Positions 1-64,000 of a stretch of 64,000 nt of DNA are shown here, piece by piece (within the stretch, counting starts at the first letter, position 1; every line of letters starts with the position of its first letter). The notes below the pieces were generated by a model, which was not told the DNA's origin, made no database searches, and was given only the letters and a program-made list of their open reading frames with translations. The stretch covers positions 186,001 through 250,000 of the forward strand of contig JABTUS010000005.1 of assembly GCA_015075305.1 (NCBI GenBank), in the 5' to 3' direction. This DNA is from Opitutaceae bacterium. GTDB lineage: Bacteria > Verrucomicrobiota > Verrucomicrobiia > Opitutales > Opitutaceae. Both the position numbers and the translations under genes were made by a program.

Positions 1-1
1 G

Positions 2-505
2 GCGGTTGTCACCTGGCGTCAGACGAACGCGGCGGATCTCGCGGCGGGATTTCTCCTGGTACAGTGCTCAAACCTCTGTTTTGCGACCGGTCAGGTGTTC
101 TATCGTCGTTTGCGATCAACGATCCCTTCAGGGATCATGGACCATCAGTTGTTCGCCTGGCCTGCTGCCGGGGCGGCTGCGGTGACTGGGGTGATGTCAT
201 CGGTGACCTCATCATGGGCGGATTTTGCGCCAACGACCGCGCAGATGCTGGTGCTTTTCTATCTGGGCGCGATCGCATCGGGATTGGGGTTTTTCCTCTG
301 GAACCTGGGAGCGACGCGCGTAAACGCCGGAACTTTGAGCGTATTCAACAACCTGAAAATTCCCCTGGGCATCATCTGCTCGCTCGTGGTTTTTCATGAG
401 CATTCGGACCCCATCAAGCTGATCTCCAGCCTGACGCTGCTGGCTCTGGCCATCTGGATTGTTGAATCCAAGCGCATGCAGGCGACACCGAGTGAACGTC
501 ACTGA
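2..505 (+). CDS. EamA-family (DMT) transporter, C-terminal part
   Basis: The reading frame is open from the first bases of the window and ends at 505, so only the last 168 codons of the gene are present. The translation is very hydrophobic, with about five predicted membrane helices, and contains the typical EamA second-repeat signature around FYLGAIASGLGFFLWNLG followed by the loop ATRVNAGTLSVFNNLKIP. The family consists of ten-helix inner-membrane drug/metabolite transporters; the substrate cannot be read from sequence. The next gene starts 40 bases downstream on the same strand, so co-transcription is possible. The upstream half lies outside the window. Confidence 0.85.
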   Translation, partial: AVVTWRQTNAADLAAGFLLVQCSNLCFATGQVFYRRLRSTIPSGIMDHQLFAWPAAGAAAVTGVMSSVTSSWADFAPTTAQMLVLFYLGAIASGLGFFLWNLGATRVNAGTLSVFNNLKIPLGIICSLVVFHEHSDPIKLISSLTLLALAIWIVESKRMQATPSERH

Positions 506-544
506 ATAATTTGCCGGCGATCGAAAGCTCGCTAATCAGGAGGA

Positions 545-1765
545 ATGTCCCGCGCCACCACCGCGCCAGCAATCGCCGCCAATTCTGCTGATTCCACCGC
601 CATCGGCATACTGACCGCACTCAGTGTCTCCCACCTGCTCAATGATACGATCCAGGGAATGCTTCCGGCGATCTACCCGCTGCTGAAGCAGACTTTCTCC
701 CTGAGTTTCGCCCAGGTCGGGCTCATCACCTTTGCCTTCCAGGGCACGGCATCGCTCCTGCAGCCGCTGATTGGTAGTGTGACGGATCGGCGGCCGTTCC
801 CCTTCTCTCTCGGAATTGGAATGTCCGTCACCCTGCTGGGCATCGTGTGCCTGTCGCGCGCGCCCAGTTACTCCTATGTGCTTCTGAGCTCGGTCCTCAT
901 CGGATTCGGGTCTGCGGTGTTTCATCCCGAGGCCTCGCGCCTGGCCCGGCTTGCTTCGGGCGGACGATTCGGACTTGCGCAGTCGCTTTTCCAGGTCGGA
1001 GGCAACCTGGGAAGCTCCCTCGGGCCGCTGCTTGCAGCGGTCCTGGTGATGTCGGGAGGCCAGTCCCGCACGCTTTGGTTCGCACCTCTCGCGATCCTGG
1101 CCATTGGCATCCTGCTTCGCGTGGGAGGATGGTATCGCGCTCATCTCGAGACGCTCCGGTCCTCGAGGTCACCGCGCGCATCCGGAGCCCGGATGCCTTT
1201 CGGCACGGGGGTGACCATACGCGCCTTGCTGGTGCTCATCGTGCTTGTATTTTCAAAATTCATCTACCTGAGCAGCCTCACGAGCTACTTCACCTTCTAC
1301 CTCATCGACAGGTTTCATGTGCAGCCGGCGAGTGCGCAGATCCTCCTCTTTCTGTTCCTGTTTGCCGTGGCGGCCGGCACCATCATCGGAGGTCCGGTGG
1401 GCGATCGGGTGGGTCGCAAGATCGTCATCTGGATCTCCATCCTCGGCATCGCCCCATTCACCCTGCTGCTCCCGCATGTCGGACTGCATGCGACGGTGTT
1501 TCTCAGCATGATTGTCGGCCTTGTGCTGGCCTCGGCGTTTTCCGCCATCATCGTTTACGCGCAGGAACTGGTGCCCGGAAAAGTCGGTCTTGTATCGGGC
1601 CTTTTCTTCGGCCTTTCCTTCGGCATGGCTGGAATAGGCTCCGCCGCCCTCGGACAGCTTGCCGATCACACCAGCATACAGTTCGTGTTCAGAGTCTGCG
1701 CCTACCTGCCGCTGCTCGGCCTTCTCACCATGTTTTTGCCAAGACTTCACCCGCGGGCGCGATAG
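545..1765 (+). CDS. MFS transporter, fosmidomycin-resistance (Fsr) type
   Basis: This 406-residue protein has about twelve membrane helices and the Fsr-type N-terminus SVSHLLNDTIQGMLPAIYPLL, followed by the MFS loop GSVTDRRPFP and the segment FGSAVFHPEASRLA that is characteristic of the fosmidomycin-resistance subfamily. The second-half loop GDRVGRK is also present. It should act as a proton-driven exporter in the inner membrane; the true substrate is unknown. AGGAGG lies at 538-543, only one base before the chosen ATG. That spacing is tight, so either the start is slightly further in or translation is inefficient. The upstream EamA gene may be in the same transcript. Confidence 0.88.
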   Translation: MSRATTAPAIAANSADSTAIGILTALSVSHLLNDTIQGMLPAIYPLLKQTFSLSFAQVGLITFAFQGTASLLQPLIGSVTDRRPFPFSLGIGMSVTLLGIVCLSRAPSYSYVLLSSVLIGFGSAVFHPEASRLARLASGGRFGLAQSLFQVGGNLGSSLGPLLAAVLVMSGGQSRTLWFAPLAILAIGILLRVGGWYRAHLETLRSSRSPRASGARMPFGTGVTIRALLVLIVLVFSKFIYLSSLTSYFTFYLIDRFHVQPASAQILLFLFLFAVAAGTIIGGPVGDRVGRKIVIWISILGIAPFTLLLPHVGLHATVFLSMIVGLVLASAFSAIIVYAQELVPGKVGLVSGLFFGLSFGMAGIGSAALGQLADHTSIQFVFRVCAYLPLLGLLTMFLPRLHPRAR

Positions 1766-1789
1766 GTGCCGGCACGCTGCCCGTCATGG

Positions 1790-3739
1790 CTAGCGAATGT
1801 CGAACGATGCCTGCAGGGGAAATATGGGGCGCCCAAGGCGGCGCGACGATCTGGCTTCAAATGACAGGGCCACCTTGTGATTGTGGGTCACAAAGCGGAT
1901 GAAATCGACGCGGGAGACGCACAGGCAGCGCGTCGGCGTCGCGGCAATTGCATCCGTGGTCGCCGCGCTGTTCTGCAGAAGCTCCGTTTCACCGAACGCA
2001 TCGCCTTCCTCAAGTTGCTCGAGGATCCTGCCCTGCAGAGCCTTTTGCACGCTTCCCTCCCATACGATGTGAAATGTTCTTGGATCCTCCCCGTAGCGGA
2101 CGATTCGCTCACCCGCTTCAAAGGTCCGCATTCTTGCAATGTCTGCAAGGCGCATGACGGATGCCAGTTGCCAGCCGGAGCACAGTGGCAGTGAACGCAG
2201 CAGGGAGCAGATTTCGGTCAGACCCATGATGCGGATGACACCCAGGTGCTGAACAATCCTTTCCTGAAAAAATTTTCCCGGGAGGGTCAGTGCGAGCAAC
2301 GGCGTGCGGCTCCGCATCTCCATTCGATTTTCGGCCGGATCCACGAAACCATGAACACCGAACATGTCACCTTCGGAGATGAACCGGGTCCTCCCCGCGC
2401 GACCCCTGCCGTCGTATCGAACGACCGACGCGGTGCCCCGGACAATCAGTCCGACCGTCGCGGGCTCCCCTGAGTCCGAAAGTGAACGCCATGGCTTGAA
2501 GCGCTTCAGTTGAAACCGTCTCGAAACCTCCAGTTGCTTCTGCATGCCAACGGAGCGGAAAAGCGGGCTTCGCGACATCGCCTTCATTATCTCAGCCTGC
2601 GCCAGTCTTCCTGATGGGTGGACTTTCCAGCGACGGGATTGACGAATGGCGTTCCTTATCAGGCGGGTTCCCCGGCGCTTCGAGAAAGTGGACGCAATCC
2701 AGATCAACGCTCCGACCACAAATACCGCCACTATGGCGCCGGAAACGATGCCGGCCCGCTCCCACACGCTCGCATTGTCCAGGAGATCGAGCCATGGCAG
2801 GGCGATGGCGTTGAACAGCACGTGAGCCGCGACAGCCAGCCACAGGAGGCTCATTGAAAGGAGAATCGCAAGCGCTTCACCATCGAGGTGGCGGCGGAAT
2901 GCCCTGATTCTGCGTCTGGGCTGGCGGTTTGTCGAAAAAATGAAATCGCGATCGGTATCGATCCAAGGATGCTTGGACCAGAGTGCGCGCCATCTGGCCA
3001 TGGGGCCAAGCCATGGATTCAATGCAATGATTGCGCCGGCAACGGGAAACAGCGCCCACGGCTGCTTGAACGCACAGGCTAACGCGGCCGAGGCGAGCAA
3101 CGGTGCCATGCAGGCCAACTCGATGGCGGAGCGAACTGAAACCGGCTGGAGGACTGAATCACACAGGTCGACATGGAGATGAGGAACCGGTCGCACACTC
3201 ATCATTTCAGGTGGAGGGAACCGCCCTCCGGCGTGATGAAGCGTGGCCGCACCGGCCAAAAATCCGAGCGACAGCGAGGCGCCCCAGACAACCCAGCCAA
3301 TCAACAGATCAAGAATCTGTGTCGGCAGCGTGACAGGCGAGAAGGCGATCGCCGCGAGAAAACCCATTCCAGAAATGGCGGCGACCGCGATTGACACCTG
3401 TGATGGCAGCCTCGGCCAGCCAGGGGAAGGCTTGGGTGCCGGAGTGAATGCGGGCTTGCTGTCACCTATCAGGATGCCGGCGCGGTGGGCCTTGAGGATG
3501 AGTTCGTAGAATTCGCTCAATTCCAAACAGGTCCGATTGAGGATCGCCCTGCCCAGCATGTTCGGAACGGTCTGTGGTGTGCGAAAGACCTCAAGAGTCA
3601 GCCGCTGGGCTTCACTGACGGCCAGGTAGGTGCCTGAGGATGTGTTCTTGAGCGCGAGCACGCCATGCACGCATGCACCCGCCCGAACCTCCGGACTGTA
3701 TTTCAGGACCTCGAGGGTGAGGAGGAAATTTTCGTCCAT
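1790..3739 (-). CDS. membrane protein with degenerate M50 metalloprotease core and two cyclic-nucleotide-binding domains
   Basis: The 649-residue protein starts with about 95 residues resembling a PqqD-like domain. Several membrane helices follow (about 115-165, 205-250, 290-350), then two tandem cyclic-nucleotide-binding-like domains (about 395-500 and 515-625; the second carries EEGDAFGETELL). The architecture matches site-2-type M50 peptidases of the peptide zinc metalloprotease group fused to cNMP domains. However, the HExxH position reads HHAGG (168-172) and the later NPxxxxDG motif reads NPWLGPMARW (241-250), so zinc binding looks lost. In the second phosphate-binding cassette the usual Arg is absent too. 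It is probably a non-catalytic membrane sensor or scaffold. It lies 17 bases after the receiver gene at 3757-4209 on the same strand and is likely co-expressed with it. Confidence 0.6.
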   Translation of the reverse strand: MDENFLLTLEVLKYSPEVRAGACVHGVLALKNTSSGTYLAVSEAQRLTLEVFRTPQTVPNMLGRAILNRTCLELSEFYELILKAHRAGILIGDSKPAFTPAPKPSPGWPRLPSQVSIAVAAISGMGFLAAIAFSPVTLPTQILDLLIGWVVWGASLSLGFLAGAATLHHAGGRFPPPEMMSVRPVPHLHVDLCDSVLQPVSVRSAIELACMAPLLASAALACAFKQPWALFPVAGAIIALNPWLGPMARWRALWSKHPWIDTDRDFIFSTNRQPRRRIRAFRRHLDGEALAILLSMSLLWLAVAAHVLFNAIALPWLDLLDNASVWERAGIVSGAIVAVFVVGALIWIASTFSKRRGTRLIRNAIRQSRRWKVHPSGRLAQAEIMKAMSRSPLFRSVGMQKQLEVSRRFQLKRFKPWRSLSDSGEPATVGLIVRGTASVVRYDGRGRAGRTRFISEGDMFGVHGFVDPAENRMEMRSRTPLLALTLPGKFFQERIVQHLGVIRIMGLTEICSLLRSLPLCSGWQLASVMRLADIARMRTFEAGERIVRYGEDPRTFHIVWEGSVQKALQGRILEQLEEGDAFGETELLQNSAATTDAIAATPTRCLCVSRVDFIRFVTHNHKVALSFEARSSRRLGRPIFPLQASFDIR

Positions 3740-3756
3740 GACGGCACCGCGAGGCT

Positions 3757-4209
3757 CTAGTCCTCCGAGGATGAGAGGGATCCAAGCAGTCCCTCGATGA
3801 GCTCGGTCATTTCTGAGACCTCGAAAGGTTTTTGAACAAACAGGCAGTCACTCTCGCTCGCCAGCCAGCGCGTATCCTCATTCAAACGTCCGCTCACGAG
3901 TACTATCTGCATTCGCGGATCGCGCTCACGCAGCTCTGCCATGAATGTGAGCCCGTCGACACAGGGCATGACCACATCGACAAGTACAAGGCCGATTTCA
4001 CCACCATCCCGCGCCCAGGTGTGCAGTCCCTCCTCGGCAGAACCTGCCTTCCAGGTCTTGTAGCCAATCGCAGAGATCACTTCGGCGAGCATGTCGCAAA
4101 AGGCGGGCTCATCATCGACAATCATGACACCCTTGCGCAATTTTTCCTCGCGCACGGATTTCTTCCACAGTTTCGTTACTTGTGGCAGTACAGCGGATTC
4201 TATGATCAT
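3757..4209 (-). CDS. single-domain response regulator (receiver only)
   Basis: This 150-residue protein is one CheY-like receiver domain preceded by about 27 residues. The acidic pair is D32-D33 (VDDEP), the phosphoacceptor is D78 (VLVDVVMPCVDG), the conserved Ser is S106 (VLVSG) and the conserved Lys is K127 (QKPF). No output domain follows, so it should act by protein contact, either in a phosphorelay or on the neighbouring cNMP-domain membrane protein encoded 17 bases downstream. No histidine kinase is in the window. The exact start is uncertain because the N-terminal extension is not part of the fold. Confidence 0.88.
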   Translation of the reverse strand: MIIESAVLPQVTKLWKKSVREEKLRKGVMIVDDEPAFCDMLAEVISAIGYKTWKAGSAEEGLHTWARDGGEIGLVLVDVVMPCVDGLTFMAELRERDPRMQIVLVSGRLNEDTRWLASESDCLFVQKPFEVSEMTELIEGLLGSLSSSED

Positions 4210-4327
4210 GAGAACGATTGTTTGGAAAGATGGGGTCCTCCAAACATCGGCGCATGACCGATCAAGCTGAAAGGATTAGCAAGATCCGCGGTTGGGAACT
4301 GAATTCCGGAGGTTTTCTTGCAACCAA

Positions 4328-5083
4328 CTAGCTTCGAGTCTCCAACCAGCGTTCAAACTTGTGGGCATCTTCCAGAACATCGACTCCGATCGTTGGATCT
4401 TCGGTCAGTTCGCATGCAATCGCGTACCCATTCTCAAGGACGCGAAGTTGCTCGAGTTTTTCAATCTGCTCAAGCCGGCCCATGGGAAGTGATGCAAACT
4501 TCTCCAGAATATCGGCTTGATACGCATACATCCCTATGTGGCGATAGCAGGCGTTCTCAGTCAGCCAGTGATCATCAACCCGCCCACCCAGCTCGCGGGC
4601 AAACGGAATGCATGAGCGTGAAAAATAGAGTGCACGTTTCCTGGATCCAGCGAGCACAACCTTCACTTGGTTCGGATTGTTGAAATCCACGGCCTTCGAA
4701 AATCGCGTGGCGAGAGTTGCCATGGGCGCATCCGACTGAATGGCGTTTGAAAGGGCGAGTATGTGACTGCGGCCGACCAAAGGCTCATCCGCCTGTACAT
4801 TGATCACGAACTCAGCGCCGATCTGAGTATTGGCCTCGGCAATGCGATCGGTGCCACTCGCGTGGCTCACTTTTGTCAGAATCGTCGCGAATCCCCCGGA
4901 TTTCAACGGTGCGGCGAGCGATGGGTCATCGATCGCAAAATAAAGGGGAAACTCAGGTGCCACGCTTGAGATCCTTTCTGCCACCCATTGAAGCAGCGCC
5001 TTGCCTCGAATCTCATGGAGAAGCTTCCGTGGAAATCGCGTGGATTCGAGGCGACACGGGACAATTATGGCGATGCGCGGCAT
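4328..5083 (-). CDS. kdsB: 3-deoxy-manno-octulosonate cytidylyltransferase
   Basis: KdsB activates KDO with CTP to give CMP-KDO for lipopolysaccharide inner core synthesis in the cytoplasm. The 251-residue protein has the family nucleotide-binding N-terminus IIVPCRLESTRFPRKLL, then SGTDRIAEA and INVQADEPLV (family VQGDEP), and CYRHIGMYAYQADIL further on. Its length is normal for the family. It is divergent from the HPr gene, with about 70 bases between the two starts. Presence of KdsB supports a KDO-containing outer membrane. Confidence 0.95.
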   Translation of the reverse strand: MPRIAIIVPCRLESTRFPRKLLHEIRGKALLQWVAERISSVAPEFPLYFAIDDPSLAAPLKSGGFATILTKVSHASGTDRIAEANTQIGAEFVINVQADEPLVGRSHILALSNAIQSDAPMATLATRFSKAVDFNNPNQVKVVLAGSRKRALYFSRSCIPFARELGGRVDDHWLTENACYRHIGMYAYQADILEKFASLPMGRLEQIEKLEQLRVLENGYAIACELTEDPTIGVDVLEDAHKFERWLETRS

Positions 5084-5155
5084 GGGGTGAATCGTGGGCG
5101 GGTGATTTTGGGTTGCAAGCCAAGCGCAGGTCCCATGGTTTGCAGGGGTACACGC

Positions 5156-5455
5156 ATGGACAAGATTGACCCGTCAGCACCTGTTCAGTCACTCACGAAG
5201 GAGTTGGTCGTGCAGAACAAGATGGGTATTCATGCGCGTCCCGCAGCGATGATCGTCCGCGTGACCAACAAGTTCAAGGCGGATGTCTTCGTCGAAAAGG
5301 ATGAGGAGCAGGTGAATGGCAAGAGCATCATGGGATTGATGATGCTGGCTGCGGGCAAGGGCTCTAAGGTGAAATTCATCGTCACGGGCGACGACGCGCC
5401 TCAGATGTTGGCCGAGCTGGATTCGCTCTTTAACCGCAAGTTCGACGAAGCCTGA
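5156..5455 (+). CDS. HPr family phosphocarrier protein
   Basis: The 99-residue protein carries the HPr active-site segment NKMGIHARPAAMIV with the phosphorylatable His and the regulatory region NGKSIMGLMMLAAGKGS, where the Ser matches HPr Ser46. It transfers phosphate in the PTS or a regulatory PTS branch in the cytoplasm. The frame is open further upstream, but the ATG at 5156 has an AGGGG-type ribosome site 5-10 bases before it and gives a family-sized product with a short N-terminal extension. No PTS enzymes are next to it, so a regulatory role is possible. Confidence 0.93.
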   Translation: MDKIDPSAPVQSLTKELVVQNKMGIHARPAAMIVRVTNKFKADVFVEKDEEQVNGKSIMGLMMLAAGKGSKVKFIVTGDDAPQMLAELDSLFNRKFDEA

Positions 5456-5588
5456 AAGGCTTCGGGGTTGGCGGAGGCGGACCACGGAATGCCGCCGCCG
5501 CTTGCGGGTGATCGGTCCTGCTGCGTTCATCTGCCTCGCGCCTCTCGTTCTCTGGGAAAATTTCTGCCGCCGTTGCGCGATGTACGGT

Positions 5589-5617
5589 CCCAGGTCACGA
5601 CGGAGCGTGGCACTCCA
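5589..5617 (+). repeat. REP-like palindromic repeat, single copy
   Basis: This stretch matches, with a few changes, the right arm of the REPIN-like elements at 25388-25414 and 28802-28830; the shared core is GGTCACGACGGAGCGTG. It lies in the 197-base gap between the convergent HPr and C13-like genes, a usual place for REP elements. Nothing else was recognised in that gap. Confidence 0.75.
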
Positions 5618-5652
5618 GGGGGGCGGAGCATTATGGGGCATGCGTCGTTCCT

Positions 5653-6654
5653 TCACGTCGCGTTTCCGGATGGGTCGTAGATTCTTGCGAGTTCCAGCAG
5701 AAGGCTCTCAAGTCGCTTCCAGTATTCCGCCTCGGGCAGCGAGGATTTGCTGTCGCGCAGCGCCTCGATTTCCGACTCGAGCGCGTCGCGGCGGGCGCGG
5801 CGGTCCCGTGTCCAGGCCGCCTCCTCGGCGCTCCTCACGAGGTGCCACTGTCGGGCGCGGGTGCCATCGAGTGTTTTTCCTCCCTCAGCCTTCCTTGACG
5901 CCCGGGTGCCGCGGAACCAATCGGCGGGCGTGCCGAGTCCGTCCCCGTTGTCGTCGATCAACGCATGCTCGGTCGCGAGGCGGCCCTCGCTGCGGTAAAA
6001 CTCGGCCGTGCGGTGCGAGGCGCTCAGGAATGCCTCGAGCAGCGATGTCTGGCCGTCGCGGTCAAGGTCCGCCGACGGGTCGGCGACCGACTCCGAAAAG
6101 TAGCCGCCAAATCTCGCATAGTTCTGCTCGTAACCGCTGCGCGTGGCCACCACTACAACGCGGTTCGGCGCCGACAATCGTGCAAGAAACGGAGCACTCG
6201 ATGAGGTGCCGGCGATGACAGCGGTCGGACGTTTCAAGGGCTTCGCCCAGTTCGCAAGTTCACTCGCGGACAAGTCCGGTCCATTGAGATTGAACCACGC
6301 TTCCTTCCCATCGAAGGTGCCATGGCCGATCAGGACTATCCACAATTCGCGATCAGCAACGCCCGCCGCCTCGGTGATGGCAACCTGCACGCGCTTCAGA
6401 TCGTTCTCGGCCGGCAAAGGATCCGTCTTTCCGATGATGATGACCCTGCCCTCACCCGCGCGCGCAAACGCCGCTTTCCAGGATTTCAGCTGCCGATCGA
6501 AGGCATCCGCGTACGCAGGCTCGCCGGGCGCGCCGACCACGATGACGGCATCGGGTGACTCAACCGCCGCCTGCACGGCGAAGGCCAGACAGATTCCCGC
6601 CGCAGCAACGAAACAGCGCGCAAGGTGAATCAGCGGCGCATCTCTTCTCATCAT
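5653..6654 (-). CDS. C13-peptidase/caspase-like secreted protein lacking the catalytic cysteine
   Basis: With the start at the ATGATG that overlaps the TGA of the upstream gene (6653-6651), the product is 333 residues with an N-terminal signal peptide ending near the alanines AVQAA. The fold motif VLIGHGTFDGKEAWFNLNGPDL resembles the His region of clan CD proteases. After the next strand, where a Cys is expected, the sequence is VIAGTSSSAPF, with Ser/Thr and no Cys. ATRSGYEQNYARFGGYF follows, as in C13-like proteins of this gene neighbourhood. The C-terminus is charged and helical. It is the last gene of the eight-gene operon. It is probably a periplasmic, non-proteolytic relative; function unknown. 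Confidence 0.6.
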   Translation of the reverse strand: MMRRDAPLIHLARCFVAAAGICLAFAVQAAVESPDAVIVVGAPGEPAYADAFDRQLKSWKAAFARAGEGRVIIIGKTDPLPAENDLKRVQVAITEAAGVADRELWIVLIGHGTFDGKEAWFNLNGPDLSASELANWAKPLKRPTAVIAGTSSSAPFLARLSAPNRVVVVATRSGYEQNYARFGGYFSESVADPSADLDRDGQTSLLEAFLSASHRTAEFYRSEGRLATEHALIDDNGDGLGTPADWFRGTRASRKAEGGKTLDGTRARQWHLVRSAEEAAWTRDRRARRDALESEIEALRDSKSSLPEAEYWKRLESLLLELARIYDPSGNAT

Positions 6655-9074
6655 GCGAGCCCCTTCCATCGGCGCAGGCCCCACTCCGCAATCAGGCAGG
6701 CCAGCGCCAGCGCAAACATCGCCGGCGTGTGCCAGAGCGGACGCGCGCGCGTTTCCATGACAGGAGCCTTCTTCTCAGGCAGTGAACGGACAAACGAGTC
6801 CAGATCCGCCGCGCGAATCACTTCGCCACCGGTTCTCTGGGCGATCGATTCCAGCAGTGAAACATTCGGCGTGAGCGACCTGAATTCCTCCGCCGCCAGA
6901 TCCGTGCTCCATCCCGAAACCGCCCGTCCCGTTTCCGCTCCGGCGGGATTCGTCACGATGGCCGTGGCGCGAAAGCCACCGTTTGAGCGGGGAACAAAAT
7001 TTGCGGAGTAGAGCCCGGGCTCATGCTGCGACGGCTCCGCGCGCAAGCGAACCGGTGCGGCCTTCATTTCACCCGGTGAACCGACTGTCAGCGTTTCAAC
7101 GTCGATCGCCACAGAACCATCCTCCACCGGTTGAAAGCGCGCGTCACGCACGCGCACGTCCAGTGCGACCGCTGCATTGGCATCTTCCGCAACTGGCTCC
7201 ACCTGCAGTTCAACCCGCCGCGGCACATCGGCCACCAGCCATCGCGCAAGCTGGCGCCAGGCCTTTCCCAGCAGCTCCTGCCGGTCGGCGTCGCGCGTCC
7301 CCCAGCGCCAGAGGTCGCCCGCCATGAGCGCCGCCGTGCGCCCGCGGCCAAACCGCTGAACCGCGAGCACCGGCGACTCGCCTCCATTCTCGTCGCGCCC
7401 GGTGGCGATGAGGCTCGCACCCGGCTTGATGCCGCGCACGCGGTTCATAACTCGAAACGCAGGCATGCCCTCGATGCGTGCGCGCTCCTGGGTTTCATTG
7501 TCATAGAGCCGCGCCCAGGCCTGCAGCCACCCTTCGCGCGCCAGCTCAAAGTGCACCGGCGATGGCTCGCGAGAGTCGTTGGCCCCTTCGAGCACCTGCG
7601 GGTCCGTCCGGTCGAGATAGACGGGCAGCATGTCGCCAATGGGCGTGCGATGATACCCTCCGGGCTGGAAGGACTCCATGCCCCCGAGCATCAGGAATCC
7701 ACCACCGCGTTCGGAAACAAACTTCTGGGCGAGCTGCGCCTGGTCGACTCCGAAGAACTCCGCCTCGAGATCATCCACGATGATCGCGTCATACGCATAG
7801 AGCTCCTCCGCCGTTCTCGGGAATCCACCCCTCAACTCCTGTTCGTCCTTGGTGTTCAGGCGGACCAGGACCGGCTGATCGTAGCGCTGGACATCCTCGG
7901 CCGACTGCTCCCCAAAGCCCCTGTAGAGAGGGTTGCTCGTCTCGCCGGCGCGTCCGCGAAAATCGAACTTCGGCTCGCGCTTGGCCACGCGGATCAACGC
8001 GACCAGTTGAACCTGCGGGTCGATTTCAATGGCGCGATTCAAGAACTTGAACTCCCAGTTCGGGCGGCCGGCGACATAGAGCACGCGATACGGACCGCGC
8101 CCCCGGTCCACAACGAGCACGCGGGTGTTGTTCGCTTTCGTCGCCTCATCCGACTTCTCCGCGATGCCACCCGAGGCGCCGCGCAGGCCCACGGCCAGTC
8201 GATAGAACGACACCCCGGCGCCCTCCGGCTTCAGCGTGAATCGAAAGGTCATCGCGCCTCCACGCCCGCCCGCCGTCTGGGACTGCTCCTGCACAACACG
8301 GCCCGACGCATCCTGGATCTGCGCGCTGATCGACTGTCCGTTGAAACCGGCGACACCGACATCCGCCTGTATGTTCACCGGTGCATCCTCGAACGCCGTC
8401 TGGCTCACAGTGACCTGCTGGACCGATATGTCTCTGATGGCCCCGGGGTTTCCCAGGACGACGGGATAAACCGGCGCCATTCCCTCGAGCGACGGCAGCA
8501 CACCGCGAAGGTCGGTCGCGTTGCCATCGGTAAAGAGGAGAATTCCCGCGAGCGGCCTTCCCTGAAAGCGTTTCTGAACCGAGCTCAAGGCTCCCATCAT
8601 CCCCGATGCGCGGCCGTTGAAGTCGAGTTCGCGAAAATCCGTGGTCGCGTGCAGCGCCGAGTCGAACAGGTAGCGCCGCACCTCAAAGGTCTCCGCCAGC
8701 CGGCTCTGCCATCCGGTCGTCCCTGCATCCACCAGGCGCGTCAGCACCTCGCCGCGCGAGCGCGACTCACCGGCATCATGGATTTGGAGTCCCTCGCTGT
8801 TGTCGGCGACAACCGCGAAGAAATTGGCCCCCTGTCTCGCGCGCTGCGAAAGCCACAGCGGCTCCAGCAGGCACGCAGCCAGCGCGGCGAATCCTACCAG
8901 CTTCAGTCCCAGGCACCACCAGCGCACGGCGCCCGCCTGACGCGCGGGCAGGTAGCTCCACGCGAGGATGGCACCGACCAGCGCGAGAATCGCCGCCAGA
9001 GGCCAGAGCCACTGATCGGCCGACAGCGTCAGCGAAGCCCAGGCGTATGCGGATGAACCTGGGAGCCCGGTCAT
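6651..9074 (-). CDS. VWA/glutamine-amidotransferase-like membrane protein
   Basis: The 807-residue protein has N-terminal membrane helices at about 25-43 and 52-72 and another near the C-terminus (about 780-797). The large middle part is therefore likely periplasmic. The segment FFAVVADNSEGL (about 85-96) resembles a degenerate VWA MIDAS. Around residues 455-490 the sequence KFVSERGGGFLMLGGMESF followed by PGGYHRTPIGDMLPVYL is typical of the class-I GATase-like domain found in these Verrucomicrobia/Planctomycete proteins. The start ATG overlaps the TGA of the 1213-residue gene. It is probably a structural or sensory part of the MoxR/VWA machine, with no enzymatic activity demonstrable from sequence. 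Confidence 0.65.
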   Translation of the reverse strand: MTGLPGSSAYAWASLTLSADQWLWPLAAILALVGAILAWSYLPARQAGAVRWWCLGLKLVGFAALAACLLEPLWLSQRARQGANFFAVVADNSEGLQIHDAGESRSRGEVLTRLVDAGTTGWQSRLAETFEVRRYLFDSALHATTDFRELDFNGRASGMMGALSSVQKRFQGRPLAGILLFTDGNATDLRGVLPSLEGMAPVYPVVLGNPGAIRDISVQQVTVSQTAFEDAPVNIQADVGVAGFNGQSISAQIQDASGRVVQEQSQTAGGRGGAMTFRFTLKPEGAGVSFYRLAVGLRGASGGIAEKSDEATKANNTRVLVVDRGRGPYRVLYVAGRPNWEFKFLNRAIEIDPQVQLVALIRVAKREPKFDFRGRAGETSNPLYRGFGEQSAEDVQRYDQPVLVRLNTKDEQELRGGFPRTAEELYAYDAIIVDDLEAEFFGVDQAQLAQKFVSERGGGFLMLGGMESFQPGGYHRTPIGDMLPVYLDRTDPQVLEGANDSREPSPVHFELAREGWLQAWARLYDNETQERARIEGMPAFRVMNRVRGIKPGASLIATGRDENGGESPVLAVQRFGRGRTAALMAGDLWRWGTRDADRQELLGKAWRQLARWLVADVPRRVELQVEPVAEDANAAVALDVRVRDARFQPVEDGSVAIDVETLTVGSPGEMKAAPVRLRAEPSQHEPGLYSANFVPRSNGGFRATAIVTNPAGAETGRAVSGWSTDLAAEEFRSLTPNVSLLESIAQRTGGEVIRAADLDSFVRSLPEKKAPVMETRARPLWHTPAMFALALACLIAEWGLRRWKGLA

Positions 9075-12000
9075 GGATTCCTTCCCAGCTCCTCGTAGTA
9101 TTTGCGGACCGATTCCGTGAATCGCGCGGGAACGGGATCACGGTCCACAGGCAGCAGCGAATCACCGGAGTTCCGACGGGCCAGCTCCTCGCTGATGCGG
9201 TCGCGCACCTCGACGAGCGGACGCAGGATTTCGGCGCGCACCACGGCCCAGTCGGGCTTCGTTCGGTCATGCCGGTACTCCTGACGCATGCGACGCGCGC
9301 GCTCCCGCGCCGTCGCAACCGCATCGCGCAACTCCCGATCATCGAGCACATCCTCAACCTCGCGCAGACCGTTCACCCAGGGACCATACTCGTCGCCCAT
9401 GATTGGGCCGCCATCGTTCGACGAAAAGTCCGCCCGGGGATCCGCCCGTCCGCGTCCGTCCAGCAGGCGATTCAGCTCGAATCCTCCGCGACGCGCGCCC
9501 TCCGCCCTCCCCGCCTGCGATCCGCCCGCCCGGGATCCGCCCGCCTGCGCCAGCTCAATCTCACTCGCCTTACTGGGAGAGCCAGCCTGTTCGGACCGGG
9601 CTTCCGCGTCACTCCTGGAACCGCCCTTAGCTCCTTTTCCGCCTCCCGGTGCGTTCTCCTTGCCGGATTCATTCCTCGAACCCTCCGCCTGCGCTAGCTG
9701 GCCCGCCTCTTCGGAGGCTTTTCCGGATTCGCGCATCAACTGTTCCGTCAGTTCGTCGAGCTGTTTCTGCGCATGGCGCAGCGCCTCGGCGTCGTCCCCA
9801 AGCACGCTGCCGGCGGCCTTCTCCACGCCGCGTCGCAGCTCCGCGACTCCCGCGCCGGCCTTCTTTTCCGCGTTGAGCGCCTGCGGCAGATAGCCTTCGC
9901 GCAGAAGTTCCGATGTCAGGTCAAACGCCTGTCCGCCCTCGCGCTGCTGCGTCTCCTTCAGGCGTTCATAGAGGGATCGTGTCATCATGCCTTCCGCCAG
10001 CAGATCCTGCTGCATCTGCTTCGAAACGTTCGCATCGTCCTGGCTGACTTTGCGAAGGCTCTCGTAAAGCTGTCGCGAAACCAGTGGCTCCGTATGCTCG
10101 GCCTGCTCCGAAATTTCTGTCGCGCGTTTCACGACCTGCTCCAGGCGGTCGCGCTGGCCCTTCAGTTCCTCGGCCAGTTGCTCGCGCTCGGACTTGTCGG
10201 ACAGGGACTTCCTCGCCGGATCGGCCAGCCCGGAAATTTTCTCACCGATCGCCTGCTGCCGCCGCTCCAGTTCGCGCGCCTCGCCGCGAAGCTCGCGCAG
10301 TTCCTCGGAGAACTGGCTCGAGTTCTCCTTGCGCAGCGAATCCCGCATGCCCTGAAGTTCCCGCTGGGCGCGCGTGCCCGCGGCCAGCGCCTGCGAGACC
10401 GCTCCCTCGCCCGACGCGTCCGCCGAACGCTGGAGTTCCTGGCGCGTCTGCTCGAGCTGCCTGCGCTCGTCGGACATGCGGGACTGGTTTTCCGGGCGGT
10501 CCATGCGCTGCCGCAGATCATCGACGTCCGCCAGCATGTCGCGCTGCTCCTCCTGCAGGCGCTTCAGTTCGCGGCGAATCTCCTCGCGTTTCTCCTCGGA
10601 GCGCGCCTCCTGAAGCGCCGTCTGCAGTTCCTTCAGCCGCTCGTTCACCGCCTCCTGGCGCTGCGCAAGCTCCTGGAGTCGGTTGATCGTCTGAACCTGC
10701 TCCCGACGCTGCGGATCCTGCATCGAACGGGCCTGCCGCTGCGTCTCATACCGGTTCTCCGACTGAGCCAGGTCCAGTTGATCCAATTGCTGCTGGTTGC
10801 CCTGACCGCCCTGTCCGCCGCGGCGGCTCCGGCTGCGGGAGATGCCCGTCTCGTGCTGCTGGAGGCTGAGCAGGCCCTGGTAGGCGGCCTGCTCGGAGGA
10901 CAACGCCACGCGCAATTGCTGCGGCGCGGCCTCCGAATCGTTGAGCTGGCTGGCCGCCGTCTCCATCGATTTCACGACACCGCTCCACAGCGCCGCGTCG
11001 GCGGGACGCGGACTCTGCTCGGAGGCCTCGCGCGCCTGATTGAGCGCCTGGGCCTGCGAATCCCGCACCACCCGGACATCCTCTGCGTAGGTCTTCCCCG
11101 TGGGATCGCGCTGCAGTTTCCAGGTCGCCGACATGATCTGCTTCTGGAGCTCCGTGAGTCGCTGGGCATTGCCCATCTGACCCATTTGATCGCTCTCCAT
11201 ATTCTCAGCCTGCATGCCCGTCTCCTCGCGGAAGATCTCATCGAAGGGCCGCACCTCGCCAAAATAGAGGTCGCTCGTCGTCCGACGCACCTGCCCGTCC
11301 GGACCGATGTCGTCAGCCCACAGATGCCAGGAAATAAGCGTGTCCGGCTTCAAGTGGAGATCCTCGAGGCGCAGGAGGCGGCTGAACGACCGGCGGTCCC
11401 TCGGCGTGGAGTCGCGTCCGAGTTCGATCGACTGCGGCTCTTCGCCGCCAATGGAATACGCCAGTCCATAACTGGGACTGCCAAAGTCATCCCAGACCGT
11501 GCCCTGAAAGGAAATCTCCTCCAGCGGCGACGGACGCAGGTCCCCGCGCGGAGAGACCAAGCGCAGTTCCGGTCGGCGGTTTGGTTGGACTTCGATGACA
11601 AACGATGCCGGGAGTTTGTTCGCCCGCCCGTCGGCATCCTTGAGATGAAGCTCATACGTCATCGAGCGTTCAAACACCCGTGCCGGAAGCATCGCGACCG
11701 CCTTGTCCTTCGACGGCACCAGCGCAAGTTCGCCTCCCTCCTTGTCGCGCGCAACGAGTCTGGCCTCGGCCACAGGCTTGTTGAGCTGGAGTGTGAGTCC
11801 AATCCGCGCGCCCTCCACCGCGCTCAGGCGGCGCGTGTCCTCGATGCGCTTGGGCTCCTGTCGCGTATACGCGGGGAATTCAAGCTCGGCATCCGAGCGC
11901 TCGAGTCGCGGAAACTCAAAGACGGTGACCGCATACTCCCGGGATGCCTGGTCGCCGTAGGCGATTCTGTAGCGCAGATTCTCGGTCACATCGGCGATCG

Positions 12001-12712
12001 TTCCGCCAAACACCGGATCCGAGAGGCTTCTCACCAGGGGAACGGTTCTCTCCGGTTTTCCCGACTCGCTCACGATCAACTGCGCATGCCCGGGAACGCT
12101 GCCACCGAATCGCGCCAGCACGACCAGCGTTTCCCCGCGCTCGATCGCGGTGTCACCCGGCGTCACACTGAGTCCCACCGCCATCGTCTTCCGCCCCGCC
12201 TCCAGGCGCGGCAGCACGCGGTCGACGTTGACCATGACAACAATCAGCACCACCAGAGCTGCAGCCTGCGCGAGATGCGCGGCGCCAATCTGCCAGCCGG
12301 GCACGAGGCGCCGCCAGTTTCCCTGTGAACCCTTTTCGATCGCCGCAGCCAGAAGCTCCTGCTGCAAAAAATTCCGCGGACGCCCCTCGGCATCGGGCTC
12401 CTGCTGCACGGCGGTGAGAATGAGTCCGTTCAACGTGGAGTCTGACTTTTCCACGCGCTGCGCCAGGTCGCGATAGTCCGGGCGCGCCAGGAGTCGCCGG
12501 ACAAGAATGCCTGCCGCCCCTGCAATGGACAGCGCGGTCACAACCGACAGCGTGCCGCCGGCAGCCCAGCCGAGTCCATGCGCGGCGATCAGCGCAAGCA
12601 CACCGACGCCGGCCCCGCCGAGCCATACGGCCGCGAGTTCCCAGCCAAGACGGCGCAGCCGCAGGCGCTTGAACACAGCGCGCAGTCTCTCGCGAAGAAA
12701 CACGTCCATCAT
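9071..12712 (-). CDS. large DUF4175-like membrane coiled-coil protein
   Basis: Taking the ATG at 12712, which sits in the ATGATG overlapping the upstream TGA, the protein has 1213 residues. Hydrophobic segments near residues 20-65 and 140-160 anchor it. They are followed by beta-rich extracytoplasmic sequence to about 500, and then a very long Gln/Arg/Glu-rich region (about 520-830 and beyond) that reads as extended coiled coil. The C-terminal part is low-complexity Gly/Ser/Ala. Such proteins accompany MoxR/BatA/DUF58 operons. It is likely an envelope scaffold; no enzymatic motif was seen. A longer start at 12817 would run far into the neighbour and is less likely. Confidence 0.65.
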   Translation of the reverse strand: MMDVFLRERLRAVFKRLRLRRLGWELAAVWLGGAGVGVLALIAAHGLGWAAGGTLSVVTALSIAGAAGILVRRLLARPDYRDLAQRVEKSDSTLNGLILTAVQQEPDAEGRPRNFLQQELLAAAIEKGSQGNWRRLVPGWQIGAAHLAQAAALVVLIVVMVNVDRVLPRLEAGRKTMAVGLSVTPGDTAIERGETLVVLARFGGSVPGHAQLIVSESGKPERTVPLVRSLSDPVFGGTIADVTENLRYRIAYGDQASREYAVTVFEFPRLERSDAELEFPAYTRQEPKRIEDTRRLSAVEGARIGLTLQLNKPVAEARLVARDKEGGELALVPSKDKAVAMLPARVFERSMTYELHLKDADGRANKLPASFVIEVQPNRRPELRLVSPRGDLRPSPLEEISFQGTVWDDFGSPSYGLAYSIGGEEPQSIELGRDSTPRDRRSFSRLLRLEDLHLKPDTLISWHLWADDIGPDGQVRRTTSDLYFGEVRPFDEIFREETGMQAENMESDQMGQMGNAQRLTELQKQIMSATWKLQRDPTGKTYAEDVRVVRDSQAQALNQAREASEQSPRPADAALWSGVVKSMETAASQLNDSEAAPQQLRVALSSEQAAYQGLLSLQQHETGISRSRSRRGGQGGQGNQQQLDQLDLAQSENRYETQRQARSMQDPQRREQVQTINRLQELAQRQEAVNERLKELQTALQEARSEEKREEIRRELKRLQEEQRDMLADVDDLRQRMDRPENQSRMSDERRQLEQTRQELQRSADASGEGAVSQALAAGTRAQRELQGMRDSLRKENSSQFSEELRELRGEARELERRQQAIGEKISGLADPARKSLSDKSEREQLAEELKGQRDRLEQVVKRATEISEQAEHTEPLVSRQLYESLRKVSQDDANVSKQMQQDLLAEGMMTRSLYERLKETQQREGGQAFDLTSELLREGYLPQALNAEKKAGAGVAELRRGVEKAAGSVLGDDAEALRHAQKQLDELTEQLMRESGKASEEAGQLAQAEGSRNESGKENAPGGGKGAKGGSRSDAEARSEQAGSPSKASEIELAQAGGSRAGGSQAGRAEGARRGGFELNRLLDGRGRADPRADFSSNDGGPIMGDEYGPWVNGLREVEDVLDDRELRDAVATARERARRMRQEYRHDRTKPDWAVVRAEILRPLVEVRDRISEELARRNSGDSLLPVDRDPVPARFTESVRKYYEELGRNP

Positions 12713-14820
12713 GGCGCGACTCCCTCCCCGGCGGCGACTGACATTCGACGTGCCCGCGCCGCGATGATCGTTTCCGTGAGCAGCACCGCAAGGGTTGCCG
12801 CAATGAACCACCGCCACAGTTTCTGGCTCCCTTCGATCTCGACCGCATGCCTGGAGGCCGGCGCGTCGGATCCGCCGCCGCCCGTTCGCACTCCCGTCAC
12901 GTTCTTCGCCGGCACTCCGAGTTGCTCCAGGTCGTCGAGCGACAACGCCTCCGTTCTCGATTCGCCAGGATCCAGATTCACCATGAACCGCATCTCGTTT
13001 CCGTCACCCTCGACGCGATAGATCCCGGGTAGCCTTGTCGCGCTGAAACTGCCGGTTCCCGGTGCGACCGTTTGCCGCCGTCCATCGGCGGACACCATTG
13101 TCAGGGGCTTCGTCGAAGCCGGCAGCGGAAGCGCGTCGCCGACAAAAAACTGCGAGATTTCCGGCCGGGTGACATTCGCGTAGTCCATCAGCGACCAAAC
13201 GAGCGGCACGAACTTCGTGGACACGGCGAGCTGGCTGTCCTGGGGCTGCCAGCCGGACGCGAGCCAGAGAATCCGCCCCCTGCCAAGCGGAATCTCCATC
13301 AATGCCGGGTCACCGGAGTCGAAGCGCGCGAGCACACGGGCGTTCGCAAAGGCGGCCTGATCCAGGTGGCGGTATTTCCAGAAGTGGATCTTCGTGAAGT
13401 CCGAATAGCGGGGATCCGCAAACGGAGCGAAAATCGGATGCGTGAAATCAATCTCGCCCAACATCGCATAGCCGCCGGCCGCCGGCTTGATTTCCGCCGC
13501 CGCCATCGCCACGCGCGCGAGCGCCAGCGCCAGCGCCGTGGCATCCTCCGGCGACCTCGGCGCCACGAGCAGCGTCCTGCCGGATTCGATCCACGACCTC
13601 AGCGCCGTTGCAGTTGAGATCGACGTCGCAGCCGTCAGGAAGCCGGCCTCAATTGTTCCCGCTTCGGATGCGAGCGCCTGCTCCGCGCCCTGGGACCGCA
13701 CGAGTTCGACCTGCACCCGCGACGACGATTCCAGCGCCCGTTTGAGAAAGTAGAAGGGCTGGGTCGGATCCGCCGCATCCTCGACGCCAAAATAGCCGAT
13801 GCGCAGCCGTTGCCTCTCGGGCGGCACGACAAACACGGTGTTGTCAAACGCCGCGCCATCGCCGCTGAGTTCGATCCTGTCGACGCCATCCGTGTCGCGC
13901 GGCGGCTCCATGGTCACGATGCGCGACTGGCCGGGCGGAACATAAACCGGAACCGGTTTGCCGACGGCGTTCGCGCCGCGTTTCCACACAAGCATGAACT
14001 GGTCGGCCGTGGCGTCGCTCGTATTGGAAACTCGGATACGAATGGGAGTTCCACCCCTGGCATCCGCGGCCGCGGCGCCGGCGAGCAGTTGCACGCCGGC
14101 GTTGCCGACGCGCACGGGCCGCGCGGTCGCCACCCGGAGCTGCACAGCTGCGGGCCACTCATACGCCTGAAGCGCCTCCAGACGGCTGCCCGCCTGGACA
14201 TCACTCACAAGCACCACCTCCCGGGATCCGCCATCCTTCCCCTCCTGATCGACATCGTCGAAAGCCTCCGCGGCGGTCACCAGCGCCTCGCCGAGCCGCG
14301 TGCCCTCCCAGGTTGGCGCGAGGCTGGCCAGCCGCGCGCGCGCCAGCGTGGCCCGGGCGTCGGGCGGCGTGGAATCCCACTCGGAAAATTCAAGAACCAT
14401 CCTCGCCTCGCGGCCGAAGGCGATCACCGCAAGGTGGTCCAGGGGTCGCAGGGAGCGAATCACCTCGTCCGCCTTGAAGAGCGCGTCGGTCCACAACCCC
14501 TCCCGCTGCAGGCTCGCGCTCGTGTCGAGCAGCAGAACAACCTGGCGCGGACGCTCCGCGAGAGGGACGATCGCTGAGTCGTCGCTGAGAAACGGACGCG
14601 CAAAACCGAACGCAAGCAGGATCAGCGCAAGGCAGCGCAGGGTCAGCAGCAGCCAGTGCTCCAGCCGGCTGCGCCGCTTCAGGCGCGGCGCTGTCGGAGC
14701 CAGAAACATGAGCGAACTGAAGGGAGTCCGGGTGCGGGTGGCCCGGCGCGAGAGGTGAAACAACACCGGCAGCGCGATCGCGAGCCCGCCGAGGATGAAG
14801 AGCGGGGTGAGAAAACTCAC
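12709..14820 (-). CDS. BatA-like protein with VWA domain
   Basis: A GTG start at 14820 overlaps the TGA of the DUF58 gene (GTGA) and gives a 703-residue product beginning SFLTPLFILGGLAIALPVLFHL, the standard BatA N-terminal helix. A second helix follows at about 55-75. The VWA domain begins with the MIDAS-type motif VVLLLDTSASLQREG (Asp near residue 99). A last helix is near the C-terminus (WRWFIAATLAVLLTETIIAA). It is probably inner-membrane with a periplasmic-facing VWA domain that binds a divalent metal, working with the MoxR ATPase encoded upstream in the same operon. Confidence 0.8.
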   Translation of the reverse strand: MSFLTPLFILGGLAIALPVLFHLSRRATRTRTPFSSLMFLAPTAPRLKRRSRLEHWLLLTLRCLALILLAFGFARPFLSDDSAIVPLAERPRQVVLLLDTSASLQREGLWTDALFKADEVIRSLRPLDHLAVIAFGREARMVLEFSEWDSTPPDARATLARARLASLAPTWEGTRLGEALVTAAEAFDDVDQEGKDGGSREVVLVSDVQAGSRLEALQAYEWPAAVQLRVATARPVRVGNAGVQLLAGAAAADARGGTPIRIRVSNTSDATADQFMLVWKRGANAVGKPVPVYVPPGQSRIVTMEPPRDTDGVDRIELSGDGAAFDNTVFVVPPERQRLRIGYFGVEDAADPTQPFYFLKRALESSSRVQVELVRSQGAEQALASEAGTIEAGFLTAATSISTATALRSWIESGRTLLVAPRSPEDATALALALARVAMAAAEIKPAAGGYAMLGEIDFTHPIFAPFADPRYSDFTKIHFWKYRHLDQAAFANARVLARFDSGDPALMEIPLGRGRILWLASGWQPQDSQLAVSTKFVPLVWSLMDYANVTRPEISQFFVGDALPLPASTKPLTMVSADGRRQTVAPGTGSFSATRLPGIYRVEGDGNEMRFMVNLDPGESRTEALSLDDLEQLGVPAKNVTGVRTGGGGSDAPASRHAVEIEGSQKLWRWFIAATLAVLLTETIIAARARRMSVAAGEGVAP

Positions 14821-15794
14821 GGCGCACCTCCTGACGCCCTGCGTCCAGCACCCGCCTTTTTCCTTCGCCGGAGAAATTCCAGCAGCGCAATGTCCAGCGG
14901 ATCCGAGGTCAGCAGGCGCGTGCGGGAGATGCCATGACGCGCGCACAACTCCGCCAGCGCGGCGGCATGCGCGTTGAAGCGCTCGACGTAGCCGGCGCGT
15001 GCCGTCGCCGGATCGGCATGCATGACGCGCGCCGACTCAAGGTCCTCAAACATCGTCGAGGACGGAAAATCGAGCGTGGTCTCCGCGGGGTCGAGCACCT
15101 GAAAATTGGCGACCTCGTGACCCGACGCCGCAAGCATCGCCAGGCTCGGCTCGAGTTTCTCCAACGGCGCAAGAAAGTCGGAGATCAGCACGAGCAGCCC
15201 TCGTTTCCTCACGAGCCGCGCCACGTGTTCGAGAGGTGCGATCAGATCCGTGGAGTTTCCGCCCGAGGGTTTCTCCAGCGCGTGCAGAATCTGCCGCAGA
15301 TGACCGCCGCGCGCCCGCGCGGGCAGGTACTCGCGCACCGCTTCGTCGAAGGAGACGAGGCCGACGGCGTCGCCCTGGTGCGCAAGAAAGTGCGCCAGCG
15401 TGGCCGCCAGCGTGATCGCGTACTCCGCCTTCGCGTACCCGACGGTGCCGAACTCCATCGAACGGCTGCGGTCGACGAGCAGGTGGCAGCGGAGATTCGT
15501 CTCGTCCTCGAACTTCTTCACATAGGCGCGGTCGCTGCGGGCCAGCACCTTCCAGTCGATGTAGCGGGGGTCGTCGCCCGGCGTGTAGGCGCGGTACTCG
15601 GTGAACTCGACGGAAAAGCCGTGATAGGGACTGCGATGGAGCCCGCTTAGAAACCCCTCAACCACGATCCGAGCGCGAAGTTCCAGATTCCGGATCCGCA
15701 TCAGCGCCTGCGTGTCGACACGGCCCGCCGCGCCCGGCGGCGTTGTCGCCTGGCGGGTGCCTGTGGATTGGGCTGTGGCCGTGTTGACTGGCAT
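14817..15794 (-). CDS. DUF58 domain-containing protein
   Basis: The 325-residue protein contains the DUF58 hallmark region: GFSVEFTEYRAYTPGDDPRY followed by IDWKVLARSDRAYVKKFEDE and the VWA-like LLVDRSRSMEFG. It has no membrane helix and starts directly with the conserved core, so it is likely a soluble cytoplasmic partner of MoxR. The MoxR gene ends 21 bases upstream and the BatA-like gene overlaps its stop, consistent with translational coupling in one operon. Confidence 0.9.
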   Translation of the reverse strand: MPVNTATAQSTGTRQATTPPGAAGRVDTQALMRIRNLELRARIVVEGFLSGLHRSPYHGFSVEFTEYRAYTPGDDPRYIDWKVLARSDRAYVKKFEDETNLRCHLLVDRSRSMEFGTVGYAKAEYAITLAATLAHFLAHQGDAVGLVSFDEAVREYLPARARGGHLRQILHALEKPSGGNSTDLIAPLEHVARLVRKRGLLVLISDFLAPLEKLEPSLAMLAASGHEVANFQVLDPAETTLDFPSSTMFEDLESARVMHADPATARAGYVERFNAHAAALAELCARHGISRTRLLTSDPLDIALLEFLRRRKKAGAGRRASGGAP

Positions 15795-15815
15795 GCGGTG
15801 GTGGAATCAGTCGCT

Positions 15816-16871
<1,056 letters not shown>

Positions 16872-16918
16872 GGGTTCGGAAGGGATGAGCGGAAAAAGGG
16901 GCGGCCCGGCGATCCGGT

Positions 16919-17857
16919 TCAGTGGGTCATTGCATAGAAGATGATGTTTATTCCAAGCGGATAGGCGATCTTCTCGGAAAACGTGTGAAAATAGTAGTCG
17001 TTCTCCCCCTCGCGCTCCCAGCCGTCGCCATTGTCGGTGTTGTGCGTCGCTATCGCCATCAGCCTTCCCTTGTCATCGAAGAGCCCGCGATGGTGAACCA
17101 CCTGCGCATCCTCGCGCTCCCAGGTCACGCCCGTGACCTGGCTCTGCACGCCGGTGTAGATGTTGGGCACCTGCGCCTTGGACTTGATCTCGAAGACGCA
17201 GTGGTAGACCGGGTGGCTGAGCGGAATGTCGGTGAACGAACGATCCGGAAACACCTTCCTGAGCTCGTGCTCCATGCTGGCCCATTCGCGCTCGCCCCAG
17301 AAGTCGTCGAGCATGAGGAATCCTCCGTTCAGCAGATACTTCCTGAGCGCCCGCACCTCGCTCTCATTGAGATAAAGCCCCCCCGGCTCCACGATGTAGA
17401 TGAAGGGGTAGTCGGCCAGCTCCGGATCGGTGAGGCGGATGATGCGGCCGTCGGGATCGACCTTGACCGAGGTCATCTGCTGAAGGCGGTAGGAAAGGTT
17501 GAGATCACTGTCCGGCAGATCCGTGCGCCATCCTCCGCGCGAACGCCCGTAGCCGAAGTTGCCGCGGTCGTACCGGATGCGCACGAACGTGAAGACGTCG
17601 TGCCTGAAGCGCCGCGGATTCTCCCAGTTCGGCGTGTCGGTGCTGTGCGAGGGAATCTCGCGTGCGGTGCGAACCTCCTCGCCCACCTGCCCGCCCTCCC
17701 CCCACCAGCCCTGCGCCCGCAGCCCTGACGCCGCCGCCGGGGAAAGAAGCACTAGCACGAATCCGGGAATCACCGCGCGCCGGAGCGACGGAGCGACGCC
17801 TTGTATCCGATTATTCGATACACGCCTGCCCGCTGGCGCGCTCTCCGACGGGTTCAT
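16919..17857 (-). CDS. DUF4159 domain-containing protein
   Basis: The 312-residue protein has an N-terminal hydrophobic segment (about 28-48) that is probably a signal peptide or anchor. It is followed by the DUF4159 core with FTFVRIRYDRG, YPFIYIVEPG, ALRKYLLNGGFLMLDDFWGE and the C-terminal YPLGINIIFYAMTH. The fold is GATase-like, but no catalytic triad is evident. Its ATG overlaps the TGA of the TPR/gluzincin gene, so the two are translationally coupled, and the MoxR gene follows 47 bases later. Confidence 0.9.
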   Translation of the reverse strand: MNPSESAPAGRRVSNNRIQGVAPSLRRAVIPGFVLVLLSPAAASGLRAQGWWGEGGQVGEEVRTAREIPSHSTDTPNWENPRRFRHDVFTFVRIRYDRGNFGYGRSRGGWRTDLPDSDLNLSYRLQQMTSVKVDPDGRIIRLTDPELADYPFIYIVEPGGLYLNESEVRALRKYLLNGGFLMLDDFWGEREWASMEHELRKVFPDRSFTDIPLSHPVYHCVFEIKSKAQVPNIYTGVQSQVTGVTWEREDAQVVHHRGLFDDKGRLMAIATHNTDNGDGWEREGENDYYFHTFSEKIAYPLGINIIFYAMTH

Positions 17858-20427
17858 GGCGACAGCGGAACCGGAGGACGCGCCTCGTGCATCTTCAGCA
17901 GAAGCGCCAGCGCCGCGCGGTGGCGGGGCGCGTCCTCCAGCGCGGCAAGCACCTGGGTGCGCGCCGCCGGGTCACCCACGCTGAAGAGGAGCCCGGCCAG
18001 TTGGAAATGCACGTCCGACGGGTTTGAAGGACCGAGCGCAAGCAGGGTCGAGCACGCCTCAATCGCCGCAGCCGGATGCTTCAGGTGCGTCTCCGCGCGG
18101 GCAAGGGATTCATAGGGGGTGGCGACCATCGGGTTGACCGCGAGGAAGCGCTCCGCATTCCGCGCCACCGCGGCCCAGTCGTCGCGCTTCTCGGCCAGAG
18201 TCATGAGACGCAGGAACGCATCCGTGGTTTCGTCATTGGCCGCCGTCCAGGCCGTCAGCACCTGCTCCTCCTCGGCCGGCTTGTCCAGATTCCGGTACGC
18301 CGCCGCGAGATAGGCGTACGCGCTGTCGCCTTCCGCATGCGCCGGGAACCGGCGGATGTGTTCAACCATCAGCGGCACAAGCTCCTGCCACTTTTCCTGT
18401 TTCGCCATCCGCCGGGCCATCGCAAGCGCGCCCCAGAAATTGCCCGGGTGCTTCCCGACCCAGGCGGCAAGCGCATCCTCCGACCCCGGAGCCAGCAGCT
18501 GCGCGGGCGGCTTCTCCATCGCGGCATCACTCGCGAACCCATTGGCCTTGCGCTGGGCAAAAACGACAAACGCCTTGTCGAGTTCCTTCAGCGAGGCCGC
18601 ATGCCGCTGGATGGCTTCGAGGCTGTCGACGCCGTCGCGCAGGGACCGCAGAATCCCCTTCATGGCGTCGAGCCCGTATTGCTCGACAATGAACTCCACG
18701 ACCAGCGACGACTGGAAATAGGCGAACTGCACCGCCTCTGGATTCGGCGCCGTCAGGAAGACGGAGCTGAGTTTCTCCACGGGCGTGAGTTTGCCGTCGC
18801 GGATCATCTGCCTGAAACGCGGCGTCATGGGCATGCCCCACGCGGGATCCGCCTGGCTCTCCTCGTAAACCGAAATGCCCTCGCTCAGCCACCGTGGCAT
18901 CCGGTTGCGCGTGAACTGCAGGGTCACGACGTGGCAGAACTCGTGCCAGAGCACCGACTCCCAGTTGGTCCCCTTTCCCCCCAGGGCGACCGGACTGTTG
19001 GCCGTGATCACCCGCCCGAAGCAGACGCCTAGAAACCCCTGCACATCCGGCATGCCGAAGGTGCGTACGGCAAAATCCTTCTGGTCGCCAAAGACGTCCA
19101 CGCGCGTCGGTTCGGACAGCTCGACTCCGTAGCGGGCGGCGAGATGCTCGCGCGCCCGAGTCAGCAGCGCCAGCACGCGCGGCCCGTACACCGCGCTCTC
19201 CTTCGCCGTCATTCTGACGATGAAATGCGGGTTCTCGGTCACGGCATACTTCGCAAGGGTGTCGCGCAAAGTGACGAGATTGAACGCCTCCACATCATAG
19301 CCGTCCTTCTTGTGCACTTCCTGCGCAAGCGCCCACCCCTCCTTCTCATCACCCAGCCGCAGCAGGTCGCTCGCGAGCTGCGCCTTGGCCGGCAGGTAGT
19401 CGGGGTCAAACGCAAGCGCGCGCCGCTGCGCGGCGGCTCCCTCGGCAAAGCGATACTTCTGCGACAGCTTTTTTCCGATCAGATAATCGACGCGCGGATT
19501 CTCCGCCCAAAGGGTGAGACCCGCGGAGCGGGCCATTTCAGCGGCGGCGGACTGGTTCGCGAGCTGCGCGAGCACCGCGCGATAGGCCGCCACATCGGGA
19601 TGAGCGGTGTGAATGGAGTCGCAGATCTTCAGGATCTCCTCGGCGCCGGCATAGTTTTCCGCATCAACCTCGTGATCCACCTGCAGGATCAGACTCGGCA
19701 CATGCCGCGGATTCGCGTGCAGTGCGGACTCGAGCGCCGCCAGCATCGCTTTCCTATCACCATCCTCAAAGGCGCGGGCTGCGCCATACAGCAGGTCGGG
19801 ATCCGCCGGATGTTTTTCGAGTCCCTCGCTGAACGCCTTTGCCGCGAGAGGGAAATCGTGTTTCTCAAGCGCCAGTTCGCCGCGGGCGAGATAGACATCG
19901 CGCAGCGTCGGGTCGTTCTTCTGCGCTTCCGCATAGAGACGCTCCAGCACGTCCTTCGGGTCCGCACCCATGACCAGCGCCATCCGGCCGAATGCGACGA
20001 TTTCCGCAGGCGAGCGAAAAGCCCCCCGGCGACGCACCACGCGCTCCGCCATTTCAGTGAGCAGGGTGCTCGCCGCTCCGGTCTGGCCGAGAGCCAGCGC
20101 GACCTCCCTTGCCTTCCAGCGCAAACGGATGCTCTGGGTTTCCTTCAGCATCGCCTGATGCAGCGCCGACTCCGCATCCGCATAACGCCCCGTCGCCATC
20201 AACGCATCAGCAAGGACGAGTGGCCAATCCTCGCCCGCGTCCTTGGCCTCGCAGGCATGGGTGGAAACACGTATGACTTCCGCGTATTCTCCTTTGAGCA
20301 GCAGCCCCCTCGCATCCTCCCACGACTCCGCGCCCGGGAGGACATTAGCCAGCAATGCGATGAACATGGCGACCATCAAAGGCCTGCAACGATTCACTAT
20401 CGCGCCTGCGCACTGTTGCCCTCTCAT
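17854..20427 (-). CDS. TPR protein with HExxH metallopeptidase domain
   Basis: The 857-residue protein begins with a hydrophobic signal sequence. Helical TPR-like repeats cover most of residues 40-390 and again 590-850. Between them a gluzincin-type peptidase domain contains HEFCH (495-499) and the downstream third ligand in LSEGISVYEE (Glu516), so the zinc site looks complete. It is likely periplasmic. It is the first gene of the eight-gene operon ending at 5653. The ATG at 20376 is an alternative start that would give a shorter signal peptide. Confidence 0.8.
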   Translation of the reverse strand: MRGQQCAGAIVNRCRPLMVAMFIALLANVLPGAESWEDARGLLLKGEYAEVIRVSTHACEAKDAGEDWPLVLADALMATGRYADAESALHQAMLKETQSIRLRWKAREVALALGQTGAASTLLTEMAERVVRRRGAFRSPAEIVAFGRMALVMGADPKDVLERLYAEAQKNDPTLRDVYLARGELALEKHDFPLAAKAFSEGLEKHPADPDLLYGAARAFEDGDRKAMLAALESALHANPRHVPSLILQVDHEVDAENYAGAEEILKICDSIHTAHPDVAAYRAVLAQLANQSAAAEMARSAGLTLWAENPRVDYLIGKKLSQKYRFAEGAAAQRRALAFDPDYLPAKAQLASDLLRLGDEKEGWALAQEVHKKDGYDVEAFNLVTLRDTLAKYAVTENPHFIVRMTAKESAVYGPRVLALLTRAREHLAARYGVELSEPTRVDVFGDQKDFAVRTFGMPDVQGFLGVCFGRVITANSPVALGGKGTNWESVLWHEFCHVVTLQFTRNRMPRWLSEGISVYEESQADPAWGMPMTPRFRQMIRDGKLTPVEKLSSVFLTAPNPEAVQFAYFQSSLVVEFIVEQYGLDAMKGILRSLRDGVDSLEAIQRHAASLKELDKAFVVFAQRKANGFASDAAMEKPPAQLLAPGSEDALAAWVGKHPGNFWGALAMARRMAKQEKWQELVPLMVEHIRRFPAHAEGDSAYAYLAAAYRNLDKPAEEEQVLTAWTAANDETTDAFLRLMTLAEKRDDWAAVARNAERFLAVNPMVATPYESLARAETHLKHPAAAIEACSTLLALGPSNPSDVHFQLAGLLFSVGDPAARTQVLAALEDAPRHRAALALLLKMHEARPPVPLSP

Positions 20428-20588
20428 GCCTCAGGGTTATGCGGCCTCCCGGCCTTTGCAAGCGACGTCGCGCACGCCTGAAAGCCCTATTGTCCCACCC
20501 CGAGAAACGCCATTGCCAAGCTCTCGACAGCCCGGCAACTTTCCCGCCGTCCCCGTCAGTCGTTCAGTCAACAAGAAACCCAAATTAT

Positions 20589-20816
20589 ATGAACAAGATT
20601 ATTGGTATCGTTTTGATCGTTGTCGGCGCATTCCTCTTCTACAAGGGCTGGTCCCAGAAGGATTCCATGGCCGGTGCCGCAGCAGAAGCCAGTGCGAAAG
20701 TCGCCAACGCTGTCGACGGCGGCACCCGCACGCCAAAACACATGGTCTACATGGTCGCCGGCGGCGTGATCGCCCTGGTCGGCATTGGCGTGGCCATGAA
20801 GCGCTCCGCAGCCTGA
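20589..20816 (+). CDS. DUF3185 family small membrane protein
   Basis: The 75-residue protein has two helices: MNKIIGIVLIVVGAFLFYKG at the N-terminus and MVYMVAGGVIALVGIGVAM near the C-terminus, joined by a polar linker. This two-helix pattern matches DUF3185. The frame is open further upstream, but the ATG at 20589 gives the family N-terminus. Function unknown; it lies divergently from the TPR gluzincin gene, and the 161 bases between their starts hold no other recognised feature. Confidence 0.75.
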   Translation: MNKIIGIVLIVVGAFLFYKGWSQKDSMAGAAAEASAKVANAVDGGTRTPKHMVYMVAGGVIALVGIGVAMKRSAA

Positions 20817-20963
20817 TTTGCCTGGCTGGAAGACTCTCCGCGCCCTTTGCCCATCAAGGATTCCTGATTGAGGCAATCGAGCGCGAGAGAGCCCGGCGGG
20901 CCCGCTTGTGATCCACGCGCGAGTCACGCCGACGCCTTTCTTTTTGAGGCGGCGATGTCTGCG

Positions 20964-21851
20964 TCATCCGGACGCCTTCCGGCCTCGGACCGTTTTTTTT
21001 CCGGATCCGCCTTTTTTCTTCACGGCGCGCGGTGCTGCTGACTTCCGGCGGCTCGACTTGGTCGCCCCCGCAGGGCCGGCAGTCGTGGCCGGTTTTCGTT
21101 TTGCGGACGCGGGCTCTGAGGGCGCAGCGACCTTGGCAACCGGCTCGATGTCGATGCCGAAAACGTCCGACAACTGGTCCGCGGCCATCGCTCCGTCGTC
21201 CGTCCCGGCCTGGGTCAGAGCCGGGGAATCCGCCGCCGCGCCAATGAGTTCAAGGTGGTCGACCCCGCGCAGCAGGAAGAGCAGCTCCGGATGGGTGTCG
21301 AGGCGCGCACCCACGCCGTAGAGCACCGCGGCGAGGTGTTTGCACAGATCCGCCCAGTCCGGGCAACTGCAGGCGAGCTTGATTTCCGAGGGCTGCGGGA
21401 ACAACCCCTTCTCCCGGTCCGTGATCACACGCATGACCGCGTCCGAAAGGCGCCCCTGCAGCAGTCCGACCAGCGAGTCGATCCTACCGGCGCATTCGGC
21501 CTTGATCGCCTTCCATTGCGCCGGTGCGAGCGGGGCGATGGTCACGGTTCCATGATAGAGCCTGGAGCCCATGATCTGCGCCTTGATTTTTCCCGGCTCG
21601 ATCTGCAGATCGAGCACCGAGCCGTTGCGCACGTAGGTTCGGCCGCGTGGCAGGCGGTTGGCGTAGTCGCTGAAGGATTCAAGATGCCGGCACCATGCCT
21701 GTCCCCAGAAGGTGCGCGCGATGGTGCGCCCTTCGATTCTCACCGGAGCGAGCCGCTCCCCTTTTTTCAAGCGCGTACGCGCATGCCGTTCGGCTTTGGC
21801 CCGGCGTTCGGCGACACTGACATAGGGACGGTAGCCCCATTCCCAACTCAT
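20964..21851 (-). CDS. SWIM zinc-finger protein
   Basis: The protein (295 residues from the ATG at 21851, or 298 from the overlapping GTG at 21860) begins MSWEWGYRPYVSVAERRAKA and carries a SWIM finger CSCPDWADLCKH (CxCxnCxH). The Lys/Ala/Pro-rich tail (from about 240) is likely disordered and may bind DNA. SWIM proteins of this type are regularly encoded next to SNF2-family helicases, as here, where the helicase stop overlaps the GTG. The pair probably acts together on DNA; the exact process is unknown. Confidence 0.88.
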   Translation of the reverse strand: MSWEWGYRPYVSVAERRAKAERHARTRLKKGERLAPVRIEGRTIARTFWGQAWCRHLESFSDYANRLPRGRTYVRNGSVLDLQIEPGKIKAQIMGSRLYHGTVTIAPLAPAQWKAIKAECAGRIDSLVGLLQGRLSDAVMRVITDREKGLFPQPSEIKLACSCPDWADLCKHLAAVLYGVGARLDTHPELLFLLRGVDHLELIGAAADSPALTQAGTDDGAMAADQLSDVFGIDIEPVAKVAAPSEPASAKRKPATTAGPAGATKSSRRKSAAPRAVKKKGGSGKKTVRGRKASG

Positions 21852-21856
21852 AGTAG

Positions 21857-24562
21857 TCACGCATCCTGAACAGCTGCCCGCAGGTCAAGCGAGACGAATT
21901 TCAGCAGCTCAGCGTTGCCCATCTCTGTCAGTGAAAGCTCACCGCCGTCGCTCAGCACATCGGCCGCCAGCGCCTGCTTGTCGGCGATCAGCCGGTCGAT
22001 CTTTTCCTCGACCGTGCCACGGCAGACGAACTTGTGGACGAGCACGTTCTTCCTCTGTCCGATGCGATAGGCGCGGTCAGTCGCCTGATTTTCGACCGCA
22101 GGATTCCACCATCGGTCGAAGTGGATGACGTGTCCGGCTTCGGTCAGGTTGAGCCCGGTGCCGCCGGCCTTGAGCGACAGAATGAAGAACGGCGGTCCAT
22201 CCTCGCGCTGGAATCGCTCGACGAGACCGCGCCGCTCCGCCACCCGGGTGCCGCCGTGCAGGACGAGGCCTGGGCGCTGGAAAAGCGTCGTCAGGAAATG
22301 TTGGAGCGGCCTGGTCATCTCCCGAAACTGGGTGAACACGAGCACCTTTTCCTGACGCGAGGCGATCTCGGTGGCGAGTTCGGCGAGGCGCTGGAATTTT
22401 CCGCTGTCCGCCGGATTGAAATCGCCGCCCCCGAGCCACTGGGCCGGGTGATTGCAGAGCTGCTTGAGACGCATCAGCGCGGCCAGCACGACTCCACGGC
22501 GTTCAATGCCATCGACGTTGGCGATCCGCTCCGCGAGTTCGTCCACGGCCTGCTCGTAGAGCGCGGCCTGCCGCTTCGTGAGGGAGCACAAGGCGTGCAT
22601 CTCGGTCTTGTCCGGCAGATCGGCGATGACGGAACGGTCGGATTTGAGCCGGCGCAGGATGTAGGGTCGCACGAGCTGCCGCAACGGGGCGAAGGCGCCC
22701 GGCTCGGTGCTTTGCGCCAGGCGTTTGGTGTAGCGCGTAAAATTGCGCGCGCTGCCCAGCAGGCCGGGATTCAGGAAATCGAAGAGCGACCAGAGGTCGC
22801 CGAGACTGTTTTCGACAGGTGTGCCGGTGAGCGCGATGCGCACGGACGCCTTGAGTTCCTTGACCGCGCGCGTCTGGCGGGCGCCGGGGTTCTTGATCGC
22901 CTGCGCCTCGTCGAGGATCGCGAGACTCCATTCCTGCCGGCGCAGCCAGTCCAGTCTCGTCAGCAGGCCGTAGGTCGTGATCACGATATCGATGCCGGCC
23001 AGCGCGGTCGCGGGATCCCGGGCGGCCTCCGCCAGTGCATCGGCTTCCGTTTCGGACGGATGCACGGCAAGAAGCCGCAGTGTCGGCGCAAACCGCGCGG
23101 CCTCCGCGAGCCAGTTGCCCATAAGCGAAGCTGGCAGCACCAGCAGCACGGGAGCAGCGCCGGGCTGCTCGGCTCGCGCCTGCAGAACCGCGGCCAGAAC
23201 CTGCACGGTTTTACCGAGTCCCATGTCATCCGCCAGGCAGGCTCCGAGCTTGAGCTTGCGAAGGAAATGCAGCCAGTGCACGCCTGTCGCCTGATAGGGC
23301 CGCAGCGTGGCCCTCAGGCCGGGAGGGGAGGCTGCGGCGGCTGTCGCCGCGGGCTGACGCAGTTCGGCGAGGACGCTTTCCAGCCAGTCGCCGGCCCGCA
23401 CGCTCGACCACGCGCGGACATCACTGTCCGCGTCTTCACCCGCCTCGGCGCCGGGCTGCGCGCCGCTGAGCAGCCTCAGCGCCTCGGCAAACGAAACGCC
23501 CTCGTTTTTCCGAACCGCATCGAGGCTCCTCCAATGATCGAGCACGGCCCGGAGTTTTTCCCGGTCCACCTCGACCCATTTGCCTTTGATCAGGGCGAGC
23601 CCGGCATCGGCGCTGACGATCCGTTCCCACTCCTCGGGTGTCAGGGCCTCACCGTCCAAGGTCAGCGCAACGTTGAAATCGAGCAGGGCGTTGAGCCCGA
23701 GTCCCGCGGCTTTGCGTCCGCCGACGGTGACGCTCACCGTGGGGCGCGGGGGGTGTCCCGGCCTCCACCAGTCGGGGATGCGCACGAGCAGCCCGGCCTC
23801 CTCGAAAAGCGGGATGTCGCGCAGAAACCGATGCGCTTCGCGCGGCAGCCAGGCCTGCGGTTGAAAAACCCGCTGCGAATCCACCAGTTCGCGGGCGAGC
23901 GCGCTTTTCTCCGCGGCGCGCTGCACCGGCGCAAGCAGCGCCAGCAGGGCGCTGCGATTGCGCGCACCGGCATACTCCTGGAGCGCGCGGCCGAGCGGCA
24001 GGTATTGCGGTCTGGCATCGTCGGACACGCGGTGCGCATAGGTGGCGAGGAACGCAAACGGGCGGTCCGGATTCTTCTTGTTTTCAGCCAGGTGAAACGT
24101 CACCCGTCCGACCACCTGCCAGACGGGGTTGCGTGCTTTCAGCCAAGCCTGGGGGCCGCCGGCACAAGAGCGGATTTCCGATTGCGCAAGCGTGTCGAGT
24201 TCACGCCAGAGCCTGAGGAGCGCATCGGGGGATACGTACTCCGCGCCCGGCATGGGCGGCACGGCGCCGGTGAGGGCGGTGAGTTCGTCCTCAGGCGGAA
24301 CTTCGATTCCCGTGCCATCCGGGGGCAGCTCGGGCGTGTGGCACAGTCGCGTGAGGTAGCGTCGTCCGAACTCGCGCCAAAACGCCGCTATTGGCGGCAG
24401 TGCGGTATCGAGGGTGTCTGTCGCCAGGCTCAGCAGCAGGTGGGCGGAGGATCGCTCCGCGGCCTGTCGCAGGAAACCTGCCGCGCGGGCTTCCACATCC
24501 GCAGAGAGGGATGAGAAGGGATCCAGGTGAAGACGACCCTGCGGAGAAAACGAAAACGGCAC
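21857..24562 (-). CDS. SNF2-family DEAD/DEAH-box helicase
   Basis: The 901-residue protein has an N-terminal region of about 415 residues typical of bacterial SNF2 proteins, then the ATPase core: Walker A ADDMGLGKT (444-452), DEAQ box LAILDEAQAIKNPG (551-554), LTGTPVENSLGDLWSLFDFL, and motif VI QATDRAYRIGQRKNV. It should be an ATP-dependent DNA translocase. It is the first gene of a two-gene unit with the SWIM protein. Confidence 0.93.
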   Translation of the reverse strand: MPFSFSPQGRLHLDPFSSLSADVEARAAGFLRQAAERSSAHLLLSLATDTLDTALPPIAAFWREFGRRYLTRLCHTPELPPDGTGIEVPPEDELTALTGAVPPMPGAEYVSPDALLRLWRELDTLAQSEIRSCAGGPQAWLKARNPVWQVVGRVTFHLAENKKNPDRPFAFLATYAHRVSDDARPQYLPLGRALQEYAGARNRSALLALLAPVQRAAEKSALARELVDSQRVFQPQAWLPREAHRFLRDIPLFEEAGLLVRIPDWWRPGHPPRPTVSVTVGGRKAAGLGLNALLDFNVALTLDGEALTPEEWERIVSADAGLALIKGKWVEVDREKLRAVLDHWRSLDAVRKNEGVSFAEALRLLSGAQPGAEAGEDADSDVRAWSSVRAGDWLESVLAELRQPAATAAAASPPGLRATLRPYQATGVHWLHFLRKLKLGACLADDMGLGKTVQVLAAVLQARAEQPGAAPVLLVLPASLMGNWLAEAARFAPTLRLLAVHPSETEADALAEAARDPATALAGIDIVITTYGLLTRLDWLRRQEWSLAILDEAQAIKNPGARQTRAVKELKASVRIALTGTPVENSLGDLWSLFDFLNPGLLGSARNFTRYTKRLAQSTEPGAFAPLRQLVRPYILRRLKSDRSVIADLPDKTEMHALCSLTKRQAALYEQAVDELAERIANVDGIERRGVVLAALMRLKQLCNHPAQWLGGGDFNPADSGKFQRLAELATEIASRQEKVLVFTQFREMTRPLQHFLTTLFQRPGLVLHGGTRVAERRGLVERFQREDGPPFFILSLKAGGTGLNLTEAGHVIHFDRWWNPAVENQATDRAYRIGQRKNVLVHKFVCRGTVEEKIDRLIADKQALAADVLSDGGELSLTEMGNAELLKFVSLDLRAAVQDA

Positions 24563-24637
24563 ATCCTCTTGTTTTTTGCCACACGCCAGTCTGTCAACGG
24601 CGTTCCGGCCCGATATCTTCCCGCCCCATTCACTCAG

Positions 24638-25159
24638 TCATGAGCAAATGCCGCTGTTGGAAAACACCCCGGAGGTGTCCTGATCGCCAACAACCCGGGC
24701 ACGGACCTCCCAGGCGTTCAGCACCGGTCTTCCGTGGTAGACCGGGGTGATGGTGCCCCATTCGACGACGATGGTCAGCGTTGGTGGAAAGTTAGGTGAC
24801 GCGATCAGATAGTGCTGTTTGGCCAACGCCTCGACCACCCCGCGCAGGATGGGCTCTTCCGGCGGTTTCTATTGGCAATGCTGGGCGACGTTTCCGGTTT
24901 CCGAATAACCCAGACTCACCGGAACGTAGTAGGCCGGACGTTCCGCCGTGGGCGGAGCGATCCTTCTGCCCTCCTTGGTTATGTCCGTGGATACCACCAT
25001 CATTCGATCCTCAGTTGTCGCGGCCACGGCGACACCCACAACAGCAGGCATGAAAGCAGCCCACAACCCGCCGAACCGAATTGAATGCGAAAGCCTTTTC
25101 GCCGGGGTCTGATTCACTTTCACGGCTGTGATTGTATTGAAGTTGAACCTGGGGCGCAC
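24638..25159 (-). pseudogene. small exported protein gene interrupted by an in-frame TAG
   Basis: One continuous frame from about 25159 to 24638 is broken only by TAG at 24871-24869. Before the stop it reads a hydrophobic export-type segment, then ERPAYYVPVSLGYSETGN. After the stop it continues KPPEEPILRGVVEALAKQHY and LTIVVEWGTITPVYHG, which together look like one small exported protein with a 'YYV..GY.E.G' and 'EALA...Y' layout that I recall from Verrucomicrobial hypothetical proteins. The true N-terminus is unclear because the first residues overlap repeat-derived sequence. The nonsense change is the only defect seen, so a sequencing error is possible. Confidence 0.55.
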
Positions 25160-25160
25160 G

Positions 25161-25176
25161 CCCCAAATGAGGTGTG
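25161..25176 (+). repeat. 16-bp dispersed repeat, copy 1
   Basis: CCCCAAATGAGGTGTG occurs here, 25 bases before the REPIN-like element, and again exactly at 41441-41456 upstream of the RAYT remnant. The flanking sequences are only loosely alike. It is probably part of a larger degenerate repeat family. Confidence 0.6.
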
Positions 25177-25200
25177 CTCACTGGATTCATCCCACCTCCG

Positions 25201-25414
25201 TTGGAGGGACATGCTTTGTCATGACCCGGGAACGCCCGCAGCTCCACAACGCCGGACATTCCGCATGCAACGCCTCAACCTCGCCCCCATCCCAACCCGT
25301 CCCATCCGGTTCGAATCCGGCTCCATCCGTGGTTCTCTGCTGGTTTGTCTGGATCGAACAACCCGGCGTTGTCCTGCGACGTGCGATCCCTGGTCACGAC
25401 GGAGCGTGCCCCTC
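25201..25414 (+). repeat. REPIN-like element A (interrupted by group II intron)
   Basis: The element is about 214 bases long. Its left arm (25201-25230) and right arm (25388-25414) are inverted copies of one REP sequence whose core is GGTCACGACGGAGCGTG on the right and its relaxed complement on the left. The whole length aligns by eye with element B at 28617-28830, including the interior GGATCGAACAACCCGGCGTTG-type segment. The final bases of the right arm are displaced: the intron begins at 25415, and the arm resumes at 27368 with CAGTTGG, as in the uninterrupted copy at 40456-40496 read on the other strand. Confidence 0.8.
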
Positions 25415-25930
25415 GTGCGCCTGTGAGGGCGTCCACACAGCGGGGTGCAAGTCCCCGTCAGGCGGAACGTTCACCCGCCTGCAACCGAAGGCTACTGCGT
25501 CGTGGCAACACGGGGTGGAGAGCTGCCGGAGGTGAACAACCCGTCCGTAACAAGTAACATGACACATGATGCAAGGTGAACCCGATTCGGCTACGTCGAC
25601 CAGCGAGCTCGCGAGGGTAAGGCGAAGCTCCTGCCATGACCCAGGTGGGAACAACTCCCTGTGCGCCAGCAATGGCGCAGGGTCCTCTGGCTTGCGGCCA
25701 CCGTCAGAAGAAAAGCGTGAACGAGCGCAAATGCGGTGGTCGGGGCGGCGTTGTGGTTGGGGACAGAAGGGTTGGAAGTGGGGACGAAGTAAACAGGGAG
25801 AACCGCCGGGATCGGAACGGTGTTCAGGGCGGAGACGCCCGAAGAGCCGCCCGGCGGAAGTCAGAGCGTTCATAGTAGCGATGAAGCGGGGTAATGCCCG
25901 GGGAGCGAAGGGACGCAGGAAGGTGGAGGC

Positions 25931-27277
25931 GTGAAGTCCATGACGAACGACGGTGAAAACCGAGCGGCGCCAGTGGCGGGGGTGACCCCGCCTCAGCAAG
26001 CCGCAGACATCCGCGAGCGCTGGCCGTGGGTGGAACGCACGGTGTGGACCGAACGCATGCTGACCCGGCTCGAACAAAGCGAGCCGGCAACGAAGTGGTT
26101 CCGGCTCTGGGACAAGGTGCTCGACGCGCGCAATCTTCAGGCGGCCTTCCGGTCGGTCTGGCGCAACGCGGGTGCCCCCGGAGTCGACGGCCAAACGACA
26201 GGGCAGTTTGAAGCCAAAGCCGAAGCCGAACTGGCCCGGCTGCGCGAAGAACTGCAGGGTAGACGCTACCGCCGCCAACCGGCGCGACGCGTCTGGATAC
26301 CGAAACCCGGCACGACCGAACAACGCCCGCTGGGCATTCCAGCGGTGCGGGACCGGACCGTGGAAGCGGCGCTGCGGCACGTGCTCGAACCCATATTCGA
26401 GCGCGACTTTGCCGAGCACAGCTACGGGTTCAGGCCCGGACGTGGATGCCGCGATGCGGTGGGACGCGTGCAGGAACTCCTGAGCGAGGGACGCGGCTGG
26501 TGCGTGGACGTCGATCTCAAGAGTTACTTCGATACGATTCCGCACGACCGGTTGATGGCGCTGCTCGAACAACGCATCGTGGACGGCAGCGTCCTGACGT
26601 TGATCTCCCAGAGCCTGAAAGCCGGAGTGCTGGAGGAACTCAAGGGCTGGCAGCCGACCGAGCGCGGGACTCCGCAAGGGGCCGTGATCAGTCCGATGTT
26701 GTCGAACCTGTACCTCAACCCGCTCGACCACGAAATGGTCCGGCGAGGGTGGGCAATGGTGCGATACGCGGATGACTTTGTCGTGCTGTGCCCGACCAGG
26801 GAGGAAGCTGAAAGCGTGCTGGCGTGGCTGCGCGAATGGACCACGGGAGCGGGGCTGACCCTGCACCCGACCAAGACCCGCATCGTCAACGTCGCAACCG
26901 AAGGCTTCGACTTTCTGGGCTGGCACTTCCGCGGGGCCAAGAAATGGCCCCGGAAGAAAAGCGTGCAGAAACTGCATGACAAGCTGCGTCCGCTCACGCG
27001 GCGCGCCAATGGGCGAAGCCTCGGCGAAATCATCGCCAAGGTGAACCCCATCCTGCGGGGCTGGCACGGTTACTTCCATGACAGCCTGCCGTCCGGTCTT
27101 AGTGACATGGACGGCTGGCTGCGGCGTCGCCTGCGCGCGATGCTGCGAAAACGGGAGAAACGCCCCGCCTTCGGGTTTAGCCGTAACGATCATACCCAAT
27201 GGCCAAACCGCTGGTTTGCGGCACAAGGATTGTTCAGTCTGAAGCACGGTTCTTGTACCTACGGTCAGTCTCGCTGA
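25931..27277 (+). CDS. ltrA: group II intron reverse transcriptase/maturase
   Basis: The 448-residue intron-encoded protein has the RT fingers-palm pattern: RNAGAPGVDGQT, PKPGTTEQRPLGIPAVRDR, YGFRPGRGCRDAV, DVDLKSYFDTIPHD, GTPQGAVISPMLSNLYLNPLD and the catalytic YADD (279-282). The maturase (X) domain with VNPILRGWHGYFH follows. No HNH endonuclease domain is present at the C-terminus, so mobility would rely on a nicked or single-stranded target. It is encoded within intron domain IV. Confidence 0.95.
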   Translation: MKSMTNDGENRAAPVAGVTPPQQAADIRERWPWVERTVWTERMLTRLEQSEPATKWFRLWDKVLDARNLQAAFRSVWRNAGAPGVDGQTTGQFEAKAEAELARLREELQGRRYRRQPARRVWIPKPGTTEQRPLGIPAVRDRTVEAALRHVLEPIFERDFAEHSYGFRPGRGCRDAVGRVQELLSEGRGWCVDVDLKSYFDTIPHDRLMALLEQRIVDGSVLTLISQSLKAGVLEELKGWQPTERGTPQGAVISPMLSNLYLNPLDHEMVRRGWAMVRYADDFVVLCPTREEAESVLAWLREWTTGAGLTLHPTKTRIVNVATEGFDFLGWHFRGAKKWPRKKSVQKLHDKLRPLTRRANGRSLGEIIAKVNPILRGWHGYFHDSLPSGLSDMDGWLRRRLRAMLRKREKRPAFGFSRNDHTQWPNRWFAAQGLFSLKHGSCTYGQSR

Positions 27278-27293
27278 GAAACCACTGACTGGA

Positions 27294-27326
27294 GAGCCGG
27301 ATGCGGGAGATCCGCCCGTCCGGTTC
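27294..27326 (+). ncRNA. group II intron domain V
   Basis: The segment starts GAGCCGGATGCGGG and ends CCGTCCGGTTC. It forms the two-helix hairpin of domain V with the catalytic AGC triad in the lower stem. It is followed by the domain VI stem and the 3' splice site at 27367. Confidence 0.85.
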
Positions 27327-27387
27327 GGAGGGAGGAGTGGCGCTAACCACGCCATTCCTACCTCTATCAGTTGGAGGTCGGAGATCG

Positions 27388-27414
27388 GAAGTCAGGCATC
27401 TGGCTTCTGACTTC
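27388..27414 (+). other. hairpin between intron and vapB
   Basis: GAAGTCAG and CTGACTTC form a perfect 8-base inverted repeat with an 11-base loop. No T-run follows, so it is not a standard terminator. The rest of the 162-base gap between intron and vapB shows nothing else recognisable except CTGTCCCT just before the start codon. Confidence 0.4.
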
Positions 27415-27529
27415 TGATGAAAGCCTTTGCTCTGCCAATCTCATGTCTTGTGACCAATCCCTCTCACTCGCTCCAAAGCGCCCTTGACTGAGCTTGCAGA
27501 GATCCGGTTAGAAACGTACTGTCCCTGAC

Positions 27530-27748
27530 ATGAGCTCATTGGAAAGCATCGTGAAAGAATTGCGCATGCTACCTCCGCCAAAATTGGAGGAGGCTGCGGC
27601 TCTTATTCATCGCTTGCGTGAGGCAACTCGCGAGGAGCGATTCGCTGCGCTTGAGCGCAGCGCAGGCATGCTGACCGATCGGGAAGGCGCCGAGTTGCAG
27701 CATGTCATCGAAGAAGGCTGCGAAAAGATCGATGCCCGCGACTGGTGA
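27530..27748 (+). CDS. putative VapB-type antitoxin
   Basis: This is a 72-residue, helical, charged protein whose 3' end overlaps the start of a PIN-domain toxin gene by 17 bases. Its size, position and the partly helical PPPKLEEAAALIHRLREATR stretch fit small antitoxins of VapBC modules (DUF2281-like). No clear DNA-binding motif can be pointed to, so the call depends mainly on context. CTGTCCCT lies at 27519-27526, directly before the start. Confidence 0.6.
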   Translation: MSSLESIVKELRMLPPPKLEEAAALIHRLREATREERFAALERSAGMLTDREGAELQHVIEEGCEKIDARDW

Positions 27749-28130
27749 TGTACTGCTTGACACTTCGGTAGTGGTGGCGGTCTTGCGCCGCATTCCAGGC
27801 GTGAAGGAGCGGCTCCACGGTGCAGGCGAACTGTTTGTGCCGCTCGTCGTGTTCGGGGAATTGGAATACGGCGCGAATCTTGCCTCGCCTCCGGAGCGGC
27901 AGCGCGAGGCAATACGCACTTTCATGCTGGGCTCAACGGTGCTCTTGCCCACGCTGCGCACTGCCGCGGAATATGGACGCCTCAAGGCCGCATTGCGCAC
28001 TGCCGGCACGCCATTGCCGGAAAACGACATTTGGATCGCCGCCCTTGCAGCCGAACGCGGCCTGCCGCTGGCGACGCGCGACAAACACTTCACGCGCGTG
28101 CCCGGCTTGGATGTGCTCGACTGGTCCTAG
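27732..28130 (+). CDS. vapC: PIN-domain ribonuclease toxin, VapC type
   Basis: From the ATG at 27732 the protein has 132 residues and the complete set of PIN acidic residues: D10 (VLLDTSV), E43 (FGELEYGA), D99 (PENDIWIAALA) and D117 (TRDKHF). VapC toxins cleave tRNA or rRNA in a metal-dependent way and are neutralised by the co-encoded antitoxin. An upstream start at 27702 is open but would overlap the antitoxin gene further. The module sits between the group II intron and a repeat island. Confidence 0.9.
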   Translation: MPATGDVLLDTSVVVAVLRRIPGVKERLHGAGELFVPLVVFGELEYGANLASPPERQREAIRTFMLGSTVLLPTLRTAAEYGRLKAALRTAGTPLPENDIWIAALAAERGLPLATRDKHFTRVPGLDVLDWS

Positions 28131-28150
28131 TGCGCGACAACCGCGCTTTA

Positions 28151-28554
28151 GATCGCCCTTTCAGGGCTCGGATTGTCGGATGACCGGGGATCCCAAGGCG
28201 TTGCCTTGGGCTGCCATGTCTCGCGCCTTCAGCGCTCACTGTTCCCACCCGACTGCCCTTTTTCTCGCTCTTCCTTCGCGGCTTCGCGACTTTGCGTGAG
28301 ACCCTTCCGGCGTTCTACAGCAGGACGGGATCGGGCGTTGCGAATGTGTGATTGTGGTGGATACGAGAGGTCTGGTTTCCAATTGATGTCTTGGCGGATG
28401 ACTGCGGGCTGGAAGCCCGAGCCACGGTTTTGGCTGATCTCCGACCGCTGACCCCTGCCCCGATTTCCGCGCCAACGGCGCAACCCACGACAGCCCATGG
28501 CAACGCCGTGGGATTCGATGGGAAGTCGCATCCTTGAGCCCTGAAGGGGCGATC
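28151..28554 (+). repeat. composite element with about 85-bp inverted arms
   Basis: The left arm (28151 to about 28236) and the reverse complement of the right arm (about 28468-28554) align by eye over most of their length. Shared blocks include GATCGCCC..TTCAGGGCTC, GGCGTTGCC and TGGGCTG. They flank about 230 bases without a gene, including CTTCGCGGCTTCGCGACTTTG. It is a second repeat family, distinct from the REPIN-like elements. Together with REPIN B it fills the 771-base gap 28131-28901, in which no credible gene was found. Confidence 0.65.
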
Positions 28555-28616
28555 CAACGCGCCGTTACGCCAAAAACTGGCCCGCCCATTCACCAATGCT
28601 TGCATCCCACCCCCAC

Positions 28617-28830
28617 TGGAGGGGCATGCTTTGTCATGACCCGGGGACGCCCGCAGCTCTTCAACGCCAGCCATTCCGCATTCAACACCTCACCTCACCC
28701 CCACTCCAATCCATCCCATCCGGTTCACATCCGGTTCAATCCGTGGTTCTCCCCTGGCTTGTTTGGATCGAACAACCCGGCGTTGCAATGCGACGCACGT
28801 TCCCTGGTCACGACGGAGCGTGCCCCTCCA
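28617..28830 (+). repeat. REPIN-like element B (uninterrupted)
   Basis: The 214-base element has inverted REP arms at 28617-28645 and 28802-28830 (five mismatches by eye over 29 bases). The interior aligns with element A at 25201-25414 along its whole length. The right arm ends GCCCCTCCA, the sequence that is split by the intron in element A. Short reading frames across it are by-products of the repeat. Confidence 0.82.
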
Positions 28831-28901
28831 GGGAGGGAAAACTGGTGGGGGATGAACACGGTGGAGTGTTCCCGTGATTTTACGCGGCCAGCCAACCGCG
28901 T

Positions 28902-31001
28902 CTATTTCTCCTTCTCGATCAGGAGCGCTCCGAGCGCGATCGCGAGGACGAGAAAGAGTGCGATGAGTCTCCAGCCGGTGAAATCGACGTAGTACTTTTC
29001 CGGTGGTCGGAAGCGCTGGGGGGCGTAGGTGTAATGGGGCGGGAAAACCTCCACCTGCGTCAACACGGGCCAGCCCCACCCGTCCCAGAACGCCTCGCGT
29101 CGCGCATAGGGGAACGTGGCGTTCAGCTTCTTCAGGACCTCCGGACTCGTCCCCTCGAAAACCATGAAGACCGTCGGTTTCTCGATCGGGGGGATCGCCT
29201 TCAGCAGGTCCTGCTCACTCAAGTTCCTTCCGTCAATCTGCGGCGCGAAGAACTGAAACGTCTCCTGCTCCCACTTGTAATCCGGACTGATCAGGTAAAC
29301 GCGGAACTCCTTTGAAAAACTGCGTATCTGGCGCATCGCGATGACGCGTCCCGCCGCATGATCGCGGGCGAAGCGATAATACACCTCCCAGTCGTGCACG
29401 CCTGAAAACAGCACCGCCGCCGCCAGTCCCGCCGGCAGCAGCTTTTCAATGACCCCACCCGACTCTATCGCAACCCGGCGCACCAGTCGCTCGATGCCGA
29501 TCGCCGCCACGATCGCCATGCCGGGGACCGCGATGTTGAGGTGCGGCCAGAAGGGCGGATCGATCGTCAGCATGCCGCCGAACAAAAACGTCGCGCCCAC
29601 CCAAAGCAGCAGAAACGCATGCGAGAACCGCAGGCCGCGCCTCAGGCAGAAGCCGAGTCCGAAAATGAAGCTGAGCGCCGTAAACGCTCCGAGCATCGGT
29701 TTCCGCAAGTGACAGATCGTGCTCTCATCCGGAAAATAAAACGGAGCCAGCAGGGTGCGTTTGATCTGCTCCCAGATCACCACCATGGCATTGCCCTGGC
29801 TGTTGTACTTCTGCGTGAGATGCGCCCAGGCCGGATCGGTCCACAGGACCACGTCCTGACCCCGCCCCCTGAACTGCGCGAATTCAATGATCCCATAGAT
29901 CAGGTTCGGCCCGAACACCACCAGCACCCCGAGCACCGCAACCGCCCAGTGCCCATAACCCACCTGCGTCTGCCTCCCGCGCTGCAGCCACCACAGCGCA
30001 AACAGCCCGACAACCAGCAGCGGGCCGATGCGCGCCGAATAGTAGTCGAGCAGTCCGGCCCCGATCGCGACACCGCCGAGCGCGAAGCTCAGCAGCCGCC
30101 CGCTGCGCAGCCCGTGCACGAGAAACAGCCCCGCCGCCGCCACGAACAAGGTCGCCAGGGGCCCGAACACCTGGCGGGAAAAATGGATGTGCACATAGTT
30201 GAACGCGAGAAACGCCGCCGCAAGCAGCCCCACCCAGCGGTTGAAGAGGATGCGCCCGTAGGCGTACACAACGATGCACGTCGCGCTCCCCGCGAGGATG
30301 CTGAACATGCTCAGCCCAGTCAGCGACACCCCGAACAGGCGCATCGACCAGGCGATGAACTGGTGCTCCGAAAGCGAATGCACCGTCTTCGCCATCCCGA
30401 CCCAGCGCCAGTCGCCGTTCTCGATCAGGCGACGCGACCGCAGCCCCATGATCGCGACATCGTTGTCCACATGGAGCGGAAGCTTGTCGATGTCATTGTA
30501 CCGAAGCATGAACGCCAGGAACACAATGATTACGAGGAGCAGGTACTCCCACGCCGCGATCGAGCGCAGCGGCTTCAGGCTGAACTGTCGCCACAACGGA
30601 ACCAGCAGCAGCACAATGCTGAGCAGCCAGGTCCAGCGCACGACACTGGTCTCCCCCATCAGCACATAGACCACGCCCGAGAGAAGATACGCGAGCAGCG
30701 CCGGCAGAAATGAACGAAGGTTCACAGCTTCCGTCTGCGACGAGGACGGCGCGGACGCCGCCGAAACGCCGGGTGATGGCAGCGGAAAATTCTCCTGCCG
30801 TTTGAACGCCCAGTAACTCGCTCCCAACGCCAGAATCAAAAACACCGATCCCGCTATCTGCTGCCTGCCCCAGACATCGCCAGCGGTATCGTTAAACCGG
30901 GTGATGAATTCTCCCGTAAAGCAGTAATTGCTGAGCAGCGCGAAGAGGACAGCCGGAAGAAAAACGAGCAGCGACCGGGCGGTATTGCGGGATATTGTCA
31001 T
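28902..31001 (-). CDS. GT39-type membrane glycosyltransferase
   Basis: The 699-residue protein has about a dozen membrane helices. Between helices lies the acidic loop LRYNDIDKLPLHVDNDVAIMG, the kind of first periplasmic loop with Asp residues found in ArnT/PMT-like GT39 and related GT-C enzymes. A soluble C-terminal domain (about 520-670) lies before a last helix. Such enzymes transfer sugars from polyprenyl-phosphate donors on the periplasmic side. The acceptor is unknown. Confidence 0.65.
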   Translation of the reverse strand: MTISRNTARSLLVFLPAVLFALLSNYCFTGEFITRFNDTAGDVWGRQQIAGSVFLILALGASYWAFKRQENFPLPSPGVSAASAPSSSQTEAVNLRSFLPALLAYLLSGVVYVLMGETSVVRWTWLLSIVLLLVPLWRQFSLKPLRSIAAWEYLLLVIIVFLAFMLRYNDIDKLPLHVDNDVAIMGLRSRRLIENGDWRWVGMAKTVHSLSEHQFIAWSMRLFGVSLTGLSMFSILAGSATCIVVYAYGRILFNRWVGLLAAAFLAFNYVHIHFSRQVFGPLATLFVAAAGLFLVHGLRSGRLLSFALGGVAIGAGLLDYYSARIGPLLVVGLFALWWLQRGRQTQVGYGHWAVAVLGVLVVFGPNLIYGIIEFAQFRGRGQDVVLWTDPAWAHLTQKYNSQGNAMVVIWEQIKRTLLAPFYFPDESTICHLRKPMLGAFTALSFIFGLGFCLRRGLRFSHAFLLLWVGATFLFGGMLTIDPPFWPHLNIAVPGMAIVAAIGIERLVRRVAIESGGVIEKLLPAGLAAAVLFSGVHDWEVYYRFARDHAAGRVIAMRQIRSFSKEFRVYLISPDYKWEQETFQFFAPQIDGRNLSEQDLLKAIPPIEKPTVFMVFEGTSPEVLKKLNATFPYARREAFWDGWGWPVLTQVEVFPPHYTYAPQRFRPPEKYYVDFTGWRLIALFLVLAIALGALLIEKEK

Positions 31002-31168
31002 CTAGCCGGGGAAGGGGGTGTGGGTGCGGCGCTCGAAAACAAAGCAGGGCGCATCCTTGTGAACATCGCTTCAGTATTTCGGCTCAAACCCGGTGATGAC
31101 AAGTCATCCCTCCGTCCGGTCGAAATTTTCATCTTTAGTCCATGGTCCGGCAATCTCAGCGTGAAAGC

Positions 31169-32116
31169 ATGTCCGCACCCAGCCGTTCCTCCCCGCCGTC
31201 AATTTCCCGGCGACACTTTCTCCTCGAAACCACACTCGCCGCCTCCGCCCTCAGCCTCGCGGGAAAAGTGACCACCCCGACGGCTCATGCGGCCGTCACC
31301 CCCGCGCGCACGACCTGGCCTATCAGCGTTTTTTCCAAGCCGTTTCAGCACTTGAATGCGGAAGCGACGGCGGAATTTGTCGAGTCCATCGGCTGGGACG
31401 GCATCGAGTGTCCGGTGCGTCCGAAGGGGCAGATTGAACCAGAAAAAGCCGCCGATCTTCTTCCGGCCTACGTCCAGGCGCTCAAGCAGCGCGGACGGGA
31501 AATGTACCTGGCGACAACCGACATCACGCGCATCGATCAGAAATTTGCGGAGTCGACGCTTCGCGCCCTGTCGAAATCGGGCGTCCGGCGCATCCGGCTG
31601 GGCTACTACAAGTACGACCTCTCCCGATCGCCCGCGGACCAGATCGGAGAAGCCGCGGCGGCGCTGCGCGACATCGCGGCGGCCTGCGGCGAACTCGGCA
31701 TCCAGGCGGGCTACCAGAATCACTCCGGGCGCAATTACATGGGCGCGCCCGTGTGGGACATTTATTCCGCCATCAAGGACCTCGATCCCCGCCACATGGG
31801 CTTCTGCTTCGACATCGGCCACGCGACAGTCGAGGGCGGCACGGACTGGCCCATTCAGGCGAAACTCGTGGAGTCGCATCTGACGGCGGTGTACATCAAG
31901 GATTTCTTCTGGAAGAAATCCGAGAAGGGATGGCAGGCGGCCTGGTGCCCGCTTGGCGATGGCATGGTGAACCGCAGCTATTTCGAGTCGCTCAGGAAAA
32001 CGAGCTACCGCGGACCCGTTTCCCAGCACCACGAATACCACTGGACCAGCGAGTCCGAGATGACCGCCATGATGCGCAGGGATCTGCGTGTCCTGAAAGA
32101 ATGGCTGGCCGCCTGA
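31169..32116 (+). CDS. sugar phosphate isomerase/epimerase-family TIM-barrel protein, Tat-exported
   Basis: The 315-residue protein carries a twin-arginine signal (SRRHFLLETTLAASALSLAG) and then a xylose-isomerase-like TIM barrel. Visible are VESIGWDGIECPVR, GIQAGYQNHSGRNYMG, MGFCFDIGHATVEGG and VYIKDFFW, with metal-site type Glu/Asp/His residues. Periplasmic sugar isomerase-like proteins of this sort are common in Verrucomicrobia. Substrate unknown. An upstream ATG at 31142 is possible; 31169 was chosen because GTGAAAG precedes it and the Tat signal then has normal length. Confidence 0.82.
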   Translation: MSAPSRSSPPSISRRHFLLETTLAASALSLAGKVTTPTAHAAVTPARTTWPISVFSKPFQHLNAEATAEFVESIGWDGIECPVRPKGQIEPEKAADLLPAYVQALKQRGREMYLATTDITRIDQKFAESTLRALSKSGVRRIRLGYYKYDLSRSPADQIGEAAAALRDIAAACGELGIQAGYQNHSGRNYMGAPVWDIYSAIKDLDPRHMGFCFDIGHATVEGGTDWPIQAKLVESHLTAVYIKDFFWKKSEKGWQAAWCPLGDGMVNRSYFESLRKTSYRGPVSQHHEYHWTSESEMTAMMRRDLRVLKEWLAA

Positions 32117-32135
32117 GCCTGCCCCGCGCGGCGCA

Positions 32136-32693
32136 CTACTCCAGTCCCAGCGCGTTCCGGCCCGCAGGCGTGATCATCTGCGGGGTCCACACCGGATCCC
32201 ACACGATGTGCACGCGCGCGCTTTTCACCTCGGGGAGCGCCGCCACCTTCGCGCGCGCATCCTCGGCAATCACCGGGCCCATCCCGCAGCCCTGCGCCGT
32301 CAGCGTCATTTTCACCTCGACCGCTCGGCCGCCCTCCGCGCGGTCCTCGACCGCGACGTCATACACCAGGCCGAGGTCGACAATGTTCACCGGAATCTCC
32401 GGATCGAAACAGGTGCGCAGGACATCCCAGACCATCTCCTCGCTGAATGCACCGCCCGGTCCCGTCGACGCGGCGGCGGCCGCACCGGCGGCATTCCCGG
32501 CGTAGCCTTCGATCGCACCGACGTCGTCACCAGAAATCCGATACAAACCTCTCTCCGTACGCACGGTGACATTGCCGCCGAGCGCCTGCGTAATGAACAC
32601 CTGCGTGCCCTTGGGCAGCACGACCTCATCACCGGCCGGTATCAATGTGGCGGTGACGTCGCGGGAGAGTGTGTACTCGTTGCGGGAAGGCAT
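32136..32693 (-). CDS. sufT: SufT-like Fe-S assembly protein (DUF59/MIP18 family)
   Basis: The 185-residue protein has the SufT-specific N-terminal part (DVTATLIPAGDEVVLPKGTQ) and the DUF59 core with DPEIPVNIVDLGLVYDV and LTAQGCGMG, where the Cys is conserved. SufT proteins help Fe-S cluster maturation. No suf operon is in the window. It is convergent with the Tat-exported gene and lies 32 bases downstream of sppA on the same strand. Confidence 0.88.
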   Translation of the reverse strand: MPSRNEYTLSRDVTATLIPAGDEVVLPKGTQVFITQALGGNVTVRTERGLYRISGDDVGAIEGYAGNAAGAAAAASTGPGGAFSEEMVWDVLRTCFDPEIPVNIVDLGLVYDVAVEDRAEGGRAVEVKMTLTAQGCGMGPVIAEDARAKVAALPEVKSARVHIVWDPVWTPQMITPAGRNALGLE

Positions 32694-32725
32694 GGCGAAA
32701 GGGAACGGCGTTGGTGAACTCTGTG

Positions 32726-34561
32726 CTATTGCACGACTATCTCAAGCGGAAGGCGCGCATAGAGGTGCCGGGGATCGTTGAACTGAGCGACCGTCGCCGC
32801 CTGCTCGCGGAAGCGTTCGGTGATCATGCCGAGCAGGCCGGGCTTTGACGCGGAGCTCTGCATGCCCTCAACCAATTCGCGCACCGTGTCCTGAAAGGAC
32901 TTCGCCCGCGGATACTCCACGACGCTGAAGTTGTCTCCCAGGTCCGCCTTTTCCGCCGCATACGCGATGGCTGCATCCAGCCCGCCGATCTCGTCCACGA
33001 GCCCAACCTTCAAGCCGTCAGTTCCCGACCACACGCGCCCCTGGGCGATCTCCTTCACGCGTTCCGGCGACAGCTTGCGAGCCTCGCCCACGCGGGCCAG
33101 GAACTCGCCGTAGATCCAGTCGGCGTCGCGTTGAAACAGCGCCAGTTCCTCGGGGGTTTTTGGACGCGAAATCGTGCCCAGGTCGGCGAAGTGTCCGGTC
33201 TTCACGACGTCAAAGGTCACGCCCAGATTCGTCGCGAGTTTCTGCACGTCGATGAGAACGGAGAACACGCCGATCGATCCCGTGATCGTGGCGTCCTCCG
33301 CAAAGATGCGGTCGCCGAAAGTCGATATCCAGTAGCCGCCCGACGCGGCGTAGCCACCCATGGAGACCACGACAGGCTTCACCTCGCGCGTCAGCCGCAC
33401 TTCGCGAAGGATGTGCTCTGATGCGGTTGCGGATCCACCGGGGCTGTTGACGCGAATCACCACCGCGGAAACGCCGGAGTCCTGGCGCAGACGCCTCAGC
33501 TCCCGGGCGAAACTTGTGCCGCCAACCTCGCCATGGCGCCCCTCGCCATCGACAATCGCGCCCTCGGCATAGACCACCGCGATTTTTCCGCGCTTTGCGG
33601 TTGTCGAGCCGGACTTTCCAGCGGCGGCCGCGATGGGTTCCGGCGGCAGGGTCCGCACGTAGGCGGTCAGGGCGGTCTGTTTGAAAGATTCCTTGGAGAT
33701 GTCCTGGCCAGTGTTTCGCTTGAGTTCGCTGATCACTTCATCGCGGTAGGCCACACGATCCACGAGTTTTGCGGCGAGCGCCTTCGCGGGGCGGACGTTG
33801 CCCTCGGTGTCAACCAGCGCCTGCAGCGCGGCCGGATCCATCTCCCGCGCCGTCGCGATCGAGCCGCGCACCGTCGACCAGAGATCGTCGAGCAGCTTCT
33901 GAAGCTGCTCCCGGTTCTCCGGGCTCAGGTTCTCCCGCAGGAACGGCTCCACGGCAGACTTGTACTTGCCGACGCGCGCGACCTGCACGCCAACGCCGAG
34001 CTTCTCAAGCGCGCCGGCGAAAAACATGGGCTCGCTCGCGAGACCCGGAAGCGCGACCTGACCGTAGGGATCGAGAATGATTTCCGATGCGACCGACGTC
34101 AGGTAGATTTCGCGCGTGCCGGCGTCGCTCAAGTAAGCGACAACGGATTTTCCACTCTTGCGAAAGGCTTCGATCGCTTCGCGGACCTCCTTCAACGCGG
34201 CCAGGCTTGATCCGTAGTCATTGGGCACCATGCGGCCCGTGATCAGCATGCCGCGGATCCTCGCGTCCTTCGCCGCCGCGCGCAGCGACCGCGTGACCGT
34301 CCTCAACTGCAGCGCCTTCGGGCGGTCCGGCTGCTCCATGGAGGTGAAGACCTCCAGCGGATTGACCTGGGGCGGTGCGTCGGAAATGTCGGCGTTCAGG
34401 TCGAAAACGAGGTACGAACCGTTCTCCACCGTCACCGGCTTCGAGCCCGAAGTCGCCATTGCGACGAAACCCACGAAACCGAAGGCGGCGACAACCACGA
34501 AAAGGACGAAGACAAACAGGGCCGCCATCGTGCCGAGCATGGAGGCAAAGAAAGTTTTCAT
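32726..34561 (-). CDS. sppA: signal peptide peptidase SppA, 67-kDa type
   Basis: The 611-residue protein has one N-terminal anchor (about 10-37) and two tandem S49 domains, as in the long SppA form. The catalytic Lys is in GKYKSAVEPFLRENLSPE (Lys201), and the catalytic Ser is in SMGGYAASGGYW (Ser407). It degrades released signal peptides in the inner membrane. The downstream sufT-like gene is probably in the same transcript. Confidence 0.95.
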   Translation of the reverse strand: MKTFFASMLGTMAALFVFVLFVVVAAFGFVGFVAMATSGSKPVTVENGSYLVFDLNADISDAPPQVNPLEVFTSMEQPDRPKALQLRTVTRSLRAAAKDARIRGMLITGRMVPNDYGSSLAALKEVREAIEAFRKSGKSVVAYLSDAGTREIYLTSVASEIILDPYGQVALPGLASEPMFFAGALEKLGVGVQVARVGKYKSAVEPFLRENLSPENREQLQKLLDDLWSTVRGSIATAREMDPAALQALVDTEGNVRPAKALAAKLVDRVAYRDEVISELKRNTGQDISKESFKQTALTAYVRTLPPEPIAAAAGKSGSTTAKRGKIAVVYAEGAIVDGEGRHGEVGGTSFARELRRLRQDSGVSAVVIRVNSPGGSATASEHILREVRLTREVKPVVVSMGGYAASGGYWISTFGDRIFAEDATITGSIGVFSVLIDVQKLATNLGVTFDVVKTGHFADLGTISRPKTPEELALFQRDADWIYGEFLARVGEARKLSPERVKEIAQGRVWSGTDGLKVGLVDEIGGLDAAIAYAAEKADLGDNFSVVEYPRAKSFQDTVRELVEGMQSSASKPGLLGMITERFREQAATVAQFNDPRHLYARLPLEIVVQ

Positions 34562-34728
34562 ATGCGGCCACGTTACCGGGGCCGCGGGTTTGAGCTAGGG
34601 AAAAATTTTGGCCGCCCCCCGCGTCGGCGCGCGCCGCGCGTTCCCGGCCCTTCGGCCGCCCGCACCTGATGCAGGGCCTTCACAGCCATCAGCTTTCATG
34701 CTATTGTGTCGATAATTCACCCGTGCCC

Positions 34729-36282
34729 ATGAGCGACCAAAAGGAACTGCTGACAACGAATCGAAAGGCGCTGACCGTTAATCTCGACGACGCGAAGTAT
34801 GGAACATTTGCTGAAATCGGTGCAGGGCAGGAAGTTGCACGCGTCTTCTTCCAGGCCGGGGGCGCGGCGGGCACGATCGCGAAGACCATCTCGGCCTATG
34901 ACATGACGTTCAGCGACGCCATATACGGCAAGTCCGCGCGATATGTTTCGCGGGAGCGCCTGGGCCTCATGCTTGAGCACGAGTTTGACCTGCTGCGCGA
35001 AAGGCTCTCAGCACAGCGGGGTGAAAAGACCACGTTCTTCACCTTTGCCGACACCGTTGCCGCGAAGAGTTTCAAGGGGAACAACGAGTGCCATGGATGG
35101 ATGGGCATTCGGTTTCAAACGGAGCCCAACTCCGAGCCGAGCGACATTCTCATGCATGTGCGCATGTGGGACAAGGAGAACGTCCTTCAGCAGCAGGCCC
35201 TCGGCATCGTCGGCGTGAACCTCATCTACGGCGCCTTCTTCTACCGCGATGATCTCAAGAAGCTGATCCGCTCGCTCAGCGACAATGTCGGTCAGGATCG
35301 CATCGAGGTCGACATGCTCAAGTTCAGCGGCCCGGCCTTCGCGCATGTCGACAACCGGCTGACCTCTCTGCACCTCGTGGAGTTCGGGCTCACCAACGCC
35401 GTGATGTTCGGTCCCGGCGGCGATGTTCTCCAGCCATCGGAGGTGCTCTACAAGAAGGCGATCCTCGTTGAGCGCGGCAGCTTCCGTCCCGTCACCCATG
35501 TCAATGTCGACATGCTCAACTGCGCCTGCGCACAGTTTGTGCAGGAGCCTCTCGTCAAGGGCAAGGACACCGTCGTGCTCATGGAGATCACCATGAACAA
35601 TCTCCTTGCCGGCGGGGACATCGACGCGCCGGATTTTCTGTCGCGCGTCGATCTGCTCGCCGACATTGGCCTGACGGTGCTGATTTCGAACTACCCCGAG
35701 TACTACCGCCTCACCTCCTACTTCCGGCGCTACACCAAGGAGATGATCGGCGTGCCGATGGGCATCAACAACCTCCTCGAGGTGTTCAACGAAAAGTACT
35801 ACGAGGGCCTCGAGGGCGGAATCCTGGAGGCGTTCGGCCGCCTGTTCCGAAACTCGGTCAAGCTCTACATTTACCCGATGCACCAGAGCGCCTATGAGCA
35901 CTACATCGCCTCCGTGCAGGAGAAGACTGGCGCCCAGATTTCAACCGCCCCCAATGCCTTTTCCTCCGGCGTGCTCATCACGGCGAAGAACCTCCAGGTC
36001 GCGGATCGCCTGCGCAACTTGTACGCCCACCTGCTGGAAAACCACTACATCGACAGCATTGTCGGCTTCGATCCAAGCATCCTGAACATTTTTTCGCGCG
36101 ACGTGCTCCAGCGCATCAAGGACAACGACCACTCCTGGGAGCGCCTGGTCCCCGAGCCGGTCGCGATGGCGATCAAGAAGCGCCGGCTTTTCGGCTACAC
36201 AGGCGCAGCGCCGGCGGAGCCCGACGGAACCCGGCGCACCGCGGGTGTCGACGTGTCAGACCCTCTCGCGGGACTGGTCTGA
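34729..36282 (+). CDS. conserved protein of unknown function
   Basis: The start at 34729 (MSDQKELLTTNRKALTVNLD) gives 517 residues. The upstream ATG at 34669 adds only a Cys/His-rich tail with no family character. The protein is soluble, without signal or helices, and strongly patterned (TFAEIGAGQEVARVFFQAGG, AGTIAKTISAYDMTFSDAIYG, VTHVNVDMLNCACAQF, MGINNLLEVFNEKYYEGLEG). I recognise it as a conserved bacterial family annotated inconsistently, but I cannot name a reaction. The gene stands alone, divergent from sppA. Confidence 0.75.
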   Translation: MSDQKELLTTNRKALTVNLDDAKYGTFAEIGAGQEVARVFFQAGGAAGTIAKTISAYDMTFSDAIYGKSARYVSRERLGLMLEHEFDLLRERLSAQRGEKTTFFTFADTVAAKSFKGNNECHGWMGIRFQTEPNSEPSDILMHVRMWDKENVLQQQALGIVGVNLIYGAFFYRDDLKKLIRSLSDNVGQDRIEVDMLKFSGPAFAHVDNRLTSLHLVEFGLTNAVMFGPGGDVLQPSEVLYKKAILVERGSFRPVTHVNVDMLNCACAQFVQEPLVKGKDTVVLMEITMNNLLAGGDIDAPDFLSRVDLLADIGLTVLISNYPEYYRLTSYFRRYTKEMIGVPMGINNLLEVFNEKYYEGLEGGILEAFGRLFRNSVKLYIYPMHQSAYEHYIASVQEKTGAQISTAPNAFSSGVLITAKNLQVADRLRNLYAHLLENHYIDSIVGFDPSILNIFSRDVLQRIKDNDHSWERLVPEPVAMAIKKRRLFGYTGAAPAEPDGTRRTAGVDVSDPLAGLV

Positions 36283-36375
36283 AGGTCAGTCGACCGACGC
36301 GTTTAAGTCGGGCCGGGCGCCGCGCGCAGAACAGGCTTTACTCCGCAGGCAAGGCGTTCTTTAGGACACGAAGTC

Positions 36376-37227
36376 ATGCGCTTCGCCAAGTACCACGCCC
36401 TCGGAAATGACTACCTGGTGCTGAATCCGGCGGACTTCCCGGCCTGGCGGGAGCCCTCAACCGCGCAGATTCGCGTCCTTTGTCACCGCAATTTCGGGGT
36501 CGGTTCCGACGGCATTCTCTGGGGCCCCCTGCCCTCGCGCGACAGCGATTTCGGTCTCCGCATTTTCAACCCCGACGGCTCGGAGGCCGAAAAATCCGGC
36601 AACGGTCTGCGGATTTTTTCACGCTACCTTTCGGACCAGGGTCTGGTCAGAAGCCCCGTGTTCACCGTGGAGACGCCCGGGGGGCGGGTCCGCTCGGAGC
36701 TCAAGGACTCCGGCAGGCTCATCACCATCGACATGGGTCGGGTCAGCTTTTCGAGCGGCAGAATCCCCGTAACCGGTCCCGAGCGCGAAGTGATCAACGA
36801 ACGCGTTCGGATCCAGGATCGGGAATTCACATTCTGCGCCGCGACCATCGGCAATCCCCACTGCGTTATCCCGCTTCCCGAAGTGTCCGCGGATCTGGCG
36901 CGTCGCTACGGCCCGGATCTGGAGGTCCATCCGTCATTCCCGCGCAAGACCAACGTGCAGTTCCTGCAACTGCTCGACCGCCGGAACATCCGCATCGAAA
37001 TCTGGGAGCGCGGCGCCGGCTACACCCTGGCCTCGGGCAGCAGCTCCAGCGCCGCCGCCGCGGTCGCCCGCCGGATGGACCTGATCGATGAGCGGGTCAC
37101 GGTGCACATGCCGGGCGGAACCCTCGACATCGAAATCGCCCCGGACTTCGCGATCCGGATGACCGGCACCGTCAACAAGGTCGCCGACGGCTCCCTGCAC
37201 GGCGAGCTCTTCGACGTGACGGTCTGA
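36376..37227 (+). CDS. diaminopimelate epimerase-family protein lacking both catalytic cysteines
   Basis: The 283-residue protein is a full-length DapF homologue: KYHALGNDYLVL, FGVGSDGILWG, RIFNPDGSEAEKSGNGLRIF, TIGNPHC and ERGAGYTLASGSSSSAAAAV. In DapF two cysteines act as acid and base (Cys73 and Cys217 in E. coli). Here they are Ser74 (EKSGNG) and Ser220 (LASGSS). The rest of the substrate-binding Asn/Arg/Glu pattern is kept. It may be a different racemase/epimerase or a low-activity form. A canonical dapF would then be expected elsewhere. Confidence 0.85.
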   Translation: MRFAKYHALGNDYLVLNPADFPAWREPSTAQIRVLCHRNFGVGSDGILWGPLPSRDSDFGLRIFNPDGSEAEKSGNGLRIFSRYLSDQGLVRSPVFTVETPGGRVRSELKDSGRLITIDMGRVSFSSGRIPVTGPEREVINERVRIQDREFTFCAATIGNPHCVIPLPEVSADLARRYGPDLEVHPSFPRKTNVQFLQLLDRRNIRIEIWERGAGYTLASGSSSSAAAAVARRMDLIDERVTVHMPGGTLDIEIAPDFAIRMTGTVNKVADGSLHGELFDVTV

Positions 37228-37282
37228 AGCAGGTGCCTGCAATTCCCGTTGCACGGAATCGTCGCCGGGGTAGCCTGCCGGG

Positions 37283-38791
37283 GTGTCCGGCTGGTTCGCT
37301 GATTTTCTCCGATCGATCGGGTCACTGCTTTACTGGAATACCCGAAAATCCCTGTTCCGCCTCCGCGGTGCGCGGGGGCAGGCGCCTTGTCAGAACCCCA
37401 GCGATTCGGGCCGCGCCTTTGAAACCGGGTGCGATGCCTGCCTCCAATGGAGAAAGCCGCGCCGTTTCCGCCACGTGTGCCCGCTGCTCGTGCAATCGCC
37501 GGGTGGCGCGCCCACCTGCTCGGTTTCCGCGGACAACGTCAGGCCCTTCTGGCTGCGGGCGGTGGCGTTTCTTGGACTAGGATCCCTGGGAGCGTACCTG
37601 CTGATCGCCACGCTCGCCTTCCTTTTTCTGAAGCAGCGTGGGTACGAACTCACATTCGCCACCGTGGCCCTGCCCTCGCGCTGGGCGCATTTTCCCGAGA
37701 TCCAGGCGCGGCTGTTCTTCAACAAGGGACGCGAGGCCTACGCCGACGGGCGACTCAATGAAGCGGTGCTGGCGTTGTCGCTCGCCTACGAGCGCTCGCC
37801 GGAGAACTACGAGGCGGGCGCGCTGCTCGCCTGGATCTGGCAGGCGTCCCAGCCCACGCTGTCGAACCAGATCTATCTTAAACTCCTGCGCTCGCACCCG
37901 GAGCGCCGCACGGAAACGGCCCAGCGCTGGTACCGGATTCTGCTCAACCGGGGCGACTTCGAATCCATCGCCCAACTCTCCGTCGAGCAGCTCACAGCGA
38001 GCTCATCGTCGACCGCAGCCTGGCTCTACGCCCTGCTGTTTGCCTCGCACCGCATGCCGGATGCCCGACTCATCGAAAAAGCGATGGAACGCTCGAGCGG
38101 TTTCGCGCCGGAAGTGCGGGATATCCTCGCCCTCGAGCAACGCTTGCAGTCGCCCGATCGCGGGAAGGCGGTGACTTCGCTCCTCAGCATTGACCCGGCA
38201 GCGACGCCGACCCCTCTCGCGCTCTTCCATCGCATCGATGCCCTGATTCGACTCCGCCACGGGAGGGATGCGCTTGGTCTACTCAGCGCGCATGGCGACA
38301 GCCTCGACGAGCGGTCCCGCGCATCCCTCAGGCTCGGCGCGCTGGCCGCCGTCGGCGACACCGAGGGACGCCGGGGCGAAATCGAGCGGCTGCTGAAGCC
38401 GGGGACGTCCCTTGCGGTCGTCGAGTTTGCCACTGCCAATCTGATCCGTTTTCCCGAAGCCAGCCTGATACAGGACTACCTCGCCCTTTTGGAAAAACGC
38501 CCGCTCGCCGTTTCTTCCGAAAACTTCGGCGCCTATGCCGGATTGTTCTGCCTGGCGGCGATCTCCAGCGATTCAACCCGCACCCAGGTGTTTGCCGAAG
38601 TGCTTCGACAGATCTCCGGATCCCCGCTCAACTTCCTCGACAGCATCGAGCATTTTTTCCAAGGCAATGCGGAGGATCAGAGGCTGACAACCTGCCTCTC
38701 GCGACTCCAGTCCCTGCCGCTTGAGGTGGTATATGCCCTGTATGAGCGTGCGGGAGCGAAACGCGAGGCCGCAGGGAAGGGCGCACCATGA
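37283..38791 (+). CDS. zinc-ribbon/TPR membrane protein encoded with exosortase
   Basis: The 502-residue protein (GTG start) has four cysteines before the membrane segment, at 36, 50, 53 and 66, that could form a small zinc ribbon. One helix follows (about 92-117), and a long helical TPR-like region runs from about 125 to the end (FFNKGREAYADGRLNEAVLALSLAYERSP is clearly TPR). The stop overlaps the exosortase ATG (ATGA), so the two are translationally coupled. I infer a role in the exosortase pathway, perhaps as an assembly or recruitment factor; no known family name can be given. Confidence 0.6.
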   Translation: MSGWFADFLRSIGSLLYWNTRKSLFRLRGARGQAPCQNPSDSGRAFETGCDACLQWRKPRRFRHVCPLLVQSPGGAPTCSVSADNVRPFWLRAVAFLGLGSLGAYLLIATLAFLFLKQRGYELTFATVALPSRWAHFPEIQARLFFNKGREAYADGRLNEAVLALSLAYERSPENYEAGALLAWIWQASQPTLSNQIYLKLLRSHPERRTETAQRWYRILLNRGDFESIAQLSVEQLTASSSSTAAWLYALLFASHRMPDARLIEKAMERSSGFAPEVRDILALEQRLQSPDRGKAVTSLLSIDPAATPTPLALFHRIDALIRLRHGRDALGLLSAHGDSLDERSRASLRLGALAAVGDTEGRRGEIERLLKPGTSLAVVEFATANLIRFPEASLIQDYLALLEKRPLAVSSENFGAYAGLFCLAAISSDSTRTQVFAEVLRQISGSPLNFLDSIEHFFQGNAEDQRLTTCLSRLQSLPLEVVYALYERAGAKREAAGKGAP

Positions 38792-40386
38792 GCAGGCGCG
38801 CCGCAGAGGCGGGCCGGACCGCGTTTCCCCGATCCTCCAGTCTCGCCCTGGCGCTGGCATTGGTCTGCGTCCTCCTGCTGGCGTGGATCGTATTCATGGT
38901 GCCTGAGTGGTTTCGCAATCCCGACCTTTCGCACGGGCTCGTCAGTCCGCTCCTCATGGCGATCCTGCTTCGCGAGGCGCGCACGCAGACCTACGCCGGC
39001 TACCTTTCATCGGGAGCCAATGCGGTTGCGCTGGTCACTCTGCTCGCTGCATCGCTGGCGATTTTCCTGTTCGCGGGCCTGATGGCGGCGGCGCTTTCCT
39101 GGTCCAACGATCTCACACTGTTTCTGATCGGCGCAGCCCTGAGCCTGCTCTTGATCGCGATCTGGGTGGTGTGCGCGCGCGACGAGTGGCGAGTGCTGCC
39201 ATTCGCCTGGCCCGCCTTTGTCGCCTGCCTCGTGCCGATCCTGAGTTCGCCGTTCCCACCAGGAACCTACTCACGGCTGACGCTTGCGCTACAACTCGCG
39301 GTCACCCGCGGGGTCATCGGTGCACTTCATGTCCTTGGCATTCCCGCGAGGCAGAGTGGAAACATCATTGAGCTGGCCGGCGCGCGCGTGGGAATCGAGG
39401 ATGCCTGCAGCGGCATCCGCAGTCTCATTTCCTGCGTCGTCGCGGCGCTTTTCTTCTCGGGCACACTCGTCAGCCGTCCCCTGGCCAGGATCGTGCTCGT
39501 TCTGGTGTCGGTGCCGCTCGCGCTCGGCATGAACTTCATCCGCTCGCTCGGACTTACCCTGGCCGCCGAGCGCGGGGTCGACATCGGCGGAGCGATTCAC
39601 ACCCTTTCCGGTTATGCGGGACTGCTGGTCTGCGCATTCCTGCTGGCGCTCATTGCGCGAGGCCTTGGACGACGCCCCCCGCTCTCCTGTCCGAATGTTT
39701 CCGCGGGCAATCCGCCATCGACCGCGCTTCCGCGCGTGCTCCTCGCAGGCACCGCGCTCGCGGCGGTTTCGCTGCTCTTTTTCGTCCTGAAAACGCAGCC
39801 TGCCGCAACCACCCGCCAGCCTGCGCCCGATCTGGCTACGATTCTGCCGTCCGCCTATCCGGGATGGAAGGTTGAGACCACGGAGGATCTCTACCGGTTT
39901 TCCTCCACGCTCCAGACCAACAACCTTGCGCAGCGCACCTATCTGCGGGAGACCGCCAGCGGCATTGAGCGACTCACGATCTATCTCGCCTATTGGGCGC
40001 CGCATCAGGCGTCCGTCAGCCTGGTGGCATCGCACACACCGGACGCCTGCTGGCCGGGCGCCGGATGGAAATCGCTCGAGGAACGCGCCTCGCGGGCGCC
40101 CGTCAGCGTCGGCAGCCACGCCCTGCCTTCCGCCGAATACCGGACCTTCCAGCAGGGTGCCACGGTGCAGCATGTCTGGTTCTGGCACCTCCATGACGGG
40201 CAGCCCGTGACCGACACCGATCCCTTTTCCCCCCTCAAGCTTGCGCGATTGATCCTCCGTCACGGCGTGCAGAGCGAGTCGTCGCAACTCTTCATCCGCT
40301 TCTCAAGCAACGCCGCCTGGCCCGCGCTCGCCGCCGAGCCTCTGGTCGCGGACATCGTTCATCGGCTGCGGCCCTATGGACTCTGA
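38788..40386 (+). CDS. exosortase fused to EpsI domain
   Basis: The first 290 residues form the multi-helix exosortase with the transpeptidase-like triad: Cys207 (GIEDACSGIRSL), Arg252 (MNFIRSLGLTL) and His271 (GAIHTLSGYAG). Residues about 320-532 are an EpsI domain with HTPDACWPGAGW (416-427). Exosortases process C-terminal PEP-CTERM sorting tails during export of envelope or exopolysaccharide-associated proteins. No PEP-CTERM protein was seen in the window, so its substrates are encoded elsewhere. Confidence 0.93.
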   Translation: MSRRAAEAGRTAFPRSSSLALALALVCVLLLAWIVFMVPEWFRNPDLSHGLVSPLLMAILLREARTQTYAGYLSSGANAVALVTLLAASLAIFLFAGLMAAALSWSNDLTLFLIGAALSLLLIAIWVVCARDEWRVLPFAWPAFVACLVPILSSPFPPGTYSRLTLALQLAVTRGVIGALHVLGIPARQSGNIIELAGARVGIEDACSGIRSLISCVVAALFFSGTLVSRPLARIVLVLVSVPLALGMNFIRSLGLTLAAERGVDIGGAIHTLSGYAGLLVCAFLLALIARGLGRRPPLSCPNVSAGNPPSTALPRVLLAGTALAAVSLLFFVLKTQPAATTRQPAPDLATILPSAYPGWKVETTEDLYRFSSTLQTNNLAQRTYLRETASGIERLTIYLAYWAPHQASVSLVASHTPDACWPGAGWKSLEERASRAPVSVGSHALPSAEYRTFQQGATVQHVWFWHLHDGQPVTDTDPFSPLKLARLILRHGVQSESSQLFIRFSSNAAWPALAAEPLVADIVHRLRPYGL

Positions 40387-40467
40387 GGCTTGCGCACCCA
40401 GAATTGTCGACCCGCGGGACCGGGACTCGCAGCTTAACAGCAGGCCCCGGTGATTTCTTCCAGCAAC

Positions 40468-40496
40468 TGGAGGGGCGCGCTCCGTCGTGACCAGGG
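40468..40496 (-). repeat. REP copy
   Basis: This is an uninterrupted REP arm in inverse orientation to 28802-28830; its reverse complement reads through CCCCTCCAGTTG. That makes it the reference for the empty insertion site of the group II intron. Confidence 0.78.
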
Positions 40497-40530
40497 AACC
40501 CCACCAACGGAGTGGACTTTCAACCCATCC

Positions 40531-40559
40531 TGGAGGGGCACGCTTTGTCGTGACCGGGG
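40531..40559 (-). repeat. REP copy in direct repeat with the previous one
   Basis: It has the same orientation as 40468-40496 and lies about 63 bases from it. It is followed by GCGTGCGTCGC, which resembles the bases inside the right arm of REPIN B, so this copy may be the end of a decayed element. Confidence 0.75.
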
Positions 40560-40914
40560 GGCGTGCGTCGCGAAACTTCGCGGGACAGTTTTCACGCAGA
40601 GTCGCATGAGACGCGGAGCATAGGAGATGTCGAAGGTCGGAAAACAGAGGACAACACCCGCAAACAGTCCATCGAATCATCGTGGAATCGCATTCTCCTG
40701 CATCAGCGTCCCACCCCAAGGATTGAAACACTTCGTCCCCAACTGCCCGAAGCACAATTCCCGAAGGGGCGACTCTTGACCCTGGGCCAAACTTGGGCCA
40801 TCTATTGTTGCGCCGCACGCGAGAGCGGGAAATCCCGATGGAGGCGCTCCAGCAGATTCTTCGCTGGATCGAAAATAATCCAATTTTTCCGACAGGTGAC
40901 TGGTACAAACGCTT

Positions 40915-41394
40915 TCACGGCGTCACCCTATGTGGGCGGGATTCGTTCGTGCGATCGTGCGTCTTGTTGAACCAGATCGAGAACCGCTGCTTGAGCAGCT
41001 TCATGAACTGCGAAACATCCCCCATCAGTGCGTTCTGTCGATTTCTCCACGCCACAGCCTCAGGACCATTCGCCTCCAACTGCGCTTTGACGACCTCCAA
41101 CCGCGTCATCTGATACCGCGTTGGACTTGAATAGAGGACATGAAATCGTCTGAGCAACTCATCATCCGGAATGAACGTCTTCCGCGGCACCTTCACCAAG
41201 ACATGAAAATGGTTGGTAAGGATTGCATACGTGACAACCCGAACGCCGCAGCAGTCCGCCACCTGCCACAACTGTTTGCGCAACACATCCTTTGCAACGT
41301 CATTAAGCAACATCTCCCCATCCACGGACCGAGTCATGCACTGATAGATTCCCTCGCATTCCTCCGCCACGATCTTGATGCGACACCCTCTCAT
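40915..41394 (-). pseudogene. RAYT-like (Y1/HUH) transposase, C-terminally truncated
   Basis: The 159-residue frame matches the N-terminal two thirds of REP-associated tyrosine transposases: TRSVDGEMLLND, CCGVRVVTYAILTNHFHVLV with the HUH motif (HFH), LLRRFHVLYSS and FMKLLKQRFSIWFNKTHDR. The family then continues with a GTLWEERF-like segment and about 100 more residues, which are absent from all three frames. At the RYxxYFN-like position, where the catalytic Tyr would be expected, only RFSIWFN is present. It is probably inactive. It lies 350 bases from two REP copies of the type it could have mobilised. Confidence 0.75.
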
Positions 41395-41440
41395 GCCGCG
41401 AATCCATCCCTTTTTACCTCAATTGCAAAGCGCCCAAACA

Positions 41441-41456
41441 CCCCAAATGAGGTGTG
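41441..41456 (+). repeat. 16-bp dispersed repeat, copy 2
   Basis: It is identical to 25161-25176 (CCCCAAATGAGGTGTG). Here it lies within a short hairpin ACACC/GGTGT. Confidence 0.6.
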
Positions 41457-41482
41457 TCCATACTCACCCATCCCGATATTTG

Positions 41483-41577
41483 CCTGTCCCTCCTCATTCG
41501 ATCAGGGACAGGCTATTGTGGTGGCTCATCAAATCACTCCAGTTGGCGAAATCTGGCTAGTCAGAATTAGGGACAGG
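41483..41577 (+). repeat. CCTGTCCCT / AGGGACAGG repeats
   Basis: CCTGTCCCT lies at 41483-41491 and AGGGACAGG at 41504-41512 and again at 41569-41577. The first two can form a hairpin with a 13-14 base loop. CTGTCCCT also precedes the vapB start at 27519-27526. They may be recognition sites of a RAYT or a related element. Confidence 0.5.
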
Positions 41578-41971
41578 TAGATCCAAAGTTTGCAGATCAC
41601 CACCAACCATCCGCGCGAAACTGAAAATGAATCCCGCTGCCTGAGTTGGCGCACTCAACAAGATCTCTGTCGCATCTCTCCCATCGGCCAGTGTAACCAA
41701 TCACATTTCCATCACGTCAGGCCGCGATGCCGCTTCGGTGCACGATACTGGGTGGAGCCGCTATGGCGTGCTCAAGCCCGCAACACATTAAAGCGTGCTC
41801 ATCGGCAATGTGATGGGATTCTTCACATCTGCCGCCGCTCACGGCTGGTGGCCGTTTGAAACACCTACCAGCTCCTTTCTCAATCGCCACTACCTTGTCA
41901 CTCGAATCAGTCCGTTCCACTCGTCATCGGCCTTATTCCAAATGACTTCACCTTGAATCCCCTTCAAGCAA

Positions 41972-42979
41972 TCACGAGCGGAGGTTCGAATTGATGCGCG
42001 CAAACACCATCTTGCCTCCGGCAGATGGAATTACACTGGTGATCTCGGCCTGCACCGTCTGCCCCAGGTGAGAACGTCCGTCGCTTACCACCACCATCGA
42101 TCCATCTTCGAGGTAACCGACCCCTTGGTTCTCTTCCTTGCCCGGCTTGATCAGTTCAACTTCCACCGACTCGCCCAGCAGCAGCGCGGGCTTCAATGAC
42201 TTTGAGAGCGCGTTTAGATTGAGCCATGCGACGCCATGAAACTCCGCCATTTTCGCCAGATTGTAGTCGGTCGTCAGAAGCTTGGCACGCATGGATTGCG
42301 CGAGAAACACAAGCTTCGCCTCAATATCGCTCCGCTTCGCTTCACTTTCGTGAATTCGCAGGTCGAGTCGCTTGATCTGGCGCAGCTCATTCAACACCTC
42401 CAACCCACGACGTCCACGCCCCTGAAGCAGCGGATCCGAGGAGTCGGCAATCGACTGCACCTCGTTGAGCACGAAACGCGGAATGATCAGCGCGCCGCCC
42501 ATGAACCCAGCTTCACAGACGCGCGCCACGCGGCCGTCGATCAATGCGCTCGTATCCACAACGACCAGCGGAACATCCACCTCGTGTCTCACGAACCGCA
42601 CGTACGGAATGACAAGATTAAACTCATCCTTTCCGCGCAGCGCGATAACCGCACCAAGATATCCGCATACCAGAAACAAACCCAGTCGCACGAGGTGGAT
42701 GACTTCAGGATCTCCCTGGTCGAAAAGCGGCGAGGCCCCCAGGAGTTGCGCGATCAGCAAGCCGATCGCGAGGCCAAAGGTCACGGCACTGAGTCCACGC
42801 AGGGAGAAACCTCGAAGCAGCAAATCCACCAGAACGACAAGCACGCCGATCGAGAAACCCATGAACGTCGCCAGCAGCTGAAAGCGATCCCAGTCTGCAA
42901 TGGTATAACACACCAGCCACCCCCCCGCCGCGCAAAGGGCGATGAAAACAACGCGTATGGGCACCAAGGTTCGGTTCAT
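41972..42979 (-). CDS. PIN-TRAM domain membrane protein (YacL type)
   Basis: From the ATG at 42979, which overlaps the stop of the 47-residue frame upstream, the protein has 335 residues. It has four helices in the first 120 residues, a PIN domain starting VDTSALIDGRVARV (Asp about 142) with IIPRFVLNEVQSIAD and LTTDYNLAKMA, and a C-terminal TRAM domain (GYLEDGSMVVVSDGRSHLGQTV). It is probably a membrane-bound RNA-binding nuclease. A longer start at 43075 would overlap the small upstream gene fully. Confidence 0.9.
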   Translation of the reverse strand: MNRTLVPIRVVFIALCAAGGWLVCYTIADWDRFQLLATFMGFSIGVLVVLVDLLLRGFSLRGLSAVTFGLAIGLLIAQLLGASPLFDQGDPEVIHLVRLGLFLVCGYLGAVIALRGKDEFNLVIPYVRFVRHEVDVPLVVVDTSALIDGRVARVCEAGFMGGALIIPRFVLNEVQSIADSSDPLLQGRGRRGLEVLNELRQIKRLDLRIHESEAKRSDIEAKLVFLAQSMRAKLLTTDYNLAKMAEFHGVAWLNLNALSKSLKPALLLGESVEVELIKPGKEENQGVGYLEDGSMVVVSDGRSHLGQTVQAEITSVIPSAGGKMVFARINSNLRS

Positions 42980-43119
42980 CGGCTGACGGGCGGAGTCGGC
43001 GTTTCGCAACCGTGCAGAGCGAAAAACAGCAACGGCAGGAACACCCCCGCCAGCATCAGCAGATAGAGCAACCACACCACCCGCTGGGCTTTTCCCTTTT
43101 CATCCTCGCTCGGCTCCAT
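42976..43119 (-). CDS. small single-helix membrane protein upstream of the PIN-TRAM gene
   Basis: The 47-residue frame starts at 43119 (MEPSEDEKGKAQRVVWLLYL) and has one membrane helix (about 14-36) and a short tail HGCETPTPPVSR. Its TGA overlaps the ATG of the PIN-TRAM gene (ATGA), which suggests translational coupling. A charged N-terminus followed by a helix fits a small membrane partner. It resembles no family I can name. Confidence 0.5.
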   Translation of the reverse strand: MEPSEDEKGKAQRVVWLLYLLMLAGVFLPLLFFALHGCETPTPPVSR

Positions 43120-43150
43120 TCTCTAGTCAGCGCATCTATGTCGCCCCTCC

Positions 43151-43564
43151 ATGACAATCCAATACTGGCTCGTTAAACAAGAACCCGACTCCTACCCGTG
43201 GGCCCGGTTTGTGGCCGATCGCAAAACCGACTGGACGGGAGTGCGCAACTACCAGGCGCGAAACAACCTGAAAGCCATGAACAAGGGTGATGAGGTTCTG
43301 TTCTACGCGAGTGGCGACATCAAGGCTGTCCTGGGTGTGGCCGTGGTCTCAAGGGCAGCTTTTCCCGATCCCACCTCAGAGACCGGAGAATCCTGGGTCG
43401 CCGTCGAGCTCAAGGCAGGCAAGGCGCTCCCCAAACCTGTGACGCTCACCCAGATCAAATCCGAGCCAGACCTGCAATCCATGCTCTTGATCCGGCACAC
43501 ACGCCTTTCTGTCGTGCCAGTGTCCAGGAAGGAGTTCGACTCCATTCTCGAAATAGGATCCTGA
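43151..43564 (+). CDS. EVE domain-containing protein
   Basis: The 137-residue protein is one EVE domain, the YTH-like fold thought to bind modified bases. It has YWLVKQEPDSYPWARF, WTGVRNYQARNNLKAM, GDEVLFYASG and SVVPVSRKEFDSIL. Its stop lies six bases before tyrA, so the two are probably co-transcribed. Confidence 0.93.
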   Translation: MTIQYWLVKQEPDSYPWARFVADRKTDWTGVRNYQARNNLKAMNKGDEVLFYASGDIKAVLGVAVVSRAAFPDPTSETGESWVAVELKAGKALPKPVTLTQIKSEPDLQSMLLIRHTRLSVVPVSRKEFDSILEIGS

Positions 43565-43570
43565 TCTGCC

Positions 43571-44419
43571 ATGATTGAGACAATCGCCATACTCGCGCCT
43601 GGCCTGCTCGGTGGATCCGTGGCCATGGCGGCACGGGCACGTGGAGCCGCACGGCGCATTGTCATCTGGGCCCGACGCCCGGAAGTTCGTTTGCAGGTTG
43701 CGAAACAACCTTGGTGCGATGCAATTGCATCGACTCCGGAAATCGCGGCAGGCGAAGCAGACGTCGTGGTGCTCGCCGCACCCGTTGAAAGGATCGTCGA
43801 ACTGGCGCGTGCCATCGCTCCGCATCTGAAGCCCGGAAGTGTCGTGACCGACGTTGGTTCAACCAAGGGATCACTGGTCCGCGCCTGCACCAATGCTCTC
43901 GGCATCCAGGCTCATTTTGTCGGCTCCCATCCCATGGCGGGAAGCGAGAAGACCGGCTGGGAAAACGGCTCCGCCGAGCTTTTTCTACGCCGCGTCTGCT
44001 TCGTGACCCCGCTTCCTTCAACGGATGCCGCCGCATTGGAGATCGTCAGCCGACTCTGGAGCGATCTCGGTGCGAGTGTAGCGACGCTATCACCCGACGA
44101 ACACGATGAGATTGTCGCGCACATCAGTCACCTGCCGCAGGTGATCGCCAGCACGCTTTGCACTTTCCTCTCACAGCGCCCCGCTCCATGGAGAAACTTC
44201 TCCGGCGGTGGTTTGCGCGACACGACACGAATTGCAGCAAGCGACCCGGCCATCTGGGTTGAAATCCTTCGCAACAATCGGGACGAAATTCTGCGCGCAC
44301 TGCGCGGCTTCCAATCCGAGATGGAGTCTTTCCACGCGGCGCTGGCCAACGGAGACTGGATCGAGGTCGAGTCCAGGATCGAGCGCGGCAAGGCCTACCG
44401 CGATGCCTTCCGCCCCTAG
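43571..44419 (+). CDS. tyrA: prephenate dehydrogenase
   Basis: The 282-residue protein converts prephenate to 4-hydroxyphenylpyruvate (or arogenate to tyrosine). It has an NAD-binding N-terminus (ILAPGLLGGSVAMA), TDVGSTKG, the catalytic-region GSHPMAGSEKTGW (118-130) and HDEIVAHISHLPQVIA. In the nucleotide loop the first Gly of GxGLxGG is Ala. It is followed by aroA, cmk and plsC on the same strand, so aromatic amino acid genes are grouped here. Confidence 0.92.
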   Translation: MIETIAILAPGLLGGSVAMAARARGAARRIVIWARRPEVRLQVAKQPWCDAIASTPEIAAGEADVVVLAAPVERIVELARAIAPHLKPGSVVTDVGSTKGSLVRACTNALGIQAHFVGSHPMAGSEKTGWENGSAELFLRRVCFVTPLPSTDAAALEIVSRLWSDLGASVATLSPDEHDEIVAHISHLPQVIASTLCTFLSQRPAPWRNFSGGGLRDTTRIAASDPAIWVEILRNNRDEILRALRGFQSEMESFHAALANGDWIEVESRIERGKAYRDAFRP

Positions 44420-44481
44420 GCCACCGTCGTTTCTCCCTTGGCTCCGACTCCACCCGCGTCACGCTGGTCGCCGCTTGTCTC

Positions 44482-45789
44482 ATGACCTTGCCTGAACTGC
44501 TTCCCGTCGCACCCTTCACCCACCCAGTCCGGGGTGAGGCTGTCCTTCCTGGATCCAAAAGCCTGACCAATCGCGCGCTCCTGCTAGCTGCACTGAGTGC
44601 CAATCCCGCAAGACTTGCCGGAGCTCTTTTCAGCGAGGACACCGAGTTGATGGCCTCCGCACTGCGCGCAATGGGTTTCACCGTTGTCACTGAGGCAGCG
44701 ACCGGCACCATTGAACTTCACGGCCAGGACAAGGCCTATCCCGCGTCCAGCACTGCACAAAATCCGACTGAACTCTTTGTCGGCCTTGCCGGCACCGCCG
44801 CTCGTTTCCTCACGGCCCTGTGCGCGGCAGCCCCTCGCGGCGTGTATCGGATCGACGGCGTTCCGCAGATGCGCCGGCGCCCGATGCGCCCGCTCATAGA
44901 TGCCCTTCGTTCCCTCGGCGCAGGCATCAAGTGTTTGGGCGAGGAGGGATTTTTCCCGCTGGAAATCCATGGCGGCGGACTCCGTGGCGGCAGGGTCCGC
45001 CTCGATGCGAGCGAGAGCAGCCAGTTGCTCTCGGCACTGCTGATGATCGCGCCTCGTTCGCCAGGACCCGTCAAAATCGAACTTGCCGGCTCGGTAAGGT
45101 GGACCTTTGTGGAAATGTCTCTCCGGCTGATGGCGGAGTTCGGCGTCCACGTGCCGGTGCCGCAGGACAGGTCCTCTTTCGCCATCGCGCCCAGGGTCTA
45201 TCGCGCGCCCGAGATGTGCGTCGTCGAACCCGACGCCACCGCCGCCAGCTATTTCCAGGCTCTTCCGCTCGTCGTGGGTGGATCTCTCGCCCTCCCCGGC
45301 CTGCGCCCTCCGGGTGCCGGCTTGCAGGGAGACTCCGCGTTCCTCGATGTCATGCAGCGCGTGCGGTTGCGGCCGGAAGGACAGCCTCTCTCCGAGGATT
45401 TCCACGAGATTTCCGACACGTTCCTGACCCTTGCAGCAATCGCCCCGCTCCTCAAGGGTCCGACACACATCTCCGGCATCGCGCACACGCGCAAACAAGA
45501 GACCGACCGCGTAGCCGGCATGGCATCCGAGCTTCGCCGCCTGGGACAGGATGTGATCGAAACCGAAGACTCCCTGACCATCACCCCACGCCCCCTGCGT
45601 ACCGGACATGTCATCGAGACCTATGGCGATCATCGCTTCGCCATGAGCTTCGGCATTCTCGGATGTCGCAATCTCCTCGGAAATGGTTCGCCCTGGCTCA
45701 CCATTCGAAACCCCGCCTGCTGTGCCAAAACCTTCCCGCACTTTTTCGAGTTGCTCGCCTCGCTGCGGCAAAAATCGTTGCCGGCCTGA
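44482..45789 (+). CDS. aroA: 3-phosphoshikimate 1-carboxyvinyltransferase (EPSP synthase)
   Basis: The 435-residue enzyme of the shikimate pathway has the N-terminal LPGSKSLTNRALLLAAL, GLAGTAARFLTAL, MRRRPMRPLIDALRSLG, and the C-terminal KETDR equivalent KQETDRVAGMASELRRLG with GDHRFAMSFGILG. Its TGA overlaps the cmk ATG, a gene order seen in other bacteria (aroA-cmk). Confidence 0.96.
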   Translation: MTLPELLPVAPFTHPVRGEAVLPGSKSLTNRALLLAALSANPARLAGALFSEDTELMASALRAMGFTVVTEAATGTIELHGQDKAYPASSTAQNPTELFVGLAGTAARFLTALCAAAPRGVYRIDGVPQMRRRPMRPLIDALRSLGAGIKCLGEEGFFPLEIHGGGLRGGRVRLDASESSQLLSALLMIAPRSPGPVKIELAGSVRWTFVEMSLRLMAEFGVHVPVPQDRSSFAIAPRVYRAPEMCVVEPDATAASYFQALPLVVGGSLALPGLRPPGAGLQGDSAFLDVMQRVRLRPEGQPLSEDFHEISDTFLTLAAIAPLLKGPTHISGIAHTRKQETDRVAGMASELRRLGQDVIETEDSLTITPRPLRTGHVIETYGDHRFAMSFGILGCRNLLGNGSPWLTIRNPACCAKTFPHFFELLASLRQKSLPA

Positions 45790-46469
45790 TGGGCTCTACC
45801 TCTCCCTTTCTCATCGTCGCCATCGACGGCGGCGCGGCCTCCGGAAAGTCATCAACGTCGCGCGCACTCGCGGCGCGTTTTCCCCTGCTGCACGTCGACA
45901 CGGGCGCGCACTACCGCGCCATAACCGCCGAGATGCTTCGACAGGGAGTTTCTCCGTCCGACCCGCTGGCCGTGGAGTCCGCGCTGACAAGACTCTCGCT
46001 TGGCACGCAAGTGACAGGATCCGAGGCCTCGCTGGAAGTCAACGGGCGGATACCCGGCACGGAGATACGCAGTCCCGAGGTAAATGCATCCGTCTCCCAT
46101 TTCGCGGCGCTGCCCGCAGTTCGATCCACGCTGCTTCAATACCAAAGGGGACAGGCTGATGTGGCGCGCCGGCTCGGCTTCCGCGGACTGCTCATGGAGG
46201 GACGGGACATCGGATCGGTGATCTTCCCCGACGCCGACTTGCGCTTCTATCTCCATGCTGATCCGGAGGAGCGCGCCCGCCGCCGCGCGGAACAGGGACA
46301 GGCTGATTCAATCACCGAACGCGACCGGCTCGATTCATCGCGCAAAACCGCACCGCTGACAATTTCTCCCGGAGCCATTGCCATCGACTCCACCCATCTC
46401 TCCCTCGAACAGGTCGTCTTCCAAGTCTCGGCGCGCATCGCCGAGAAACTCCAGACGGGACGTCGCTGA
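45789..46469 (+). CDS. cmk: cytidylate kinase
   Basis: The 226-residue kinase phosphorylates CMP/dCMP. It has the P-loop GGAASGKSS (14-22), LLHVDTGAHYRAIT, LLMEGRDIGSVIFPDADLRF and the lid region ERARRRAEQ. The start ATG at 45789 overlaps the aroA stop. plsC follows six bases after its stop. Confidence 0.95.
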   Translation: MGSTSPFLIVAIDGGAASGKSSTSRALAARFPLLHVDTGAHYRAITAEMLRQGVSPSDPLAVESALTRLSLGTQVTGSEASLEVNGRIPGTEIRSPEVNASVSHFAALPAVRSTLLQYQRGQADVARRLGFRGLLMEGRDIGSVIFPDADLRFYLHADPEERARRRAEQGQADSITERDRLDSSRKTAPLTISPGAIAIDSTHLSLEQVVFQVSARIAEKLQTGRR

Positions 46470-46475
46470 ATCACG

Positions 46476-47135
46476 ATGAGCCGCCGCTACGACCAGATCG
46501 CGATGGAGCCCATGTACGGGTTTTTCCACTACCTGTGCATGCTCGCGTACGAGATGTTCTTTCGCGGCGAGGTCTGCGGAACATCCAACATTCCCGTCAC
46601 CGGTCCGTTCATCGTGGCCTGCAATCATGCGAGCCACCTCGACCCGCCGTTTGTGGGCGCCCAGGTTCCGCGGCAAATGGCCTTCTTTGCGAGAAAAACG
46701 CTTTGGAAACCAGGCATCGCCCAGTGGTGGCTCGACGGAGTCGGGACCATCCCCGTGGACCGCGACGGCGGTTCCGATGTCGCAGCCATCCGTCGTGTCC
46801 TGCAGACCCTCCAGTCGGGCAAGGCGCTGATTCTTTTCCCCGAAGGCACCCGATCCCCTGACGGCAGCCTTCAGCCGGCCAAGCCGGGTGTGGGGCTGAT
46901 CGCCTGCAAGACCCAGGCGCCGGTGCTGCCCGCCCGCATCTTCAATTCGCACCTGGCCTTTGGACGCGGGGGAAAACTGCGCGTGGGCACGCGCATCTCG
47001 GTGGTCTTCGGGCCCGTCATCCAACCAAAAGACTACGACGATCCGGGCGCCGGGCGCGATCGCTACCAGCGCGCCAGCGAACGAATCATGGGCTCCATAT
47101 CGCGACTGCGCATGCCGGAATACCCCGTGATTTGA
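46476..47135 (+). CDS. plsC: 1-acyl-sn-glycerol-3-phosphate acyltransferase
   Basis: The 219-residue membrane-associated acyltransferase has the catalytic NHASHLD (50-56), FPEGTRSPDG (121-130) and the LPARI-type segment further on. It acylates lysophosphatidic acid in phospholipid synthesis. It is the last gene of the tyrA-aroA-cmk-plsC run and convergent with trpS. Confidence 0.92.
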   Translation: MSRRYDQIAMEPMYGFFHYLCMLAYEMFFRGEVCGTSNIPVTGPFIVACNHASHLDPPFVGAQVPRQMAFFARKTLWKPGIAQWWLDGVGTIPVDRDGGSDVAAIRRVLQTLQSGKALILFPEGTRSPDGSLQPAKPGVGLIACKTQAPVLPARIFNSHLAFGRGGKLRVGTRISVVFGPVIQPKDYDDPGAGRDRYQRASERIMGSISRLRMPEYPVI

Positions 47136-47153
47136 GCAGTCGCGGCAGCGCGT

Positions 47154-48122
47154 CTACTCCAGCCCGCTCGCCTTGCGCGCACGCCGCAGGACACCGCTGG
47201 CGGTGGCGCGCGCGCGTGCCGCCCCATCCGCAAGGATTTTCTCGACGTAGTCCATGCTGGCCGCGAGTTCGGCACGTTTCGCCCGGTAGGGGGCAAAGAA
47301 ACTCCAGATGTGCTCGAACAACTGCTTCTTCAGGTCACCATACCCCAATCCGCCTTCACGGAGACGTCGCTCCGTCTCCACCGACACCTCGCCAGGGGCG
47401 ACAAGTTTCAGGAGCTGAATCGCAACATTGCGGTCGGCGTCCGGCTTGGGCTCCTGCGGCGTGCGGGAATCCATCACAATACCCATTATGCGTTTTTTCG
47501 TGGCCTTCTCCTCGCCGAAAATGTCGATCGTGTTTCCGTAGCTCTTGCTCATTTTCTGACCGTCGAGCCCCGGCACCACCGCAACGTCGTCGCGGATCAC
47601 CGGCTCCGGAATCACCAGTGTTTCGCCGTAGGTCTGATTGAACTTGATCGCGATGTCGCGAGTCATCTCAACGTGCTGCTTCTGGTCACGTCCCACCGGC
47701 ACGCGGTGCGTGTCGTACAGCAGAATGTCAGCGGCCATCAGCACGGGATACGCGAAGAGGCCGAAGTTTGCAGCGATGCCCTTGGCGGTCTTGTCCTTGT
47801 AGCTGTGCGCACGCTCGAGCAACCCCATCGGTGTCAGCGTACCGATGATCCATGTGAGCTCGGTGACTTCTGGCACATCGCTCTGCCTCCAGAAGACGCA
47901 GCGCTCCGGATCCAGCCCGCAGGCCAGCCAGTCCAACGCCACATCCAGTGTGTTCCTTCTACGCTGAGCGGGGTCAAGCAGCGACGTCATCGAATGATAG
48001 TCCGCGATGAAATAGTAGCAGTCCCCGCTCGCCTGGGCGTCGATCGCGGGGCGCATCGCGCCAAAGTAATTGCCTATGTGCAGGGTGCCCGAGGGCTGGA
48101 TACCGGTTAGCGTTCTTGGCAT
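47154..48122 (-). CDS. trpS: tryptophanyl-tRNA synthetase
   Basis: The 322-residue class I synthetase has the HIGH-type motif HIGN (15-18) in GIQPSGTLHIGNYFGA and KMSKS at 190-194. ADILLYDTHRVPVGRDQKQH is typical of TrpS. The length is standard. Confidence 0.97.
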   Translation of the reverse strand: MPRTLTGIQPSGTLHIGNYFGAMRPAIDAQASGDCYYFIADYHSMTSLLDPAQRRRNTLDVALDWLACGLDPERCVFWRQSDVPEVTELTWIIGTLTPMGLLERAHSYKDKTAKGIAANFGLFAYPVLMAADILLYDTHRVPVGRDQKQHVEMTRDIAIKFNQTYGETLVIPEPVIRDDVAVVPGLDGQKMSKSYGNTIDIFGEEKATKKRIMGIVMDSRTPQEPKPDADRNVAIQLLKLVAPGEVSVETERRLREGGLGYGDLKKQLFEHIWSFFAPYRAKRAELAASMDYVEKILADGAARARATASGVLRRARKASGLE

Positions 48123-48194
48123 GGAAAGGGACGATGCTTCCTGTCTCCCTGACGAATCTCAAACCTGGAATTCTCCGCGGGATACAAACGCGAT

Positions 48195-48878
48195 TCAATC
48201 GCGCCGGGGGATTTGCACGACCGCCTCACGAATCCTGGCGATCGTATTGGCTGGCAGATAGCCCGAAAACGGCACTGTGGGCATGACAAGCGCCCGCTTA
48301 CCCAGCACAGAGCCAGGATTGAGCACCGCGTTGCAACCCACCTCCGCCCCATCGCCTAGAATTGCGCCGAACTTGCGCAGCCCGGTCTGATAGACCACCC
48401 CGTCAATCGCCAGCGTGATGGGCTTCTGGTCGAGCCGCAGATTGGAAAGAATCACTCCCGCGCCGAGATGCGTCCTGTTTCCAAGGACGGAGTCGCCCAC
48501 ATAGCTGAAATGCGGCACCTGCACGCCATCGAGCAGCAGGCAGTTCTTGAATTCACAGGAGTTTCCGAGGACGCAGCCGCTGCCGACAATGACGTTTCCC
48601 CGTACGAACGCTCCCGGCCTGATCTCGGTATTCGCACCAATCCAGGCGGGTCCGATCAAGGTGGCATGCGCCGGCAGCCTGACCGTGGGATCGATACGGA
48701 CATCCCCCTCCACGTGCACCCCGGGCGGCAAATCCGTCCGTCGCGCAGCGCTCTTTGAAGCGCGCGCCGCGGCCGGCCCTATCGCCTTCAACCAATCCCA
48801 AGGCAGGGCGTCGGACGTGAAATCCTCCGCGAAGGCTGACAGCGAATCCGGAAGGGCGAAAAACACGGAGGCGTTCAT
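48195..48878 (-). CDS. left-handed beta-helix (hexapeptide repeat) acyltransferase-like protein
   Basis: From the ATG at 48878 (MNASVFFALPDSLSAF) the protein has 227 residues. About 75 helical residues come first, then hexapeptide repeats (IDPTVRLPAHATLIGPAWIGANTEIRPGAFVRGNVIVGSG) up to the C-terminus. This is the layout of GlmU-like C-terminal acyltransferase domains without a nucleotidyltransferase part. Substrate unknown. A start at 48965 would overlap the upstream gene by 13 bases and cannot be excluded. Confidence 0.75.
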   Translation of the reverse strand: MNASVFFALPDSLSAFAEDFTSDALPWDWLKAIGPAAARASKSAARRTDLPPGVHVEGDVRIDPTVRLPAHATLIGPAWIGANTEIRPGAFVRGNVIVGSGCVLGNSCEFKNCLLLDGVQVPHFSYVGDSVLGNRTHLGAGVILSNLRLDQKPITLAIDGVVYQTGLRKFGAILGDGAEVGCNAVLNPGSVLGKRALVMPTVPFSGYLPANTIARIREAVVQIPRRD

Positions 48879-48952
48879 CGGGAAAACAGCATCCAAGTCG
48901 AAAAGCCGGCTGAGAACCAGCGGCTTTTTTCCGCCCTTAAACCAGCCCGCTC

Positions 48953-49999
48953 TCAGGCCAGCCAACGCTCCAGATTCGCCGCGACAAATTCGTCGTCGAC
49001 CAGCCAGGCGTGGGCCTTGGAGACGCGATCCAGCTCGGCCGCCTGTCCCGGCGAAAGTCGCTCATGCGGATTCAAGCAGTGGATCGTTTCAAAAATGCCC
49101 TGGCGCCGCAGGACTTCATGGATTCCCGGTATGCACCCGGCGAAGCGGTTCGCGGCGTCAAACACGGCGGCATTCGCATCGGTGAGCGCCGCGTTGCGAT
49201 CGAGCCACACGGCATCGAGCTTTCCCTTGACGCGCGCCCGCTTGATGTCCTTCAGCATGGCGACCGCCCTCTCTGTCCAAACACCCCACTGCCCGAGAAG
49301 CCCGCCCACGATGAATCGTTCCTTCCCCGAGAATCGAAAGCGGGTGAGCAGATCGACAATGATGTTGTCGTCATTGCCGGTGTACAAGGCGATGTCGTCC
49401 CTCCCAGACGCCATCACCGCACGAACCACATCGAGCGTTTGATAGCGGTTGAACGGCGCCATCTTGATTGCCACGACATTCGGTATCTCTGCAAATTCCC
49501 TCCAGAATCGATGGCTGAGAAGGCGGCCTCCAACGGACGGCTGCAGATAGAAGCCCACCAGCGGGATGCTCCTGGCCACTTCCCGGCAGTGCCTCACGAT
49601 GTCCTTTTCCGCAGCCTCGCTCCAGGCTCCCAGACTCAGAAGCCCGGCATGGTAACCCAGCTCGCGCGCAATGCCGGCCTCACGGCTGGCCTGCGGTGTG
49701 AGCCCGCACAGTCCCGCAATCTTGATCCGCGCCTGTTTGCGGAGAGGCACCCAGGAATCAATCTGCTCGGAAGCAAGAGCAAGAATCGGGCGGTACAGCC
49801 CGTGCTTTTCCTCGCGAATCTCAAACTGCGTGGAATGCACGCCAACCGCGATGCCACCCACGCCGGCATCCAGATAGTAGCGCATGACCGCGCGCTGGCG
49901 TTGCTCCGTCCAGCGGCGCCTGCGATCAAGCGCCAGGGGAAGCGCTGGAATGACATGGCCTTCAAGAAGGTGTTCACGGATTTCGGCAATCGTGTTCAT
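48953..49999 (-). CDS. dihydrodipicolinate synthase-family aldolase/lyase
   Basis: The 348-residue TIM barrel keeps the DHDPS-family Schiff-base Lys (VVAIKMAPFNR, Lys179) and the upstream Tyr (VGFYLQPSVGG, Tyr151). The N-terminal GTxGE-like motif is altered (GVHSTQFE), so it is not a lysine-pathway DapA. It is more likely a pyruvate aldolase or dehydratase acting on a sugar acid. The epimerase-like gene ends three bases upstream of its start, so both form one unit. Confidence 0.8.
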   Translation of the reverse strand: MNTIAEIREHLLEGHVIPALPLALDRRRRWTEQRQRAVMRYYLDAGVGGIAVGVHSTQFEIREEKHGLYRPILALASEQIDSWVPLRKQARIKIAGLCGLTPQASREAGIARELGYHAGLLSLGAWSEAAEKDIVRHCREVARSIPLVGFYLQPSVGGRLLSHRFWREFAEIPNVVAIKMAPFNRYQTLDVVRAVMASGRDDIALYTGNDDNIIVDLLTRFRFSGKERFIVGGLLGQWGVWTERAVAMLKDIKRARVKGKLDAVWLDRNAALTDANAAVFDAANRFAGCIPGIHEVLRRQGIFETIHCLNPHERLSPGQAAELDRVSKAHAWLVDDEFVAANLERWLA

Positions 50000-50002
50000 G
50001 GC

Positions 50003-51052
50003 TCAAAACTTCCCATCGCGCGTCTGAAATCCGGTTGGCTTGCCCCAAGTCCCGCCGTCATTGGCGAGCCAGGCCGCAATCCAGCGTTGCATGCTTTCAA
50101 CCGACGTCTTGGGCGCGCCAAACAGCTGGTGGGACCACCCCGCATTGCTGAGCCAGGCTGTGGGCGCCTCAACTCCCGTGACCACCGGCTCCAGACCCAG
50201 CAGTTCACCGGCGCGCCCGGCAAGATCCCGCACGCGCAGAATCTCCGACCCCGTGATGTTGATGGGCACGGCCGGACTGCCGGCGATGCTGATCGTTTGA
50301 ATGATCTGGTTCAGCGCATCCGGCTGCCAGATCAGGTTCACGTAGCCCATCGTCACATCGACGGGTTCCCTGTTTCTCACCTTCTGCGCAATGTCGACAA
50401 GCACCCCGTAGCGAAATTCAACCGAGTAGTTCAGCCGGATCAGTGCAACCTTCGTCCCCCAGCGTTTCGATGCTTCCACAAACGCCTGCTCGCGCTGGAG
50501 GCAGGACTTCGCGTACTCCCCCACCGGGTCGGTCGGCGTGGACTCCCTCGCTCCACCCGAGGCGGGCTCAACAAAGGGATAAACGCAACCCGTGGAAAAC
50601 GCGATGATGCGCGCATGCCGGTAGCGCTCGGCTACGAGCCGGGGCATGGCGACATTCATTTTTTCAAGGAGCTCGGGCGATGTCGCCGTCCCAAACTTCA
50701 CCCCCGCCAGAAAAAACACCACCGGTGCGTCCGGCAGGCGGGCAACATGCTCGGGGACGGAAAGGTCGGCGGACACGACGTCAATCCCCGTCGCGGTGAA
50801 GCTGTCCTGGTCACGAAGCGTCGAGAAGCGTGAAACGGCGATTACCTTCAGATTTGTACCTGCGGCAACCGACGCCATTTGCAGCATGCGGCACAGATGC
50901 AGTCCCATCTTTCCGCCGGCACCCAGAACCAGGACCGGTCCCTGAAGCCCCGCCACCAAACGGATTGTGCTTTCCAATGGCGCGGAAAGAAAATCATCCG
51001 CATCCTCGGGGCGGCACGGCAGGGCGGGTTGGAAATCGTTTTTGGCAGTCAT
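50003..51052 (-). CDS. NAD-dependent epimerase/dehydratase-family protein
   Basis: From the ATG at 51052 the protein has 349 residues with the nucleotide-binding GAGGKMG (44-50). STGCVYPF follows, then GEYAKSCLQRE with the catalytic-type Tyr180. The Lys expected four residues later (YxxxK) is Cys184, so the catalytic pattern is atypical. It is the first gene of a two- or three-gene unit with the DHDPS-family gene, probably in sugar or sugar-acid catabolism. Confidence 0.78.
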   Translation of the reverse strand: MTAKNDFQPALPCRPEDADDFLSAPLESTIRLVAGLQGPVLVLGAGGKMGLHLCRMLQMASVAAGTNLKVIAVSRFSTLRDQDSFTATGIDVVSADLSVPEHVARLPDAPVVFFLAGVKFGTATSPELLEKMNVAMPRLVAERYRHARIIAFSTGCVYPFVEPASGGARESTPTDPVGEYAKSCLQREQAFVEASKRWGTKVALIRLNYSVEFRYGVLVDIAQKVRNREPVDVTMGYVNLIWQPDALNQIIQTISIAGSPAVPINITGSEILRVRDLAGRAGELLGLEPVVTGVEAPTAWLSNAGWSHQLFGAPKTSVESMQRWIAAWLANDGGTWGKPTGFQTRDGKF

Positions 51053-51358
51053 GCGCAACGCAACCGTTCCAGTCGGTTCGAGTTTGCGCACGGCTTCAAG
51101 CCGTCTTTCACGAAGAATGCCAGCAAAGCCGACAAATGACTGAGGGAGCGCTCGTTAGGTGCAAACTTTGATAACCGCACGGTTACTTTTCAGCGTTGCT
51201 CGGTTCACCTCAGTGATCGAATCGGCTTGATTGCGGCTCTTTGGCGCACCGGTTCAGCAGGAGACCGGAGCGCTCCTGCAGAAAATCAAGCGGGCCTGCA
51301 ACGGCAGGATTCGGGAATGCGTTCCCTTCCCATTTTTTCTGAAACATCTCCACAGCCC
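51053..51358. promoter_or_regulatory. regulatory gap upstream of the epimerase-like gene
   Basis: The 306-base gap between the epimerase-like and DAHP synthase genes carries no gene-like frame. It contains the perfect palindrome TAACCGCACGGTTA at 51172-51185, about 120 bases before the epimerase-like start, which fits an operator of a LacI- or GntR-type regulator not in this window. Confidence 0.5.
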
Positions 51359-52411
51359 TCACACGCGCGCCTCCTGTCTTGAGGCGTGCGTCAGCGTCCA
51401 GATCTGCCGGGCCTGGCCTATGGTTTCCGCCAGAACATCCGGAGTGAGCGCCTGCTTGGGATCGTCGCCGATTCCCTTCGTCGGTTGCACGTGGGCCTCA
51501 ATGCAAAGTCCGTCCGCGCCATAGGCGACCGCGGCGAGGGCGCATGCCGGCACATACACGGCCTTGCCCACCGAGTGCGAGGGGTCCACCACCACGGGAG
51601 CCCAGGTCCTCTCCTTCAGGAGCGGCGTGATGCTCTCGTCCGGGTGATTGCGATAGCCATCCAGCGTCGGCGCCGTGCCCCTCGGGCAGAGCAGTATGTT
51701 GGGATTGCCGAATGACGCGATGTACTCGGCCGCCGAAAGAAATTCATTGAGCGGCCCCATGTGCAGGCTGCGCTTCAGAAGGACGACCGTCGGGCGATCC
51801 GTCACCGCCCGGCCAATGGCGCGGAGGAGCGAATAATTGAGGGCGTTGCGCGCGCCGACCTGCAGCATGTGCACGCCGGCATCGAGGGCGAGTTTGAGCT
51901 GCTTTTCATCCATCACCTCCGCATCCACCGGCAGTCCGGTGCGGCGGTGGGCCTCCATCAGGATGTCGAGTGATTTGGCGTCGCCTTGAAATGCATACGG
52001 ATTTGTCCGCGGCTTCCAGACTCCGCCGCGAAGCACATGCGCGCCCGCCTCCTTCACGGCGGCGGCGGTTTCATAGAGCAGGGTGGGATTCTTTGGATCG
52101 ATCGTGCACTGCCCGGCCACAACGAGCAGTTCCTCGCCGAGCGTCACGCCGCCGAGCCTGATCTTGTGCGAGGACAAGTCCGAGCGCTTGTCCATGAGCT
52201 TGAACGGCGATTGGATCTTGTCGATCCGCTCGACGTAGCTGAGCCCCTCGAGCCGGGTGATCATGAGATCGTCGCGTTCATCGCCCACAATCGCATAGAT
52301 GGTCCGAACAGCCCCGATGATCGGTTGTATCTGGCACCCAAAGGCCTCGACGATGTGGGTCACTTCGGCGAGTTGCTCGCTGGTCAGCTTGTGGTTCTTC
52401 GGAAGGATCAT
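51359..52411 (-). CDS. aroF: 3-deoxy-7-phosphoheptulonate (DAHP) synthase, AroAbeta/KDO8PS-like type
   Basis: The 350-residue protein (ATG at 52411) has an N-terminal ferredoxin-like regulatory part and the catalytic barrel with VVAGQCTIDPKNP, LRGGVWKPRTNPYAFQG, LLKRSLHMGPLNEFL, LCPRGT and VVVDPSHSVGK. It performs the first step of the shikimate pathway. It is divergent from ffh with a 138-base shared region in which no motif was clear enough to call. Confidence 0.95.
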   Translation of the reverse strand: MILPKNHKLTSEQLAEVTHIVEAFGCQIQPIIGAVRTIYAIVGDERDDLMITRLEGLSYVERIDKIQSPFKLMDKRSDLSSHKIRLGGVTLGEELLVVAGQCTIDPKNPTLLYETAAAVKEAGAHVLRGGVWKPRTNPYAFQGDAKSLDILMEAHRRTGLPVDAEVMDEKQLKLALDAGVHMLQVGARNALNYSLLRAIGRAVTDRPTVVLLKRSLHMGPLNEFLSAAEYIASFGNPNILLCPRGTAPTLDGYRNHPDESITPLLKERTWAPVVVDPSHSVGKAVYVPACALAAVAYGADGLCIEAHVQPTKGIGDDPKQALTPDVLAETIGQARQIWTLTHASRQEARV

Positions 52412-52549
52412 GGCGTCAGGGGGAGGCAACCTAGACAGGAATGCATGAATTGACAGAATGAAATTGAGTGGCGGTCGTCGTCAAACCCGCCCCCCGCAGA
52501 AGTTTTGCGTCGATTCAACGAGCCGGATTCCTTCAACCTGTAAGTAGCC

Positions 52550-53893
52550 ATGTTCGAATCTCTCACCGAAAAACTTTCACACGCCCTCCGCAACCTTCGC
52601 GGGGTTGGCAAACTCAGCGAAGAAAACATGGCGGAGGCGCTCAAGGAAGTGCGCACTGCGCTGCTCGGCGCGGATGTTCATTTCAAGGTCGCTCGCGAGT
52701 TCGTCGAACGTGTCCAGACCAAGTGCATGGGCCAGCAGGTCCTCGTGGGTGTCACCCCAGGCCAGCAGATCGTCAAGATCATCCATGACGAACTTGTATC
52801 CCTTCTCGGCGAGGGCGCAACGGCCCTGTCGGGTGCGCGTCCGCTCAAGATCCTGATGGTGGGTCTGCACGGTTCGGGAAAAACAACCTCCACCGTCAAG
52901 CTGGCGAGGCACCTCAAGAAGCGCGGCTACCGGCCGCTCGTCGCGGCGTGCGACATCCATCGCCCTGCGGCGATTGACCAGCTTGAGATTCTCGCGAAGC
53001 AGGAGGAGGTCGCGTTCTATTGCGACCGCGCCTCGCGCGACGTGCCCGCCATCGGTGTTGCGGCGCTGAACGCGGCCCGTCAGCTCACGGCGGATTGCAT
53101 CATCCTCGACACCGCCGGGCGGCTCCAGATCGACCAGGATTTGATCGAGGAGGTGAAGCGTCTGTCCGCGAAGGTCGAGCCGGATGAAATCCTGCTCGTT
53201 GCCGATGGCGCGCTCGGCCAGGAGGCGGTGAATGTGGCGAAGACGTTTCACGACGCGCTCAAGCTCACGGGGCTCGTGCTGACCAAGCTCGACGGCGACG
53301 CCCGCGGCGGCGCCGCGCTCTCGATCAAGGCGATCACGGGCGTGCCCATCAAGTTCATCGGCACTGGTGAAAAACCCGCGGACTTCGACACGTTTTACCC
53401 GGACCGCCTCGCCTCGCGCATCCTTGGCATGGGCGACGTGGTGTCGCTTGTCGAGCGCGCCCAGGAAACCATCGACCAGAAGGAGGCGGAGAAGATGGCG
53501 GAGAAGCTCCGCAAGGCTGACTTCACGCTCGAGGACTTCCTGGCCCAGATGCAGCAGATCAAGAAGCTCGGGTCGATGGAGAGCATCCTGAAGATGATGC
53601 CCGGTATGAACGGGGTGAAACTCGACGGCGATGCGGAGAAAAGCATGGCTCGGACCGAGGCCATCATCCATTCAATGACCCCGCAGGAGCGACGGAAGCC
53701 GGATATCTTGAATGGCAACCGCCGCCTGCGCATCGCCAATGGGGCCGGCGTGAAGGTCGTCGAGGTCAACCAACTCATGAAACAGTTTCAGCAGATGCAA
53801 AAAATGATGCGCATGTTCAAGGGTGGCGGCGACAAGAAGATGATGCGCCAGCTCCAGGCCATGCAGGGCCGCGGCGGCATGCCGCGCTTCTAA
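52550..53893 (+). CDS. ffh: signal recognition particle protein
   Basis: The 447-residue GTPase has the N-domain, P-loop [37 protein letters not shown] and the methionine-rich M-domain ending in a Gly/Met-rich tail ([16 protein letters not shown]). It binds signal sequences at the ribosome together with 4.5S RNA. No SRP RNA gene was recognised in the window. Confidence 0.97.
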
Positions 53894-53910
53894 ACAGTTC
53901 CCAGAAGCGG

Positions 53911-55794
53911 CTATTCCGGCAGCACGATCCGCCACTCTACATTCGAATCGGGGGCAAGGCTGAATGTCTTTTCCACACTTCGGCCATCCACCATGATCGT
54001 CACCCGATAGTCGCCATGAAATCCTCGCTCGGTGCACTGGCCGCTGGCATTGGTTTTCGTTGTCAGGTTTGTGCGCCACTGATGCAGCACCAGGTCCTTG
54101 TAGACCTTGGCGTTGGGTTTCTCAGACCAGTCCGTTCGAAACATGGCCGCCGGCGGCTTCCAATGGCGGCCTTCCCAGAAGCCCCAGTGCTGCACGCCGA
54201 CCACGCTCGGATGACTGAACGCGGCTATCAGAAAGTCGCGGGTGAAGTCCGCCTGCAATTGCTCGTCGCTGGTCGGGATGTCGAACTCGGTGAAACGAAC
54301 AGGGAGATTGAACTCCTTCTGATACCGGTCGAGCGTCGCGACAATGTTCTCAGGTGCGTTCGGACGGCTGCTGAAGTGCCCCTGCATGCCCAGTCCGTCG
54401 AGCGGCGCACCATGATCGAGCAGGAAACGCGTCGTGCGTTCGAAGTGCGCCACGTGCGCGGGATCCGCCTTGGCGTCATCGTTTGAGAAATCATTCAGAT
54501 AGAGTTTTGCGTGCGGAAGTTCCTCCCGGGCCGCCTTGAACCAAGTCACCATGATCTCATCCCCAAAAAGATCCATCAGCTCGTGATTGGTATAGGGCTC
54601 GTTCAGCACGTCCCATTCGTCCAGCAGCCCCTTTGTGGCGCGCGTGATCGAGTGAATGTGGGCGAGCACGATGCCGGGTATCTCGCCCTGCCTCGGCGTG
54701 TTGAAGAGCGCGCGAACTTCACTGGGTAAGTGCTTCTGGGCGGGCCACACGAGCACGTGGCCGCGCGTATGGAAACCATGCTCCCTCAACCAGCGCAGGC
54801 CCGCCAGCGTCTGGGCATGCGAAAACTCGCTTCCTCCCCGCTCCCACGCCGACCATTTGAGGTCATTGTGCGTGCTGGCTGAATTGAACAGTTCCAGCGC
54901 AACCTCCCGATAGCGCAGATTGTCCGGCGTATCGATGACAAGCCGTTTCATGTCGAGCGCCGTCCCCCACTGAAACGCCGAGCGCGTCTGCTCGATGCGC
55001 ACAGATGCTCCCTTCACCGGGCGCCCGCTGGCATCAGCGACGTGCAGACTGATGTCACTCTTGCGCACCCGTTCAATGCGATCGAGTGCTTGCTGACGCC
55101 AGGCCGCTCCGGGTTCGCGTCCGGGATAGGAAAGCCGGGTCTGCGGCAGGGACGTCAGCGCAACGGAGCGTCCGTAGTGGACCGCGGTGATGCCTCCAAC
55201 CTCCACGCTCTGCCGCTTGTATCCAAAACGCAGACCAACCGTTCCGTCCCGGGCGTCCAGGTCGTGCAGCCATTCAAAAGGCACGAAAATCTCCTGCCAT
55301 TCCCTTCCGACCGGAAATTCGCCAACATGACTCACCAGCCGGCTTCCTCCCAGGCCCTGGAGTGTGACCTCCACAAGCGCCTTGCCCGTTTCATCTGATG
55401 CTTTTAGTGCGCGGGCGAAAAAACGAACGATGCCCACATCCCCCTTTCGAACGGCGAATGGAATCCGCGCCGTGAGATCCACATGCCACGGCATCACGGT
55501 GTCCGTCATCGTGTCCACACGCCAGGCGCGTGAAAAGCCGGGCCCCTTTGCATCGACAACCGCGATGCGTGCGTCCTTCTTGGCAATATCGATGTCCGGC
55601 ACAAAAACCTGCAGCGGATCCCCCGCCAGCAGCGACTTCCCGGCCGGAAGCTCCGTGACTGTCGCAGCACTCGGGGGCCCTGCAGCTGCGGGCACGGACG
55701 CTTTGCCATATCCCTCTCCACTGTGGCAGCCTGACGCAAGAAGCGCGGCAAGAAGAGCAATGTGAAGCACGAACGGGAGTCGATGATGGATCAT
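53911..55794 (-). CDS. GH10 endo-1,4-beta-xylanase, lipoprotein
   Basis: The 627-residue protein has a lipobox (LLASGC, Cys23), an extra N-terminal carbohydrate-binding-like beta domain (about 45-215) and a complete GH10 domain. Catalytic acid/base is Glu399 (WDVLNEP) and the nucleophile is Glu503 (FTEFD). HNDLKW, RGHVLVW and LGMQGHFS are also GH10 motifs. A short beta domain follows at the C-terminus. It cleaves xylan outside the cell or in the periplasm. It is the only intact glycan-cleaving gene of the locus. Confidence 0.93.
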   Translation of the reverse strand: MIHHRLPFVLHIALLAALLASGCHSGEGYGKASVPAAAGPPSAATVTELPAGKSLLAGDPLQVFVPDIDIAKKDARIAVVDAKGPGFSRAWRVDTMTDTVMPWHVDLTARIPFAVRKGDVGIVRFFARALKASDETGKALVEVTLQGLGGSRLVSHVGEFPVGREWQEIFVPFEWLHDLDARDGTVGLRFGYKRQSVEVGGITAVHYGRSVALTSLPQTRLSYPGREPGAAWRQQALDRIERVRKSDISLHVADASGRPVKGASVRIEQTRSAFQWGTALDMKRLVIDTPDNLRYREVALELFNSASTHNDLKWSAWERGGSEFSHAQTLAGLRWLREHGFHTRGHVLVWPAQKHLPSEVRALFNTPRQGEIPGIVLAHIHSITRATKGLLDEWDVLNEPYTNHELMDLFGDEIMVTWFKAAREELPHAKLYLNDFSNDDAKADPAHVAHFERTTRFLLDHGAPLDGLGMQGHFSSRPNAPENIVATLDRYQKEFNLPVRFTEFDIPTSDEQLQADFTRDFLIAAFSHPSVVGVQHWGFWEGRHWKPPAAMFRTDWSEKPNAKVYKDLVLHQWRTNLTTKTNASGQCTERGFHGDYRVTIMVDGRSVEKTFSLAPDSNVEWRIVLPE

Positions 55795-55837
55795 TGGGTT
55801 TGCTGAAATGTGAGGCGCCGCAGCAGGCGGCTGCTGG

Positions 55838-56461
55838 TCATGTCTTGTGCATCAGGACAATCACGCCAACTCCGGGCGCAATGACGAAACGGTTGCCCAT
55901 CAAGGCAGGTGCTCGCACCAGGCGAAATCTCCCGCTGTTTCGCGCCGCAGGCGTATTTCATGGCCGCCAAAGTCCCGGGCGTGTGCGTTCGTGGCAATCA
56001 TCGGTCGCCTCGAGCGCGAGCCCCGCAAGTGGCACGCAGTACAGGGAGTGCGCGGAATAGAACACTATCACGTGCGCATACAGGTGCACGGGCCCCGCAC
56101 CGCGCGGAAAAAACCAGATCGCCACGAAGCAGGCGGCCAGCAGCGGCGCGGTGACGAGCATCCGCGGGCGACGCCGACCCCAGCGCGAACGGAAGTTGTC
56201 CGAGTACGCCCCGACGATCGGATCGGTGAACGCGTCGCACGCGCGCTGCAGGAACACCAGCGTGCTGAGCGCCGCCGGACTCATGCCAAGCGTCATGTTG
56301 AGGATCGGTGCATTGAGCAGGTGGATCGCGTTCTGACTCGCGTCCTCCACCATCCTGCCGATCCCGACGCCCCAGCGCTGCCGGCGCGAGACGACATCCG
56401 CGGGTGTCGTTTCACGGACCGGACGGACGGGCAGGGGGCAGCTCGCGGTTGCAGTGTTCAT
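55838..56461 (-). pseudogene. GPH-family (glycoside-pentoside-hexuronide) symporter, internally deleted
   Basis: The first 160 residues match the N-terminus of GPH/MelB-type symporters (WGVGIGRMVEDASQNAIHLL, TDPIVGAYSDNFRSRWGRRRP, LEATDDCHERTR). The frame then ends after PGLWRP instead of going on through helices 5-12. Only a short hydrophobic tail (FVIAPGVGVIVLMHK, ending at 55838) resembles a transporter end. Roughly 280 residues are missing. Its place behind the xylanase suggests it once imported xylo-oligosaccharides or another pentoside. Confidence 0.72.
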
Positions 56462-56634
56462 GGATGTCCCGGTTCAAGCTGATGCTTGCTTCTCGGCAAT
56501 CATCGCTCCAAACCAACCAACACCCACACTGATTCCATTCGCCTTGTCGACAGAAAGTGGCGATCGGCTCTCCGCTAGTTGATCCGTTTTGATATGCTCG
56601 TTGATAGAAGCATTGAATTCGAAAATGCCTACCT

Positions 56635-58140
56635 TCAGTCAACCGCAAGAGAGGAAGACAGAGTCAGAACAATCCGGCGATAGGAGGTGAGCGAAGGCTC
56701 GCCTTCGTCGGTGACTTCCAGGATCAGGTGCACAGTCTGTCCGGCTTCCGCCTCCGGAGCGGCCAATTGCACTTTTTCAGAATTGGCGCCCTCAAGTGCC
56801 ACAACGCCAGGAAACGTTCCCGCTTCGCGGTATTGCCACCAGCGAAAGCGCAGGCGGTCGCCGTCAGGATCGCCCGAGCCTCCGGCATCAAAGGCAAGCC
56901 GCTCGCCAGCTCGCACGACTATTTGGATGATCCCCGCAGAGCCATCCCCGTCCACTACCGCCCGCGGCGCATGATTTGCCTCCTCCCGCGGTTTCACGCA
57001 CCAGTCCATGCGCGCCGCGAAATCGCTGGCGAACGCCCGCTGCCATCGCGCGAGCGTCCATTGCAAACGCTTCCGCGAATCCACTGTTCCCGGTAGATCA
57101 TCCTCCGCAGGCGCGTAATGCCTGCGCCCCCCACCATCAATCAGGCGGAATCTCCCACCCCAGCTTCCCCACTCGGGATGCTCGGGCGAGGAAAGTCCGA
57201 GCGTGGACAGGAGGTAGAGAAACGTTGGCGAATCGCCCTCCTTGACACGTAGCTCTCTCTTCCCGGTGGCATTGGCAGGAGGATAGCCCGCTCCCAGCGG
57301 GCCGTGTCCCTGAGACACGTGTTTCCGCACCCAGTCTCCGTCCCTCAACGCCGGGTCGCCCGCCAGGTACATCGCAGCCCCGAGTGGACGGAATTGAATG
57401 AAAAAGAGCTCCGGCACATTCTTCCACAGCCAGACCGCGCCCGTGTCCTGCCAACTGTTCTGGCAGAGTCTGATCCTTGAGATGAAACGCATGGCCTCCT
57501 CGGCCGATCTTTCCTGACGAACTCATTGATGGCGCGCGCAAGGTCCGCCCGGACCCAGACAACAATCCAGATGGCCGCGGATCATCGCGATCGATGATCG
57601 CGAGATATGCTGCGACGCCCTGGGCTGTCCTCTTTCGCCGATCCATTGCTCCGCCGCGTCACTCGCCCGGGAATCGAATTCACCCACCGGATACGGAACC
57701 GGGAAACCCTTCCGCCCAGGCGCGCCTCTCCGAACCACCGGCGCCCCAGCCTTTACAAGGTTGTTCAACTTTTCCGCCGACGGATACTCATGCCCGGCGC
57801 GCTCGTGCTGCCTGAGCATCGGAAGGACCTGGCCATACTCGGCGATCTGTTCACGCATCAGGTCCGGACGGACCGAGCCGTCGCCATAGGCGAGCGATGT
57901 TGCAACGAGTCCTTCGATCTGGAACTCGTTCGCGTAGACAAGAAGGCGGATCATCGACTGCTTGTCGTCCGGGTCCTTGAAGTAATCCGAAAGGACAAGC
58001 AACCGCGGTCGTTCATCAGCAGGTCGTCGCTGCGCGGCCGCGCCAAGACCGAACTGGCATCCGGCGCAAAAGAGGGCGAGGATCAGAACCAGACGAACCG
58101 TGGGGAGGAGTTGATGGAAACAGGCAGACTCGGTGTTCAT
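56635..58140 (-). pseudogene. DUF1593 (nucleoside-hydrolase-like, cellulose-binding Sde182 type) gene with several frame changes
   Basis: The 5' part begins at 58140 with a signal sequence and RPRLLVLSDYFKDPDDKQSM, LLVYANEFQIEGLVATS and YPSAEKLNNLVKAGAP, all typical of DUF1593. The 3' part (MRFISRIRLCQNSWQDTGAVW to about 56635) has the rest of that domain and a beta-sandwich tail. Between about 57640 and 57505 the homologous protein jumps through the three frames: frame changes are needed near 57640, 57575 and 57505. The net shift is zero, but stops result. The CAATGGATTGAA operator lies 85 bases upstream of the start. Confidence 0.75.
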
Positions 58141-58224
58141 AGTTGGGGATGCCGCAGTCACAGTCTAAGCCGCGTTCTGCAACAACCGTCTCAACCCGGA
58201 TGGACGGCCACAAGCCTTGCGCTG

Positions 58225-58238
58225 CGCAATGGATTGAA
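58225..58238 (+). promoter_or_regulatory. LacI operator-like site before the DUF1593 pseudogene
   Basis: CGCAATGGATTGAA matches the palindrome TTCAATGGATTGAA in 12 of 14 bases and lies about 85 bases upstream of the DUF1593 start on the minus strand. Confidence 0.6.
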
Positions 58239-58271
58239 CGCCGTGCCCATCCAACTGCACAGCAGCTCGTG

Positions 58272-59249
58272 CTAGGCCAGCGATGGCTCCACCAGCACCG
58301 TCTGGCGCATGCCGGGAATCCCGCGTTCATTTCGAATGACAAGGCTCACCATCAGGTCCGCCGCATGCCGCCCGATTCCTTGATTGTTCTCCCTCACGCC
58401 AGGGTCGCCGCGCCCGTCGGACAGTGCGAAGCCAAGCGTTTTTACGCCGACATTCCTCCAAACGGAGAGATCGTCCACCAGCAGGATGTCCGGCTTGTGC
58501 TTGCGCAACCAGCCCTCCATCGCGGGCGCACTGGTCCGGGATTCGTAGACTGGCAGTCGATCCCCTGCTTCAAGGTTCTGAAACTGCTCGAAAAGGAAGG
58601 CGCTGATCCAGCGTTCCCGCCGCATCGCATTGTGCTGTCTCGTCAGTGCGAGGCCGATGCGGCGGTGCCCCGCCTCCAGGCAGAACTCGAACGCCATGTT
58701 CATCCCGAGATGATGATCCTCCGTCACCCGGTGCAGCGCAGGCGTCCGCAAGCCGTAACCGATCGTCACGAGCGCAAAGCGACCCCAGTCGATGCCGGTC
58801 ATGTCGTGATGCTCCAGGGTCGGCCCCACGATGATCCCTTGAACACTGCGCGTGAGAAGCACCTTGTTCAAATGCGACGGCATCCGCGCATAATCGCACC
58901 ACGGCAATTCATCGAGCGAGAAGCCATGCCGTTCAGACTGTTCACGGGCGCCTGAATAGATGCTCCGGAAATGCTGGCTCGTTCTCCATGGCAAAGCGGC
59001 GGGCAGGCAGTTCAGAAAAACCGCCGACACGCGGTTGCCGGCCGGGCGCCCCGCCCGGCGCGCGCTCACCCACGCGGATATCATGGGATTCACGTGATAG
59101 TCCAACCGGGCCGCAGCCATGAGCACCCGCTCCCGGGTTCTTTTCGGAATGCGCGGATCGCCGCGCAGCGCGAGGGAAACCGTGCTCGGATGGCAGCCGG
59201 CCGCACGGCCCACGTCACCCATTGTCGAGGCATTCTTTCCGGCTGCCAT
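58272..59249 (-). CDS. LacI-family transcriptional regulator
   Basis: The 325-residue protein has an N-terminal HTH (STMGDVGRAAGCHPSTVSLALRGDPRI) and hinge, followed by a periplasmic-binding-protein-like effector domain (GIIVGPTLEHHDMTGIDWGRFALVTIG, VTEDHHLGMNMAFEFCLEAGHRRIGLAL, LLVDDLSVWRNVGVKTLGFALSD). It should repress the surrounding glycan genes until a sugar is bound. A TTCAATCTATTGAA site covers -17 to -4 before its start, indicating autoregulation. Confidence 0.94.
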   Translation of the reverse strand: MAAGKNASTMGDVGRAAGCHPSTVSLALRGDPRIPKRTRERVLMAAARLDYHVNPMISAWVSARRAGRPAGNRVSAVFLNCLPAALPWRTSQHFRSIYSGAREQSERHGFSLDELPWCDYARMPSHLNKVLLTRSVQGIIVGPTLEHHDMTGIDWGRFALVTIGYGLRTPALHRVTEDHHLGMNMAFEFCLEAGHRRIGLALTRQHNAMRRERWISAFLFEQFQNLEAGDRLPVYESRTSAPAMEGWLRKHKPDILLVDDLSVWRNVGVKTLGFALSDGRGDPGVRENNQGIGRHAADLMVSLVIRNERGIPGMRQTVLVEPSLA

Positions 59250-59252
59250 GGA

Positions 59253-59266
59253 TTCAATCTATTGAA
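59253..59266 (+). promoter_or_regulatory. LacI operator-like site before the regulator gene
   Basis: TTCAATCTATTGAA has perfect 6-base inverted half-sites around CT. It ends four bases before the LacI start codon on the minus strand and overlaps the ribosome-binding region. Confidence 0.75.
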
Positions 59267-59318
59267 CAACGCAGCGGCTTCAAACGAAATTGCGCGCCGT
59301 CGCACCGCGACGGGCTAC

Positions 59319-61065
59319 CTATCCCGCGGGGCGCGCGATGAACACCCAGTCCCGCGTGTCCGGCGCCGTGAGCCGAAGCAGTGAGGCGCCCTCGGGAGCG
59401 ACGTCGATCAATTGGCGTGCGCCTGTGCGCGGGTCAAAACCATCGATCCGCCACGACCGCTGCGCGAGTCCTTCGTCCGACAGCACCACCGGTTCCGTCA
59501 CACCCCGCACGTAGACGACGTATAGTTTTCCGGGATTCGCAAGGCACCAATAAGCGGTGTCTGGAGCCTTGGTGACACCTGACTCCACACCGCCGTTCTC
59601 ACCCGGCGCCACCTCGCCCTCCCCCCGGGGCTCGGAGGACGAGAGGCATTCGTCCCGAGGTTCAAGTGTCCAGTATTCCAAGGACTCAAAGATGTTTTTG
59701 ATCATGCCGACCTGCTCGATCCAGGGTTCGTTTGCATGGTCGTCAGGGAGGAATGTTGTCCGATGTCGGGCACCGCCAAGATAGCTGGAACCGAAACCGG
59801 TGACAACATACCCGCCCGCCATCACGATGTCCCAGGTTGCCGCCCCGATCTCGGTGAGACCGTAGCTGTTGGCCTTGTCGACGCGGCCATCCGAATTGGC
59901 ATCCCGTAACCAATAGGCATATTCCGCGTTGACGACCGGCTTGCCAAAATGCCGCGCTTCCAGAATCCGCTGATGCAATTGCGCGTAGTTCTGCTGGTAG
60001 TCGCCAAAATCCATCCAAGCAGCCTTTCCGTTGAATTCGCGAACAGTTCCAAGCAGCCTGCCGGGTGGATGCACGCCGATCATGCGGCGATGCGGATCGG
60101 AGGCTCTCAACACATCACCCAGACGGATGATTTCGCTTCGAAGCTCCTCCAACGGGATCGACCGTTCCAACGGGATCGACCGTTTGATTGCGGTTGTGGA
60201 CCATTCTCCCGACACCAGGAATTACACATTGAAGGCCGAATAGCGCCCCGATACATAGCGCGCAAAACGCTCCCGGGCTGCCTGGTCTGGAAACTGGCTC
60301 CACGCATACGGTTCACGTCTCGACTTCTCTCCCCAGGCGAGCGCCACGCCGACTGTCAATCCTTGTTCATTGGCCCAGGCGATGCGCTTGTCCACTTCTC
60401 GAAAATAGTCCGGATTGATTTTTTCAGCGCTCAAATCCCTCCAAGGAGGCCCGCCATTGTTCCCCCAGCCCAATTCACTCAACAGCATCATGTGGATCGC
60501 GTTAAAACCCTGCTGCGCGCGATTCGCAGCGTAGCGCTCCGCGCTGGCGCGGTGAAGATGCTCCTCGTCGTTATCCTGCCCGTAGGCCCATGCCGTGTCC
60601 CCCAGAAACCAGACATGTTCTCCATTTTGATGCTGAAAAATGCGCCGGCCATCCCGCCGCCGGCTGCAGGCCGCCCCGCAGCTCTGAAGGCACGCATTCG
60701 AAGCGGCCCTCGCGACCATTGAGACCCGCATCGCCACTGGACACCGACCATCGCCACAGGCCCGGCTTGTCCGGCGAAAAGCGAAAGCGCCAGGTGCTTC
60801 CTCCGTCCCAGAAGAGTGGCACCTGGCACCTGGATCCGCCATTGGGCTCGATCAATGTCGCCTCCGCAGCAACCTCGACATACGGATTCGAATAACTGCC
60901 CTTGGCATCCAGGGAAACTTCAAGCCTGGCGAAGAGAGGGACCTCGGATGGAAACACCGCCTCCGCCGCTTCAGCTTGCGTGACACAAAGCGAATACAGC
61001 AGGAGGATGGCGGAGAAGCGGCCAGCCGGGTTCAACGCGGGCCGGGATTGTTGATGGGAGTGCAT
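59319..61065 (-). pseudogene. apiosidase-like glycoside hydrolase (DUF5060-DUF4038) gene, frameshift plus nonsense
   Basis: The 5' part encodes a signal peptide and a DUF5060 beta domain (VPLFARLEVSLDAKGSYSNP, GLWRWSVSSGDAGLNGREGR). After a T5 run (A5 at 60636-60640 on the plus strand) the frame must shift by one base to read FQHQNGEHVWFLGDTAWAYG, the start of the DUF4038 apiosidase-like barrel. The barrel runs to RYSAFNV, where TAA at 60224-60222 interrupts it in frame. The rest (FLVSGEWSTTA, HPPGRLLGTV, KPVVNAEYAYW, GYVVTGFGSSYLGGAR) then follows in frame. Without these two defects it would be a complete exported glycosidase. An exact 18-bp tandem duplication lies at 60149-60184. Confidence 0.8.
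60149..60184 (+). repeat. 18-bp exact tandem duplication inside the pseudogene
   Basis: The unit CCAACGGGATCGACCGTT occurs twice in tandem without a mismatch. It adds six codons in frame (RSIPLE twice). The exactness implies a recent event. Confidence 0.9.
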
Positions 61066-61197
61066 GAGGGGATTCCCGATGATCGCAGGGATTGGTGCTC
61101 CGCGAAACGGAGGACGCTCGCTGCAGCATCGCCTGCGAAGGCGGGCTTCGCACCAGCCTTTTCATGCCGCGGGCCAGCCGGCACAATCCGCATTCCA

Positions 61198-61211
61198 TGC
61201 AATGGATTGAA
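61198..61211 (+). promoter_or_regulatory. LacI operator-like site, apiosidase side
   Basis: TGCAATGGATTGAA matches the palindrome TTCAATGGATTGAA in 13 of 14 bases and lies about 133 bases before the apiosidase-like start. Confidence 0.65.
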
Positions 61212-61332
61212 TGAAGGACCGCCCTCGGCGCCGCAGAGCGCCTTGCGCCGATGCGTCGTTTCCCGACGACTACTGGATGTTCGGCGCACCGGCAAACCTC
61301 CCGATGGAAGGTCGCGGGCGGGCAGCAATGGG

Positions 61333-61346
61333 TTCAATCCATTGAA
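61333..61346 (+). promoter_or_regulatory. LacI operator-like site, transketolase side
   Basis: TTCAATCCATTGAA has perfect inverted half-sites and lies about 98 bases before the transketolase start at 61444. The flanks CAATGGG and GCCCAATG extend the symmetry loosely. Confidence 0.72.
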
Positions 61347-61443
61347 TGCCCAATGCGTTGCCGCGAGCCGGGCTGCCAGTCAGGAAACATCCAAGCGCTG
61401 AACCGGAGGTCCCGGCCGAACCGCGCGGCTCAAATTCCACCCG

Positions 61444-62373
61444 ATGAAGCATCTCACACCCGAAAAGAGCCAGGAGCTGGCGGACAAGGCATTCCACATT
61501 CGCCGCCTCTGCCTTGAGTTCATCACCTGCGCGGGATGGGGACACATCGGCGGATCCTTCTCGGAGGCCGAAATCCTCTCCTGCCTGTACGGAGGTGCAA
61601 TGCGCATCGATCCAAGGCAACCGGACAGTCCCTCCCGGGACCGCTTCATTTTGTCCAAGGCGCACACCTCTCCCGCACTCTACGCCACGCTTGCACTCCA
61701 GGGCTTCATTCCCGAGGAGCGGCTTTTCTCCTATTGCCGGATTGGCGGGCTCGACGGACACACCCAGCGCGGCCAGTGCCCGGGGATCGAGTATTCGGGA
61801 GGATCGCTTGGAACAGGATTGAGCTACGCGGCAGGCATCGCACTCGGCCTGCGCCTCCAGGAAAACTTCGGTTCGATGGTCTACTGTCTTCTCGGCGACG
61901 GCGAGTGCAACGAAGGCCAGGTCTGGGAGGCGGCGATGAGCGCGGCCCACCACCGGCTCGACAACTTGATCGCCATCGTTGACTACAACAAGGTCATGGC
62001 AAAGGGCAAGGTGTCCGACCTGATGGCCATCGAGCCCCTCCGGGAAAAATTCTCCTCGTTTGGCTGGTCCGTACTGGAATGTGACGGACATGACCTGGCT
62101 GAACTTTGGGCGACATTTCACCGGGCCAAATATCTCGAAATGCGCGGGCGACCCGTGCTGGTGATCGCCCACACAGTCAAGGGCCGCGGCCTGCCCGAAG
62201 CGGAATTCAACTATCATTGGCACACCCACGCTCCCAGCGTCGCGCAGGCGGAGGCGTTTCTCGCGGCACTGAATCTCACCTACGGCAGGAACAAACGGTT
62301 CTCCCGAGTGCTCGTGTCTCCTTTCGACGGCGGACTGGAGGCTGTGGTTTCAGCGGATCTCGGCACTTCCTGA
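61444..62373 (+). CDS. transketolase, N-terminal (ThDP-binding) subunit
   Basis: The 309-residue subunit contains the ThDP/Mg site LLGDGECNEGQVWEAAMSAA with LIAIVDYNKVMAKG, and the substrate-side WGHIGGSFSEAE and LSKAHTSPALYATLALQGF. With the next gene it forms a split transketolase, 12 bases apart. Split transketolases often belong to catabolic clusters. The D-apulose-4-phosphate transketolase of apiose catabolism (AptA/AptB) is one known example, but which substrate is used here cannot be decided from sequence. Expression is probably under the LacI operator at 61333-61346. Confidence 0.92.
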   Translation: MKHLTPEKSQELADKAFHIRRLCLEFITCAGWGHIGGSFSEAEILSCLYGGAMRIDPRQPDSPSRDRFILSKAHTSPALYATLALQGFIPEERLFSYCRIGGLDGHTQRGQCPGIEYSGGSLGTGLSYAAGIALGLRLQENFGSMVYCLLGDGECNEGQVWEAAMSAAHHRLDNLIAIVDYNKVMAKGKVSDLMAIEPLREKFSSFGWSVLECDGHDLAELWATFHRAKYLEMRGRPVLVIAHTVKGRGLPEAEFNYHWHTHAPSVAQAEAFLAALNLTYGRNKRFSRVLVSPFDGGLEAVVSADLGTS

Positions 62374-62385
62374 GGAAAAACCATC

Positions 62386-63351
62386 ATGCCAATTTCATTT
62401 TCACCCAAGAGCCTGCGGGAAGTGTTTGGTGAAACGCTGGTCGAACTCGGCGGCATTCACCGGAATCTCCTGGTGCTCGACGCAGATCTGAACACTTCCT
62501 CGCGCACGGTGCTCTTCAAAAAGGCGTTCCCCGACCGCTTCATTCAGTGCGGGATTGCGGAAGCCAATCTCTTCGGAATGGCCGCGGGACTTTCATCCCA
62601 GGGGTTCATAACCTTTCCGTCTACATTCGCCGCATTTGCGGCGCGCAAGGCGCTCGATCAGGTCTATGTCAACATCGCCTATCCACGGCACAATGTCAAA
62701 ATTGCCGGGTCCTACTGCGGAATGACCGCGACCGAGTGCGGACCGTCGCACAACTGTGCGGAGGATCTCGCTGTCATGCGGTCGCTGCCACACGTCAAGG
62801 TTTTCGACCCGGGGGACAACTTCGAGCTGCGGGCCATGATGCACGCCATTGCCGCGGATTCCGGCCCGGCATACTTTCGGGTGTCCAAGGTGAACGCACC
62901 GGAGCTTTTTTCAAAAGATCACACGTTCGACATCGGCCGCGGGCACGTGTTGAGAAGCGGCCGCGATGTGACGCTTGTCGGCACGGGTTTCATGACTGCC
63001 GTCGCATTGGGAGCCGCAATGCTACTTGAGCGTGAGGGCGTTTCTGTGGCGGTTGTTCACATGCCATCGATCAAGCCGATCGACGAGGACCTGATCGTCA
63101 GCCAGGCGCGTGCAACAGGAGCAATCCTCACCATCGAAAACCACCGTGTTTTTGGCGGCCTTGGAGGAGCCGTCAGTGAGGTGCTCTCACGCAACTACCC
63201 GGTCCACCTTGAAATGCTGGGGCTGGGGGACACCGTGTTTGATTCCGCTCCACTTCAGGATCTTCTGCGCCACTATGAATTGACACCCCGCGACATGTCC
63301 CGGAAAGCGCAAACGCTGCTCCAACGAAAACGACGCGCATCAGCAGCATGA
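62386..63351 (+). CDS. transketolase, C-terminal subunit
   Basis: The 321-residue subunit carries the pyrimidine-binding (Pyr) and C-terminal domains: LLVLDADLNTSSRTVLFKKA, RFIQCGIAEANLFGMAAGLS, FAARKALDQVYVNIAYPRHN, KIAGSYCGMTATECGPSHNC and VVHMPSIKPIDEDLIVSQA, with ILTIENHRVFGGLGGAVSEV. It pairs with the N-terminal subunit gene upstream. Its TGA overlaps the ATG of the next gene. Confidence 0.92.
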   Translation: MPISFSPKSLREVFGETLVELGGIHRNLLVLDADLNTSSRTVLFKKAFPDRFIQCGIAEANLFGMAAGLSSQGFITFPSTFAAFAARKALDQVYVNIAYPRHNVKIAGSYCGMTATECGPSHNCAEDLAVMRSLPHVKVFDPGDNFELRAMMHAIAADSGPAYFRVSKVNAPELFSKDHTFDIGRGHVLRSGRDVTLVGTGFMTAVALGAAMLLEREGVSVAVVHMPSIKPIDEDLIVSQARATGAILTIENHRVFGGLGGAVSEVLSRNYPVHLEMLGLGDTVFDSAPLQDLLRHYELTPRDMSRKAQTLLQRKRRASAA

Positions 63352-64000
63352 GCGCACCTCACGCTATTTCTCGGCACCGCCGCGTCCGGGATCCCCGGCA
63401 GCTCTTCGGAGACTACATGAGGCTGACCGGCACGCCCACACTCGCCAACGAAAAGGGCGTGAAGGGATTGTCCGGCAAGGCACTTGGACTGATAAACGGT
63501 TCAACCTGGGTGAGCCTGTGGGGAACGTGGTTTGGGCGCAGGATTCTCCCAGGGGTCAAACTCGTCCACGCTGGCGGAGATCACGTGCAGCTTCATTTCA
63601 TGGAGGCTCATCATGCGGGCCGCCGCTGCCCGCCCAGGGAAAACATTGAGAGCTTCGTGCACACTGCCCGGGAACTCGTCGCTTTTCATACGGTCGACGC
63701 GATCCTGATCACGTGTTCCACAATGAACCGGGCGGCGCCTGAAGTCCGGCGGGCGCTTGCTCGAAAACGGATACCCGTTGTCCAGATCGATGAGCCGATG
63801 ATGGAGCATGCTGTTGAACGTGGCGGACGAATTCTGGTCGTAGCCACCCATGGGCCGACTGTCGCGAGCACGCAGGCCATGCTGATGGAAACAGCAAAAA
63901 GACTCGGAGTAAGTGTTGAGTTCGATGGTGCGACGGTGGAGGAGGCCTTCGATCTCCTGGGTGCCGGAAACATTGCCGCGCACAATCGTCTGATTGCCCG
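63348..64000 (+). CDS. Asp/Glu racemase-family protein, 5' part
   Basis: The frame opens with ATG overlapping the transketolase stop (ATGA) and stays open to the window end (about 217 codons), so it is partial. The translation shows the Asp/Glu/hydantoin racemase superfamily pattern: VDAILITCSTMNRAAPEVRRALA with one of the two catalytic cysteines, PVVQIDEPMMEHAVERGGRI, LVVATHGPTVASTQAMLMETA and ATVEEAFDLLGAGNIAAHN. The first catalytic Cys is not seen where expected. It is translationally coupled to the transketolase, so it belongs to the same pathway. Function beyond the family is open. Confidence 0.8.
   Translation, partial: MSAPHAISRHRRVRDPRQLFGDYMRLTGTPTLANEKGVKGLSGKALGLINGSTWVSLWGTWFGRRILPGVKLVHAGGDHVQLHFMEAHHAGRRCPPRENIESFVHTARELVAFHTVDAILITCSTMNRAAPEVRRALARKRIPVVQIDEPMMEHAVERGGRILVVATHGPTVASTQAMLMETAKRLGVSVEFDGATVEEAFDLLGAGNIAAHNRLIA

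Follow-up and report, generated by a model that had tools for sequence, protein, structure and literature searches.

The window analysed here, a stretch of 64,000 nucleotides from an Opitutaceae bacterium (contig JABTUS010000005.1), encodes a homologue of the diaminopimelate (DAP) epimerase DapF in which serine replaces both catalytic cysteines. We propose that this protein is probably the DAP epimerase of the cell, belonging to a stable Ser/Ser subfamily with a retuned active site, in which Ser74 and Ser220 would move the proton. Judging from sequence, the novelty would lie in the catalytic residues, the fold, the substrate site and the probable role as DapF being known. Among the papers listed by our literature searches, judged by title and start of abstract and including few subscription journals, none describes a natural Ser/Ser DapF. 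The features concerned are the following:

34669..36282, plus strand: upstream neighbour of 537 aa, matching neither Pfam nor NCBIfam; listed for context.
36376..37227, plus strand: Ser/Ser-clade dapF homologue encoding 283 aa, ATG start, matching TIGR00652 and PF01678; AF2 model with a mean pLDDT of 93.9.
36592..36594, plus strand: Lys73 codon, adjoining Ser74; conserved as Lys in 162 of the 163 distinct Ser/Ser proteins, mostly Met in Cys/Cys proteins.
36595..36597, plus strand: Ser74 codon (TCC), aligned with the first of the two catalytic cysteines (Cys75 of Anabaena DapF).
36613..36615, plus strand: Ile80 codon; all 163 distinct Ser/Ser proteins have Ile here, at the position of a third conserved Cys in Cys/Cys DapF (98-100%).
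37033..37035, plus strand: Ser220 codon (TCG), aligned with the second catalytic cysteine (Cys224 of Anabaena DapF).

Both family models recognise the protein well above their cut-offs, TIGR00652 with 228.8 bits (cut-off 114.65) and PF01678 with 182.8 bits (cut-off 34.7), the latter being the sole Pfam family found at E 0.001. The proline racemase family, PF05544, gave no match, and the model for bifunctional DapF/glutamate racemases, NF038284, scored 62.8 bits against a cut-off of 350. The closest PDB chain by sequence is Anabaena DapF (9mro, E 1e-54), on which the AF2 model superimposes over 272 residues with a Z score of 37.0 and an rmsd of 2.0, as expected of a full-length DapF fold. Against DapF chains the Z scores range from 28 to 37; the O-ureidoserine racemase 7VDY ties at the top (Z 37.5), and by sequence it matches the window protein with E 3e-32, most DapF chains scoring higher. 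Ser74, within EKSGNG, and Ser220, within LASGSSSSA, align with the cysteine pair of the solved DapF chains. The window protein departs from the PROSITE signature of the DapF active site, used here as quoted in PMC8225329, at its C only: the segment NPDGSEAEKSGNGLR fits all other positions by eye. Since both codons are ordinary serine codons, selenocysteine or any other reading at these positions is ruled out. The protein is not cysteine-free, as it retains Cys36, Cys154 and Cys163; it is the catalytic positions that lack Cys. The first-pass annotation had described a full-length DapF homologue with serine in place of both catalytic cysteines, and the open reading frame, the two family models and the fold match bear out the first part of this description, the codons and the alignment the second.

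This form is not peculiar to the window. A search of the window's genome and 37 relatives found a homologue in 34 of the 38 and none in 4; G001, a 97% complete genome of the window's own genus, is without one. The 34 proteins (one from the window's genome, the others from 33 relatives) comprise 31 Ser/Ser and 3 Cys/Cys forms (L034-L036, from G031, G016 and G021), and these three resemble the window protein distantly (68-73 bits, 29-33% identity). The class census comprised 141 genomes, the window's own included, each at least 90% complete. TIGR00652 had one match in each of 136 genomes and none in 5; the typed DapF was Ser/Ser in 35 and Cys/Cys in 101, with no mixed pair. The two forms thus apparently fill the same slot, one per genome in the class census.

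Typing of 212 genomes of the phylum, an uneven sample, gave 88 with the Ser/Ser form only, 122 with the Cys/Cys form only and 2 with both, namely G362 (10.6 Mb) and G391 (14.1 Mb), whose estimated contamination is 5 and 9%, respectively. Further matches in G254, G334, G127, G326, G153, G385 and G388, as well as the third match of G362 and G391, were left out of this typing; those in G127, G326, G153 and G385 may be pieces of one gene. Genera g48, g128 and g180 mix Ser/Ser species with Cys/Cys species, with a single DapF match per genome. In a wider search of the phylum a match was found in 268 of 288 genomes, and 15 of the 20 genomes that gave none belong to family f61. Several genomes of high completeness, among them G001, G107, G124 and G169, and many of them from f61, have zero DapF matches, perhaps owing to assembly gaps or to another route; genomes of this kind count against our main reading.

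Outside the Verrucomicrobia, where most of the clade was seen, the Ser/Ser form occurs in some Cyanobacteria, in a Planctomycete MAG and, as a divergent homologue, in Streptomyces. A scan of genome contigs used patterns that favour the Ser/Ser form and kept the loci of the best 80 of 557 relatives, so that the finding of Ser/Ser in all 80 is no estimate of frequency. These best 80 include the cyanobacteria Westiellopsis and Dulcicalothrix and a Sedimentisphaerales (Planctomycete) MAG, in all three of which the Ser/Ser form stands beside Cys/Cys copies; such coexistence, like that in G362 and G391, counts against our main reading. Even sampling covered the window's phylum and the cyanobacterial phylum. 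In the latter, 189 of 194 genomes have a match; three matches reach at least 427 bits (G426, G173 and G487) and all are Ser/Ser, while the 27 next-best are all Cys/Cys. G487, whose completeness is not given, has a Ser/Ser match and no second DapF match. A Streptomyces plasmid homologue (L356) is Ser/Ser and divergent, and has neither Lys73 nor Tyr216. On the plasmid L404 of Streptomyces sp. NBC_01216, a divergent Ser/Ser dapF homologue at 11992-12936 lies in a row with genes for a 2OG-Fe dioxygenase, a molybdopterin oxidoreductase, an aldo/keto reductase, an aminotransferase and an ornithine cyclodeaminase family protein, which together might serve the biosynthesis of an unusual amino acid. 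Automatic annotation can mask the Ser/Ser form, the Streptomyces Ser/Ser homologue being labelled plain dapF.

The Ser/Ser rows form one clade with one origin. Rows were sorted as Ser/Ser by the letters at 74 and 220 (those of alignment A1 were likewise chosen as Ser/Ser), so residue counts at these two positions are circular and were not used as evidence; the independent evidence is the lack of mixed rows and the tree from which the motif columns had been removed. In a tree of 67 rows one branch separates the Ser/Ser rows, with an SH-aLRT support of 99 and a stem length of 1.08. When the catalytic-motif columns were removed (63 rows), 31 Ser/Ser and 32 Cys/Cys rows were again split by one branch with an SH-aLRT support of 99. 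The trees were made with a quick method and carry SH-aLRT support only, and the placement of L356, L032 and L033, which have long branches, is less sure. Moreover, the 365 aligned rows, among which the window is counted and a gene may recur, comprise 202 Ser/Ser, 163 Cys/Cys and no mixed rows; mixed Cys/Ser intermediates were sought among the rows of intermediate score, and none was found in the 365 typed.

To shift between the TCN and AGY serine codons, a gene must change two bases together or pass through a codon for some other amino acid. In 168 distinct Ser/Ser genes, Ser74 is encoded by TCN in 94 and AGY in 74, and Ser220 by TCN in 149 and AGC in 19. Both codon boxes being used at both sites, serine at 74 and 220 appears to be maintained by selection. 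Paired with 11 relatives, the window gene has dN/dS ratios of 0.09-0.33, at dS values of 0.8-1.9, near saturation. The 31 of 34 Ser/Ser proteins, the tree, the lack of mixed rows and the codons together rule out an isolated mutation or a sequencing error. The impression that homologues of the SGNGLR type recur in other bacteria is thereby borne out by the typed rows, and the recent, isolated mutation of a Cys form, which the first-pass annotation had named as what would refute its reading, is excluded by the clade-wide occurrence of Ser/Ser.

The residues that contact DAP are kept in the clade. We compared 163 distinct Ser/Ser proteins (L356 excluded) with 104 Verrucomicrobial and 42 other Cys/Cys proteins. 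Anabaena DapF is reported to contact DAP through Asn13, Gly76, Asn77, Asn66, Asn164, Asn197, Glu215, Arg216, Gly225 and Thr226 (PMC12039745), and the window equivalents are, in the same order, N11, G75, N76, N65, N160, N193, E211, R212, G221 and S222. N65, N76, N160, N193, E211, R212 and G221 are present in 163 of 163 distinct Ser/Ser proteins, and 161 of 162 have N11; at position 222, Ser occurs in 155 and Thr in 8, and G75 is invariant in an alignment of 19 rows. Of 11 contact positions compared, which take in both ends of DAP, 10 are retained, S222 being counted for Thr, and the remaining one is the Cys/Ser position. The Verrucomicrobial Cys/Cys DapF, which has the same apparent slot and keeps its cysteines, is the distant form described above and has Val at window position 160, where a contact Asn sits; the Ser/Ser form therefore has the more canonical binding site of the two. 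Among those of the 104 Verrucomicrobial Cys/Cys rows that are ungapped there (for instance L035 and L117), the Asn of the distal carboxylate is Val and Glu183 is Arg, changes that might reflect a broader or otherwise altered range of substrates.

Around this retained site the clade has residues of its own. Besides Lys73, whose exceptions are Ile in L032 and Met in L356, and Ile80, with which the third conserved Cys is lost too, they comprise Glu208 (159/163; mostly Arg in Cys/Cys), Tyr216 (158/163, the remaining 5 having His or Asn), Ser223 (163/163; mostly Gly in Cys/Cys) and Ser44 (162/163; mostly Ala in Cys/Cys). Lys73, Glu208, Tyr216 and Ser223 are each found in less than 10% of either Cys/Cys set, Tyr216 being present in some Cys/Cys DapF (L358, L359), and several of the clade-specific changes lie near Ser74 or Ser220 in sequence. 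On average, the Ser/Ser rows (197) contain 4.1 Cys and the Cys/Cys rows (147) 6.0. The earlier statement that all other motifs are kept thus holds for the substrate-binding residues and needs qualifying for changes such as K73, I80, E208, Y216 and S223. Compared with the DapF of known structure (TIGR00652, PF01678; Anabaena 9MRO, E. coli 4IJZ and H. influenzae 1GQZ), the window protein is alike in length, fold and DAP contacts and, by inference, in the location of the catalytic positions at helix N-termini and in genomic role; it differs in having Ser/Ser for the catalytic cysteine pair, Ile80 for the third Cys, and the clade-specific K73, E208, Y216 and S223.

The DNPR motif of MurE is a sign of specificity for meso-DAP. 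The window's genome (4.87 Mb, 17 contigs, 97.6% complete) encodes LysA (438.7 bits), the LL-DAP aminotransferase DapL (562.4 bits) and a MurE (522.1 bits) with DNPR, and should therefore need meso-DAP for lysine and peptidoglycan; this motif rules out a MurE of other specificity. The search for another dapF recommended by the first-pass annotation, made with PF01678, found no second DapF, its two matches being the two halves of the one Ser/Ser protein, which is thus the only DapF found in this genome. The same genome gave, at E 0.001, no match to the Ddh C-terminal domain, to MurI or to proline racemase, which rules out meso-DAP synthesis through Ddh and substitution by a proline racemase there; no other known meso-DAP route was found by the DapF, Ddh and proline racemase searches.

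For comparison of the pathway, 22 genomes were chosen, 15 with the Ser/Ser and 7 with the Cys/Cys form. MurE is present in all 22, each with DNPR, and LysA-like matches likewise, above the cut-off in 11/15 Ser/Ser (the window's included) and 4/7 Cys/Cys genomes. DapL is above its cut-off in 11/15 and 4/7, the Ddh domain is found in 3/15 and 1/7, proline racemase in 4/15 and 1/7, and MurI (TIGR00067) is above its cut-off in 7/15, the match of G011 having an internal stop, and in 0/7. A MurI match is absent from the window's genome and from 7 other Ser/Ser genomes of the 15. Since DapL, Ddh and MurI are patchy across the 15 Ser/Ser genomes, the Ser/Ser form is independent of their presence. It had been supposed that, were this the only DapF, DAP synthesis must use another route, such as the LL-DAP aminotransferase plus a further epimerase. 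DapL is indeed present here, but it does not accompany the Ser/Ser form throughout: in 4 of the 15 genomes with that form, no DapL scores above the cut-off. The further epimerase is opposed by the one-for-one alternation of the two forms, the kept DAP contacts and the lack of Ddh, which argue that the Ser/Ser protein itself does the job; the Ddh-like domain in 3 of the 15 Ser/Ser genomes counts against this reading.

The gene neighbourhood was also compared. A homologue of the 537-aa neighbour is found in the flanks of at least 52 of 109 Ser/Ser dapF loci, many of these flanks being short. Downstream, an ORF of 502 aa with no NCBIfam match (37283-38791) is followed by a gene for an exosortase-like protein whose C-terminal part is EpsI-like (38788-40386, plus strand), and an ORF at 40915-41394 on the minus strand may belong with the REP-associated transposases, which it resembles by eye. 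The collection of SGNG homologues with their gene context, proposed earlier as a check, thus yielded the homologues, but no functional clue from the neighbours.

In the mechanism that we propose, LL-DAP would bind between the two domains, its alpha-carbon placed between Ser74 and Ser220, each of which would lie at a helix N-terminus. One serine would remove the alpha-proton and the other would supply a proton from the opposite side, so that meso-DAP results. That serine is a weak base may be offset by the changes of the clade, Lys73 beside Ser74 and Glu208, Tyr216 and Ser223 near Ser220 in sequence, and Lys73 or its neighbours may lower the pKa of the two serines; as Lys73 is not universal, the role proposed for it is weak. 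The usual explanation of amino-acid racemases that work without a cofactor is a thiolate/thiol pair, and a review holds that Cys is favoured over Ser or Thr for its easier desolvation and its greater acidity (PMC8142540). Cys-to-Ser changes in DapF are reported to hinder catalysis (PMC12039745), and H. influenzae DapF C73S (2Q9H) and C217S (2Q9J), both among the fold matches of the model, are laboratory single mutants at the positions where both serines are here natural and fixed. Among relatives of DapF, PddB and HisR are each reported to have two Cys (PMC8225329, PMC11602996); engineered Cys-to-Ser PddB retained less than 0.1% activity, said to match M. tuberculosis DapF (PMC8225329), and the activity of engineered Cys-to-Ser HisR was greatly reduced (PMC11602996). 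Because the natural clade has many further changes, such mutants are not a fair model of it, yet they show the size of the problem.

These nearly inactive mutants also suit a different account of the same activity, in which the protein is a DAP epimerase whose base is Lys73, Tyr216, a bound water or another residue of the clade, the serines only placing water or substrate. The fixed or nearly fixed K73, Y216, S223 and E208, which are rare in Cys/Cys proteins, would fit this account, and Lys, Tyr and other residues are described as bases in other racemases (PMC8142540). It would leave the invariable serine at 74 and 220, reached through both codon boxes, to be accounted for, and its candidate bases are replaced within the clade, Lys73 by Ile in L032 and Tyr216 by His or Asn in five proteins, while Tyr216 is also found in the two Cys/Cys proteins named above. 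We consider this account rather unlikely, though a serious contender.

It is improbable, in our judgement, that the Ser/Ser protein has another substrate or carries out another reaction, such as elimination or isomerisation, meso-DAP then coming from an unrecognised enzyme. Precedent for altered chemistry comes from Ecl-DER and MMP0739, which are Cys/Thr racemases, and from human trans-3-hydroxyproline dehydratase, in which a hydroxyl replaces one catalytic Cys and not both; these Cys/Thr enzymes are described as one-way (for MMP0739 this is predicted) or as catalysing elimination (PMC8142540). Since the Thr replacements of one Cys include a dehydratase, a changed reaction stays a live rival. 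The extra copy in two cyanobacteria and the Planctomycete MAG, the setting of the divergent Streptomyces homologue among oxidoreductase and aminotransferase genes, and the tie of 7VDY with DapF for the best fold match point the same way. 7VDY, HisR/CntK, the proline racemase family and PhzF share the fold, as does PddB according to its paper (PMC8225329); all have other substrates and lower sequence similarity. Against a changed reaction stand the retained DAP-contact set, the Asn and Arg of the distal end included, the mutual exclusion of the two forms, one DapF per genome, across the class census, and the window's genome, which has neither a Ddh nor a proline racemase match.

Another proposal would make the protein a bifunctional DAP epimerase and glutamate racemase that also supplies D-glutamate, as in Chlamydia, whose DapF is reported to do both with PLP, a view its authors extend to PVC bacteria that lack MurI (PMC5885031). 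The eight Ser/Ser genomes in which MurI was not found, the window's among them, would agree with it, but MurI is above the cut-off in the other seven, the bifunctional-enzyme model falls far short of its cut-off here, and changing either catalytic Cys to Ala is reported to have abolished rescue by the Chlamydia enzyme (PMC5885031); we hold it to be highly improbable. That the protein is a catalytically dead relic or scaffold is scarcely credible, for the loss of both catalytic thiols is set against a low dN/dS, a clade that extends over more than one phylum with no other residue at the two sites, and its standing as the sole DapF in 35 of the 136 census genomes that have one.

In C. glutamicum DapF, a disulfide between the catalytic cysteines is reported to switch the enzyme off, and H2O2 lowers its activity (PMC5296763). 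Having no catalytic Cys, the Ser/Ser enzyme cannot make a disulfide of this type, and the loss of the catalytic thiols and of the third Cys would reduce sensitivity to oxidation and thiol reagents. Disulfide avoidance is a possible reason for the change to Ser/Ser and for the spare copy in cyanobacteria. The Ser/Ser enzyme is expected to resist aziridine and thiol-directed DapF inhibitors as well as the oxidative disulfide switch.

The Ser/Ser form is also relevant to the scarcity of DAP described in subdivision 4 Verrucomicrobia. GC/MS revealed DAP in Opitutus terrae and in three strains of Lacunisphaera, at roughly 1/10 of the E. coli level, and TLC showed no DL-DAP in the three Lacunisphaera strains, a low level and a negative result that count against our main reading even though the presence of DAP agrees with it; the portion of that report available to us gives a DapF accession for one strain, with no mention there of serine (PMC5303756). 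A Coraliomargarita genome paper restates the absence of DAP and muramic acid (PMC3035286). It is our speculation that a slow Ser/Ser epimerase contributes to the low DAP of the Opitutaceae. Tentatively, and with somewhat less than even confidence, we suggest that two serine hydroxyls carry out a cofactor-independent 1,1-proton transfer, that this evolved once and serves as the sole DAP epimerase of much of the Verrucomicrobia, and that its slowness might even account for the long-held view that DAP is missing from subdivision 4.

If a conserved Ser/Ser form occurs in nature and replaces the Cys form genome by genome, it would offer a direct test of the explanation given for the preference for cysteine. 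Either serine is capable of this demanding reaction, or an unknown enzyme makes an essential building block of the cell wall and of lysine in these bacteria.
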